Source: Mariniphaga sp.
Lineage (GTDB): Bacteria; Bacteroidota; Bacteroidia; Bacteroidales; Prolixibacteraceae
Direction: 5' to 3'
NCBI GenBank assembly: GCA_024636975.1
Contig: JAGXGA010000044.1
Span: forward strand, 1 to 42,505
Length of the DNA stretch: 42,505 bases
Under the pieces are notes generated by a model. It ran no database searches. It saw only the letters and a list, made by a program, of their open reading frames with translations, and was not told the DNA's origin. This document shows positions 1-42,505 of the stretch, in pieces. Position 1 is the first letter of the stretch, and each line of letters begins with the position of its first letter. Position numbers and translations under genes: made by a program.

Positions 1-1
1 T

Positions 2-82
2 ATCGAATCCGGCAGGATTTTGCCAGGAAAAGATAACCTGCTGGCTCAGTATTGCCCGAAGTTAAATAAAGAAAAATCTTAA
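2..82 (+). CDS. possible 3' end of a truncated CDS
   Basis: An open frame enters from the left edge and ends in TAA at 80-82, giving 26 residues that finish in ...LLAQYCPKLNKEKS. No family is recognisable from so short a tail. It could be chance read-through, since no upstream sequence is available to test coding character. The following sequence is clearly non-coding, which fits a gene ending here. Confidence 0.25.
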   Translation: MESGRILPGKDNLLAQYCPKLNKEKS

Positions 83-234
83 ACTGTTGATTTTTAAGAA
101 AAAAGTTCTAAATAAATTTGGATTACAACATAGAAGGGGGACGAGCTCTGTTGATGCGCCTTCAGGACATGTAGGTTCGGCACCTGCAAATCATGTTATT
201 ATTCAGATAATATTACTTAAGTAATTCAAAGGTG

Positions 235-262
235 TTTACTATTTACTGTTTACCGTTTACTA
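235..262. repeat. tandem heptamer array, 4 units of TTTACYR
   Basis: Four consecutive 7-bp units are visible: TTTACTA, TTTACTG, TTTACCG, TTTACTA. Three more related units occur at 607-627, and a single CACTGTTTAC piece lies near 42171-42180. The function is unknown. The array resembles low-complexity intergenic repeats rather than a coding feature. Confidence 0.7.
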
Positions 263-343
263 TTATATAATTAAAACCTCAACTCCATAAAATTCAATTA
301 ATTGACATTTTAAAATTCGTATCCCACCCAGGCAGGAGAAAAC

Positions 344-429
344 GGCGCATGCGACGTTTGCATTTCAATAGGAGTCAGTGCTTGCGCCGCGGGTGATGGC
401 TGGATGGCACTCTTACCCGGGGCGCTGCC
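344..429 (+). repeat. structured dispersed repeat, copy 1
   Basis: This segment of about 86 bp aligns, in the same orientation, with 42285-42367. Shared blocks are GGCGCATG at the start, ATTTCAA, TTGCGCCG, TGGCA, and the 17-bp block TTACCCGGGGCGCTGCC at the end (413-429). Both copies keep an inverted pair, GGCGCA (344-349) with TGCGCC (383-388), so the element can fold. After the block, CCGGG (431-435) can pair back with CCCGG. It is likely one member of a genome-wide intergenic repeat family. No transposase is attached. Confidence 0.65.
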
Positions 430-606
430 ACCGGGCTGAATTAAGCTGGGCTTTCAGCCCGTAAGAGGCCTGCAAAGTTATTTCTTATATAATACGGCTG
501 AAGCCATTTAACGGACTGTTTATTCAGTGACACCCGGAATTTGCAAGCATGCGCAGCGAATTCCGTTGGTGGAACTAATCCCGCTGGATGAAAGGAAGCG
601 GGACTG

Positions 607-627
607 TTTACCGTTCACTGTTTACTG
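607..627. repeat. heptamer array overlapping a stop codon
   Basis: Three 7-bp units, TTTACCG, TTCACTG and TTTACTG, are related to the array at 235-262. The stop codon of the minus-strand SRPBCC gene (TCA on plus, 615-617) and its last residues (SKQ) are encoded by this repeat. The gene's 3' end therefore appears to have been formed or overwritten by repeat sequence. Confidence 0.6.
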
Positions 628-1103
628 GCTGACTCTTCTTCCCATTTTCCAAAGATCAGCTCAACAGCCTGTGTACGAAAGTTGAAAATTTCGTCGAGTT
701 TTTTTCTGATGATAAAGGAATTGGCTGCCGAACCCAGCAACCCGTATGGTGGCTTATACGAAACGATATCCTGCATCAATACGCCCCCTTTGATAGCTTT
801 TATGTGGTGTTCGTGATGCCAGATGGAATAGGGGCCTACACGCTGCTCATCAACAAAATATTCATAATCTTTTACATGGGTGATTTCAGTTACCCACCGG
901 GTTGGGATCCCTAAAAGAGGACGCACTTTATAACCGATAATCATTCCGGGATAGATTTTCTCCCTGAGGTTTTCAGTAACAATATCAAATCCCATGTATA
1001 CCGGGGTGATTTTTTTAAGGTTCTCCGGAGAAGAGATAAAACTCCATACTTCTTCCAGAGTGGAGGGTATTTTCTGTTGTTTATGTAATTGGTAAAATCC
1101 CAT
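615..1103 (-). CDS. SRPBCC (START-like) ligand-binding family protein
   Basis: The 162-residue cytoplasmic protein has no signal peptide. It has the layout of the SRPBCC/polyketide-cyclase-like fold: an N-terminal strand and helix with EEVWSFISSPENLKKITP near residues 17-34, a central run of strands including VTEITHVKDYEYFVDEQRVGPY, and a long C-terminal helix ending in ...FRTQAVELIFG. Family members bind hydrophobic ligands in a cavity, and the ligand cannot be predicted here. The GH15 gene ends 4 bp upstream of its start, so the two are almost certainly co-transcribed. A link to trehalose metabolism is suggested only by this neighbourhood. The last codons lie in a heptamer repeat. Confidence 0.85.
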   Translation of the reverse strand: MGFYQLHKQQKIPSTLEEVWSFISSPENLKKITPVYMGFDIVTENLREKIYPGMIIGYKVRPLLGIPTRWVTEITHVKDYEYFVDEQRVGPYSIWHHEHHIKAIKGGVLMQDIVSYKPPYGLLGSAANSFIIRKKLDEIFNFRTQAVELIFGKWEEESASKQ

Positions 1104-1106
1104 AGG

Positions 1107-2903
1107 TTATGAAAATTTACTTTTTAATTCTATGTCTTTAGAGAAGAGCATCGCCGTTTCAATAAGAGCCAGATGGGAATAAGCCTGGGGGAAATTACCC
1201 AGCAACCGTTTCGATTCAAAATCGATATCTTCACTAAACAGACCAAGGTGATTACTGTAAGAAAGAAGCTGATTGAAAAGTTCCTTTGCTTCGTCATGTT
1301 CTCCAATCCGGTCGAGTGCCTGTATAAGCCAGAAGGTGCAGATTGTGAATGAAGAGGTTGGTAATCCAAAATCGTCACGGTTTTTATATCGGTACATAAG
1401 ACCATTACGGCTTAAATCGCGTTGTGTAGCCCTTACTGTTTTGATATAACGAGGGTCACTGGCCTCAATCAATCCATACGATTCCATCAGAAGTGTAGAA
1501 GCATCCAGATCATTGGAACCATAAACTTGCGTGAACGCCTGCGCTGATTCGCTCCAGCCCTTTTCAAGTATGTCTTCTTTGATTTTATCTCTTAGGGGTG
1601 TCCATTTATCGGCGTAATCTTGCTTTTTAATTAATTCGGCAACTTTTATTGCCCTGTCTATGGCTACCCAACATAATAATTTGGAGAACACAAAATGGCG
1701 TTGTTCTGTTCTTATCTCCCAGATGCCCCGATCGGGTTTTTTCCAGTTTTTTCTTACCGTACGCACAATACTGCGGGTTATGGTCCATAATTCTTCGCTG
1801 TTTTGCAATGATACTTCAAAAAGCTGGAACTGCTGGTATAAAACATCCATTAAAATGCCATAGATATCATGCTGCTTTTGTTTATAGGCTGCATTTCCAA
1901 TTCGGACAGGGGAACTGTTTTCATAACCCGAAAGGTGAGTAAGAATATGTTCCTTCAGGTTTTTTTCTTTATTGATGCCGTACATGATCTGAATCTTTTC
2001 ATCCTTGTCGGACACCACATCAATAATGAAACTTAAAAAATGTTCAGCACTCTTCCAATGGCCAATTTTTGTCATTATTTTAATCACCATTGAAGCATCC
2101 CGCAGCCAGCAGAAGCGGTAATCCCAGTTTCTTATTTCCCCCAGAGTTTCGGGCAGTGAAGTGGTTGCTGCAGCCAAAACTGCCCCGGTTTTTTCATACA
2201 TCAAAAGTTTTAACACCAGGGCGCTTCTGATTATTTCTTTATTGTAGCTGCTGAACCTGTGTGTATCTTCTGTCCAGTTTAACCAATATACTTTTGTCCG
2301 TTGCATTTTCAGATAAGCCCTTTCCACGTTTTGCTTCATCAGCTTCTGGTTATAGCTGATAAGAAAAAACTCATCTTTTTCGAGCTCTATTTCTTCCTGG
2401 TTAAGAATTTTATTCTTATCGATGCTGGTGTAAAGATAAAGCGAATCGTATGGGCCTGTTGTGGTAAAGCTTTTAATATAGTCTTTTCGCTCTTCTGTTG
2501 CCGTTTTGGTCTCGGCATATTCAAGTTTTGGGTCGTAAAGAACCTTGAAGCGAGGTTTGCCAACTTTATATTTAACATACCGTATTATGTCGGGGGGTGA
2601 ATACATTGTATCCCTGCCGTTGTGAAAGTAATAACGGGGCATAAAATCAATCACTTCGAAAGTGTCTGTACCATTGGTAAATTTTGTAGACAGAATGTTG
2701 GTTTTAGGCAGATATTTTTGCGTCACATTATAATCATCGGCAGTTAAAAATTCAAAACTTCCGCCTTCTTTATTGTCAAGTAATTTGGCAAAGACCGATG
2801 CCGAATCAAAAACAGGCAGGCAAAGCCATTCCATGTCTCCATTCTTTGAAATAAGTGCTGCGCTACTGCAATTTCCAATGATTCCGTAATCCAGGTTTAT
2901 CAT
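1107..2903 (-). CDS. glycoside hydrolase family 15 (glucoamylase/trehalase-like)
   Basis: The 598-residue protein has no signal peptide and is probably cytoplasmic. The N-terminus (DYGIIGNCSSAALISKNG, then DMEWLCLPVFDS) is typical of the bacterial GH15 group that includes the mycobacterial-type trehalases. The (alpha/alpha)6 catalytic domain shows WLRDAS near residue 266, the GIWE motif near 393 (its Glu is the expected general acid in this family), and LGNFPQAYSH near the C-terminus. The gene is divergent from the otsA-otsB fusion and shares a 69-bp intergenic region with it, so a role in breaking down trehalose or a related alpha-glucan is likely. The exact substrate (trehalose, maltose or alpha-glucan) is not resolved by sequence. 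It forms an operon with the SRPBCC gene. Confidence 0.9.
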   Translation of the reverse strand: MINLDYGIIGNCSSAALISKNGDMEWLCLPVFDSASVFAKLLDNKEGGSFEFLTADDYNVTQKYLPKTNILSTKFTNGTDTFEVIDFMPRYYFHNGRDTMYSPPDIIRYVKYKVGKPRFKVLYDPKLEYAETKTATEERKDYIKSFTTTGPYDSLYLYTSIDKNKILNQEEIELEKDEFFLISYNQKLMKQNVERAYLKMQRTKVYWLNWTEDTHRFSSYNKEIIRSALVLKLLMYEKTGAVLAAATTSLPETLGEIRNWDYRFCWLRDASMVIKIMTKIGHWKSAEHFLSFIIDVVSDKDEKIQIMYGINKEKNLKEHILTHLSGYENSSPVRIGNAAYKQKQHDIYGILMDVLYQQFQLFEVSLQNSEELWTITRSIVRTVRKNWKKPDRGIWEIRTEQRHFVFSKLLCWVAIDRAIKVAELIKKQDYADKWTPLRDKIKEDILEKGWSESAQAFTQVYGSNDLDASTLLMESYGLIEASDPRYIKTVRATQRDLSRNGLMYRYKNRDDFGLPTSSFTICTFWLIQALDRIGEHDEAKELFNQLLSYSNHLGLFSEDIDFESKRLLGNFPQAYSHLALIETAMLFSKDIELKSKFS

Positions 2904-2920
2904 TTGTTGATGTTTTTCCG

Positions 2921-2928
2921 TAACTTTG
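2921..2928 (+). promoter_or_regulatory. Bacteroidota -7 box for the otsAB fusion
   Basis: TAACTTTG matches the TAnnTTTG consensus and lies 44 bp before the preferred ATG at 2973. No well-spaced -33 TTG was found, because the nearest TTG triplets are only 11-14 bp upstream. Confidence 0.45.
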
Positions 2929-2956
2929 AAAGATAGTTAATAAGATCCTTGGCGAA

Positions 2957-2964
2957 CAAATATA
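2957..2964 (-). promoter_or_regulatory. Bacteroidota -7 box for the GH15-SRPBCC operon
   Basis: CAAATATA on plus reads TATATTTG on minus, an exact TAnnTTTG match placed 53 bp before the GH15 start. The two divergent -7 boxes lie within 45 bp of each other, so both units probably share one control region. No clear -33 element was found. Confidence 0.4.
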
Positions 2965-2972
2965 AAAAAAGT

Positions 2973-5201
2973 ATGAGTCGATTTCTAATTATTTCAAACA
3001 GATTACCTGTACAAATTAACTTATCAGAAGACAACATTGAAGTAACTCCCAGTGTGGGAGGGCTTGCCACAGGAATGATGTCGGTGAGCAAATCATCAGA
3101 TAGTTTGTGGATTGGCTGGTCGGGCATTGATAAGGAAAAGCTTTCAGATGATCAGCGAAAGATGGTTAACCATGCCTTAAAAGAGGAAAATGCTGTAGAT
3201 GTGCATCTTACTCAGGATGAAGTAGAGCTTTATTATGAAGGATTCAGTAATAAGACCATCTGGCCGCTATTTCATTATTTTAATCAGTTTGTTATATATG
3301 AAGAAGAACAATGGCAGGCTTATCAGCAGGTAAACCAAAAATTTGCTGATGTCATTGCTGAGAATATGGAAGGAGTAGATAAGATCTGGATTCATGATTA
3401 TCATTTGCTCTTATTGCCCCAGATGGTAAAAAAACGTTTTCCCGATGCCACCATCGGCTTCTTTTTACATATACCATTTCCGTCTTATGAGCTGTTTCGA
3501 ATATTGCCCTGGCGTAATGAAATCATCCGGGGAATGCTTGGCGCCGATTTGCTTGGCTTCCATACCTTCGATTATGAACGGCATTTTATGAGTGCTGTCC
3601 GACGTTTGTTGGGCTACGATATAAATATCAATGAAATTAATTTACCCCGCCGGATAGTTAAAGTTGACAATTTTCCTATGGGCATCGACTACGATAAGTT
3701 TCATAATATGGCGTTAGCCTCGCAAAAGCGTTCGGTACGTGAAAAGTCGGAGGTCAGAAAAGAGCTTGAACGATATTACCTGCTTTACCCGGAGACCAAA
3801 TTTATTCTTTCCATCGACCGGCTTGATTATACCAAAGGGATAATTAACCGGTTGCTTGCCTTTGAATACTTCTTGAAGGAATATCCTGAATACAGGGATA
3901 AAGTTACCCTGGTGTTACTGGCTGTCCCATCACGCATTGGTGTAGAACAATATCAGCAGATGAAAAGCGAGGTGGATGAAACTGTTGGACGTATCAACGG
4001 AGAGTTCTCATCAATTAACCGTACTCCAATCTGGTATTTTTACCGTTCCATGCCCTTCGAGAACCTGGTTGATTTGTACAATTACTGTGAGATTGCTCTT
4101 ATTACTCCCATACGCGATGGAATGAACCTGGTGGCGAAAGAGTATATTGCATCCAAAACCGATGGACGGGGAGTGCTGATATTAAGTGAAATGGCTGGCG
4201 CTTCCAAGGAAATGAGCGAGGCATTAATCATAAATCCAAATAATAAAGCACAAATTGCACAGGCAATTAAAAAGGCCATTGAAATGCCACTTGATGAGCA
4301 AATTGAGCGAAATACTGTATTGCAAAAACGACTTAAACGCTATGATATAGAAAAATGGGCTACTGATTTTTTAAGCGCATTGGATAAGGTTCGACAGAAT
4401 GAACAGAAATATCTGGCTAAAAAACTTACGGAGGCAAATAAAAATAGGATCATTGAAGAATTGAAAGAATCAAATAACCGGATATTCTTTCTTGATTATG
4501 ATGGCACCTTAACTGATTTTTATGATAATCCACAGCATGCAAAACCGGATGCTGAGCTGTATTCGTTGCTTGATCAGATTGCTGAGGACCCGAATAACAG
4601 GGTAGTGCTTATTAGCGGGCGCGACAGGCAAACATTTGAAGAATGGTTTGGTGATAAGCCTTATACATTAATTGTAGAGCATGGCGTTTGGATTCGTTCT
4701 GCCGGAAGTGACTGGGAAATGATAGAGCAGCTTGATGATACATGGAAAGAAAAAATCCGCTCGTCTCTTGAATTTTATGTCGACCGTACTCCGGGTTCTT
4801 TTGTAGAGGAAAAGAATTATAGCCTGGTTTGGCACTACCGTAAATCGGATCCTGAACTTGGTTTGAACAGGGCAATTGAGTTAAAAGATGAATTAACCAG
4901 CCTGGTTGCAAACCTGAATCTTGAAATTCTGGAAGGAAACAAAGTGATTGAGATAAAAAACAGGGGGATCAATAAGGGCAGGGCGGCTCAGAAGCTGCTT
5001 CAGCTTAATCCAGCCGATAAAATTATTGCAATTGGTGATGACTGGACCGATGAGTTTTTATTCTCAGCCTTGCCCCCTGATGCCATTTCTATAAAAGTGG
5101 GAATGGCAAATACGCTTGCTGGTTATAAGGTGGAAAATTATGAAGAGGTTCGTGATCTGCTGAAAGAAATTATTGACGGAGAGCAGGGATTAACGGATTA
5201 G
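2973..5201 (+). CDS. otsAB: bifunctional trehalose-6-phosphate synthase/phosphatase
   Basis: The protein joins both steps of the OtsA-OtsB pathway: UDP-glucose plus glucose-6-phosphate gives trehalose-6-phosphate, then trehalose. From ATG 2973 it has 742 residues. The N-terminal GT20 domain (about 1-470) begins FLIISNRLPVQI and contains VGGLATGM, WIHDYHLLLLP, PWRNEIIRGMLGADLLGFHT and RDGMNLVAKEYIA. The C-terminal HAD phosphatase (about 480-742) has the nucleophile motif FFLDYDGTLTDF, LISGRD, and GDDWTDEFLF. A TTG at 2949 could add 8 residues (MANKYKKS), but the homologous N-terminus begins at MSRFLII, so ATG 2973 is chosen. The divergent GH15 gene suggests a synthesis/turnover pair for the compatible solute trehalose. 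Confidence 0.95.
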   Translation: MSRFLIISNRLPVQINLSEDNIEVTPSVGGLATGMMSVSKSSDSLWIGWSGIDKEKLSDDQRKMVNHALKEENAVDVHLTQDEVELYYEGFSNKTIWPLFHYFNQFVIYEEEQWQAYQQVNQKFADVIAENMEGVDKIWIHDYHLLLLPQMVKKRFPDATIGFFLHIPFPSYELFRILPWRNEIIRGMLGADLLGFHTFDYERHFMSAVRRLLGYDININEINLPRRIVKVDNFPMGIDYDKFHNMALASQKRSVREKSEVRKELERYYLLYPETKFILSIDRLDYTKGIINRLLAFEYFLKEYPEYRDKVTLVLLAVPSRIGVEQYQQMKSEVDETVGRINGEFSSINRTPIWYFYRSMPFENLVDLYNYCEIALITPIRDGMNLVAKEYIASKTDGRGVLILSEMAGASKEMSEALIINPNNKAQIAQAIKKAIEMPLDEQIERNTVLQKRLKRYDIEKWATDFLSALDKVRQNEQKYLAKKLTEANKNRIIEELKESNNRIFFLDYDGTLTDFYDNPQHAKPDAELYSLLDQIAEDPNNRVVLISGRDRQTFEEWFGDKPYTLIVEHGVWIRSAGSDWEMIEQLDDTWKEKIRSSLEFYVDRTPGSFVEEKNYSLVWHYRKSDPELGLNRAIELKDELTSLVANLNLEILEGNKVIEIKNRGINKGRAAQKLLQLNPADKIIAIGDDWTDEFLFSALPPDAISIKVGMANTLAGYKVENYEEVRDLLKEIIDGEQGLTD

Positions 5202-5386
5202 GAATACTAAATCCAGGCTTGCTTATTTTGATTCTGTAATTCATCTTTTGCCGGAATAGATTGTTCATTCCGCTATTAGAAACCTTATTTCAAAATAAAT
5301 TTATAAATAAGGTAAGGCACACAAATCTTTCTTTTTCTGGCTTTTGGGTATTTTTCACATAATTAAAACACTAAACTCAACCGACC

Positions 5387-6262
5387 ATGAAGCAAAAACT
5401 TATTGTTATAATTATCTTTCTTGTTAATTTAACCGTTTCTGCCCAACAATTTCATGATTCATTTCATGAAGATTTCAATAATTCATCTTCCAAATACTTT
5501 CGTCATGGAACCGCAGGAAACGGTGCTGATTTTACATGGACATTTGGAGCAGAATCCCCTACTGAGCCAGGAACTAAAATACTCTCACTTAAAATTGATC
5601 CGGAGGATGTTGCCGGAGCGGGTAGGGGGCCGGATATTTCTTCCGGGAAATTTTGTCATTTCGGTACCTATGCTGCACGAATCAGAGTGCCTGATGTCAA
5701 AGATATTCAGACTGATGTGGGTGCAGTAGTTGGTTATTTTACTTATTTTATGAATAATGAGCAGGGGTTAAGTGAAATTGATTTTGAATGGCTCATAGCC
5801 GATCCGGAAATCATATATGTTGGCACGTGGACTGGTCCGAGCGGTGATTTGAGAAGAATAGGACGGACAATTAATATGGCCGAAGGTAAAATATATAATA
5901 CATCATACAGAGAAGATTTAAGTGGTATAAGAAAGACTCTTTCCGGCAATCAAAATCAGCCTGAAACGATTTCTAAAATTGAAGGATACGATGCTTCATC
6001 CCAATTTTTCACCTATGGTTTCGATTGGCATCCTGATCAGATCCGGTGGTGGATGCTTCATCCTTCAACATCCGACACGATTGTTTTATGGGATTATCAG
6101 GGTTCACAAACAGGGATACCTCAAGGTCATACAAGGTATATGGTGAATTTTTGGCATACTGATAACTGGCCTGTTGAAACCAATAAGAATTCATTAGAAA
6201 AGCCTAAACAAGCCTATGAAGTAGAAGTTGACTGGATGTCTTATGATCCGGTAAAAGAATGA
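5387..6262 (+). CDS. secreted GH16 family beta-glucanase-like hydrolase
   Basis: The protein has 291 residues. A signal peptide (KQKLIVIIIFLVNLTVSAQQ) precedes a single beta-jelly-roll domain. The GH16 catalytic signature is EIDFE at residues 130-134: Glu130 is the expected nucleophile, Asp132 the helper and Glu134 the acid/base. The regular ExDxE spacing, rather than the bulged ExDxxE, resembles xyloglucan/licheninase/agarase-type branches. FGTYAARIRVPDV and the C-terminal VEVDWMSY strand are also typical of the fold. There is no lipobox and no T9SS tail, so it is periplasmic or exported another way. It faces the minus-strand glycan gene cluster across a shared terminator. The precise substrate (laminarin, mixed-linkage glucan, agar/carrageenan type) is not decidable here. 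Confidence 0.88.
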   Translation: MKQKLIVIIIFLVNLTVSAQQFHDSFHEDFNNSSSKYFRHGTAGNGADFTWTFGAESPTEPGTKILSLKIDPEDVAGAGRGPDISSGKFCHFGTYAARIRVPDVKDIQTDVGAVVGYFTYFMNNEQGLSEIDFEWLIADPEIIYVGTWTGPSGDLRRIGRTINMAEGKIYNTSYREDLSGIRKTLSGNQNQPETISKIEGYDASSQFFTYGFDWHPDQIRWWMLHPSTSDTIVLWDYQGSQTGIPQGHTRYMVNFWHTDNWPVETNKNSLEKPKQAYEVEVDWMSYDPVKE

Positions 6263-6285
6263 ATCTTCTCTTATCGTCAAAAAAA

Positions 6286-6308
6286 AAGAGCCTGAATAAC
6301 AGGCTCTT
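6286..6308. terminator. bidirectional intrinsic terminator
   Basis: AAGAGCCTG (6286-6294) pairs perfectly with CAGGCTCTT (6300-6308) around an AATAA loop. A-rich and T-rich flanks on the two sides make it usable from both strands. It lies between the convergent GH16 gene and the giant T9SS gene. The core is the same as in the terminator at 17485-17514. Confidence 0.9.
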
Positions 6309-6335
6309 TTTAAGTTACATTTTATTTTTATACTA

Positions 6336-9300
6336 CTATTTTTTCATCGCTTTGTAACGGCCCAGCAATTCATTGTTGTTATTGCTGATAACGATCAGGT
6401 ACATACCTGATGGCTGACCATCGAGTGAAAGCGTTTCAAAACTGCTTTGAACTTTCATGTCACGAATCATAGATCCTGTTGAATTGTATACCTGGATGCG
6501 GTTTCCTGATTCAACACCCCTTATATTCAGTTTTCCGTTTGTTGGGTTCGGATAAATTTCAATCTGAGCTGCATCCTGCAGTTTAGATGAAACCACTGTA
6601 ACACTAAGGTCATACATAACTTCAACATTACCATCGGCGGCTGTTACTTTCAGTTTGTCACCCTGAACGAGTGCTCCCGATGTTTTTTCATTTCCATCGG
6701 CATCAACCACAACTGCAGTTGCACCCATTGAAGGCCTGATGTTCGCGTAGAAGTTATCAACGCTGGTGGTAGTAGTCGGACCTTCGATTGCATATACAAC
6801 CTGATCTACACTGTAAACATCAGAAAGTACGTAAGCCAAATAGGTTGTTTCACGAATGGTTTGAGTTCTAAGCATGGAAAGGTGATATACTCTTGTAACC
6901 ATACCACTGGCAGAGGTAACAACCACTTTATCATCAACAGCCAAAGTTCCTTCTGTCCTCTCATGACCCATTTTATCTACCACTTTTACTGAGGCACCAA
7001 ATGCCGGTGTAAGATTTGACAGGAATATATGTACATTGGTTCCGCGAGGTAAAAAATTTATCAGGTTTTCGGCCTGGGAAACTGCATATACATCGGAAAG
7101 GACGAATGCATCTTCTTCAGAAGCATTTGGTTGAATTTGATAAACGATGCGGGTTAATCCATCTTCAGCAACTACATCAAAATACATGTCTGTGTTAACA
7201 GTAACATTTACATAAGCTGTGTCGAAGTTGAGCTTTTTCTTTGAGACATAAGCACCGTTACCATCAATTACTGTCATGGAAGCACCGGCAGGTACATCAA
7301 TGTTATCAACTACAGTACGTAATTGTGTTCCATATTCCATACCCATTACAACACCAGTGCCTGCATTTTCATCATCCAGGGCAACACTTTTCGGTTGGGT
7401 TTCAATTTCAATTTCATAAAGATTTGAAGTCAAAACCGCATCAGAGCTCAATCCTTCTTCAGATACCAAAAGAACATACTGAGATGTATTTGTGCTGTCG
7501 GCTGACAATACAACCAGAACATCGTTATTGGTAAGTATGTCATCCATGCCAAGTGTAGCATCTCCTGAATTAACAGTCAGAGATTGATTTTCATGTGCTT
7601 TTGTCACGTTTGCAAGTAAATCGGCAACTGTGGCTCCTGTCACAATTCCCCTGATTTCTTCATCCATGGAGTAGCCATCACTTACTTTATACACAGGTGA
7701 AGTAACAGTTGATTTGTAATGTGTTGGTTCAATCATATAGTGTTGTCCAACATCGTTACCTACATTGAGAATTTCCATGGGCCAGCCAGCATTACGGGCT
7801 TGCCAGTATGCACGGTTTGTCCATGTCCATTCTGCATCTTCAGGTGTAGTGCCAAATGATGCCTGCATTACATCGTTAGCTTCATATATTTCAGGCTTTC
7901 TCATAACATTGGCAGTCATATCAAAGGCCCATCCTCCGACAACCCATTCTGAGGCATCGCTCATACCAAACGCTTCAATTAATTCAAAGTCATTAATATC
8001 ATTTGCAGGTTTTAAACCAAGCTTAATGGAATCGTTCAGAATTTTGAAGAGGAACCAGTTTGCATTTTTCCATTGACGAACCGGACTGTTATCTCTGTTA
8101 ACTGTTTCATCCCATGGATTTGAATAATTTGGGTGGCTGTTGTTAAACTGAACATCCAGTTGTGCAGGTACCGGCCACGTGTAGTCAGGCAACCAACCAG
8201 GATGAGCAGCTCCATCGGTACGGATATCCCCAAGTGCAAAAACATCACCGGGCTGAACCATGGGGTTCACGTTAAGGTCCTGTTCCAGAATTCCGGGTGT
8301 TATGGCCCACTGTGCTTCACTTACCCATTTGTAACCGGGAACATATTTACGGTACCTTTGGGTCCAATCAGCTTCTCCGCTGGCAGCACCTATCGCATCG
8401 GCAGGATTAGTTATCCAGTTCATTACGATCATGTAATTACTCAAATCGAGTACATCAGTTCCTGGATTTACAATTTCAGCAAATGAATTATCCCACTGGT
8501 CCCAGAACACAAATTCTGAAAGGAAAGGATCAGCAAGAAAAGGCTGTATTTGTGAAGGGTCTTTTTCTTTTGTTAATTCAACGTTGTAAGTGTGAGTCAC
8601 ACTGTCATCTTCTGCTGTAACAATAAATGATACAGTACGGTCCTCAGCAGAGCCAACCAGTGATGCAGCACGCTGTACTTCAACTGTGGCATTCAGGGCC
8701 TGAGTTTTTGGAAGCAATGCGGGGATACCTTCTACATCCAGCGGTACCTGAACTTTGTAGTTATAAGTAGTCGGATTAAAATTAGGAACGGTATCGCCCA
8801 TCCATCCAAAAATACCTTTGTAGAATTCAGGTATGTCGGGCCATGTTATAGCCGATAAATTGGCATTATGGCTTGGTCCGTAAGGTTGAACCTGGAGGTG
8901 GTATTCCTTAACATCACCATTCTCTGCAGTAACTTTCAAAACATCACCGTCTTTCAGGTCAGGACGAACTACATCATCAACAAAAACGAATTCCCATGAT
9001 GCATTAGCCGGTTTTTCCAGGTATTTCATCAAACTGTCGGTTCTGAGAGCATTTGGAAGACCATGCCAGCTGCCGGTGATGGTATCTGTACTTCCATCAT
9101 GAGTGGTAACACGTGGCCAGCCTAACATACCGCTCTGAGTACCACCTCTGATAGCTCCACCTTCTTGTACCGCACCAATATCCATATGAGCTATTGGCAC
9201 TACAATGTTTACATCATTGGTTGCATCGTTTACAACAATATCAAATGTTGCTGTTTGTAAACTGCTTCCAACAACATAAACAGTTAACTGATCGCCGGTC

Positions 9301-10280
9301 CTTACAGATTCGTAAAGTGAGTCGGCTGTAACCGCATTTAGATGGTATTCCCAAGCAATACCTGGTTTTTGTTCCATAAGTTCCATGATGCCGTCGCCTC
9401 TGCGTACACCCCATGGCACTGTTAAAGTTTTTCCAGCAAAATCAATGTCAACGACATCCGATTCAAGGGTGGTATCATCCAGAACATAGTCACCATGGTT
9501 TCCAACAGTCCAGTACAAGTCGCGGTAGTTACTTCCCTGAACGGGAATCGGCATCCATTCTGAATCGCTTAGTCCTACACCACGTGCATTGGCAAAATCA
9601 GGATTCCCTGTTTTAACACTGAATTTACGCACCAGAATTGAATTGTTAACTGCTCCTTCTACACCGGCAACTGCATATTGTATATCCTGGTTTCTGCAGT
9701 CGTTATTAAAAACACCACCAACCTGATCAATCACGACCGAGTCAGTTTCTGAAAGCTGTTGTTCAATATACCAGGCTGAACGTCCTCTCCAGTCTCCCAG
9801 TTGTGTTGGATTCCCACCTTTTGCTGAAACAGAAGTTGTTACGCTATCGGTCTCATCGCCCTTGGGTTCTGAAACATGAATCAGTAAATCGGCTAAATCC
9901 ATCAATTCAGGTATCTGTGCCAGTTCATTTCCTTCGAAACCTGGAACTTTATTGCGATACTGACGTGGACCAAAATCATATGCGTGGGCTACTACATATG
10001 ATTCTCCAGGTGCAAGATTTACATCCGGAAGGAAAAACCATGCAGTTCCAGGGTCCCAGGGATCTGAGAATACATCACATATTTGTGCACTCCATGGGGA
10101 AATCATTCCGAATTTAAAATTATTCAGATTGATTGTCTCATTTCCCATGTTAGTAAGCTCCAGGAATCCGTTTTGCGGATTATCTCGCCTGGCTTCAGTA
10201 ATCACCAGGGAATTATAGGGCTCCTGTGCCTGGAGAACCCCAACAAACATTAAAAAGAAAAGTAGAAATTTAAGTTTCAT
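6336..10280 (-). CDS. giant secreted T9SS protein with lamin-tail-like domains (copy A)
   Basis: The protein has 1314 residues. After a signal peptide (ending GVLQAQ), residues about 22-110 read like a lamin-tail domain (LVITEARR...FLELTNMGNETINLNNF). A second such block lies near 590-690 (LSEFVFWDQW...FAEIVNPG...DLSNYMI). Between them are beta-sandwich segments ending in VTAENGDVKEYHLQV and VTAEDDSVTHTYNVEL. Four related repeats of about 75-90 residues follow at about 863-940, 978-1050, 1058-1140 and 1150-1225. A type A T9SS sorting domain (IEIYPNPTNGK) runs from about 1238 to the end. No catalytic motif was recognised. It is a close paralog of the gene at 17538-21518, and the two bracket three glycoside hydrolase genes. 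A surface glycan-binding or matrix role is inference. Confidence 0.85.
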   Translation of the reverse strand: MKLKFLLFFLMFVGVLQAQEPYNSLVITEARRDNPQNGFLELTNMGNETINLNNFKFGMISPWSAQICDVFSDPWDPGTAWFFLPDVNLAPGESYVVAHAYDFGPRQYRNKVPGFEGNELAQIPELMDLADLLIHVSEPKGDETDSVTTSVSAKGGNPTQLGDWRGRSAWYIEQQLSETDSVVIDQVGGVFNNDCRNQDIQYAVAGVEGAVNNSILVRKFSVKTGNPDFANARGVGLSDSEWMPIPVQGSNYRDLYWTVGNHGDYVLDDTTLESDVVDIDFAGKTLTVPWGVRRGDGIMELMEQKPGIAWEYHLNAVTADSLYESVRTGDQLTVYVVGSSLQTATFDIVVNDATNDVNIVVPIAHMDIGAVQEGGAIRGGTQSGMLGWPRVTTHDGSTDTITGSWHGLPNALRTDSLMKYLEKPANASWEFVFVDDVVRPDLKDGDVLKVTAENGDVKEYHLQVQPYGPSHNANLSAITWPDIPEFYKGIFGWMGDTVPNFNPTTYNYKVQVPLDVEGIPALLPKTQALNATVEVQRAASLVGSAEDRTVSFIVTAEDDSVTHTYNVELTKEKDPSQIQPFLADPFLSEFVFWDQWDNSFAEIVNPGTDVLDLSNYMIVMNWITNPADAIGAASGEADWTQRYRKYVPGYKWVSEAQWAITPGILEQDLNVNPMVQPGDVFALGDIRTDGAAHPGWLPDYTWPVPAQLDVQFNNSHPNYSNPWDETVNRDNSPVRQWKNANWFLFKILNDSIKLGLKPANDINDFELIEAFGMSDASEWVVGGWAFDMTANVMRKPEIYEANDVMQASFGTTPEDAEWTWTNRAYWQARNAGWPMEILNVGNDVGQHYMIEPTHYKSTVTSPVYKVSDGYSMDEEIRGIVTGATVADLLANVTKAHENQSLTVNSGDATLGMDDILTNNDVLVVLSADSTNTSQYVLLVSEEGLSSDAVLTSNLYEIEIETQPKSVALDDENAGTGVVMGMEYGTQLRTVVDNIDVPAGASMTVIDGNGAYVSKKKLNFDTAYVNVTVNTDMYFDVVAEDGLTRIVYQIQPNASEEDAFVLSDVYAVSQAENLINFLPRGTNVHIFLSNLTPAFGASVKVVDKMGHERTEGTLAVDDKVVVTSASGMVTRVYHLSMLRTQTIRETTYLAYVLSDVYSVDQVVYAIEGPTTTTSVDNFYANIRPSMGATAVVVDADGNEKTSGALVQGDKLKVTAADGNVEVMYDLSVTVVSSKLQDAAQIEIYPNPTNGKLNIRGVESGNRIQVYNSTGSMIRDMKVQSSFETLSLDGQPSGMYLIVISNNNNELLGRYKAMKK

Positions 10281-10374
10281 AGTACTTGAATTTTAATTAA
10301 ACTTGAATTGGGTAAAATTAACAAGTTATTATTAATAAAAAAGTGTTTTTTACGTTTCACTGGATATATATTTT

Positions 10375-10390
10375 GTTATTTGGAAATAAC
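10375..10390. promoter_or_regulatory. 16-bp near-perfect palindrome upstream of giant gene A
   Basis: GTTATTTGGAAATAAC has 7-bp arms around GG and lies about 95 bp upstream of the minus-strand start at 10280. The two-base centre makes a hairpin unlikely, so it would suit a dimeric regulator. The gap between GH26 and this gene is otherwise AT-rich, and no exact TAnnTTTG box was found. Function is unproven. Confidence 0.3.
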
Positions 10391-10424
10391 TTGCTGTATC
10401 ACATACAATAACTAAAAAAAAAAA

Positions 10425-13400
10425 TTAATTTTTTTTAAAAATTGATGATAGAATCTTTTTTTCATTGTAAATTCCCACAATGTAACTGCCAGCTTTAAGT
10501 GTCCTAATGTCAATGAGTAGTGGAATATTTTCAGTGTAAATGTAAGTTTCTATGCATTTACCGGTTAAATCAAAAATTTGAATGGTGGAATTTTTATTAA
10601 GTTTAGTACTAAAGGAAACATTAATGAAATCATCAGCAGGGTTAGGCCAAATTTTAATTGTTTTATCTATTTTTTGGAAAAAAGCCCAGGTTGGAAGTAA
10701 ACTCATTTGAAGTTCTATCGTTGTATCTTTTTCCAGGTATATTTGGCCGGTAATAACTTCATATTCATCTTTACTGATTAAATAATCATAATATGAATCT
10801 ACAGGCAATTCCCTGAATGTGGCAAGCCCAAGACTGGTTGAAAATAATGTGTCGTTATTAAGCACAACAAAAGCATTATTTACAGGCTGTGTTTCTTCCT
10901 TCAGCCTGAATTTGATAAAAGCATCCGACCGTTTTAAATAAAAGTAAACAGTGGTATCTGAACTAAGCGACAGATCCCCACTTTGGTTAAAGTAGGAAGT
11001 TTTCTCAATTAGGAATTCATAGGATCCACCATATCCATTAAAATGTGCCTCTCCTGCATCATTTGTCACTCCAATCATAGATCCTAAAGTCACTCTTGCT
11101 CCGCTAAAAAGCTGTCCGGTCTTTTCATCCTGAATCACCAGCGTTACTTTTAATTCAGGAGAAACCACATAAAAGGTGAGAGTGGTATCGCTGTATATAG
11201 TAAGTTGCCGGTTTAGAAACCCTTTGTAATTGTCAGTTTCTATGCTGATTGATAACAAGGAACTCTCGTTTTGAAAATATGCCTTTCCCTGGTCATCGGT
11301 CATTTGTTGTTTGTCGAAAATTCGGACTCTGCTTTCCGGTACAGGCAGACCTGTAACCGAGTCATTAACTTCAATTGTGACAGAATAGCTGTTTAAACCG
11401 GCTTGATTTTTCCTGCGAGTGAGCTGATCAAGGTAAAGCGACTGGGGAATAAGTCCGCTGCCTTCACCTATACCTTCTGCCCAGTCCCTGGGAGAGGTAT
11501 CGTAAGCGAATCCGTTAATTGTTCCACCTGTCGGATCAAGTTTTACCCTGTATGCATAGCCGGAGGTGCCAATAATATATCCATACCTGAACTGTCGTGA
11601 TTCAATGATGTAATCCCTGGCCGGATGGTAATTGATTCCTGTAGTGTTGTAAAATACCGACTGGGTTGATGAATATCCATGAAGGACACTGCCTCCCCAG
11701 GGGCGGAATGTTGATTCAAGATAATCACCGTCAATAGTGGTAACATCAAATAAGTTGGCCATGCTCAGGTACATATGAAAGTCGCTTGAGTATTTTGAAT
11801 TCTCGCCAATGCTGTTGTGAATTACATTTCCATTGCTGTAGGGAAATTTAAAATCATAATTATGACGGCTGTGGTTTGCCCGGCTGTTTTTTATGAGGCA
11901 ATCGTTTGATTGAAGAATAAACATATAACCATTGCCCCCGCCTCCTTCATACTGCGGTTTTTGAAAAAAGCAGGAATCTACGGCAACCCCCCTGCATTGA
12001 TCAAGCAGGAGACAATTTGACAGCACATGTATGTCTTCTGTATTGGATGCAGGTTTATAGGTATTTACATTCTTCACCCAACAGTTTTGGGCATTTTGCA
12101 AGCGTATGGCATGTGAGGCATGAACATCATAAGCCCCATTTACCTGTGAGGTGTAATCTTCTTCATCCCATCCCGTTTTATCGCTTTGCCTGTTTCCGAT
12201 GCTCAGGTTTTCAATTCCTGATTCGGTTAAATGCGGCCGGGCATGATACAACCGGGCATTATCACGCATTTTCATAAAATAACGGGTAGGGGAGTCGATG
12301 TAAATAATTTTCCGTTGAATATTTATTGAATCAATGGTTCGCTTAAACATTACCCGGCTCGACCATTCAGTCCAATGACCTGTCATTTTGTGTTCTTCAA
12401 TAAAGGCAGCTGTTTCACCTGAGCGCAAAATGATCTCGTCGCCGGCCTTGAATCCTGTTGTTGATTCCACCGGAATTGCCTGGGTTGGATACAGAAGATC
12501 GGAGGAAAGTTTTACTGTTGTTCCGTATGGATTAGACCACGTAGCTGATTCTCCGGCCATTCGTATAATGTTTTTCTGACGCATATAAGTCGCATCGTTG
12601 AAGATATGGGTAGAATCGGTTCCGGCTCCGCGTAATACAGAATTGCTGTATTTTATTTCAAGTGCATTTTCAGAATTACCCGGATTTACCTTGTAAATTC
12701 CTGCAGGCAAATAAACAACACCGCCACCCGACTGTCCCACATCATCGAGTGCCTGTTGAAGGAGGGCAGTAACATCACTTGCACCGGTATTATCCGCATT
12801 GTATGGTGGGTTGGTCACATCCACAATATTTTCAGTTATATAAGGAATCTCCTTTTCTCCCTGATGATACCCCGCATAGGAGAAGTCATGCAGAAACCTT
12901 CCTTTTTCATCCATATATCCCGGGTTCCAGTTTTCGGGATACAACTCACTGCGCCAATTACCTTCCGGAGTGGTATAAGATTTTAAATCCGGCATCTCAT
13001 CCAGTGTCAGCACATAGTCATGAGCAAACATTTTTTTCCAGAGGTCAAGGGAATTGTACTTGCTGTTGCGTACAAAATCTCCATACCAGGGCATAAAGTA
13101 TGACCATGCAGCTTCATCCTTTATCAGGTTATCCACATCAGGAAATGATCCGCATTCGCTCAATGTAACCATTTTTGTCCGGCCGTAATCATCGTTCAAC
13201 TTGTTAAATTCCAGTATTTGTGAACTGTGGTCACCATCCTTGTAAATATCACGGCCTATAATGTCCACTACACTGTCACCAGGGTACCAATCGTAATCAT
13301 CCTGCTGGCTGGTCCATACCCAGATCAGGTTTTTTAACCCATGATGGTTAACCATCCGGTCGTACATTAGCAGATAGAGCTTTTTGCAGGCTTCGGGGCC

Positions 13401-14345
13401 TTTAGCTCCCCACCAGAACCAACCTCCTGAAGCCTCATGCAGCGGTCGCCACAATATTGGAACATCATCAGTCTGAAGTTTTTTAAACAATCCCGAAATA
13501 TAATCGATATCGTTAACCATTGCCTTATATTCAGGAGAATTCTCATCAGTAATTTTGGAAATATCAAAATTGGTGTCTTTTGTGTAAAATGCTTCGGTAT
13601 TGCGCAACGGGTCTCTCCAGTGCCAACAGAATGCAGGTATTCCATTTCTTTCGTAATATTTCTTTGCATCAATAATTGGTTCTTCATCATTATACCATGT
13701 GTACCCACGGCCGCAGTGCATGAAATCGAGCCCGATCAATCCTGGTTCTTTACCTGTATTGCTTTTCAACCAATTGATTTCATCCATACTATTTAAAGTC
13801 ATGGCACCTGATATGATCTTTTTCCCGTAATTATCGTATAAAAATTGGTAAAGCTTTGCTGTGTTTTCTGTTGGTTCAGGAGTAACCAGCGTTTTGTTTA
13901 TATTGAATCGTTCAGATGGATCTGCAATTTCAAATAGTATATAGTCAATGTTTATCCAGCCCCAAGATTTAATTATTTTTATTGTATGAGCTCCTTCTGC
14001 CAGTTTAAGGCTGCTTACAGCACTGACTGATGTATATGCAGGTTCCAGAGGGTAATTAAAAGTTACCTCGGAATTGTCGACCGAAAGGGTATTGGTCTTG
14101 CTGCCATTTGGCGAAGCAGCATGAATGTAAATATTGTAAAAGGCTTCTTCCTCAAGTTCTATATTCCAGGTAAGGTGTCCCTCTTCCTGGGCGACATAGT
14201 ATCCTCCAGAAGCATATTCATCAGATACTATTTTTGCGCCCCCTACAAGTATGGCTTCCTCAGCTTCAAATTTTTGAGCCAGTAGTGGATTTACATCAAG
14301 CAAAACCAAAAGAATAAACAGTGTTATAAGTATATTTTTTATCAT
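10425..14345 (-). CDS. CBM35-GH26-beta-helix multidomain enzyme with T9SS tail
   Basis: The protein has 1306 residues. A signal peptide (to about 24) is followed by a CBM35-like module (FEAEEAILVGG...INIDYILFEIA, about 25-143) and then a GH26 catalytic domain (about 150-480). In GH26 the acid/base Glu lies in RPLHEASGGWFWWG (about 301-314) and the nucleophile Glu in LSECGSF (about 392). A pectate-lyase-3-type right-handed beta-helix follows (about 510-975), opening with GGGVVYLPAGIYKV. Next come three prealbumin/carboxypeptidase-regulatory-like repeats (about 985-1060, 1065-1140, 1142-1215) and a T9SS type A domain (IKIWPNPADDF). GH26 is mainly endo-beta-mannanase. The beta-helix part may be a lyase, a hydrolase or a binding module, and its active site was not identified. 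It sits 66 bp downstream of the GH5 pair on the same strand. Confidence 0.9.
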   Translation of the reverse strand: MIKNILITLFILLVLLDVNPLLAQKFEAEEAILVGGAKIVSDEYASGGYYVAQEEGHLTWNIELEEEAFYNIYIHAASPNGSKTNTLSVDNSEVTFNYPLEPAYTSVSAVSSLKLAEGAHTIKIIKSWGWINIDYILFEIADPSERFNINKTLVTPEPTENTAKLYQFLYDNYGKKIISGAMTLNSMDEINWLKSNTGKEPGLIGLDFMHCGRGYTWYNDEEPIIDAKKYYERNGIPAFCWHWRDPLRNTEAFYTKDTNFDISKITDENSPEYKAMVNDIDYISGLFKKLQTDDVPILWRPLHEASGGWFWWGAKGPEACKKLYLLMYDRMVNHHGLKNLIWVWTSQQDDYDWYPGDSVVDIIGRDIYKDGDHSSQILEFNKLNDDYGRTKMVTLSECGSFPDVDNLIKDEAAWSYFMPWYGDFVRNSKYNSLDLWKKMFAHDYVLTLDEMPDLKSYTTPEGNWRSELYPENWNPGYMDEKGRFLHDFSYAGYHQGEKEIPYITENIVDVTNPPYNADNTGASDVTALLQQALDDVGQSGGGVVYLPAGIYKVNPGNSENALEIKYSNSVLRGAGTDSTHIFNDATYMRQKNIIRMAGESATWSNPYGTTVKLSSDLLYPTQAIPVESTTGFKAGDEIILRSGETAAFIEEHKMTGHWTEWSSRVMFKRTIDSINIQRKIIYIDSPTRYFMKMRDNARLYHARPHLTESGIENLSIGNRQSDKTGWDEEDYTSQVNGAYDVHASHAIRLQNAQNCWVKNVNTYKPASNTEDIHVLSNCLLLDQCRGVAVDSCFFQKPQYEGGGGNGYMFILQSNDCLIKNSRANHSRHNYDFKFPYSNGNVIHNSIGENSKYSSDFHMYLSMANLFDVTTIDGDYLESTFRPWGGSVLHGYSSTQSVFYNTTGINYHPARDYIIESRQFRYGYIIGTSGYAYRVKLDPTGGTINGFAYDTSPRDWAEGIGEGSGLIPQSLYLDQLTRRKNQAGLNSYSVTIEVNDSVTGLPVPESRVRIFDKQQMTDDQGKAYFQNESSLLSISIETDNYKGFLNRQLTIYSDTTLTFYVVSPELKVTLVIQDEKTGQLFSGARVTLGSMIGVTNDAGEAHFNGYGGSYEFLIEKTSYFNQSGDLSLSSDTTVYFYLKRSDAFIKFRLKEETQPVNNAFVVLNNDTLFSTSLGLATFRELPVDSYYDYLISKDEYEVITGQIYLEKDTTIELQMSLLPTWAFFQKIDKTIKIWPNPADDFINVSFSTKLNKNSTIQIFDLTGKCIETYIYTENIPLLIDIRTLKAGSYIVGIYNEKKILSSIFKKN

Positions 14346-14411
14346 AATTTTCTTTACTTGATGTTGCTTTTTTTACCATTAAAAATAGAAGTTACACCTA
14401 CCAGGCGAATG

Positions 14412-15371
14412 TTAATCCAGTCCTGCCATTTTTCTCATTAACTCCCTTGTTTTTATGCCAGATTCCTTTAAATCTTCTTTTTCCCAGTTGCCAAAATCGC
14501 TTGCTGAGGGTTTCAGCATCGAACATGTTTCATTTTTATCGGCAACCGACCAGCTTACCCAACTGATTTTATTAATCTTCATCCATTCAATCCAATTCTG
14601 CCATTCCTCATAGTTGATGGCTCCGTTTCCACTGGCTTCCATTCCGGCTGATTCGGATACAAAAATTGGAATGCCTTTGCTTATGGCATAATCACCTCTT
14701 TCGCGCAACGACTGTTTATGGGTAGCGGCATAAAAATGAACTGTATACATCAGGTTGTTAAAACCTTCAATAGGAGAGTCGGCCACAATGTGAATGTCCT
14801 GATCCCAGTGAGGACACCCCACCAGAATAACATTGTCAGGGTCAAATTCCCGTATGGCTTTAATAACTTCAATTGAATATTTCTTAATGTCATTCCATGA
14901 ATCCTTTACAGGTTCATTAAAGATTTCATAAATAACATTCGGATGCTTGCCGTATTTTTTGGCCATTTCAGCAAAGAATTCTTTAGCCTCATTCTCATGA
15001 ATGTCGTGGCTGTGCCAGTCGATGATTACATAAATATCATTTTTAATGGCACCATTTATTACAGCTTCAATTTTTTCCACCGACCATTCCCTGCGATCAA
15101 GGTAACTGCCTTTGGGGCCTACTCCCATGGCCGCTCTTACCACATTGCACCCCCAGTCTTCCGCAAGCCATTTCACCGATTGCCCGTTATAAAAACGGGG
15201 CCACCAGTTGTGCCAGCCGTAACTTACACCTGAAAGCATAAGGGGCTCACCGTTTTGGTCGGTTAAAAACCTCCCTTTAACTGAAAGTTGACCATGTTCT
15301 TTTACAGGTTGCCCCTGTGTATAAAAAGTGTTTAAAAAAAGGGAAAGAAGGATGATATTTATTATTTTCAT
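14412..15371 (-). CDS. secreted GH5 (subfamily 2-like) endoglucanase
   Basis: The 319-residue protein has a signal peptide (KIINIILLSLFLNTFYTQGQ) and one (beta/alpha)8 GH5 domain with no appended module. The order matches GH5_2 cellulases: GQLSVKGRFLTDQNGEPLMLSGVS at the start, NVVRAAMG, IIDWHSHD, the acid/base motif IYEIFNEP (near residue 150), YTVHFYA, and the nucleophile region FVSESAG (near 239). The residue after the nucleophile is Ser-Ala-Gly rather than the common Trp-Gly. There is no T9SS tail, so it probably acts in the periplasm or is released. It is 24 bp downstream of the GH5-CBM6 gene in one operon. Expected activity is endo-beta-1,4-glucanase or glucomannanase. Confidence 0.9.
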   Translation of the reverse strand: MKIINIILLSLFLNTFYTQGQPVKEHGQLSVKGRFLTDQNGEPLMLSGVSYGWHNWWPRFYNGQSVKWLAEDWGCNVVRAAMGVGPKGSYLDRREWSVEKIEAVINGAIKNDIYVIIDWHSHDIHENEAKEFFAEMAKKYGKHPNVIYEIFNEPVKDSWNDIKKYSIEVIKAIREFDPDNVILVGCPHWDQDIHIVADSPIEGFNNLMYTVHFYAATHKQSLRERGDYAISKGIPIFVSESAGMEASGNGAINYEEWQNWIEWMKINKISWVSWSVADKNETCSMLKPSASDFGNWEKEDLKESGIKTRELMRKMAGLD

Positions 15372-15395
15372 TTCAATTGATTTAGATTTTGAATA

Positions 15396-17384
15396 TTATT
15401 TTAGAATCAGCTTTTTTGAAAACTTTCCGCCTTTTGTATAACCCCTGATAAAATATACTCCGGGAGAAAATGTTCCTGCAGGAATAACTATTTCCTGCTC
15501 CGGGTTCTTTTTTGAATAAATCAGTTGTCCGCTTATAGTGTATAGGTTCAGCAGCTCAGGAAGCTGATTTGCTTTCGTTCTGATGACTAGATTTTGTTGT
15601 TGGTTCTGATAAGCAACAATTTTGTAATCTAAAAATTCATCAGTAGAAGTACCTGTCGCCGGTTCAAATACTATTTTATCGAGGTTGAAAGTAGGAAGAC
15701 TTATAGTTGTAAACCGGATAATCTGTTCTCCGGGGTAAAGGTAAAGTGATGTGGTTACAGGTACTGTATTTAATGCACTGTTGCTAACCCGTACGGTTAG
15801 TTCCGGAGATTGAACCGTGTCAACAGTGATCTGAAATTTACCGCCACCTATCAATGAAGCAATATGGGAAGTAACATTGTACCAGCCTTCTTCCATTACA
15901 TTAACCGAATACTCAAGCCATTCTCCGGCTACAATATTTCCTACATGATAACCGTCACCAAGCCTGTCGTATATATCAACACCTTCATCAGGCCGGTACT
16001 TGCCCGGTATATTGGATTCATCGGCATCATGATAGGATAAGCCTTCACCCCCCAGGTCGAAATCTTCAGCTTCAATAATACCGGGAACCACCATCAGGGT
16101 ATCATTAAAATATGCTCTTACAGGCCTTACCCACTCCGGAAAAAATATCCTTGCCGGCTGGGAAAAACTCCCGGTTGTATCGTTATAATAGGCTATTATT
16201 CTGTAATTGTAATAATTATTTACATTAGGTTTGATGTCAAGGTATTGAATCTCATCCGGTTCAAGAACCACCAAATCGGAAAACTGCGATTCAGTTCCAC
16301 GTTTTCGCTGAATTAGTATGCTGTCGTGATCGGTAGTTCTCATTTGCCAGTTTACCTCAATAATTGAATCCTGCAATAGTTTAAGTGAAATAGCAGGTGA
16401 TTTTGAAGATGTATGAATTAGAATATCCTTTATCTCATTCCATGTATTTTGCTGTCGTTCCATTATTCGAAAATCACCTCCATCGTCCCATGCAGCATAG
16501 GCAAATCCATATTTTAGTGAAAATTCAACATAAGCACGGTAGTGTCGCATGCGAGAATTATAGTCGGCTTTTTTTAACGCACCGAATTCTCCCAGGAATA
16601 CCGGGATGTTATTTGTCTCCGACCATGCTGCCACTTTTTTAAATTTATTCTCCAGCTGAATATAGTCGTTTGAAGAGCCCCAGGTGCCCTGTCCTTCCAA
16701 TCCAAAGAGGTATGGATCGTATGAATGAAATGAACCGATAATGTAATCGTCATCCGGGATAGCAGCTGTTACCAACTCGTCAGAACCTCCCCAGTTATGC
16801 CCCTGGATAATAACAAGCCGTGTAGGATTTGTCTTGCGGATTATCGACAAAATGCGGCCATGCATATCATCATTCTGAGCTTTTGTTAAACCATGAGGTT
16901 CATTTAATACTTCAAATATCAGTCTTTCCGGCTTATCTTTAAAATGCTCTGCAATCTGGGTCCAGATGCTGTCGAAACGTGCTTTATTTGCTTCTGTATA
17001 ATTCTGTTTAATCCAGTCGTCGTGGTGTGCATTAATAATAACAAACAGTCCTCTTTCCAGTCCCCAGTCGGCCACTTCTTCTATCCGGTTTAACCAGGCA
17101 GTATTTACTTCATATGGTGGCGTTTTGCCTGTATAATTATCCCAGCGAACAGGGATGCGCACACATTTAAAGCCTGCTTCTTCATATAAATCAAAATAAT
17201 ATTCTTCAGCACGCGGATTGTTCCATCCTGCTTCAGTAGGTGGTTCATGTGTATTTCCAAGATTAATTCCTTTTTGCATTTGAACAATGGCCTCCTGAGG
17301 AGTAATTTGTGCACCACCATTCACTGAAAACAACAGGCCAACAATCAGAATAGTAATAAATTTTGATCGATTTAGGTTCTTCAT
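15396..17384 (-). CDS. GH5-CBM6 endoglucanase/mannanase-type enzyme with T9SS tail
   Basis: The protein has 662 residues. The signal peptide ends near GGAQ. The GH5 domain (about 28-330) opens with GINLGNTHEPP and shows CVRIPVRW, INAHHDDW, acid/base IFEVLNEPHG (Glu near 160), FHSYDP, and nucleophile VFLGEFGAL (Glu near 265). It resembles GH5 subfamily 4 or its relatives. A linker/FN3-like segment follows (about 335-425), then a CBM6-like module (IEAEDFDLGGEGLSYHD to LDKIVFEPA, about 437-575). A C-terminal sorting domain (LYTISGQLIYSKK...GVYFIRGY) closes the protein. It is first in an operon with the GH5_2-like gene. A terminator at 17485-17514 separates it from the giant gene upstream. Substrate is probably beta-glucan, xyloglucan or glucomannan. 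Confidence 0.9.
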   Translation of the reverse strand: MKNLNRSKFITILIVGLLFSVNGGAQITPQEAIVQMQKGINLGNTHEPPTEAGWNNPRAEEYYFDLYEEAGFKCVRIPVRWDNYTGKTPPYEVNTAWLNRIEEVADWGLERGLFVIINAHHDDWIKQNYTEANKARFDSIWTQIAEHFKDKPERLIFEVLNEPHGLTKAQNDDMHGRILSIIRKTNPTRLVIIQGHNWGGSDELVTAAIPDDDYIIGSFHSYDPYLFGLEGQGTWGSSNDYIQLENKFKKVAAWSETNNIPVFLGEFGALKKADYNSRMRHYRAYVEFSLKYGFAYAAWDDGGDFRIMERQQNTWNEIKDILIHTSSKSPAISLKLLQDSIIEVNWQMRTTDHDSILIQRKRGTESQFSDLVVLEPDEIQYLDIKPNVNNYYNYRIIAYYNDTTGSFSQPARIFFPEWVRPVRAYFNDTLMVVPGIIEAEDFDLGGEGLSYHDADESNIPGKYRPDEGVDIYDRLGDGYHVGNIVAGEWLEYSVNVMEEGWYNVTSHIASLIGGGKFQITVDTVQSPELTVRVSNSALNTVPVTTSLYLYPGEQIIRFTTISLPTFNLDKIVFEPATGTSTDEFLDYKIVAYQNQQQNLVIRTKANQLPELLNLYTISGQLIYSKKNPEQEIVIPAGTFSPGVYFIRGYTKGGKFSKKLILK

Positions 17385-17484
17385 AAGTATTTACATATTT
17401 TAGTGATAATACATTCTCCCTTCAAATTCTTAATACCTGCGAATATAGTTTAATCATCTTCTTTTTATACAGATAATTAAAAAA

Positions 17485-17514
17485 AATAAGAGCCTGTTGT
17501 AGCAGGCTCTTATT
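17485..17514 (-). terminator. intrinsic terminator after giant gene B
   Basis: AATAAGAGCCTG (17485-17496) pairs with CAGGCTCTTATT (17503-17514) around a 6-base loop, and an A-run on plus gives the U tract for minus-strand transcription. The core AGAGCCTG/CAGGCTCT equals that at 6286-6308. It isolates the giant gene from the GH5 operon. Confidence 0.88.
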
Positions 17515-17537
17515 GTAATGATTTGTTATTAAGTTAA

Positions 17538-20500
17538 TTATCTTTTAGAAACTTTAAACCGGCCAAGCAATTCATTGCTGTTTTTGCTGACAACAATCAG
17601 GTAGATACCTGATGGCTGGCCTTCCAGTGAGAGCGTTTCAAAATTACTTTGAACTTTCATGTCGCGAATCATCGATCCGGTTGAACTGTACACCTGAATG
17701 CGGTTTCCTGATTCGATTCCCCTTACATTCAGTTTCCCGGTTGTCGGGTTCGGATAAATTTCAATCTGATTGGCATTTGTCAATTTTGAAGAAACAACCC
17801 GTAGTTGAATGTCATACATCACTTCAATTTTGCCGTCGGCAGAAGTTACTTTCACCATATCGCCTTCAGCAAGAACACCAGATGCTTTTTCATTTCCAGC
17901 GGCATCGACTACTACTACTGTTGCACCCATTGAAGGTGTAATTCTGGCATAGAAATCATCAACAGTGGTTGCATTTGTAGGACCTTCGATACCATAATCA
18001 ACCTGATCAACATTATACACATCAGAAAGCACATATGCAAGATAAGTGACCTCACGGATGTACTGGGTCCTCAACATTCCCAGATGATAAGCTCTTGTAA
18101 CCATTCCATTAGGAGAAGTAACAACCACTTTATCGTCTTCATACAGGGTTCCCTCAGTTCTTTCAAGTCCTGACTTGTCGACCACTTTAACGGTGGCATT
18201 GAACGAAGGTGTGATGTTTGAAAGGAATGTTTGTACGTTTGTCCCACGCGGAACAAAGCTGACAAGGTTATCACTTTGTGTTACAGAATACACATCCGAA
18301 AGGATGAATGCATCTTCTTCAGTAGAGTTGGGTTGAATCTGGTATACAATCCGGGTCACACCATTTTCGGCTACAACGTCTAAATAGGTATCGGAATTTA
18401 CAGTTACATTCACATAGGCTGTATCGAAGTTGAGTTTTTTCAACGATACGTAAGCACCGTTTCCGTCAATAATAGTCATTGAAGCACCTGCAGGGACATC
18501 AATATTGCTAACTACAGTACTCAACTGGGTTCCGTATTCCATGCCTCTTACCACACCTGAACCATCATTTTCATGCTCATCGGCAGCGCTTTTGGGCTGG
18601 GTTGTAATTTCGATGTCATACAAGTTTGAAGTCAGAACGGCATTTGAACTTAGTCCTTCATCAGTAACATCAAGAACATACTGGGAAGTATTGGTGCTGT
18701 CGGCCGATAAAACTACTAAAACATCACTGTTGGTTACAAGATCATCCATGCCGAGTTCAGCTTCACCTGACATAACAGTGAGCGACTGATTTTCGTCAGC
18801 TTTATTCAGATTGGACATGAAGTCTGCAACTGAAGTCCCTGTTACAACACCTCTTATTTCTTCTTCCATGGAATACCCATCGCTCACTTTATAAACCACT
18901 GAGGTAACAGTTGATTTGTAAAAAGTTGGTTCATCCATGAAATGCTGGCCAATGTCATTGCCTATATTAAGAATTTCATAAGGCCAGCCTGCATTACGTG
19001 ACTGCCAGTAAGCCTGATTGGTCCATGTCCATTCTGAATCTTCAGGTGTTGTACCAAAGGAACCTTCAAATTCAGGATTACCTTTATTAATATGTGGTTT
19101 ACGAATCCAGTTAGTAATCATGGCGCCAGGTGTTCCGCCTATTACCCAGTCAGAACCATCTATCATACCAAAGTTTTCAATCAGTTCGAAATCGGCAGGA
19201 TCATTGGCCGGTTTCAGGCCCAGTTTAATGGAGTCATTAAGAATTTTGAACATGTACCAGTTGGAGTTCATCCACTTACGGACTGGTGATCCATCACCAT
19301 TTATTGCTTCACCCCATGGGTTAGTAAGGGTTAATTTACCGGTATGGTTATTGAACTGAACATCCAGTTGTTTAGGAACCGGCCACTCATATGTTGCCGG
19401 CATCCAGTCGAACATAACAAATTCAGTGGTATGAATCGAACCAAGAGTAAATACATCGCCAGGCTGCACAATCGGGTTCACACCTAAATCCTGTTCAAGG
19501 ATGCCGGGTGTAACGGCCCATTGCGATTCTCCTACCCATTTATAACCAGGAACATATTTGTCATACCTGTCGAGCCATTCGTCTTCACCCATTCGCGACT
19601 GGATCACACTTGCAGGATCGGTATTCCATTGCATCGCAATCATATAATTACTCATATCAAGTGGCTGGTTGCCAGGGTTGGCAATTTCTCCAAAACTGTT
19701 GCTCCACTGATCCCAGAATACCATTTCCGAGAGGAAGGGGTCAGCAAAATACGGCTGAACTTTTGAAGGATCTTTTTCCTTGTTCAGTTCAACAGAATAA
19801 GTGTTTGTAACACTGTCATCTTCTGCAGTTACAATAAAAGAAACTGTCCTGTCTTCAAGTGCCCCTGACAAGGAGGTTGCACGCTGAACTTCGACATTGG
19901 CATTCAGATCCTGTGGTTTTGCAATAAAAGCAGGTATACCATCAACATCCAATGGGACTTGTACCCTGTAATTATAGGTGGTTGGATTGAAGTTAGGAAC
20001 GGTATCGCCTATCCATCCAAATATTCCTTTGTAAAATTCCGGTATATCAGGCCATGTAATGCTGGTAAGGTATGCATTGTGGTCTGGTCCGTATGGCTGA
20101 ACCTGCAGGTAATACTCCTTCGCGGTACCATTTTCTGAAGTAACTTTTAAAATATCACCATTTTTAAGGTCAGGACGTTCCATTCCGTCAACAAATACAA
20201 ACTCCCAGGTAGCATTTGAAGGTTTTTCCAGGTACTTTATCAAGCTATCGGTACGAAGCGAACTTGGCAGGCCATGCCATGAACCGGTAATAGTGTCGTT
20301 ACCGTCATCGTGTTTTGTAACCCTTGGCCAGCCTAGGATACCAGCCTGGGTATTGGTTACAATTGCTCCACCTTCCCATATTGAGCCAATATCTTCATGT
20401 GCTATTGGCATTACAGTATTTGCATCGGCAGTAGGTTCAGCTACAACAATTTCAAAACTGTCGGTCTGCAGTTCATTTCCAACAACATGAATAATAAGCC

Positions 20501-21518
20501 GGTCTCCTGTTTTGGCTGCACGGTAAACAGAATCTTCACGGTTGGAGTTGTAAGTATAATTCCAGGCAATACCCGGTTTTTTCTCAAAGTAATTCATAAT
20601 GTCATCGAGCCTGCCTACTCCCCATGGAACGGTTAATGTTTTATTGGCAAAATCGACGTCAATAACATCTGATTCTAAGGTATTTTCATCCAGTACATAC
20701 GGACCATGATTGCCTACTGTCCACCATAAAGTACGCCATGAATTATATCCGGCAGGCCTTTGAATAGGCATCCATTCCGAATCATCCAGCCCAACTCCGC
20801 GGGCATTGGCAAAATCGAGGTTGCCTGTTTTTATACTGTATTTGCGAACAAGTAGAGAATTTCCTGTTGCTCCTGTAACACCGGCCACATCGTATGATTG
20901 TGCAAAGTTTTTGCCGTTATTGTCAAAAACTCCTCCAACCTGGTCAATTGCTGCAGAGTCTCCTTCAGCAAAATGATGCTCAATCATAAAAGCCCCCCGA
21001 CCACCCCAGGTTTCAAATACCCACTGGTAATTGTCGCCATACCTGTCGCTGGTGGTAACACTGTCTTTTACTTCGGGGTATCCACCGCTTTTAGGTTCCT
21101 TAATGTGAACCAAATAATCTGCCAGGTCATAAATCTCTGTTTGATTAGGACGCTGGTTACCCTCAAATCCGTCAACGCGGTTTTTGTACATCGTTGGTCC
21201 AAAATCATACGCTGTTCCAAGTACATACGATTCACCCGGTTCAAGTACAACATCTGGTAACATAAACATGCGGTTTCCTTCAGGTACCCATGGGTCATTC
21301 CATGGATCAATAATTCCTGGATCAGGAATCCACGGTCGCATTAAAACAAACTTGAATTCACTCAGATTAATAGCTGAGTTACCCATGTTCGTCAGTTCAA
21401 CATGAGAGGTGTTCTGCGCATCATACCTCGCCTCTGATATAATCAGGTTGCGATAAGGTTCCTGTGCATACACCATTCCGGTTAAGAATAACAAAAAAAG
21501 TAGAAATCTAAATTTCAT
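17538..21518 (-). CDS. giant secreted T9SS protein with lamin-tail-like domains (copy B)
   Basis: This 1326-residue protein is a full-length paralog of the protein encoded at 6336-10280, with the same module order. After a signal peptide ending VYAQ come a lamin-tail-like block (LIISEARYD...HVELTNMGNSAINLSEF), beta-sandwich segments, a second block (LSEMVFWDQWSNSFGEIANPGN), four related C-terminal repeats and a T9SS type A domain (IEIYPNPTTGK, from about 1250). In the last 75 residues the two copies differ at about 14 positions. Both genes also share AGTACT directly before the ATG and the same terminator core. No enzymatic motif was recognised. It is first in the minus-strand gene series. It may be a surface glycan-binding or structural protein. 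Confidence 0.85.
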   Translation of the reverse strand: MKFRFLLFLLFLTGMVYAQEPYRNLIISEARYDAQNTSHVELTNMGNSAINLSEFKFVLMRPWIPDPGIIDPWNDPWVPEGNRMFMLPDVVLEPGESYVLGTAYDFGPTMYKNRVDGFEGNQRPNQTEIYDLADYLVHIKEPKSGGYPEVKDSVTTSDRYGDNYQWVFETWGGRGAFMIEHHFAEGDSAAIDQVGGVFDNNGKNFAQSYDVAGVTGATGNSLLVRKYSIKTGNLDFANARGVGLDDSEWMPIQRPAGYNSWRTLWWTVGNHGPYVLDENTLESDVIDVDFANKTLTVPWGVGRLDDIMNYFEKKPGIAWNYTYNSNREDSVYRAAKTGDRLIIHVVGNELQTDSFEIVVAEPTADANTVMPIAHEDIGSIWEGGAIVTNTQAGILGWPRVTKHDDGNDTITGSWHGLPSSLRTDSLIKYLEKPSNATWEFVFVDGMERPDLKNGDILKVTSENGTAKEYYLQVQPYGPDHNAYLTSITWPDIPEFYKGIFGWIGDTVPNFNPTTYNYRVQVPLDVDGIPAFIAKPQDLNANVEVQRATSLSGALEDRTVSFIVTAEDDSVTNTYSVELNKEKDPSKVQPYFADPFLSEMVFWDQWSNSFGEIANPGNQPLDMSNYMIAMQWNTDPASVIQSRMGEDEWLDRYDKYVPGYKWVGESQWAVTPGILEQDLGVNPIVQPGDVFTLGSIHTTEFVMFDWMPATYEWPVPKQLDVQFNNHTGKLTLTNPWGEAINGDGSPVRKWMNSNWYMFKILNDSIKLGLKPANDPADFELIENFGMIDGSDWVIGGTPGAMITNWIRKPHINKGNPEFEGSFGTTPEDSEWTWTNQAYWQSRNAGWPYEILNIGNDIGQHFMDEPTFYKSTVTSVVYKVSDGYSMEEEIRGVVTGTSVADFMSNLNKADENQSLTVMSGEAELGMDDLVTNSDVLVVLSADSTNTSQYVLDVTDEGLSSNAVLTSNLYDIEITTQPKSAADEHENDGSGVVRGMEYGTQLSTVVSNIDVPAGASMTIIDGNGAYVSLKKLNFDTAYVNVTVNSDTYLDVVAENGVTRIVYQIQPNSTEEDAFILSDVYSVTQSDNLVSFVPRGTNVQTFLSNITPSFNATVKVVDKSGLERTEGTLYEDDKVVVTSPNGMVTRAYHLGMLRTQYIREVTYLAYVLSDVYNVDQVDYGIEGPTNATTVDDFYARITPSMGATVVVVDAAGNEKASGVLAEGDMVKVTSADGKIEVMYDIQLRVVSSKLTNANQIEIYPNPTTGKLNVRGIESGNRIQVYSSTGSMIRDMKVQSNFETLSLEGQPSGIYLIVVSKNSNELLGRFKVSKR

Positions 21519-21725
21519 AGTACTAAAGTTTAAATGTTAAATTTCAATTATCATATCTAAACAAATATGGTAAAAATTTGTGAAATATATATGAAATACT
21601 ATGAAGTAATTATGTAATATATCCTTCATTGATACTACAAATATTACAAATGATGGTGCTGAAAGTGCATTATTGTAAGTGAAAATTGTATTTAACTTTT
21701 TGTTTAGTTGAATGTTAGCCTGAAT

Positions 21726-21854
21726 GTGAAAAAAATATATGAAGGTATTATTATTTTTGGTTTTTACCTGTTATTTTGCTATTGCACGGAAAATCATACA
21801 AATTTGGTGAAGGAATATATCAGACAGTATAATTTTATCTGCCTGCCTTTTTAG
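21726..21854 (+). CDS. marginal small ORF, lipoprotein-like
   Basis: A GTG-started frame of 42 codons ends in TAG at 21852-21854. Its beginning, KKIYEGIIIFGFYLLFCYC, looks like a short export signal with a Cys near residue 18-20, followed by a hydrophilic stretch and LVKEYIRQYNF. It may be a tiny lipoprotein, the decayed 5' end of a longer gene, or chance. No homolog is recognised. Confidence 0.2.
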   Translation: MKKIYEGIIIFGFYLLFCYCTENHTNLVKEYIRQYNFICLPF

Positions 21855-21940
21855 CAGTTATCAATAATAGGAATTCCAATAGAGTCGCGGTTTAAGCACC
21901 CAATAGGAAACCCAAAAAAGAACTTATTTTTAAATAATTT

Positions 21941-21984
21941 TTGTATTCTTTTTCGGGTTAAGCCCTTACATTTGATTACATTTG
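21941..21984 (+). promoter_or_regulatory. secA promoter with tandem -7 boxes
   Basis: TACATTTG occurs twice, 10 bp apart (21967-21974 and 21977-21984), and both copies match TAnnTTTG. A TTG at 21941-21943 lies 23 bp before the first box, within the spacing reported for Bacteroidota sigma factors. The secA ATG follows at 22011, giving a short leader. Confidence 0.55.
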
Positions 21985-22010
21985 CACCTGTTTTTATAAA
22001 ATGATAAACG

Positions 22011-25000
22011 ATGGCATTTGTAACAAAAATATTAGGAAAAATACTCGGTAGTAAATCGGAAAGGGATATTAAGGAAACCTCCCCGCTTGTTGAACTGATA
22101 AAGCAGGAATACAAACGACTGATAAACCTGTCAAATGACGAATTACGTGATGAAACCGATAAGCTTCGGGCAATTATAAAAGAGCGGATTAAGCCTGAAG
22201 AGGACCGGATTGAGGAACTGAAGGACAATGCAGAAGAAGCTGAAATTCAGGACAGTGAAAAAATATATGAAGAAATAGATAAGTTGGAAGAGGTTGTCCT
22301 TGAAAAACTTGAAGCTGTACTAAATGAAATACTACCTCTTTCTTTTGCTGTTGTAAAAGATACTGCCCGTCGCTTTTTTGAAAATGAGACATTGGAAGTT
22401 ACTGCCCGCCAATACGACCGTGATCTGGCTTCCACACGCGCAAGCATTTCTATCAGTAATGATAAAGCATTTTGGAAAAACAGGTGGATAGCCGGGGGAA
22501 GTGAAATAATCTGGGATATGGTGCATTATGATGTACAGCTTATAGGAGGCTTAGTTCTTCACCAGGGAAAGATTGCAGAAATGGCCACTGGTGAAGGGAA
22601 AACACTTGCAGCTACTTTACCTGTATTTTTAAATGCACTGGCCGGCAGGGGAGTGCACCTGGTAACCGTAAACGATTACTTGTCGAAACGTGATGCCGAA
22701 TGGATGGGACCAATTTTTGAATTCCACGGACTTTCCGTTGATTGCATCGATAAGCACCAGCCTAACTCGGAGGCACGCCGTAAGGCATACAATGCAGATA
22801 TCACCTACGGAACCAACAACGAATTTGGCTTTGACTATCTGCGTGACAATATGTCGATTAATCCCGAAGATCTTGTTCAGCGAAAACATCATTATGCCAT
22901 TGTGGATGAGGTGGACTCCGTGCTCATTGACGACGCGCGTACTCCGCTTATTATTTCCGGACCGGTTCCTAAAGGTGACCATCAACAGTTTGAAGAACTG
23001 AAAAGCTACGTGGAAAAAATACATAAGGCTCAGCGTGATGAGGTGAACCGTATTTTTATTGAAGCAAAGCGGTTGCTTTCAAAGGAAAACATGACTGACG
23101 ATGAACGCAAAGAGGGTGGTTTATTGCTGCTCAGGGCGCATAAAGGGCTGCCGAAGAATAAGTCAATCATAAAGTTCCTGAGCGAAGAAGGTATGAGAAA
23201 CCTTATGACAAAAACGGAGAATCACTATATGCAGGATAACAATAAAAACATGCATGTTGTTACTGATCCGTTATACTTTGTCATTGAAGAAAAACAAAAT
23301 TCGGTTGAACTTACCGATAAGGGCATTGATTTGATTTCAGAGGGTTTCGATGATTCTGAATTTTTTGTATTGCCTGATATGGGCGCCGTAATAGCTGAGC
23401 TTGAAAACGCAGGACTTTCTCCTGATGAGCTTCAGGAAAAGAAAGACAGCCTGCTCCAGGATTATGCTGTGAAATCGGAGCGGGTTCATACAATTAATCA
23501 GCTTTTAAAAGCATATACCATGTTTGAAAAAGACGTGGAATATGTGGTTATGGACAATAAGGTCAAAATTGTGGATGAACAAACCGGCCGCATTATGGAA
23601 GGGCGACGGTATTCCGATGGATTGCACCAGGCCATAGAAGCGAAAGAACGAGTGAAAGTAGAGGCGGCTACCCAGACTTTTGCAACCATTACGCTTCAGA
23701 ATTATTTCCGGATGTATCACAAACTTGCCGGTATGACAGGGACGGCAGAAACCGAAGCAGGGGAATTCTGGGATATATATAAACTGGAGGTTGTGGTTAT
23801 TCCTACCAATAAACCAATAGTGCGCGACGACCGCGAAGACTTTGTTTTTAAAACGAAAAGAGAAAAGTACAATTCGGTAATTGATGAAATTGTAGAACTC
23901 AATACGAAAGGGAGGCCGGTTCTGGTAGGAACCACATCGGTGGAGATTTCTGAATTGTTAAGCCGCATGCTTAAGATGAAAGGAATAAAACACAACGTAC
24001 TTAATGCAAAAATGCATGCCCGCGAAGCAGAAATTGTTGCCGAAGCAGGTCGTTCCGGAGGGGTTACAATTGCAACAAACATGGCAGGCCGCGGAACCGA
24101 CATCAAGTTGGCTCCTGAAGTAAAGAAAGCAGGTGGGTTAGCCATTATAGGTACCGAACGTCACGATTCCAGACGTGTCGACCGCCAGTTGAGGGGACGC
24201 GCAGGAAGGCAGGGTGATCCCGGTTCATCCCAGTTCTATGTATCACTGGAAGATGACCTGATGCGCCTGTTTGGCTCTGACCGGATATCCGGCATCATGG
24301 ACAAACTCGGATTGAAAGAAGGAGAGGTTATACAGCATTCAATGATTTCTAAATCAATTGAACGTGCTCAGCGGAAGGTTGAGGAAAACAACTTTGGAAT
24401 CAGGAAACGGTTGCTGGAATACGATGATGTGATGAATTCACAGCGTGAGGTCATTTATAAAAAAAGGAAACATGCCCTGTTTGGTGAAAGGCTTGAGGTG
24501 GATTTGCTGAACATGATGTACGATTCAGTTGAGAATCTTGTGAATGAATACCATGGAACCGATCAGTTTGAAGATTTCAATATGGAATTGATGCGCCTTC
24601 TGTCGATGGAATCGCCTGTGCCTGAAGAAGATTTCAAAAAGCTGATGCCCGGGGAAATTTCTGAAAAGATTTACGATAAAATGATTGATGGGTATAAGCG
24701 GAAGGTGGAAACCATTTCGAAACAGGCATACCCTGTAATAAAGAATGTTTACGAAACTAAGTCTCAGGTCTATAAAAACATTGTGGTTCCCATTTCCGAT
24801 GGAAAACGGGTTTTTCAAATAGTTTGTAATCTCGAAAATGCCTATCTGAATAAAGGGAAGGAACTGGTAAAATCGTACCAGAAACAAATTGTTTTGAATA
24901 CCATCGATAACTCCTGGAAAGAACAGTTGCGCGAAATGGATGACCTGAAACAATCGGTACAGAATGCCACTTATGAGCAGAAAGATCCGCTGCTGATATA

Positions 25001-25328
25001 TAAGTTCGAATCATTCAACCTGTTTAAGGTGATGATAGTAAAGGTGAATAAAGATGTGGTAGGCACCTTGATGAAGGGGCATATACCTATTCAGAGTTCT
25101 GAACAGGTGCGACAGGCAGAAGAAAGAAAAAGGACCGATATGAGCAAGTATAAAACTCAGAAATCGGATTTGCCCGGTGTTGATAATCCCATGCAGGGGG
25201 CCAATACACAGACTTCAGAAAGATCAAGGCCTCAGCCGGTAAAGGTAGAAAAGAAAGTAGGACGAAATGATCCCTGCCCATGCGGTAGTGGCAAGAAATA
25301 CAAACAGTGCCATGGCAGGGGAGCATAA
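22011..25328 (+). CDS. secA: protein translocase ATPase SecA
   Basis: The 1105-residue protein is the ATP-driven motor that pushes preproteins through SecYEG. Walker A is ATGEGKT (near residues 191-197). Other landmarks are [34 protein letters not shown], the Walker B/DEAD-like [20 protein letters not shown] (near 297), MTGTA, the helicase motif [12 protein letters not shown], and [14 protein letters not shown]. The C-terminus has the zinc-binding SecB-type motif [13 protein letters not shown]. It is longer than E. coli SecA (901 residues), as is usual in Bacteroidota. The start is supported by the upstream promoter. lgt follows after 51 bp. Confidence 0.98.
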
Positions 25329-25379
25329 TCCCTGTTTTAGCTGATCTTATGGTATACGAATTTTAAAAAATAAACCGAA

Positions 25380-26198
25380 ATGATAAATTTTCTGAGTTAC
25401 ATCCGGTGGAATGTAAGCCCCGAAATTTTTAACCTTGGCCCTCTTTCTGTACGTTGGTACGGTTTGCTTTTTGCTTCAGGTTTTCTTATAGCATATTACA
25501 TCGGAGAAAAAATGTTCCGATCGGAAAATGTACCGCAAAAATGGATCGATTCACTGTTCTTTTACATTATAATTGCCACCATTCTTGGGGCCAGGCTTGG
25601 ACATGTTTTCTTTTACGGATGGGACTACTATTCCCAAAATCCGGGTGAAATCCTGAAGGTGTGGCACGGCGGTCTGGCCAGCCATGGCGGGGCTGCGGGT
25701 ATTTTTATAGCGCTGCTAATTTATTCGAGGAACGTCACTAAAAGAAATGTGTTCTGGACCATCGACCGGGTTGTTGTGCCAACTGCACTGGTCTCAGCAT
25801 TCATCCGACTAGGTAACCTTATGAATTCAGAAATCTATGGAAATGAAACATCACTCCCATGGGGATTTATTTTTGTCCGCAATAATGAGATGGTGCCTAA
25901 ACATCCAACACAGATTTATGAAGCGCTTGCTTATCTCCTGACCTTTGGATTACTGATGTACCTCTATTGGCGTACCCGCGCCAGGTATAAACAGGGGTTG
26001 CTCACAGGTGTACTGTTTATTTGTGTCTTTACTGCACGTTTTTTAATCGAATTTATCAAAGAAGATCAGGAAGCATTTGAAGCAACCATGGCCCTGAATA
26101 TGGGACAATGGCTGAGTATACCTTTTGTTTTAGCAGGAATATATTTAGTGGTAAACGCAATAAAACAACCGGAAAAGCATTATAAGAATAAAGGTTGA
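25380..26198 (+). CDS. lgt: phosphatidylglycerol-prolipoprotein diacylglyceryl transferase
   Basis: The 272-residue polytopic inner-membrane enzyme transfers diacylglycerol from phosphatidylglycerol to the lipobox cysteine of prolipoproteins. Diagnostic segments are GPLSVRWYGLLFASGF at the N-terminus, VWHGGLASHGGAAG in the middle, the Lgt signature region IRLGNLMNSEIYG with its conserved Arg, and KHPTQIYEAL. About seven hydrophobic segments can be counted. The start is ATG at 25380, 51 bp after secA. The next gene, itself a lipoprotein, starts 9 bp after the stop, suggesting an operon. Confidence 0.97.
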   Translation: MINFLSYIRWNVSPEIFNLGPLSVRWYGLLFASGFLIAYYIGEKMFRSENVPQKWIDSLFFYIIIATILGARLGHVFFYGWDYYSQNPGEILKVWHGGLASHGGAAGIFIALLIYSRNVTKRNVFWTIDRVVVPTALVSAFIRLGNLMNSEIYGNETSLPWGFIFVRNNEMVPKHPTQIYEALAYLLTFGLLMYLYWRTRARYKQGLLTGVLFICVFTARFLIEFIKEDQEAFEATMALNMGQWLSIPFVLAGIYLVVNAIKQPEKHYKNKG

Positions 26199-26207
26199 TT
26201 TTATTTA

Positions 26208-27377
26208 ATGAGCTATTATCCTCATATAAGGCAAAAGCTTCTCTATATACTCTTTTTATCATTCTTTTTTTCATGTAGCAGGAATGAAAACTCCGGTTCA
26301 TATTATTATACTGCTGATTTCGAACCGTCGGCATCAACTTGTTTCATATGGACAACTGATTTTTATGAGATCATTCCACAAGTGGCCGGCTTAATCTCCC
26401 AAAAAGATAATGTCACGTTATTTATTGATGAAAATGAAAGTGTAAACAGCATTCAACAGGTTCTTGGAAAATACAATGGCAATCTGACGAACATCAGAAT
26501 TGTACAGGTAAAAGATAATCCGCAAAATGCCTGGCTAAGAGATTTTGGTCCTGCTTACTTAAAAAACGAAAGAGGTGAAAAGAAAATCGTAAGCTTCAAT
26601 TACTTTGGAAAAAATATGTCGTTTAACCACCAATTAGCTGCCAAATTAAATATACCGCTTATAGAAAGCCCATTAAATAGCTCAGGCGGAGCCAGGGAGG
26701 TAAATGGTAAAGGAACTCTGATTCTTTGTAAAGCACATGAACTGAGTGTAAATAAATCAAACAGGCCGGAGGAAATTGAAAAGGCATACATCAACGCTTT
26801 GAATCTTAAAAAGGTAATCTGGTTAAATGAAGGAATCCCACAGGATGACAGCGAACTTGACGGACCTTTATTTGAACAGATATATCCCAATGGTGTAAAA
26901 GGGCATGTTGATGAGTTTTGCCGTTTTGTTGACGATAAAACTGTAATTATTAGCAGTGTGACTGAACGTGAAGCAAAAACGCATCCTATATTGGCTGAGG
27001 CAAAAAAACGGTTGGATGAGAATTATGAAATTCTGATTAATTCCATTGATCAGGATGGAAATAAGTTGAAAGTGATTCAGGTGCCTTTTGCTCCTCTTCT
27101 TGTTTTTGAACGTCCTGAAGGAGTGAATGCTTCAAAATACATGACATTGGTTACCAGCTACATGAACTTTATTGTTACCAACTCGCTGGTTATTTTGCCT
27201 TCATATGTTTCAAGTGCAAAAGAACTTAACAGGAATGAAGTTACTGCTAAAGAGGAAATAGTAGTAGATATTTTTAAAAGAGTATTTCCTTCAAAAGAAA
27301 TTATTAGATTTCCTGCTGAAGATCTGAACCGGTTTAGCGGCGGTTTTCATTGCATTAGTATAAATGAACCTCTTTAA
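26208..27377 (+). CDS. lipoprotein of the agmatine deiminase/PAD-porph family (1)
   Basis: The 389-residue protein has an N-terminal hydrophobic segment with lipobox FFFSC, so it is likely lipid-anchored in the envelope. The remainder is the pentein-fold arginine-modifying domain (agmatine deiminase/P. gingivalis-type PAD, PF04371). The expected catalytic set is present: RDFGP (Arg111-Pro115), GHVDEF (His233, Asp235), and Cys382 in GGFHC. GGAREVNGKG supports the family. The known reactions are hydrolysis of agmatine or of peptidyl-arginine guanidino groups, and the substrate here is unknown. Most agmatine deiminases are cytoplasmic and lack a signal, so the lipobox favours an extracytoplasmic substrate. 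It starts 9 bp after lgt and is followed by a tandem paralog. Confidence 0.88.
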   Translation: MSYYPHIRQKLLYILFLSFFFSCSRNENSGSYYYTADFEPSASTCFIWTTDFYEIIPQVAGLISQKDNVTLFIDENESVNSIQQVLGKYNGNLTNIRIVQVKDNPQNAWLRDFGPAYLKNERGEKKIVSFNYFGKNMSFNHQLAAKLNIPLIESPLNSSGGAREVNGKGTLILCKAHELSVNKSNRPEEIEKAYINALNLKKVIWLNEGIPQDDSELDGPLFEQIYPNGVKGHVDEFCRFVDDKTVIISSVTEREAKTHPILAEAKKRLDENYEILINSIDQDGNKLKVIQVPFAPLLVFERPEGVNASKYMTLVTSYMNFIVTNSLVILPSYVSSAKELNRNEVTAKEEIVVDIFKRVFPSKEIIRFPAEDLNRFSGGFHCISINEPL

Positions 27378-27464
27378 CAGGATGGACCTTAATCATTAAT
27401 TAGACTATAAGCAATGGTAGGTTTTCATAAATAAAGGTTTTATTTGTTTAATAAAGATATTACA

Positions 27465-28634
27465 ATGAAGAATTTCAATTTCAGGATTATCAATGTTTTA
27501 GTATTGATGCTGACAATTTTAGTCAGTTCTTGCAGCAAATCAACTGATGGCCCTTTTTATTATCCGGCTGATTTTGATTCTACTGCCTCAACCAGTTTTA
27601 TCTGGACTACCGATTTTTATGAGATCATTCCCGAACTTGCAGCTACCATATCTAAAAAAGATAATGTAACATTATTTATAAGCGAAAAGGAAAATAGTAA
27701 AAATGTTAATAGTTTAATTGAGAAATATGGAGGTAATGTTGAAAATATCAGCTTTGTAAAGCTTAAAAACAAACCTCAAAATGCCTGGATACGTGATTTT
27801 GGACCGGTATACGTAATCGACAGTAGTGGCAATAAGCAACTTGTTAATTTTTTATATTATGGAAAGCTGCAAACTTTTAATGAACAGATTGCTGAAAAGC
27901 TTAACCTTGATATCATTCAAATTCCACTTAGCAGTACCGGAGGTTCCCGTGAAGTAAACGGGAAGGGAGCCATTATTCTATGTGAAGCACATGAGCTGGC
28001 TGAAAATAAACCGAAGACCAGGCAGGAAATCGAAGAGGAAATGTTAAAAAGCTTGAATCTCAAAAAGGTAATCTGGTTAAAACAGGGCATTCCGCAGGAT
28101 GATAATCCCGGAAACGGTCCTTTAACCGATAAGGTTTGGCCTAATGGGGTGAATGGTCATGTCGATGAATTTGTGCGGTTTACCAATGCAAATACTGTTT
28201 TAATCAGCAGCGTGTCGGAAGCTGAAGCAGGATCTCATCCGATACTTGCAGAAGCAAAGCGAAGACTGGATGAGAATTATGAAATTTTGCTGAATGCTAC
28301 CGATCAGGATGGAAATAAACTGAACGTGGTAAAGGTGCCGTTTGCTCCCCTGGTTATTGACAGGGATCCAAAAGAAAACAGACGACTGCTGGCATCGGTA
28401 ACAAGTTATATGAATTTTATAGTTACCAATTCACTTGTAATACTGCCTTCATACACATCCTTATTTACAGGTATTCAGGGTGAGGATTACATGGTACGGG
28501 AAAATGAGGTGGTACAAATATTTAAAGAAGCCTTCCCCTCACGAGAAATCGTTCGTATCCAGGCTGCCAGCCTGAACCGTTTCAGTGGCGGATTTCATTG
28601 TGTAAGTATTAATGAGCCACTTGCAAATGAATAG
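27465..28634 (+). CDS. lipoprotein of the agmatine deiminase/PAD-porph family (2)
   Basis: From ATG 27465 the protein has 389 residues, the same length as its upstream neighbour and collinear with it. A TTG at 27444 would add 7 residues before the signal peptide and is less likely. The lipobox is LVSSC. Catalytic residues are conserved: RDFGP, GHVDEF (His232, Asp234) and Cys379 in GGFHC. FIWTTDFYEIIPELA and LAEAKRRLDENYEILLNA are nearly the same as in copy 1, pointing to a tandem duplication followed by divergence. The 87-bp gap holds no obvious terminator. Both copies keep the full active site, so sub-specialisation rather than decay is likely. Confidence 0.88.
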   Translation: MKNFNFRIINVLVLMLTILVSSCSKSTDGPFYYPADFDSTASTSFIWTTDFYEIIPELAATISKKDNVTLFISEKENSKNVNSLIEKYGGNVENISFVKLKNKPQNAWIRDFGPVYVIDSSGNKQLVNFLYYGKLQTFNEQIAEKLNLDIIQIPLSSTGGSREVNGKGAIILCEAHELAENKPKTRQEIEEEMLKSLNLKKVIWLKQGIPQDDNPGNGPLTDKVWPNGVNGHVDEFVRFTNANTVLISSVSEAEAGSHPILAEAKRRLDENYEILLNATDQDGNKLNVVKVPFAPLVIDRDPKENRRLLASVTSYMNFIVTNSLVILPSYTSLFTGIQGEDYMVRENEVVQIFKEAFPSREIVRIQAASLNRFSGGFHCVSINEPLANE

Positions 28635-28661
28635 TTTTCTCAATGCACAACCGAAAAAAGT

Positions 28662-30992
28662 TTAATTAAACAGACGCAATCCAAAAAAGAAGGTTTGTGG
28701 CCGGGCCGGACCGTATACATAACCACTGTCACGAAACCTGCCGGTGTCGAAATCATCCTGGTATTGATTCAGAAGATTTCCTGCCCCTCCAAATAATTCG
28801 AAAGAGGAATCAAGCCGTTTAAAATTGATGATGTATGCAAGTTTAAGCGTGACATCCAAATATTCCGGGGAATTAAAAAGCACATCTTGCCCGGGTGTGC
28901 CGGGATCACCTGCCAGTCCGTAATGCGGAACAAGCATGGAGCCGGTATAAATTCCTGAAAGGGATGCACTGAAGCGGTTTCCGGGAGTCCAGGATGTGGT
29001 AAAATAACCATATGCATCCGGACTGCGCAGGTAATCTTTTGTGCCAAGTAATTGCTCCGACCATTCCACCGGTTCTTCATGCCTGCTTCTTTGAAGTGTA
29101 ATGCCTCCTTCAATCTGAAATAAACGGTTGTAGTTGGCACGTGCCTCAAATGTACCGCCAAAAACATTGCTCAACCCACCGTTGCGTTTTTCCATAAGTG
29201 AATTGCCTTCAGTATCCTTTCCTGTTTCTTCCAAAATAAAAGCATTTTGTAGCCGGGTGTAAAAACCTTCAAGTGTAATGCCATAGATGTGTTTTTCGGT
29301 GGGCTTGTCCCAATTAAGAGAAGTGCTCAAACTTTGTGACCGTTCTTCTTTCAAATCGTCAGCCAGGCTTACTGTCTGAATTCCCCCTCCTGCAAATGCA
29401 ATATGCATATCGGCATCAAATGCCTGCGGAGCCCTGAATCCGGTCGACCACGACAGTCGAAGCTGGGTATTTTCATTTGGTTTATATAATAAGGATACTC
29501 TTGGATTAATAATAATTTCATTTACAAAATTATGCTTGTCGGCCCTTACTCCCGATAAAAGGTTCAATTTTCTGAACACCTCCCAGTCGCTTTGGGCAAA
29601 TGCACCAAAGTTTCTTGAATTCTGATCAATCAAATAATTGTATGCTTCAATTTCATCATAAACATCATCGGTCAAATATTCTGCTCCAAAAGTCAGGACA
29701 TTGGTACCGGAAAGAAAATTATTCAGTGTTTGATTCAGTTGTGTCCCTGCCTGAAGTGTATAATTTTTTGAGTTGCCATAAGGCGGATTGTTATTGTATT
29801 GCTGAAGTTCGGATTCATCATAAGGGGCAATTCCGGTGAAATGATCACGGGTTGTGTATTGACCGGCAACATACACCACAAATGTTGTATTATAGTTGTC
29901 GCTGGTGATCTCATAATCAAGGCCTCCCATAAGTACATTGTGGGTGCGTTCTTCCGATTGTTTGGCAAGGTAAGCAGGGCCATCAGTCATCTCCCCTCCA
30001 TAACGGTATTCGTGCATACTTGAAAAATTTGCTTCAATTTTTTGTCTTTCAGAAACGTTGAAAAACGTGTTCAGTCCGAAAGAGTTATTCCTAAGTGCCG
30101 GTAGTTCTGAAAAGTTGTCGTTATTGTGATCGTAGGCATCACGTTGTCGAAGCGATGTATACAATGCCACACCGGTATTTCTTCTTTGCGATAATGCAGT
30201 CAGGGTGCCATTCACCATGTAGTCGGCAGCTCCGTCTCCTACCACTGAATTGCTGGAGGTAATTTCGTATGAATTGCGCTGAGGCATTTGAGTGATGATG
30301 TTCACTGTGCCGCCAATGGCGCTTGAACCATAGAGAGCGGAAGCTCCTCCGCGTACTACTTCAATCCGTTCCACCATTTCTGCCGGCAGCTGCTCCAATC
30401 CGTAAAGTCCGGTTAGCGGACTGAAAACCGATCGTCCGTTCACAAGTATCTGGCTGTATGCTCCGCCTAGCCCGTTCATTCGCAACTGCGAATAATTGCA
30501 GGTCTGGCAATCCACTTCCATGCGCAGTCCGGGCTGAAAATTCAGTGTTTCCGATACAGTTTGTGCGGCTACATTTTTAATAGTTTTTCTATCCAGCACA
30601 TTTACAATAACTGCACTTTCGGTTTGCCGTTTAAACGTTTTGGTTCCGGTAACTACCACTTCATTTACCCGTATCCTGGTTTCGTTTAAATCAAAATTTA
30701 TCTCTAAGGTTTCCCCAGATTTTAAGCTGATTTGTTTTTTTTGTATCTCATAGCCTATCATTCGTGCCACCAGCGTATATTCACCCAATGGTAAATCTAC
30801 CATCATGTAATGTCCGGTAACGTCAGTAGTGGTGCCATGATTGGAATCCTCGAGATAAATATTTACAAAAGGAATGTGTTCCCCTCCTGATACTACATGC
30901 CCGATTATTACAGCATCAGTATCATCCTGTGCTTCCAGGTTTAGCATTATCGTGAGAAAAACTACTACAAAATACAGTTGTTTTATTTTCAT
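28662..30992 (-). CDS. TonB-dependent receptor with CxxC-bearing plug
   Basis: The 776-residue outer-membrane receptor begins with a signal peptide (to about 22). A carboxypeptidase-regulatory-like domain (IIGHVVSGGEHIPFVNIYLEDS to about 110) follows, then a plug (about 115-235: NEVVVTGTKTFKRQTESAVIV, LVNGRSVFSPLTGLYGLEQLP, VERIEVVRGGASALYGSSAIGG) and a 22-strand-type barrel ending in an aromatic FFFGLRLFN. The plug contains CQTC near residues 161-164. The cargo is not known. It is divergent from the cobalamin riboswitch operon, but the riboswitch is on the other strand, so B12 control is not shown. The gene ends 27 bp from the convergent deiminase gene. A 12-bp palindrome (GTTTAATTAAAC, 28660-28671) covers the stop codon. 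Confidence 0.92.
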   Translation of the reverse strand: MKIKQLYFVVVFLTIMLNLEAQDDTDAVIIGHVVSGGEHIPFVNIYLEDSNHGTTTDVTGHYMMVDLPLGEYTLVARMIGYEIQKKQISLKSGETLEINFDLNETRIRVNEVVVTGTKTFKRQTESAVIVNVLDRKTIKNVAAQTVSETLNFQPGLRMEVDCQTCNYSQLRMNGLGGAYSQILVNGRSVFSPLTGLYGLEQLPAEMVERIEVVRGGASALYGSSAIGGTVNIITQMPQRNSYEITSSNSVVGDGAADYMVNGTLTALSQRRNTGVALYTSLRQRDAYDHNNDNFSELPALRNNSFGLNTFFNVSERQKIEANFSSMHEYRYGGEMTDGPAYLAKQSEERTHNVLMGGLDYEITSDNYNTTFVVYVAGQYTTRDHFTGIAPYDESELQQYNNNPPYGNSKNYTLQAGTQLNQTLNNFLSGTNVLTFGAEYLTDDVYDEIEAYNYLIDQNSRNFGAFAQSDWEVFRKLNLLSGVRADKHNFVNEIIINPRVSLLYKPNENTQLRLSWSTGFRAPQAFDADMHIAFAGGGIQTVSLADDLKEERSQSLSTSLNWDKPTEKHIYGITLEGFYTRLQNAFILEETGKDTEGNSLMEKRNGGLSNVFGGTFEARANYNRLFQIEGGITLQRSRHEEPVEWSEQLLGTKDYLRSPDAYGYFTTSWTPGNRFSASLSGIYTGSMLVPHYGLAGDPGTPGQDVLFNSPEYLDVTLKLAYIINFKRLDSSFELFGGAGNLLNQYQDDFDTGRFRDSGYVYGPARPQTFFFGLRLFN

Positions 30993-31073
30993 GATTGATT
31001 GATATTTTTCAGATGCCTGTTGATATATGATCTATTTGGAAACGTTCTAAATAGGAAATTGTTGCATAATTAT

Positions 31074-31081
31074 TAATTTTG
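31074..31081 (+). promoter_or_regulatory. -7 box of the B12 operon
   Basis: TAATTTTG matches TAnnTTTG and lies just before the riboswitch P1 stem, which starts at 31086. This is the spacing expected if transcription starts at the aptamer's 5' edge. No convincing -33 element was found. Confidence 0.5.
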
Positions 31082-31085
31082 TGCC

Positions 31086-31291
31086 GGAAATGGTTTAAAA
31101 GGGAATCCGGTGACCTGCCTTCCGTCAGGAAGGACCTGCCTGACTGCAGAAAGGAATTCCGGAGCTGTACCCGCAGCTGTAAGCCCGTCACGTTAGCGGC
31201 AACCTCAGCCACTGCTCTATACCGATAGTTATCGGGATTCGGGCGGGAAGGCCGTCGCTAACGGGGGCAAGCCAGAAGACCTGCCATTTCC
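31086..31291 (+). ncRNA. cobalamin riboswitch 1
   Basis: The P1 stem GGAAATGG (31086-31093) pairs perfectly with CCATTTCC (31284-31291). The core has GGGAATCCGGTG, then GAGCTGTACCCGCAGCTGTAA, AGCCACTG, GGGAAGGC, and the B12 box GCAAGCCAGAAGACCTGCC (31267-31285). An internal stem GTTAGCG/CGCTAAC covaries with the equivalent stem of riboswitch 2. It lies upstream of a surface protein, a BtuB-like receptor and a BtuG-like propeller, so cobalamin would repress this uptake operon. Confidence 0.96.
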
Positions 31292-31298
31292 AAAAAAT

Positions 31299-31343
31299 GC
31301 TTTCGGGAATAAAAGCGACGGTTTAATAACCTGACGTTTTATT
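31299..31343 (+). terminator. probable expression platform of riboswitch 1
   Basis: GCTTT (31299-31303) can pair with AAAGC (31312-31316) around a CGGGAATA loop. A GGTT/AACC hairpin and a T-rich run (GTTTTATTT) follow. A GCTTTCGGG...AAAAGC arrangement recurs after riboswitch 2. It could be a regulated terminator or an anti-terminator partner. Confidence 0.45.
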
Positions 31344-31370
31344 TCCCCGGGTTCAATTTAACTAAGGGGA

Positions 31371-33740
31371 ATGAAAAAGTATACATCTTTTATTTGTTTG
31401 CTGTCTGTCTTTCTTGTATCAGCAGTACCTGTTTTCTCACAGAATCGGGAAGGATATCTGGTTGATTATTATCCTGCCCCGGGACAGCATATCAATATCG
31501 CATCAATTGGTACTCCTGAGGCAGCAAGGGTAATGACACAAAATGTCAGTAGCCTGGTTTCGCTGGGAAGCTTCGGCGGATCCATCATCCTGAAATTTGA
31601 AACAGCATGCATTAACCATCCCGATAATCCTTACGGCATCGATTTTACAATCTTTGGAAATGCCTTTGCCGGTTCATCTGAACCGGGTGTTGTGTGGGTT
31701 ATGAATGATGAAAACCGGAACGGTCTTGCCGATGATACCTGGTATGAAATTGCAGGAAGCAGCCACTATTTCTCCGGAACCATTAGAAACTATGCAGTTA
31801 CTTATTTTAAAACACCCCAACGTGATGTTTTATGGAAAGATAATTATGGAAAAACAGGGCACCTTTTTGCCAATGAGTTCAATTTGCAGGAGTATTATCC
31901 GGAGAATGAATATTTCCCTTCTTATCCTCCGGATTCAGTAAGGTTTTACGGAACCTTGCTGGAAAATAATTTTATTAACACCAATTCACAGGAAATAAAG
32001 CTGGCTGCGCCCATATTTGGTTATACTGATTGCCACCCTCGGGTGGCTGATATTGATCTCTCATTGCCGGATAATCCATATACCCTGGAGACAGAAGGTG
32101 CCGGGGGCGATCCTTTTGACATTTCATGGGCCACCGACAGCCTTGGTAATTATGTTGACCTTGATTCCATTCATTTTATTAAAATAGTTTCTGCAAGTCT
32201 GAATGATGCTGGATGGTTGGGTGAAATTTCCACTGATGTTGCATGGGTACAAGCAGTACAACACAGGCCGGAAATCATAGGGAAAGAAAACCTACTCGTT
32301 GTAAAACCTCATAAGCCTAAAGTTCTAAAGGGCGATTCATTGAAACTGGAAGCTGTTTTCTTTAGCAAAGGCAGAAATATTAAATCGATGGTTTCGGTTC
32401 AATCACTTAATGAAACAGTTGCTACCATCGATTCTTCAGGAATGCTGATGGCACTATCTGAAGGTGAAACCCAGGTTCGTTTTTCAGCAAATGATGAAGT
32501 ACAACTCTCTTCAGTTAAGGTTGTTTCTCCGGAGTCCATAAAGTGGTTATCCGATTTTTCTGCTGTATATCCCGGCGACACACTGGAATTAAAAGTTCAG
32601 ATTCTTGACAATGAACAGGAGGCTCTCGATTTACTTCCGGTTTTTTCATCGTCGGATCCTTCAGCCGGAAAAATAATATACAACGGCAACAAAGCCCATT
32701 TTGTAGCTAACCAGCCTGGAGAAATAGTACTCGTTGCTTCTGTGGAAGGGTTCCAGGTTAAAGAACAGGTGACCGTAAAAATTCACTCCCAAACCGATAA
32801 GATTGAAGTATTGGTTTCTGTAAAAACCAGCAATGAAAATTTACTTCCGCTGCAATTGTTAGAAGTTGGACGTGCAGATTTGAATGCTGTGGTTGAAAAC
32901 CGGCAGAAGGATTATTCAAACCCGGAAAAAATATCACTGTTCCATGCGCTGGCAACAGGACTGCAAATGGCCAACGTGACTTATAAGTTCAGAGACGATG
33001 AAGCTGCCGGAGGAAAACTTTATTTATATAATGTAGAATACGATGGGTTATTTTCATACGGCTGGGGCGGAAAAACAAATTCAGTTTCAATTGCCCGCGC
33101 CTGGATTGCCCGATTAAACAACACTCATTATTTAAATGATTTTGATAATATCATACTTTCCGATGGCGATACACTTGTATTGTACCATGTTCCGGATCTG
33201 TTGAATACCTGGGAATATTCCAGATTACTGCCGGTAAATAATACTACCGCCACGACCGACTTTATAGAGGTATTGCTTGAAAAAACTTCATGTTTATTAG
33301 AGAATGGAATAATTTTAGAATCGGGATTCATGCCCGTAGCCAATACTGCTGTAAACTCCGGAATAACTTATTATACCAATGATCAGGGAAAAGTACAGAT
33401 TGAATCAGATGGAAACTTTCCCTTAATTGTATATTCCGGAAATGATGCCATTTTGATTAAGGAAGATTGGATAACGGATGTTTCAATACCTGAATATGGA
33501 TTTCATATTTATCCAAATCCGGTTAATGAATTTCTATTTATTAATGCACAGTCACATGAACATTTTTACAGTTTTAAATCACGATTAAGAATTGTAAATC
33601 TGGCCGGAGAAGTTGTCCTGGAAAAAAATGATTTCCGTTTTCCGGTTAATCTGAATCTTGGTTTTCTTACTCCCGGTATGTATCACCTGGTCATAGAGGG
33701 TAATAAGCAGTTGGAAATACATAAAATCGTTAAACGATGA
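31371..33740 (+). CDS. B12-riboswitch-controlled T9SS surface protein, DUF4430-like region
   Basis: The 789-residue protein has a signal peptide (SAVPVFSQ). Residues about 25-300 form a beta-rich domain (LVDYYPAPGQHIN, GNAFAGSSEPGVVWVMNDENRNG, DDTWYEIAGS) seen in Bacteroidota cell-surface proteins of B12 loci. A BIG2-like segment follows (about 310-385). Residues about 475-606 resemble the DUF4430/transcobalamin C-like fold: a TvleL-like helix (ISLFHALATGLQ), VTYKF, VEYDGLFSYGWGGK, AWIARLNN, and the closing ILSDGDTLVLYHV. A regulatory-like segment and a T9SS type A domain (IYPNPVNEF, from about 712) end the protein. It is first in the operon, and its stop overlaps the receptor start (ATGA). 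A corrinoid-capture role is inference. Confidence 0.85.
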   Translation: MKKYTSFICLLSVFLVSAVPVFSQNREGYLVDYYPAPGQHINIASIGTPEAARVMTQNVSSLVSLGSFGGSIILKFETACINHPDNPYGIDFTIFGNAFAGSSEPGVVWVMNDENRNGLADDTWYEIAGSSHYFSGTIRNYAVTYFKTPQRDVLWKDNYGKTGHLFANEFNLQEYYPENEYFPSYPPDSVRFYGTLLENNFINTNSQEIKLAAPIFGYTDCHPRVADIDLSLPDNPYTLETEGAGGDPFDISWATDSLGNYVDLDSIHFIKIVSASLNDAGWLGEISTDVAWVQAVQHRPEIIGKENLLVVKPHKPKVLKGDSLKLEAVFFSKGRNIKSMVSVQSLNETVATIDSSGMLMALSEGETQVRFSANDEVQLSSVKVVSPESIKWLSDFSAVYPGDTLELKVQILDNEQEALDLLPVFSSSDPSAGKIIYNGNKAHFVANQPGEIVLVASVEGFQVKEQVTVKIHSQTDKIEVLVSVKTSNENLLPLQLLEVGRADLNAVVENRQKDYSNPEKISLFHALATGLQMANVTYKFRDDEAAGGKLYLYNVEYDGLFSYGWGGKTNSVSIARAWIARLNNTHYLNDFDNIILSDGDTLVLYHVPDLLNTWEYSRLLPVNNTTATTDFIEVLLEKTSCLLENGIILESGFMPVANTAVNSGITYYTNDQGKVQIESDGNFPLIVYSGNDAILIKEDWITDVSIPEYGFHIYPNPVNEFLFINAQSHEHFYSFKSRLRIVNLAGEVVLEKNDFRFPVNLNLGFLTPGMYHLVIEGNKQLEIHKIVKR

Positions 33741-35704
33741 AGGTGTCTGGAATATTTTGGCTCCTGGTGTTAACAATATTTGTCTTTCCTGTCTACGGTC
33801 AGATCATCCCGGATACTGTGCATATTGAAGAAGTTGAAGTTCTTGCAAAAAGAAAAATTGAGGAGGCAGGCTTAAAAATCACCCGGCCCGATTCGTTTCA
33901 GAGGGCATCGGTGTTAACTGCTGATCTGTCTGAACTGATATCCGGGTATACTCCTGTTTTCATTAAATCCTATGGGAGAGGCTCGGCAGCAACGGCCAGC
34001 TTTCGCGGAACGGCTGCAACCCATACGCAAATTTACTGGAACGGCATGAGCCTTAATTCACCTATGCGCGGCCTTGCCGATTTGTCGTTGATACCGGTAT
34101 TCTTCACCGATGGTGTTTACCTTCTCCACGGAGGAAGTTCAATGACCAAAGGCAGCGGAGCTTTGGGCGGCAGCATTCATCTGGAAAATACACCCGACTG
34201 GAATACATCATTTGGTTTGGAAGGCCTGGCTGAAACCGGTTCTTTCAATTCCCGGAAAACATTCCTGAAATTAGCCCTGGGAGGTAAAAATACTCAGTCT
34301 TCCACCCGATTTTTTTATGAAACCTCTGAAAATAACTTCCCGTTTTTTAATTCAGGTGTGATTCCCAATATAACCGATACTTTACAAAATGCCGGGTACA
34401 ACAAAACAGGTATTCTACAGGAATTTTACATCAGACATTTTAATGAAAATGTATCCACCCTGCGCCTATGGTATCAATATGGAAACCGGGACTTGCCCCA
34501 GTTAATGTCTTACCAGGGAAGCGAGCGTGAAGAGTATCAAAAAGATGGTCAATTCAGAGCTCAGTACGACTGGAAAAGGTATACCGACGGGGTAAACTAT
34601 CATTTTTTCTCGGGGATAAATACTACCCGGCTGGATTATTTCAGGGCAACACCGGCCTTTGAGTTTGTAAATGAAGATTCGGAAAGCAAAGAAACGGGTT
34701 TTCTTAACCACCTGCGAATTTTTAGACAGTTTGATGAGAAAACATATGCAACAGTAAGCTTTGATGCCAATTATTTCCGGGTCAAGGCTTTTGATAATAT
34801 TACCGCTGGTAGCTTTAACGAAAGCAGGCTGGAAACCAGCCTGATGGTAAACATGCATATGAACCCATCCGACCGTCTGGCGCTATTTATCCTTTTACGC
34901 TCGGAAACCTACGATGAAAAAACGGTTCCTTTCATTCCTTCAGCTGGTTTTGAATGGCAACTTGTAAAAAGGCTTCCATTGATTATACGCGCAAATGCTG
35001 CAAGGAATTATCATAAACCTACCCTCAATGATTTGTACTGGATTCCGGGAGGCAACCCCGAACTTTTAGCTGAAGATGGATATACTGGTGATGTCTCTTT
35101 TTCAGCTGATTTTCAGGGGCGGACTATAGGATTCAGCAATGAATTAACAGGATTTATTTCAAGAATAGAAAACTGGATTGCCTGGCAACCGGCTGCAAGC
35201 GGAGCTTATTACTGGGAGGCCGGTAATATAAGGAATGTTTCATCGAAGGGGCTGGAGTACCAGTTTACTGCAAAAATTAAAAGTGGCAGTTTTCTTTTTC
35301 AATCAGGAGGAAATTATTCCTACACCCGTACTTCCAATCTGCAGGCGGTACATTCAGCCGACGAGTCACGGGGGAAGCAACTCATATACATACCAAAGCA
35401 TAAGGGTGGGGTATATGGCAGTATAAACTGGCAGAATTTTGCTTTTAAGTTCGACTTGAATGGTGTAGGAAAACGTTATACAAAATCAAGCAATCAGGAA
35501 TCGGAATTTGAACAGGTGCTCAACCCCTACTTCCTGGGAAAATTTACAGCTGAAAAGCAGATCGCCTGGAATGAATTCCTGACTGGCCTGAAATTAACCG
35601 TGGATAATGTATTTGATCAAAAGTATCACAGCATCTTATGGAGGCCTATGCCCGGCCGGTTTTATTCTTTAACGCTTGCTCTTAAATACAATCATGAAAA
35701 ATGA
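33737..35704 (+). CDS. BtuB-like TonB-dependent cobalamin receptor
   Basis: The 655-residue protein has a signal peptide (FPVYGQ) and a plug with no carboxypeptidase-like extension. The plug carries EEVEVLAKRKIEEAG, VFIKSYGRGSAATASFRGTAA, HTQIYWNGMSLNSPMRG and LLHGGSSMTKGSGALGGSIHL. The barrel ends in an aromatic strand, RFYSLTLALKYN. Position is the main evidence for cargo: it lies in a cobalamin-riboswitch operon directly before a BtuG-like gene, overlapping both neighbours by ATGA junctions. In Bacteroides, BtuB pairs with a BtuG lid. No inner-membrane BtuCDF genes lie in the window. Calling it BtuB-like is therefore contextual but strong. Confidence 0.9.
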   Translation: MKVSGIFWLLVLTIFVFPVYGQIIPDTVHIEEVEVLAKRKIEEAGLKITRPDSFQRASVLTADLSELISGYTPVFIKSYGRGSAATASFRGTAATHTQIYWNGMSLNSPMRGLADLSLIPVFFTDGVYLLHGGSSMTKGSGALGGSIHLENTPDWNTSFGLEGLAETGSFNSRKTFLKLALGGKNTQSSTRFFYETSENNFPFFNSGVIPNITDTLQNAGYNKTGILQEFYIRHFNENVSTLRLWYQYGNRDLPQLMSYQGSEREEYQKDGQFRAQYDWKRYTDGVNYHFFSGINTTRLDYFRATPAFEFVNEDSESKETGFLNHLRIFRQFDEKTYATVSFDANYFRVKAFDNITAGSFNESRLETSLMVNMHMNPSDRLALFILLRSETYDEKTVPFIPSAGFEWQLVKRLPLIIRANAARNYHKPTLNDLYWIPGGNPELLAEDGYTGDVSFSADFQGRTIGFSNELTGFISRIENWIAWQPAASGAYYWEAGNIRNVSSKGLEYQFTAKIKSGSFLFQSGGNYSYTRTSNLQAVHSADESRGKQLIYIPKHKGGVYGSINWQNFAFKFDLNGVGKRYTKSSNQESEFEQVLNPYFLGKFTAEKQIAWNEFLTGLKLTVDNVFDQKYHSILWRPMPGRFYSLTLALKYNHEK

Positions 35705-36741
35705 AATTTATTATTCAATTAGCAGCAGTGCTTTTACTGTTAGTAGCTTGCACAGATGATCCGGTGGAAACCATTTATTTTGATCTTGATACAAGCAAAG
35801 GAGTTTTTATTTCCTGTGAAGGAAATTTTATGTATGGCAATGGCTCATTATCATTCTATCATACCGTTAATAAAAAAGTTTCAAATCAGCTGTTTTATGC
35901 ACGAAACAATGTGCCTCTTGGCGATGTCGTCCAGTCGGTGGCACGACTTGGAAATTCATTATTTATAGTGGTGAATAATTCAGGGAAAATAGTGGTTGCC
36001 GATGCAAATACTATGGAATTCAAAGGAAGCATTACCGGACTTATATCTCCCAGGTACATTCATTTTGTTTCCGGACAAAAAGCTTATATATCTGACTTAT
36101 ATGCCGGTCAGCTTACTGTTATTAATCCTGAAACATTTGAAATAACAGGTTTCATTCCATTGGGAAACTATAACTCCGAACAAATGGTTCAGGTGGGAAA
36201 ATATGTATACGTATCCGACTGGTCGTATGGCAGTAACGTGCTTGTGGTTGATACAGAAACAGACGAACTAATTGATAATATTGAGGTATCGCTTCAACCA
36301 AAGGATTTGACCGTTGATAAAAATGGAAAAATTTGGGTTCTATCAGATGGCGGCTACGAAGGTTCACCAACTGGAAATGAAGTACCTGCCATCAGCCGGA
36401 TCGATCCTGAAACACTGACCATCGAACAGATTTACCGGTTTGATCAGGAAGATACTCCTTCCAACCTGGAATTAAACAGTAAGGGCGACACCCTTTATTT
36501 TTTAAACAGGCACCTTTACAAGATGCACATCGGTAACCGTCATTTACCCGATTCAGCATTTATGCATGCAGAACAGGAGCTTTTTTACCACCTGGCTATC
36601 GATCCTCAATCCAATGATATTTATATTGCCAATGCCATCGATTACACTCAGGATGCTATCGTTTTTCGGTTTTCACAGAGCGGTGAAGTTATCGATTCAT
36701 TTAAAGTTGGCATAAATCCATCGCATTTTATGTTCAGGTAA
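35701..36741 (+). CDS. btuG: BtuG-like beta-propeller lipoprotein, corrinoid capture
   Basis: The 346-residue lipoprotein has lipobox LLLLVAC. The rest is a YncE/DUF5074-type seven-bladed propeller with repeated blade strands such as NSLFIVVNNSGKIVVADANTME, AYISDLYAGQLTVINPETFE, YVYVSDWSYGSNVLVVDTETDE and DIYIANAIDYTQDAIVFRFS. In gut Bacteroides, BtuG binds cobalamin very tightly on the cell surface and caps BtuB. The same gene order (receptor then propeller, here with a 4-bp overlap) and the upstream cobalamin riboswitch support that role. Whether corrinoid affinity is conserved cannot be seen in the sequence. Confidence 0.87.
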   Translation: MKFIIQLAAVLLLLVACTDDPVETIYFDLDTSKGVFISCEGNFMYGNGSLSFYHTVNKKVSNQLFYARNNVPLGDVVQSVARLGNSLFIVVNNSGKIVVADANTMEFKGSITGLISPRYIHFVSGQKAYISDLYAGQLTVINPETFEITGFIPLGNYNSEQMVQVGKYVYVSDWSYGSNVLVVDTETDELIDNIEVSLQPKDLTVDKNGKIWVLSDGGYEGSPTGNEVPAISRIDPETLTIEQIYRFDQEDTPSNLELNSKGDTLYFLNRHLYKMHIGNRHLPDSAFMHAEQELFYHLAIDPQSNDIYIANAIDYTQDAIVFRFSQSGEVIDSFKVGINPSHFMFR

Positions 36742-36764
36742 AAATTAAAACCTATTTTTATACC

Positions 36765-36965
36765 GGAATGGTTAAGGGAATCCGGTGACCTGCCTGCCGT
36801 CAGGCAAGACTTGTCTTCAAACAGACAGGAAATCCGGAGCTGTACCCGCAGCTGTAATCCTTTCATGTTGTCAGCAAATTTAGCCACTGTTCTATCCCGG
36901 TAATTATCGGAATCGGGACGGGAAGGCTGCCGACAATTGGGGTAAGCCAGAAGACCTGCCATTTC
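36765..36965 (+). ncRNA. cobalamin riboswitch 2
   Basis: P1 GGAATGG (36765-36771) pairs with CCATTTC (36959-36965), with one G-U pair. It shares AGGGAATCCGGTG, GGAGCTGTACCCGCAGCTGTAA, AGCCACTG, GGGAAGGC and the B12 box GTAAGCCAGAAGACCTGCC (36942-36960) with riboswitch 1. The internal stem reads TTGTCAG/CCGACAA where riboswitch 1 has GTTAGCG/CGCTAAC. It controls the DUF4465 gene at 37086. A weak -7-like TATTTTTA lies at 36752-36759. Confidence 0.95.
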
Positions 36966-36984
36966 AAAATTAGTTAACAATATC

Positions 36985-37031
36985 GTAAGCTTTCGGGGAC
37001 AAAAGCTTGAGGTAACTTACCTTTATTTTTT
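36985..37031 (+). terminator. probable expression platform of riboswitch 2
   Basis: A two-part hairpin is visible: GTAAG (36985-36989) with CTTAC (37016-37020), and inside it AAGCTTT with AAAGCTT around CGGGGACA. It is followed by a T-rich run (CTTTATTTTTT), as expected of a regulated intrinsic terminator. The inner part matches the platform of riboswitch 1. Confidence 0.55.
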
Positions 37032-37085
37032 CCCATAGTTTCTGGTATTGTAAAATAAATTGTTTTACTAACAAAAAATTTTACA

Positions 37086-38054
37086 ATGAAAAAAATTTAC
37101 CTGATCGCGGGCATGTGGGCAGCCCTGTTTTCTGCAAAAGCCCAACAAGTTGCAACATTCGAGGAGATTGATTTACAACCCGGTTCGTATTACAATGGTT
37201 CCGACGGCACCGGTGGATTCTTCAGCGGCGGAACCTGGTTCCCCAATAATTACAATGCTGACTGGGGAAGCTGGAGCGGATTCTCGGTTTCAAATATGCA
37301 GGATACTTTAATCGCAGGTTTCGATAACCAGTACAGTGCCATTACAGCCGGGGGAACCGACAGCTCTGAGAATTACGCCGTGGTTTATATTCCGGGTGAT
37401 TTGAAAATGGAACTGAATGATCCTGCAGAAATTAGAGGTTTTTATGTTACAAATTCAGTGTATGCTTATCTGTCGATGCGCGATGGTGACGATTTTACCA
37501 AAAAGTTCGGTGGCCCCGATGGCACTGATCCCGACTATCTTTTGCTGAGGATTTCAGGAATCGATGCAGACGGAAATCCAACCGATACAATTGATTTCTA
37601 TCTGGCTGATTTTAGGTCGGATGAATCTGATAAGGATTATATAGTTAACGATTGGCAGTGGCTGGATTTAAAATCACTTGGCGTGGTAAGCGAACTGAGT
37701 TTTTCTATGGAATCGACTGATATGGGGGACTGGGGGATGAATACTCCTGCTTATTTTTGTATTGATAATTTTACAGTTTCAGAAATCGCAACTTTTTCCG
37801 GTCAGTTGCCGGTGGATAAACCAGAATTAAAAATGTTTCCCAATCCTGTAAAAGATGCATTTCAGGTAGATGTGGCCGGGGAACTCCAGGAGATAATCTT
37901 AACAGATGGTACAGGAAAAATTATATACCAAAATCAAATTGCCGGAAAAGGCGCATTCCAAATTTCAGCACTTAGCGATAGGCCTGCCGGCATCTATTTT
38001 TTACAGATAAAAACAAAAAATGGATTGACAACAAAAAAAATAATGAAATATTAA
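37086..38054 (+). CDS. DUF4465 (BtuH-like) T9SS protein under B12 riboswitch
   Basis: The 322-residue protein has a signal peptide (LFSAKAQQ) and a DUF4465-like beta-sandwich at about 20-245. Family markers are ATFEEIDLQPGSYYNGSDG, FFSGGTWFPNNYN, WGSWSGFSVSNMQDT, NQYSAITAGG, ITNSVYAYLSM-like strands, and MGDWGMNTPAYFCIDNF. Surface cobalamin-binding BtuH proteins of Bacteroides belong, as I recall, to this family, and the dedicated cobalamin riboswitch upstream supports a corrinoid role. The Bacteroides proteins are lipoproteins, whereas this one has no lipobox and ends in a T9SS type A domain (MFPNPVKDAFQV, about 255-322). It appears to be its own transcription unit. Confidence 0.85.
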   Translation: MKKIYLIAGMWAALFSAKAQQVATFEEIDLQPGSYYNGSDGTGGFFSGGTWFPNNYNADWGSWSGFSVSNMQDTLIAGFDNQYSAITAGGTDSSENYAVVYIPGDLKMELNDPAEIRGFYVTNSVYAYLSMRDGDDFTKKFGGPDGTDPDYLLLRISGIDADGNPTDTIDFYLADFRSDESDKDYIVNDWQWLDLKSLGVVSELSFSMESTDMGDWGMNTPAYFCIDNFTVSEIATFSGQLPVDKPELKMFPNPVKDAFQVDVAGELQEIILTDGTGKIIYQNQIAGKGAFQISALSDRPAGIYFLQIKTKNGLTTKKIMKY

Positions 38055-38122
38055 CGGAGGGGTATTTTTTCAATAGGTACAGCTATCGGGCAATTCCATA
38101 AAAAATATTTCTGTTTAACGTG

Positions 38123-38150
38123 TTGAAATATAATTGTTTGTATATATTTG
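38123..38150 (+). promoter_or_regulatory. candidate promoter for slyD
   Basis: TTG (38123-38125) and TATATTTG (38143-38150) are separated by 17 bp, fitting the Bacteroidota -33/-7 pattern. The leader to the slyD ATG would be about 135 bases. An alternative start closer to the gene cannot be excluded. Confidence 0.4.
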
Positions 38151-38291
38151 TGTAAATTTTTGGTTCAGAATGAAACACTATTAAATATTTTTTGCCTTAA
38201 TTTAGTATTAAAAGACATAAAGGTATTTTGTTCTGTCCGGTAAATTAAGTTTCTTTGTACCATAAAATAAACATATAATAAAAAAATAAAT

Positions 38292-38867
38292 ATGCTGGAA
38301 ATTTCAAAAAATTCAATGGTTACGCTAAGTTACGACTTGCACATTGAAGATGAAAAAGGAGAATTAATAGAAAAGGCAACAGAGGAAAGTCCGTTGCAGT
38401 TTCTTTATGGCGCAGGCTTAATGCTTCCAAAATTCGAATCGCATCTGGCGGGATTAAAAGAAGGTGAACCCTTTACTATTCAGCTATCAAAAAACGATGC
38501 GTACGGAGAAGTAAATGAAGATGCCATTGTGGAATTGCCAAAACATGTTTTTCTGGTTGACGGTAGTTTCGATGAAGAACTGATAGCCGTCGGAAAAGTG
38601 GTACCCATGATGAGCAGTAACGGACAGCGCATGAATGGTCAGGTGCTGGATATAGATGATGAAACAATTAAAATGGACTTTAATCATCCGCTTGCCGGAG
38701 AGGACCTGTTCTTTAAAGGAACAGTGTTAGGCGTGCGTGAACCTTCAGAGGAAGAACTGGCAGAAATTCTTTCAGGCGGAGGTTGTGGTTGCGGAAGCGG
38801 TGGCTGCGGTGATGATGGATGTGGTTCACACGAACATGATCACAATCATAGTTGCGGTTGCGGATGA
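38292..38867 (+). CDS. slyD: SlyD-type FKBP peptidyl-prolyl isomerase
   Basis: The 191-residue cytoplasmic protein begins with the SlyD-type FKBP domain (SYDLHIEDEKGELIEKATEESPLQFLYGAGLMLPKFE, GLKEGEPFTIQLSKNDAYGE). An insert-in-flap (IF) chaperone domain interrupts it (near 75-130), and LAGEDLFFKGTVLGVREPSEEE closes the fold. The tail (about 160-191) is rich in Cys, Gly and His (GGCGCGSGGC, HEHDHNH), as in SlyD proteins that bind nickel or other metals. It acts as a folding helper and possibly in metal delivery. A terminator pair follows it. Confidence 0.95.
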   Translation: MLEISKNSMVTLSYDLHIEDEKGELIEKATEESPLQFLYGAGLMLPKFESHLAGLKEGEPFTIQLSKNDAYGEVNEDAIVELPKHVFLVDGSFDEELIAVGKVVPMMSSNGQRMNGQVLDIDDETIKMDFNHPLAGEDLFFKGTVLGVREPSEEELAEILSGGGCGCGSGGCGDDGCGSHEHDHNHSCGCG

Positions 38868-38872
38868 TAAAA

Positions 38873-38897
38873 ACAGTTTTTGTCAGAACTGTCTTTT
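38873..38897 (+). terminator. first hairpin after slyD
   Basis: ACAGTT (38873-38878) pairs with AACTGT (38887-38892), followed by CTTTT. The stem is short. It lies 5 bp after the slyD stop and may act together with the stronger terminator 20 bp further on. Confidence 0.4.
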
Positions 38898-38908
38898 AGC
38901 TCAGTTAA

Positions 38909-38948
38909 CCCCGTTTTCTTTCTGAAAATCAAAGGAAACGGGGTTTTT
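38909..38948 (+). terminator. intrinsic terminator after slyD
   Basis: CCCCGTTTTCTTT (38909-38921) pairs with AAAGGAAACGGGG (38931-38943), a 13-bp stem with one G-U pair, and is followed by TTTTT. It separates slyD from aroC. Confidence 0.85.
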
Positions 38949-39075
38949 AATTGGTATAGGTTAGTTATATAAATAGTGGTTTTAAAAAAATAATATCAAT
39001 TTCTTTTGGGTTCCACGGCATTGAAAACCAACAAAAAAGGAAAAAAATTGTTACCATAATTATTAAACGTAAGTT

Positions 39076-40149
39076 GTGAATACATTCGGAAACATATTTC
39101 GGCTCACCTCCTTTGGAGAATCGCATGGTCGTGGAATTGGCGGCATTATCGACGGATGCCCTGCAGGTATTGAACTGGATACAGATCTGGTGCAGCTCGA
39201 TTTGTCACGTCGTAAACCGGGGCAGTCGAAAATTACCACCCAACGAAGCGAACCTGATCAGGTTGAATTTCTGTCAGGTATTTTTGAAGGAAAAACTCAG
39301 GGTACACCCATCTCTTTTATTGTATGGAATAAGGATCAGCATTCGCAGGATTATAACAATTTAAAAGATGTTTACAGGCCATCGCATGCTGACTATACTT
39401 ATATAAAAAAGTACGGCACACGCGACCATCGTGGAGGAGGCCGTTCATCAGCCCGTGAAACCATTGCCCGGGTTGTTGCAGGCTCATTGGCAAAACAGGT
39501 TCTTGGAAGGCATCAGATATCCATACAGGCATTTGTTTCAAGAGTAGGGGAGGTTCAGTTGCAAATACCCTACACCGAACTGGATCTTTCTAAAACCGAT
39601 GATTCAATTGTACGTTGCCCCGATCGGGAAACTGCTGAAAAAATGATTGCACGTATTGAAGCAGCTGCCAACGACCAGGATACCGTTGGTGGTATAATTT
39701 CTTGCGTGGTGAAAGGTGTCCCGGCAGGCTGGGGTGAACCGGTATTCAATAAACTGCATGCCGACCTGGGGTTTGCCATGCTCGGAATAAATGCAGTTAA
39801 AGGTTTTGAATACGGCTCCGGTTTCGAAGGAACCAAGCTCAGCGGTTCAGAGCATAACGATGTATTTATTTCTACCAGTGAGGGTACCCGAACCAAAACC
39901 AACAATTCAGGTGGAATACAGGGAGGTATTTCAAATGGCGAGGATATCTACTTTAACGTAGCTTTTAAACCCATTGCAACACTGCTGAAAGAACAGCAAA
40001 CGGTTGACAAAGAAAACAAAGAAACAACCATTCTTCCAAAAGGAAGGCACGATCCTTGTGTTTTACCTCGGGCCGTGCCAATTGTTGAGGCTATGGCCGC
40101 TTTGGTATTGGTTGACCATTATTTATTAAGTAAATTAAATTCACTATAA
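39076..40149 (+). CDS. aroC: chorismate synthase
   Basis: The 357-residue enzyme converts EPSP to chorismate, the last step of the shikimate pathway, using reduced FMN. Signature segments are [20 protein letters not shown] at the N-terminus, [34 protein letters not shown] and [17 protein letters not shown]. The start is GTG 39076 ([18 protein letters not shown]), because the conserved N-terminus begins immediately there and no ATG precedes it. No exact -7 box was seen in the 127 bp after the slyD terminator. A DUF134 gene starts 1 bp after the stop, so the two are probably co-transcribed. Confidence 0.97.
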
Positions 40150-40150
40150 T

Positions 40151-40564
40151 ATGCCCAGAAGAAAAAGAAACAGAAGAATTCAGGTTCCCCCGGTAATTAA
40201 GGGGATGTCTGTATATGGAGTTCGTGGCCGTAAGTCCAATGAAGTTGTTCTTCGGCTGGAAGAGTACGAGGCAATAAGGTTGCTCGATTATCAAAACCTT
40301 ACCCAGGAGCAGGCTGCCGTGCATATGGATGTGTCAAGGCCTACCCTGACACGTATCTACGAGGAAGCCCGTAATAAAGTGGCTACTGCCTTTGTGGAAG
40401 GTCGTGATATCATTTTTAGGGGTGGAGATATATACTTCGATGAAAGCTGGCATAAGTGTCAAAATTGTCAGGCCAGCTTTAATAACTACGACGAAGGTAA
40501 AATCGAATGCCCGGTTTGCAGTTCGGAAAAAGTTATTACTCTGAATGAATTTTATGCAAAATAA
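40151..40564 (+). CDS. DUF134 family predicted DNA-binding protein
   Basis: The 137-residue protein starts 1 bp after aroC. The N-terminal part has LRLEEYEAIRLLDYQNLTQEQAAVHMDVSRPTLTRIYEEARNKVA, split here by a helix-turn-helix near residues 48-70 (QEQAAVHMDVSRPTLTRI), as in the DUF134 family of sigma-like HTH proteins. The C-terminal part is a zinc-ribbon-like module with CQNC and CPVC pairs. It is a probable transcriptional regulator with unknown target. A perfect 14-bp inverted repeat covers its stop codon, which may mean the message end is structured. Confidence 0.9.
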   Translation: MPRRKRNRRIQVPPVIKGMSVYGVRGRKSNEVVLRLEEYEAIRLLDYQNLTQEQAAVHMDVSRPTLTRIYEEARNKVATAFVEGRDIIFRGGDIYFDESWHKCQNCQASFNNYDEGKIECPVCSSEKVITLNEFYAK

Positions 40565-40575
40565 AATTCATTCAG
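40541..40575. terminator. perfect 14-bp inverted repeat over the DUF134 stop codon
   Basis: CTGAATGAATTTTA (40541-40554) is exactly complementary to TAAAATTCATTCAG (40562-40575) around a 7-base loop. The TAA stop (40562-40564) begins the second arm. There is no U tract directly after it, so it may be a 3'-end stabiliser or an operator rather than a classic terminator. Confidence 0.6.
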
Positions 40576-40610
40576 GTATATAATTGTAATTCCTATGTTA
40601 CTCTCAGCTT

Positions 40611-40650
40611 CTGCGGATGATGAATCTTTCCGCAGGAGTTTTGTTTTATT
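40611..40650 (+). terminator. intrinsic terminator after the DUF134 gene
   Basis: CTGCGGA (40611-40617) pairs perfectly with TCCGCAG (40629-40635) around an 11-base loop, followed within a few bases by a T-rich run (TTTTGTTTTATT). It ends the aroC-DUF134 unit. Confidence 0.7.
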
Positions 40651-40733
40651 TATCCCCAACACCCTGTGATTTAATTCCCCTTATTCCCACCCTGTTTTCT
40701 ATTGAATTTTTCGTGGCATACAAACTTTTGGTC

Positions 40734-40741
40734 TATATTTG
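40734..40741 (+). promoter_or_regulatory. -7 box for the PepSY gene pair
   Basis: TATATTTG matches TAnnTTTG and lies 41 bp before the preferred ATG at 40783. No well-spaced -33 TTG was found (the nearest is 29 bp away). Confidence 0.45.
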
Positions 40742-40782
40742 CTGCATTAATCAACTTGAGGTACCTATAATTATAGTTGCTA

Positions 40783-41334
40783 ATGAAAGCCAGGAGATTG
40801 TTGCGGATTCTGCACCGCGATCTGGGTTATTTTATTGTAGGAATGACTTTGGTATATGCCCTCTCAGGTATATATCTGAATCATCGTCACGATTTTAATC
40901 CCGATTACCGGATACTTTTTGAAGATATAATTACTGACCCGGTTCCTGCTGAGCAATACGACAAGCAGGCGGTAATAAACGTGCTGGAAAACTTTGAAAT
41001 GGAAACTGTCTATAAAAAGCATTACATTACCAATCAGGGAAATGTAAAGGTTTTTATTGAAAATGGCGAAGTGGTTATTGATCCTGAAAATGGTGAAGCT
41101 GCAATGACCTACTTAAAAAAGCGGCCGGTGATATTTGAAATGAATAAACTTCACAAGGCATCCATTGGTGTTTTGTGGAAATGGGTGAGCGATGGAATGG
41201 CTGTAATCTTATTTTTTGTGGCATTCTCAGGTTTGTTTCTGCTTAAAGGGAAAAGAGGTTTTTCCCGTTGGGGCTGGGTATGGACAATGGCCGGAATTTT
41301 GGTGCCGTTATTCTTTGTATTAATGTATATTTGA
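40783..41334 (+). CDS. PepSY-associated transmembrane protein
   Basis: The 183-residue inner-membrane protein runs from ATG 40783; a TTG at 40777 adds only two residues. It has a cytoplasmic start KARRLLRILHRDLGYF, a first membrane helix (FIVGMTLVYALSGIYLNHRHDF), a periplasmic part of about 85 residues with a PepSY-like strand pair (VKVFIENGEVVIDPENGEAAM), and two more helices (GMAVILFFVAFSGLFLLK, WTMAGILVPLFFVLMYI). The His residues of LHRDLG, NHRHD and LHKAS lie near membrane faces, as in PepSY_TM proteins linked to iron or heme handling. The role here is not established. It is followed 27 bp later by an envelope lipoprotein. Confidence 0.85.
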   Translation: MKARRLLRILHRDLGYFIVGMTLVYALSGIYLNHRHDFNPDYRILFEDIITDPVPAEQYDKQAVINVLENFEMETVYKKHYITNQGNVKVFIENGEVVIDPENGEAAMTYLKKRPVIFEMNKLHKASIGVLWKWVSDGMAVILFFVAFSGLFLLKGKRGFSRWGWVWTMAGILVPLFFVLMYI

Positions 41335-41361
41335 ATTTCAAAATCGTATAAAGCTAAACGT

Positions 41362-41862
41362 ATGAAACAATTTGCCTTACTTACATTGGTTGCAGCTTTA
41401 TTTTTTAGCTGCGGAAATCAGGGAGCCGGTAATAAAAATAATGCGGCAAAAGCTGAAAAAGCAGCCGTTGTTTATACCGTGGATGAATTGTATGCCAATG
41501 CCCCCGATCTGGCCGACAAGGAAGTAACTGTTAAGGGAACCGTGATGCATGTATGCAAGCAGGGTGGTGGCCGGTGCTTTATAATGGGAAGCAATGAAGA
41601 CTTCAACATCCGGATTGAGGCCGGTGAAAAAATAGGTGCCTTCAGCCAGGAACAAATGGGCAGCGACCTTACCATAACCGGTATTTTCAAGGAAGTTAAA
41701 ACCGAAGCCGATGCCCATAATCCGGCACGCGAACACGGCACCGAAGATCATGAACACGATGAGGAAGCCGAAGAAGCCCACCGCATTATTGTGCAGGCCG
41801 AAGAAAAAACCGATGTGGTTTATTTCATGGAAGGCATTCAGATTGTAAAAGAGGAGATTTAA
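41362..41862 (+). CDS. OB-fold-like lipoprotein with acidic His-rich loop
   Basis: The 166-residue protein has lipobox ALFFSC (Cys17). Residues about 40-110 look like an OB-fold: YTVDELYANAPDLADKEV, TVKGTVMHVCKQGGGRCFIMG, FNIRIEAGEKIGAF, LTITGIFKEV. Two Cys (VCKQGGGRC) are close together. A loop rich in His, Asp and Glu (AREHGTEDHEHDEEAEEAHR, about 125-145) could bind divalent metal. The final strands VVYFMEGIQIV complete the fold. It is in an operon with the PepSY-type membrane protein, suggesting a shared envelope metal or redox role (inference). No named family was recognised with certainty. Confidence 0.8.
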   Translation: MKQFALLTLVAALFFSCGNQGAGNKNNAAKAEKAAVVYTVDELYANAPDLADKEVTVKGTVMHVCKQGGGRCFIMGSNEDFNIRIEAGEKIGAFSQEQMGSDLTITGIFKEVKTEADAHNPAREHGTEDHEHDEEAEEAHRIIVQAEEKTDVVYFMEGIQIVKEEI

Positions 41863-42053
41863 TTCGATCCTGCAGTGAAGCAGCTTCATAGCCGCCCGGG
41901 AGTTGGATTTTCCAAATCCGACATTAATATCTTCTTACATTGGGGGGGCAAGTTCCGATATAGCTTCACGAAGAATAACTTTGTCAGGTCAGTTCAATAA
42001 ATTTATAAAGATTCAGGTTTCTATTTTAATTGCAAGCCTGGTTCAGGGCTCGT

Positions 42054-42107
42054 CCCCCTTTGGCCATGTGCCCCCATCAAAGTGAATTAAGCCGCTACCA
42101 AAGGGGG
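42054..42107. repeat. 10-bp perfect inverted repeat
   Basis: CCCCCTTTGG (42054-42063) and CCAAAGGGGG (42098-42107) are exact complements around 34 bases. A further AAGGGGGA follows at about 42113-42120. It looks like the ends of a small non-autonomous element or a structured intergenic repeat. No flanking target duplication was recognised. Confidence 0.55.
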
Positions 42108-42284
42108 AATGAAAGGGGGATTGCTGCAAATACTTTTTAAAGCCAAATGCAAAGAAAATAACCTAATGATCACTGTTTACTTTTATTCTAAAGTATCAAG
42201 TTATTTACTATATAGAATTGTCCGGGCAATTTCACGGACTATAGTATAACCAAAATCTTTGATAGTTAAAATTTCCCTCTTAGC

Positions 42285-42367
42285 GGCGCATGGAAAGGGT
42301 GTATTTCAAAACTAAGCCGGCAGTTGCGCCGTGAAGTCTGGTTGGCATTTTTACCCGGGGCGCTGCC
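42285..42367 (+). repeat. structured dispersed repeat, copy 2
   Basis: It aligns with 344-429 in the same orientation. It shares GGCGCATG, ATTTCAA, TTGCGCCG, CTGG/TGGCA and the 17-bp TTACCCGGGGCGCTGCC (42351-42367). The inverted pair GGCGCA (42285-42290)/TGCGCC (42325-42330) is kept, and here the end block folds as GGGGC/GCCCC. Confidence 0.65.
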
Positions 42368-42505
42368 CCATAGCCGTCAGGCTAATGCATGAAAAAAGAC
42401 TAATTAACAACAAGTTGTATGATAATATAATTTAATGATACACTGTTTAGGTAATAAGAAGGGGGTATCCTTTCTTCATTAGTAAATATTTTTTCAGATA
42501 GAACA

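Follow-up and report, generated by a model that had tools for sequence, protein, structure and literature searches.

A BtuH protein of Mariniphaga sp. with a predicted transcobalamin beta-domain-like region in a locus with cobalamin riboswitches

A 789-residue protein encoded in a 42,505-nucleotide stretch of DNA (the window) from Mariniphaga sp., a relative of the gut Bacteroides, was found to combine a BtuH domain, which belongs to a published B12-binding family (excerpt of PMC8941943), with a beta-grasp domain that is predicted to resemble the beta domain of transcobalamin. This combination suggests a two-part B12 trap. We give a probability of roughly 0.6 to the reading that the protein is secreted by the T9SS and captures corrinoids at the cell surface as the product of a B12 uptake operon, with the beta-grasp domain also touching or binding the corrinoid. 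The transcobalamin beta-domain/DUF4430-like fold of residues ~476-610 is supported by the predicted model, while we infer that the protein is displayed on the surface, that its gene is part of an operon, that the BtuH domain binds B12, that the beta-grasp domain contacts the corrinoid and that the corrinoid is handed over.

Domain order and gene context

The gene was called as an open reading frame at 31371-33740 on the forward strand, as are all features below unless the strand is given, and its length is roughly kept among relatives. A putative signal peptide (residues 1-23; 31371-31439), recognised by eye from the sequence, is followed by the BtuH domain (residues 30-295; 31458-32255), a first Ig-like domain of the Big_2 type (residues ~306-386; 32286-32528) and a second Ig-like domain (residues ~387-470; 32529-32780). 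The beta-grasp domain (residues ~476-610; 32796-33200) comes next, then a third Ig-like domain of the macroglobulin/adhesin type (residues ~614-699; 33210-33467) and a T9SS C-terminal sorting domain (residues 713-787; 33507-33731). The sorting domain scores above the cut-offs of both PF18962 (36.8 versus 27 bits) and TIGR04183 (31 versus 23), and with SprA present the protein qualifies as a T9SS type A cargo. In the full-length model the pTM was 0.56, and the placement of the BtuH domain relative to the beta-grasp domain is not trusted.

A cobalamin riboswitch (RF00174; 31074-31302) lies upstream with 95.8 bits against a gathering threshold of 31.5, which agrees with the original prediction of a T9SS-anchored protein under such a riboswitch. 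Downstream are an open reading frame for a BtuB-type TonB-dependent receptor (33737-35704), recognised by a Plug domain and by TIGR01779 at E 1e-21, far below the cut-off of that model, and a BtuG-type DUF5074 protein (35701-36741; PF16819, 108.5 bits), probably a lipoprotein as judged from a lipobox seen by eye. The btuB-like start at 33737 overlaps the stop of the preceding gene and the btuG-like start at 35701 overlaps the btuB end, and these overlaps therefore point to one operon. A second cobalamin riboswitch (36752-36977; 88.5 bits) precedes a gene for a DUF4465 (BtuJ family) protein with a T9SS tail (37086-38054; PF14717, 199.5 bits; PF18962, 40.5 bits). The gene thus stands next to btuB, btuG and a DUF4465 gene.

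On the other side of the locus, a divergent TonB-dependent receptor gene with CarboxypepD_reg (28662-30992, reverse strand) starts about 80 bases from the first riboswitch, and 5 of the 13 named relatives also have such a gene next to their locus. Beyond it lie two tandem, similar open reading frames (26208-28634, forward strand), which are also adjacent in one relative (L032) and which appear to encode agmatine deiminase-type proteins.

The BtuH domain

The N-terminal third of the protein has the globular fold of BtuH: compared with B. theta BtuH2 (PDB 7biz) and the H-domain of BtuG1 (PDB 8blw), the fold is the same with 35-40% identity over 236-246 aligned residues. By hand mapping, the phosphate-contact residues Gln333 and Asn399 of BtuH2 correspond to Q39 and N97, which are invariant in all 14 sequences, and Trp577 corresponds to W282, a position that is tryptophan in 6 of the 14. 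His476, Tyr510 and Trp511 of BtuH2 were mapped in the same way to different residues. The protein had been put forward as a class of surface corrinoid-binding protein not described before. That claim is not supported in this form, as the N-terminal domain makes it a BtuH protein that carries an extra domain, and transcobalamin-like SLBB domains were already described for bacteria in 2007 (excerpt of PMC1796856).

The arrangement nevertheless differs from that of BtuH2, a lipoprotein that begins with PKD domains and ends with the B12 domain (excerpt of PMC8941943), in that the B12 domain comes first here and is followed by the transcobalamin-like domain and the T9SS tail. The excerpt gives the partner domains of BtuH in gut species as none, PKD or propeller. 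What is shared with the BtuH systems is the kind of locus, in which a riboswitch, btuB and btuG occur together.

Sequence and predicted fold of the beta-grasp domain

The strings on which the DUF4430/transcobalamin C pattern had been proposed are present in the protein as VTYKF (residues 536-540), VEYDGLFSYGWGGK (residues 555-568), AWIARLNN (residues 577-584) and ILSDGDTLVLYHV (residues 595-607). The invariant columns, the profile comparison against shuffles and the predicted fold together indicate more than a chance resemblance. The extent first given, 32830-33190, falls in the right region, but the bounds are better placed at residues ~476-610.

Our alignment of 27 sequences, which includes the 789-residue protein and reaches down to 28% identity to it, contains 10 invariant columns in this domain, among them Tyr, Trp and Gly residues. 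G564, G566 and G567 are invariant in all 27 and precede the strand at 577-582; they belong to a conserved loop with the motif YGWGGK (residues 556-577; 33036-33101), part of which, residues 557-562, has a pLDDT below 50 in the predicted domain. This loop is likened to the transcobalamin-type fold by topology, not by superposition.

The predicted domain model runs through strands 8-16 and 21-31, a helix at model residues 54-64 (protein residues 523-533), a hairpin at 70-73/81-86 and strands 108-113, 116-118 and 132-138. The defining feature of the transcobalamin-like SLBB clade is a hairpin insert that follows the helix and that touches B12 in transcobalamin (excerpt of PMC1796856). The predicted hairpin here covers residues 538-555 (32982-33035), and F540, Y551 and Y553 are only candidates in the model for a hydrophobic insert residue that stacks on the lower base. 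When the model was compared with known structures, as had been proposed, beta domains of the transcobalamin family ranked first and B12 binders made up most of the nearest structures, the ranking by VIA-align being a re-ranking of Foldseek's top 1000 only.

The profile search against PF14478 that had also been proposed gave no match to the 789-residue protein even at E 10, and a search of the whole genome with PF14478 gave none at this gene. The Pfam model matches 5 of the 27 aligned domain sequences (best E 9e-4), two of them with 19.2 and 15.4 bits; the gathering cut-off is 23.8 bits and the protein is therefore not filed as a PF14478 member. In hhalign, the domain alignment scored 31-33 against an alignment of 8 DUF4430 proteins while the maximum over 200 column shuffles was 18.4, with P 8.5e-5 and a probability of only 60%. 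The aligned part is the C-terminal half, 52 columns with a W..N..GD pattern. At the level of these profiles the domain is statistically related to DUF4430 proteins. Against sequences of solved structures, the domain alignments found no transcobalamin, and the best E-values of 0.6 and 0.33 were taken as chance.

Distribution among relatives

The BtuH and transcobalamin-like domains occur together in all 13 named relatives (L032-L044). A cobalamin riboswitch lies just upstream at each of these loci and a btuB match downstream, the latter being partial in L033, at a contig end, and in L042. BtuG is found in 12 of them (absent from L033, where the contig ends) and DUF4465 in 10 (not in L033, L035 and L036). 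Both the transcobalamin-like domain and a cobalamin riboswitch also occur at three loci of other genera (L083-L085). Five further loci (L076-L078, L081 and L082) have the riboswitch as well, but in their btuH genes the domain went undetected. Among 140 genomes of the family, BtuH was observed in 75 and the transcobalamin-like domain in 36, all of which are among the 75. Such loci thus manage without the domain, which looks like an addition to the BtuH core.

Across 295 genomes of the order, the domain profile retrieved its own genome, three further genomes from that family and two weak matches. Of the weak matches, L074 was rejected since it looks by eye like a T9SS-tailed peptidase, and L075 matches in part, at E 0.005. 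In the phylum sample of 395 genomes the profile recovered only its own genome; the 21 rows listed include no further genome from that family, so this sample hardly tests the family. PF14478 matched 17 of the 395 genomes at E 0.1, one of them above the cut-off (L045), and the open reading frames of the 17 loci, about 3 kb each, showed no BtuH domain. Two of the weak matches (L052 and L058) are SLBB-domain proteins, one with a polysaccharide-export domain, so sub-threshold DUF4430 matches in Bacteroidota can be superfamily background and call for a look at the structure.

Other BtuH architectures were noticed. Three BtuH proteins of 815-819 residues from one genus (L076, 1647-4097, forward; L077, 8614-11058, reverse; L078, 8395-10851, reverse) carry about 330-350 residues ahead of BtuH; in L076 this front part has no Pfam match at E 0.01 and BtuH is followed by Big_2 and a T9SS tail. 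A separate corrinoid-type locus with btuB-like and btuG-like genes and a second BtuH protein was found in Mariniphaga anaerophila (G108; L079, 6107-18810, reverse) and in genome G036 (L080, 1400-16465, forward). There is also a DUF5074-FN3-T9SS protein of 948 residues in L079 and a BtuG-like open reading frame of 943 residues in L080. The giant BtuH-domain proteins have 1836 and 2382 residues, the first with FN3 domains and a T9SS tail according to Pfam and the second similar by eye. Of the two loci, only L080 showed a cobalamin riboswitch; the sequence of L079 stops near btuB.

Role of the beta-grasp domain

The protein would be secreted by the T9SS and displayed on the cell surface, where the BtuH domain would carry the B12 site and capture the corrinoid. 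Two Ig-like spacers would lead from BtuH to the beta-grasp domain, which most likely contacts or binds the corrinoid too, as a second site or a cover, and the corrinoid would then be handed to BtuG and BtuB.

The alternative with the best, though still minor, chance is that BtuH alone captures the corrinoid and that the beta-grasp domain, while keeping its fold, binds none and serves structure or docking, for example to BtuB, BtuG or a surface polysaccharide. Likeness of fold alone shows no function, btuH genes without a detected transcobalamin-like domain occur in the same locus type, and BtuL of B. theta, although from a B12 locus, did not bind B12 (excerpt of PMC12751083). Against this stand the B12 binders among the nearest structures and the conservation of the domain, with its invariant Tyr, Trp and Gly. 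Over 91 pairs from 14 proteins, mean identity was 0.60 for BtuH and 0.51 for the transcobalamin-like domain, and the three Ig-like domains reached 0.30-0.36. In 87, 90 and 90 of the pairs the transcobalamin-like domain is more conserved than the Ig-like domains, which would not be expected of a mere spacer, and in one pair it is more conserved than BtuH. A conservation test of the strand 3-8 stretch against strands 1-2 and the helix gave p 0.03 and is not used as evidence.

A narrower version of corrinoid contact by both domains, in which they close on one cobalamin from opposite sides as a clamp like transcobalamin, is unlikely. The BtuH domain would take the place of the toroid and grip the ring and phosphate rather than the lower base, as BtuH2 is reported to hold B12 without strong lower-base contact (excerpt of PMC8941943), and the beta-grasp domain would cover the base side.

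A reading in which the domain binds a soluble ligand other than corrinoid, such as a sugar, in line with the varied ligands proposed for the SLBB superfamily (excerpt of PMC1796856), is improbable. The best of 11 pieces from each of two SLBB proteins scored 20.0 and 24.4 against the domain profile, comparable to the 18-26 of single DUF4430 proteins, where 42 pieces of other window proteins gave a background maximum of 18.3; this single-sequence control is less clean than the profile control. An SLBB profile of 16 rows, however, scored 10.8, which mixed SLBB types may have weakened, and all 13 named loci have the riboswitch and B12 uptake genes. A generic ubiquitin-like likeness with no relation to DUF4430 or transcobalamin is very improbable given that the top beta-grasp rows are one family, above unrelated beta-grasp folds, and given the shuffle-controlled hhalign score and the five PF14478 matches.

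Comparison with known B12-binding proteins

Our preferred reading, with corrinoid contact by both domains, can be set beside what is known of the beta domain. The human beta domain alone binds cobalamin (excerpt of PMC5599065), and initial contact with cobalamin is attributed to the beta domain (excerpt of PMC11107200). The predicted domain has 9-18% identity to the beta domains of transcobalamin, haptocorrin and intrinsic factor, and by our estimate about 20 extra residues before the helix. In transcobalamin and intrinsic factor an alpha/alpha toroid and the beta domain sandwich one cobalamin, whereas here the beta domain is part of a long surface protein. No toroid was seen by Pfam or in the full model, which is mostly strands, so the protein is not filed in that family, although it may work like one of its members.

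According to the excerpt of PMC1796856, non-animal transcobalamin-like SLBB domains were found in Gram-positive bacteria, planctomycetes and euryarchaea, with a predicted role in B12 scavenging; the excerpt does not list Bacteroidetes for this clade. The bacterial DUF4430/transcobalamin-like SLBB proteins (3u7z and Gram-positive genes) share with our protein an extracellular location and partly a B12 gene context. Those of Gram-positive bacteria that were compared are short and others are toroid fusions, unlike the long protein described here. On four Gram-positive plasmids (L064-L067), short DUF4430 proteins are encoded beside cob(I)alamin adenosyltransferase and/or AdoCbl-dependent ribonucleotide reductase, with an ECF S component adjoining in two of the four, and they are likely the B12-binding parts of that uptake system. 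CbrT is encoded in an nrdJ-cbrS-cbrT-pduO cluster (excerpt of PMC5997447). The DUF4430 gene of L067 has nrdJ on one side and the ECF S gene on the other, as in the nrdJ-cbrS-cbrT order, and L066 has a reordered cluster; from these positions cbrS is probably a DUF4430 gene. BtuJ/DUF4465 proteins, one of which is encoded 3.3 kb downstream here, bind B12 and occur in the same locus type but have a different fold, a jelly roll (excerpt of PMC12751083), and no sequence link to the transcobalamin-like domain was seen.

A literature search, covering titles and abstract openings among the matches listed and few subscription journals, found no transcobalamin-like domain described for a Bacteroidota B12 protein. 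The BtuH plus transcobalamin-like architecture and its occurrence in Bacteroidota therefore appear to be new. The domain is recognisable, PF14478 misses it in this protein, and whether it binds corrinoid is directly testable. If the reading is true, Bacteroidota would display the ligand-holding beta domain of animal B12 carriers at their surface, fused to a B12-binding domain of their own, and this would bear on how Bacteroidota compete for B12 and on how often two-domain corrinoid traps arose.
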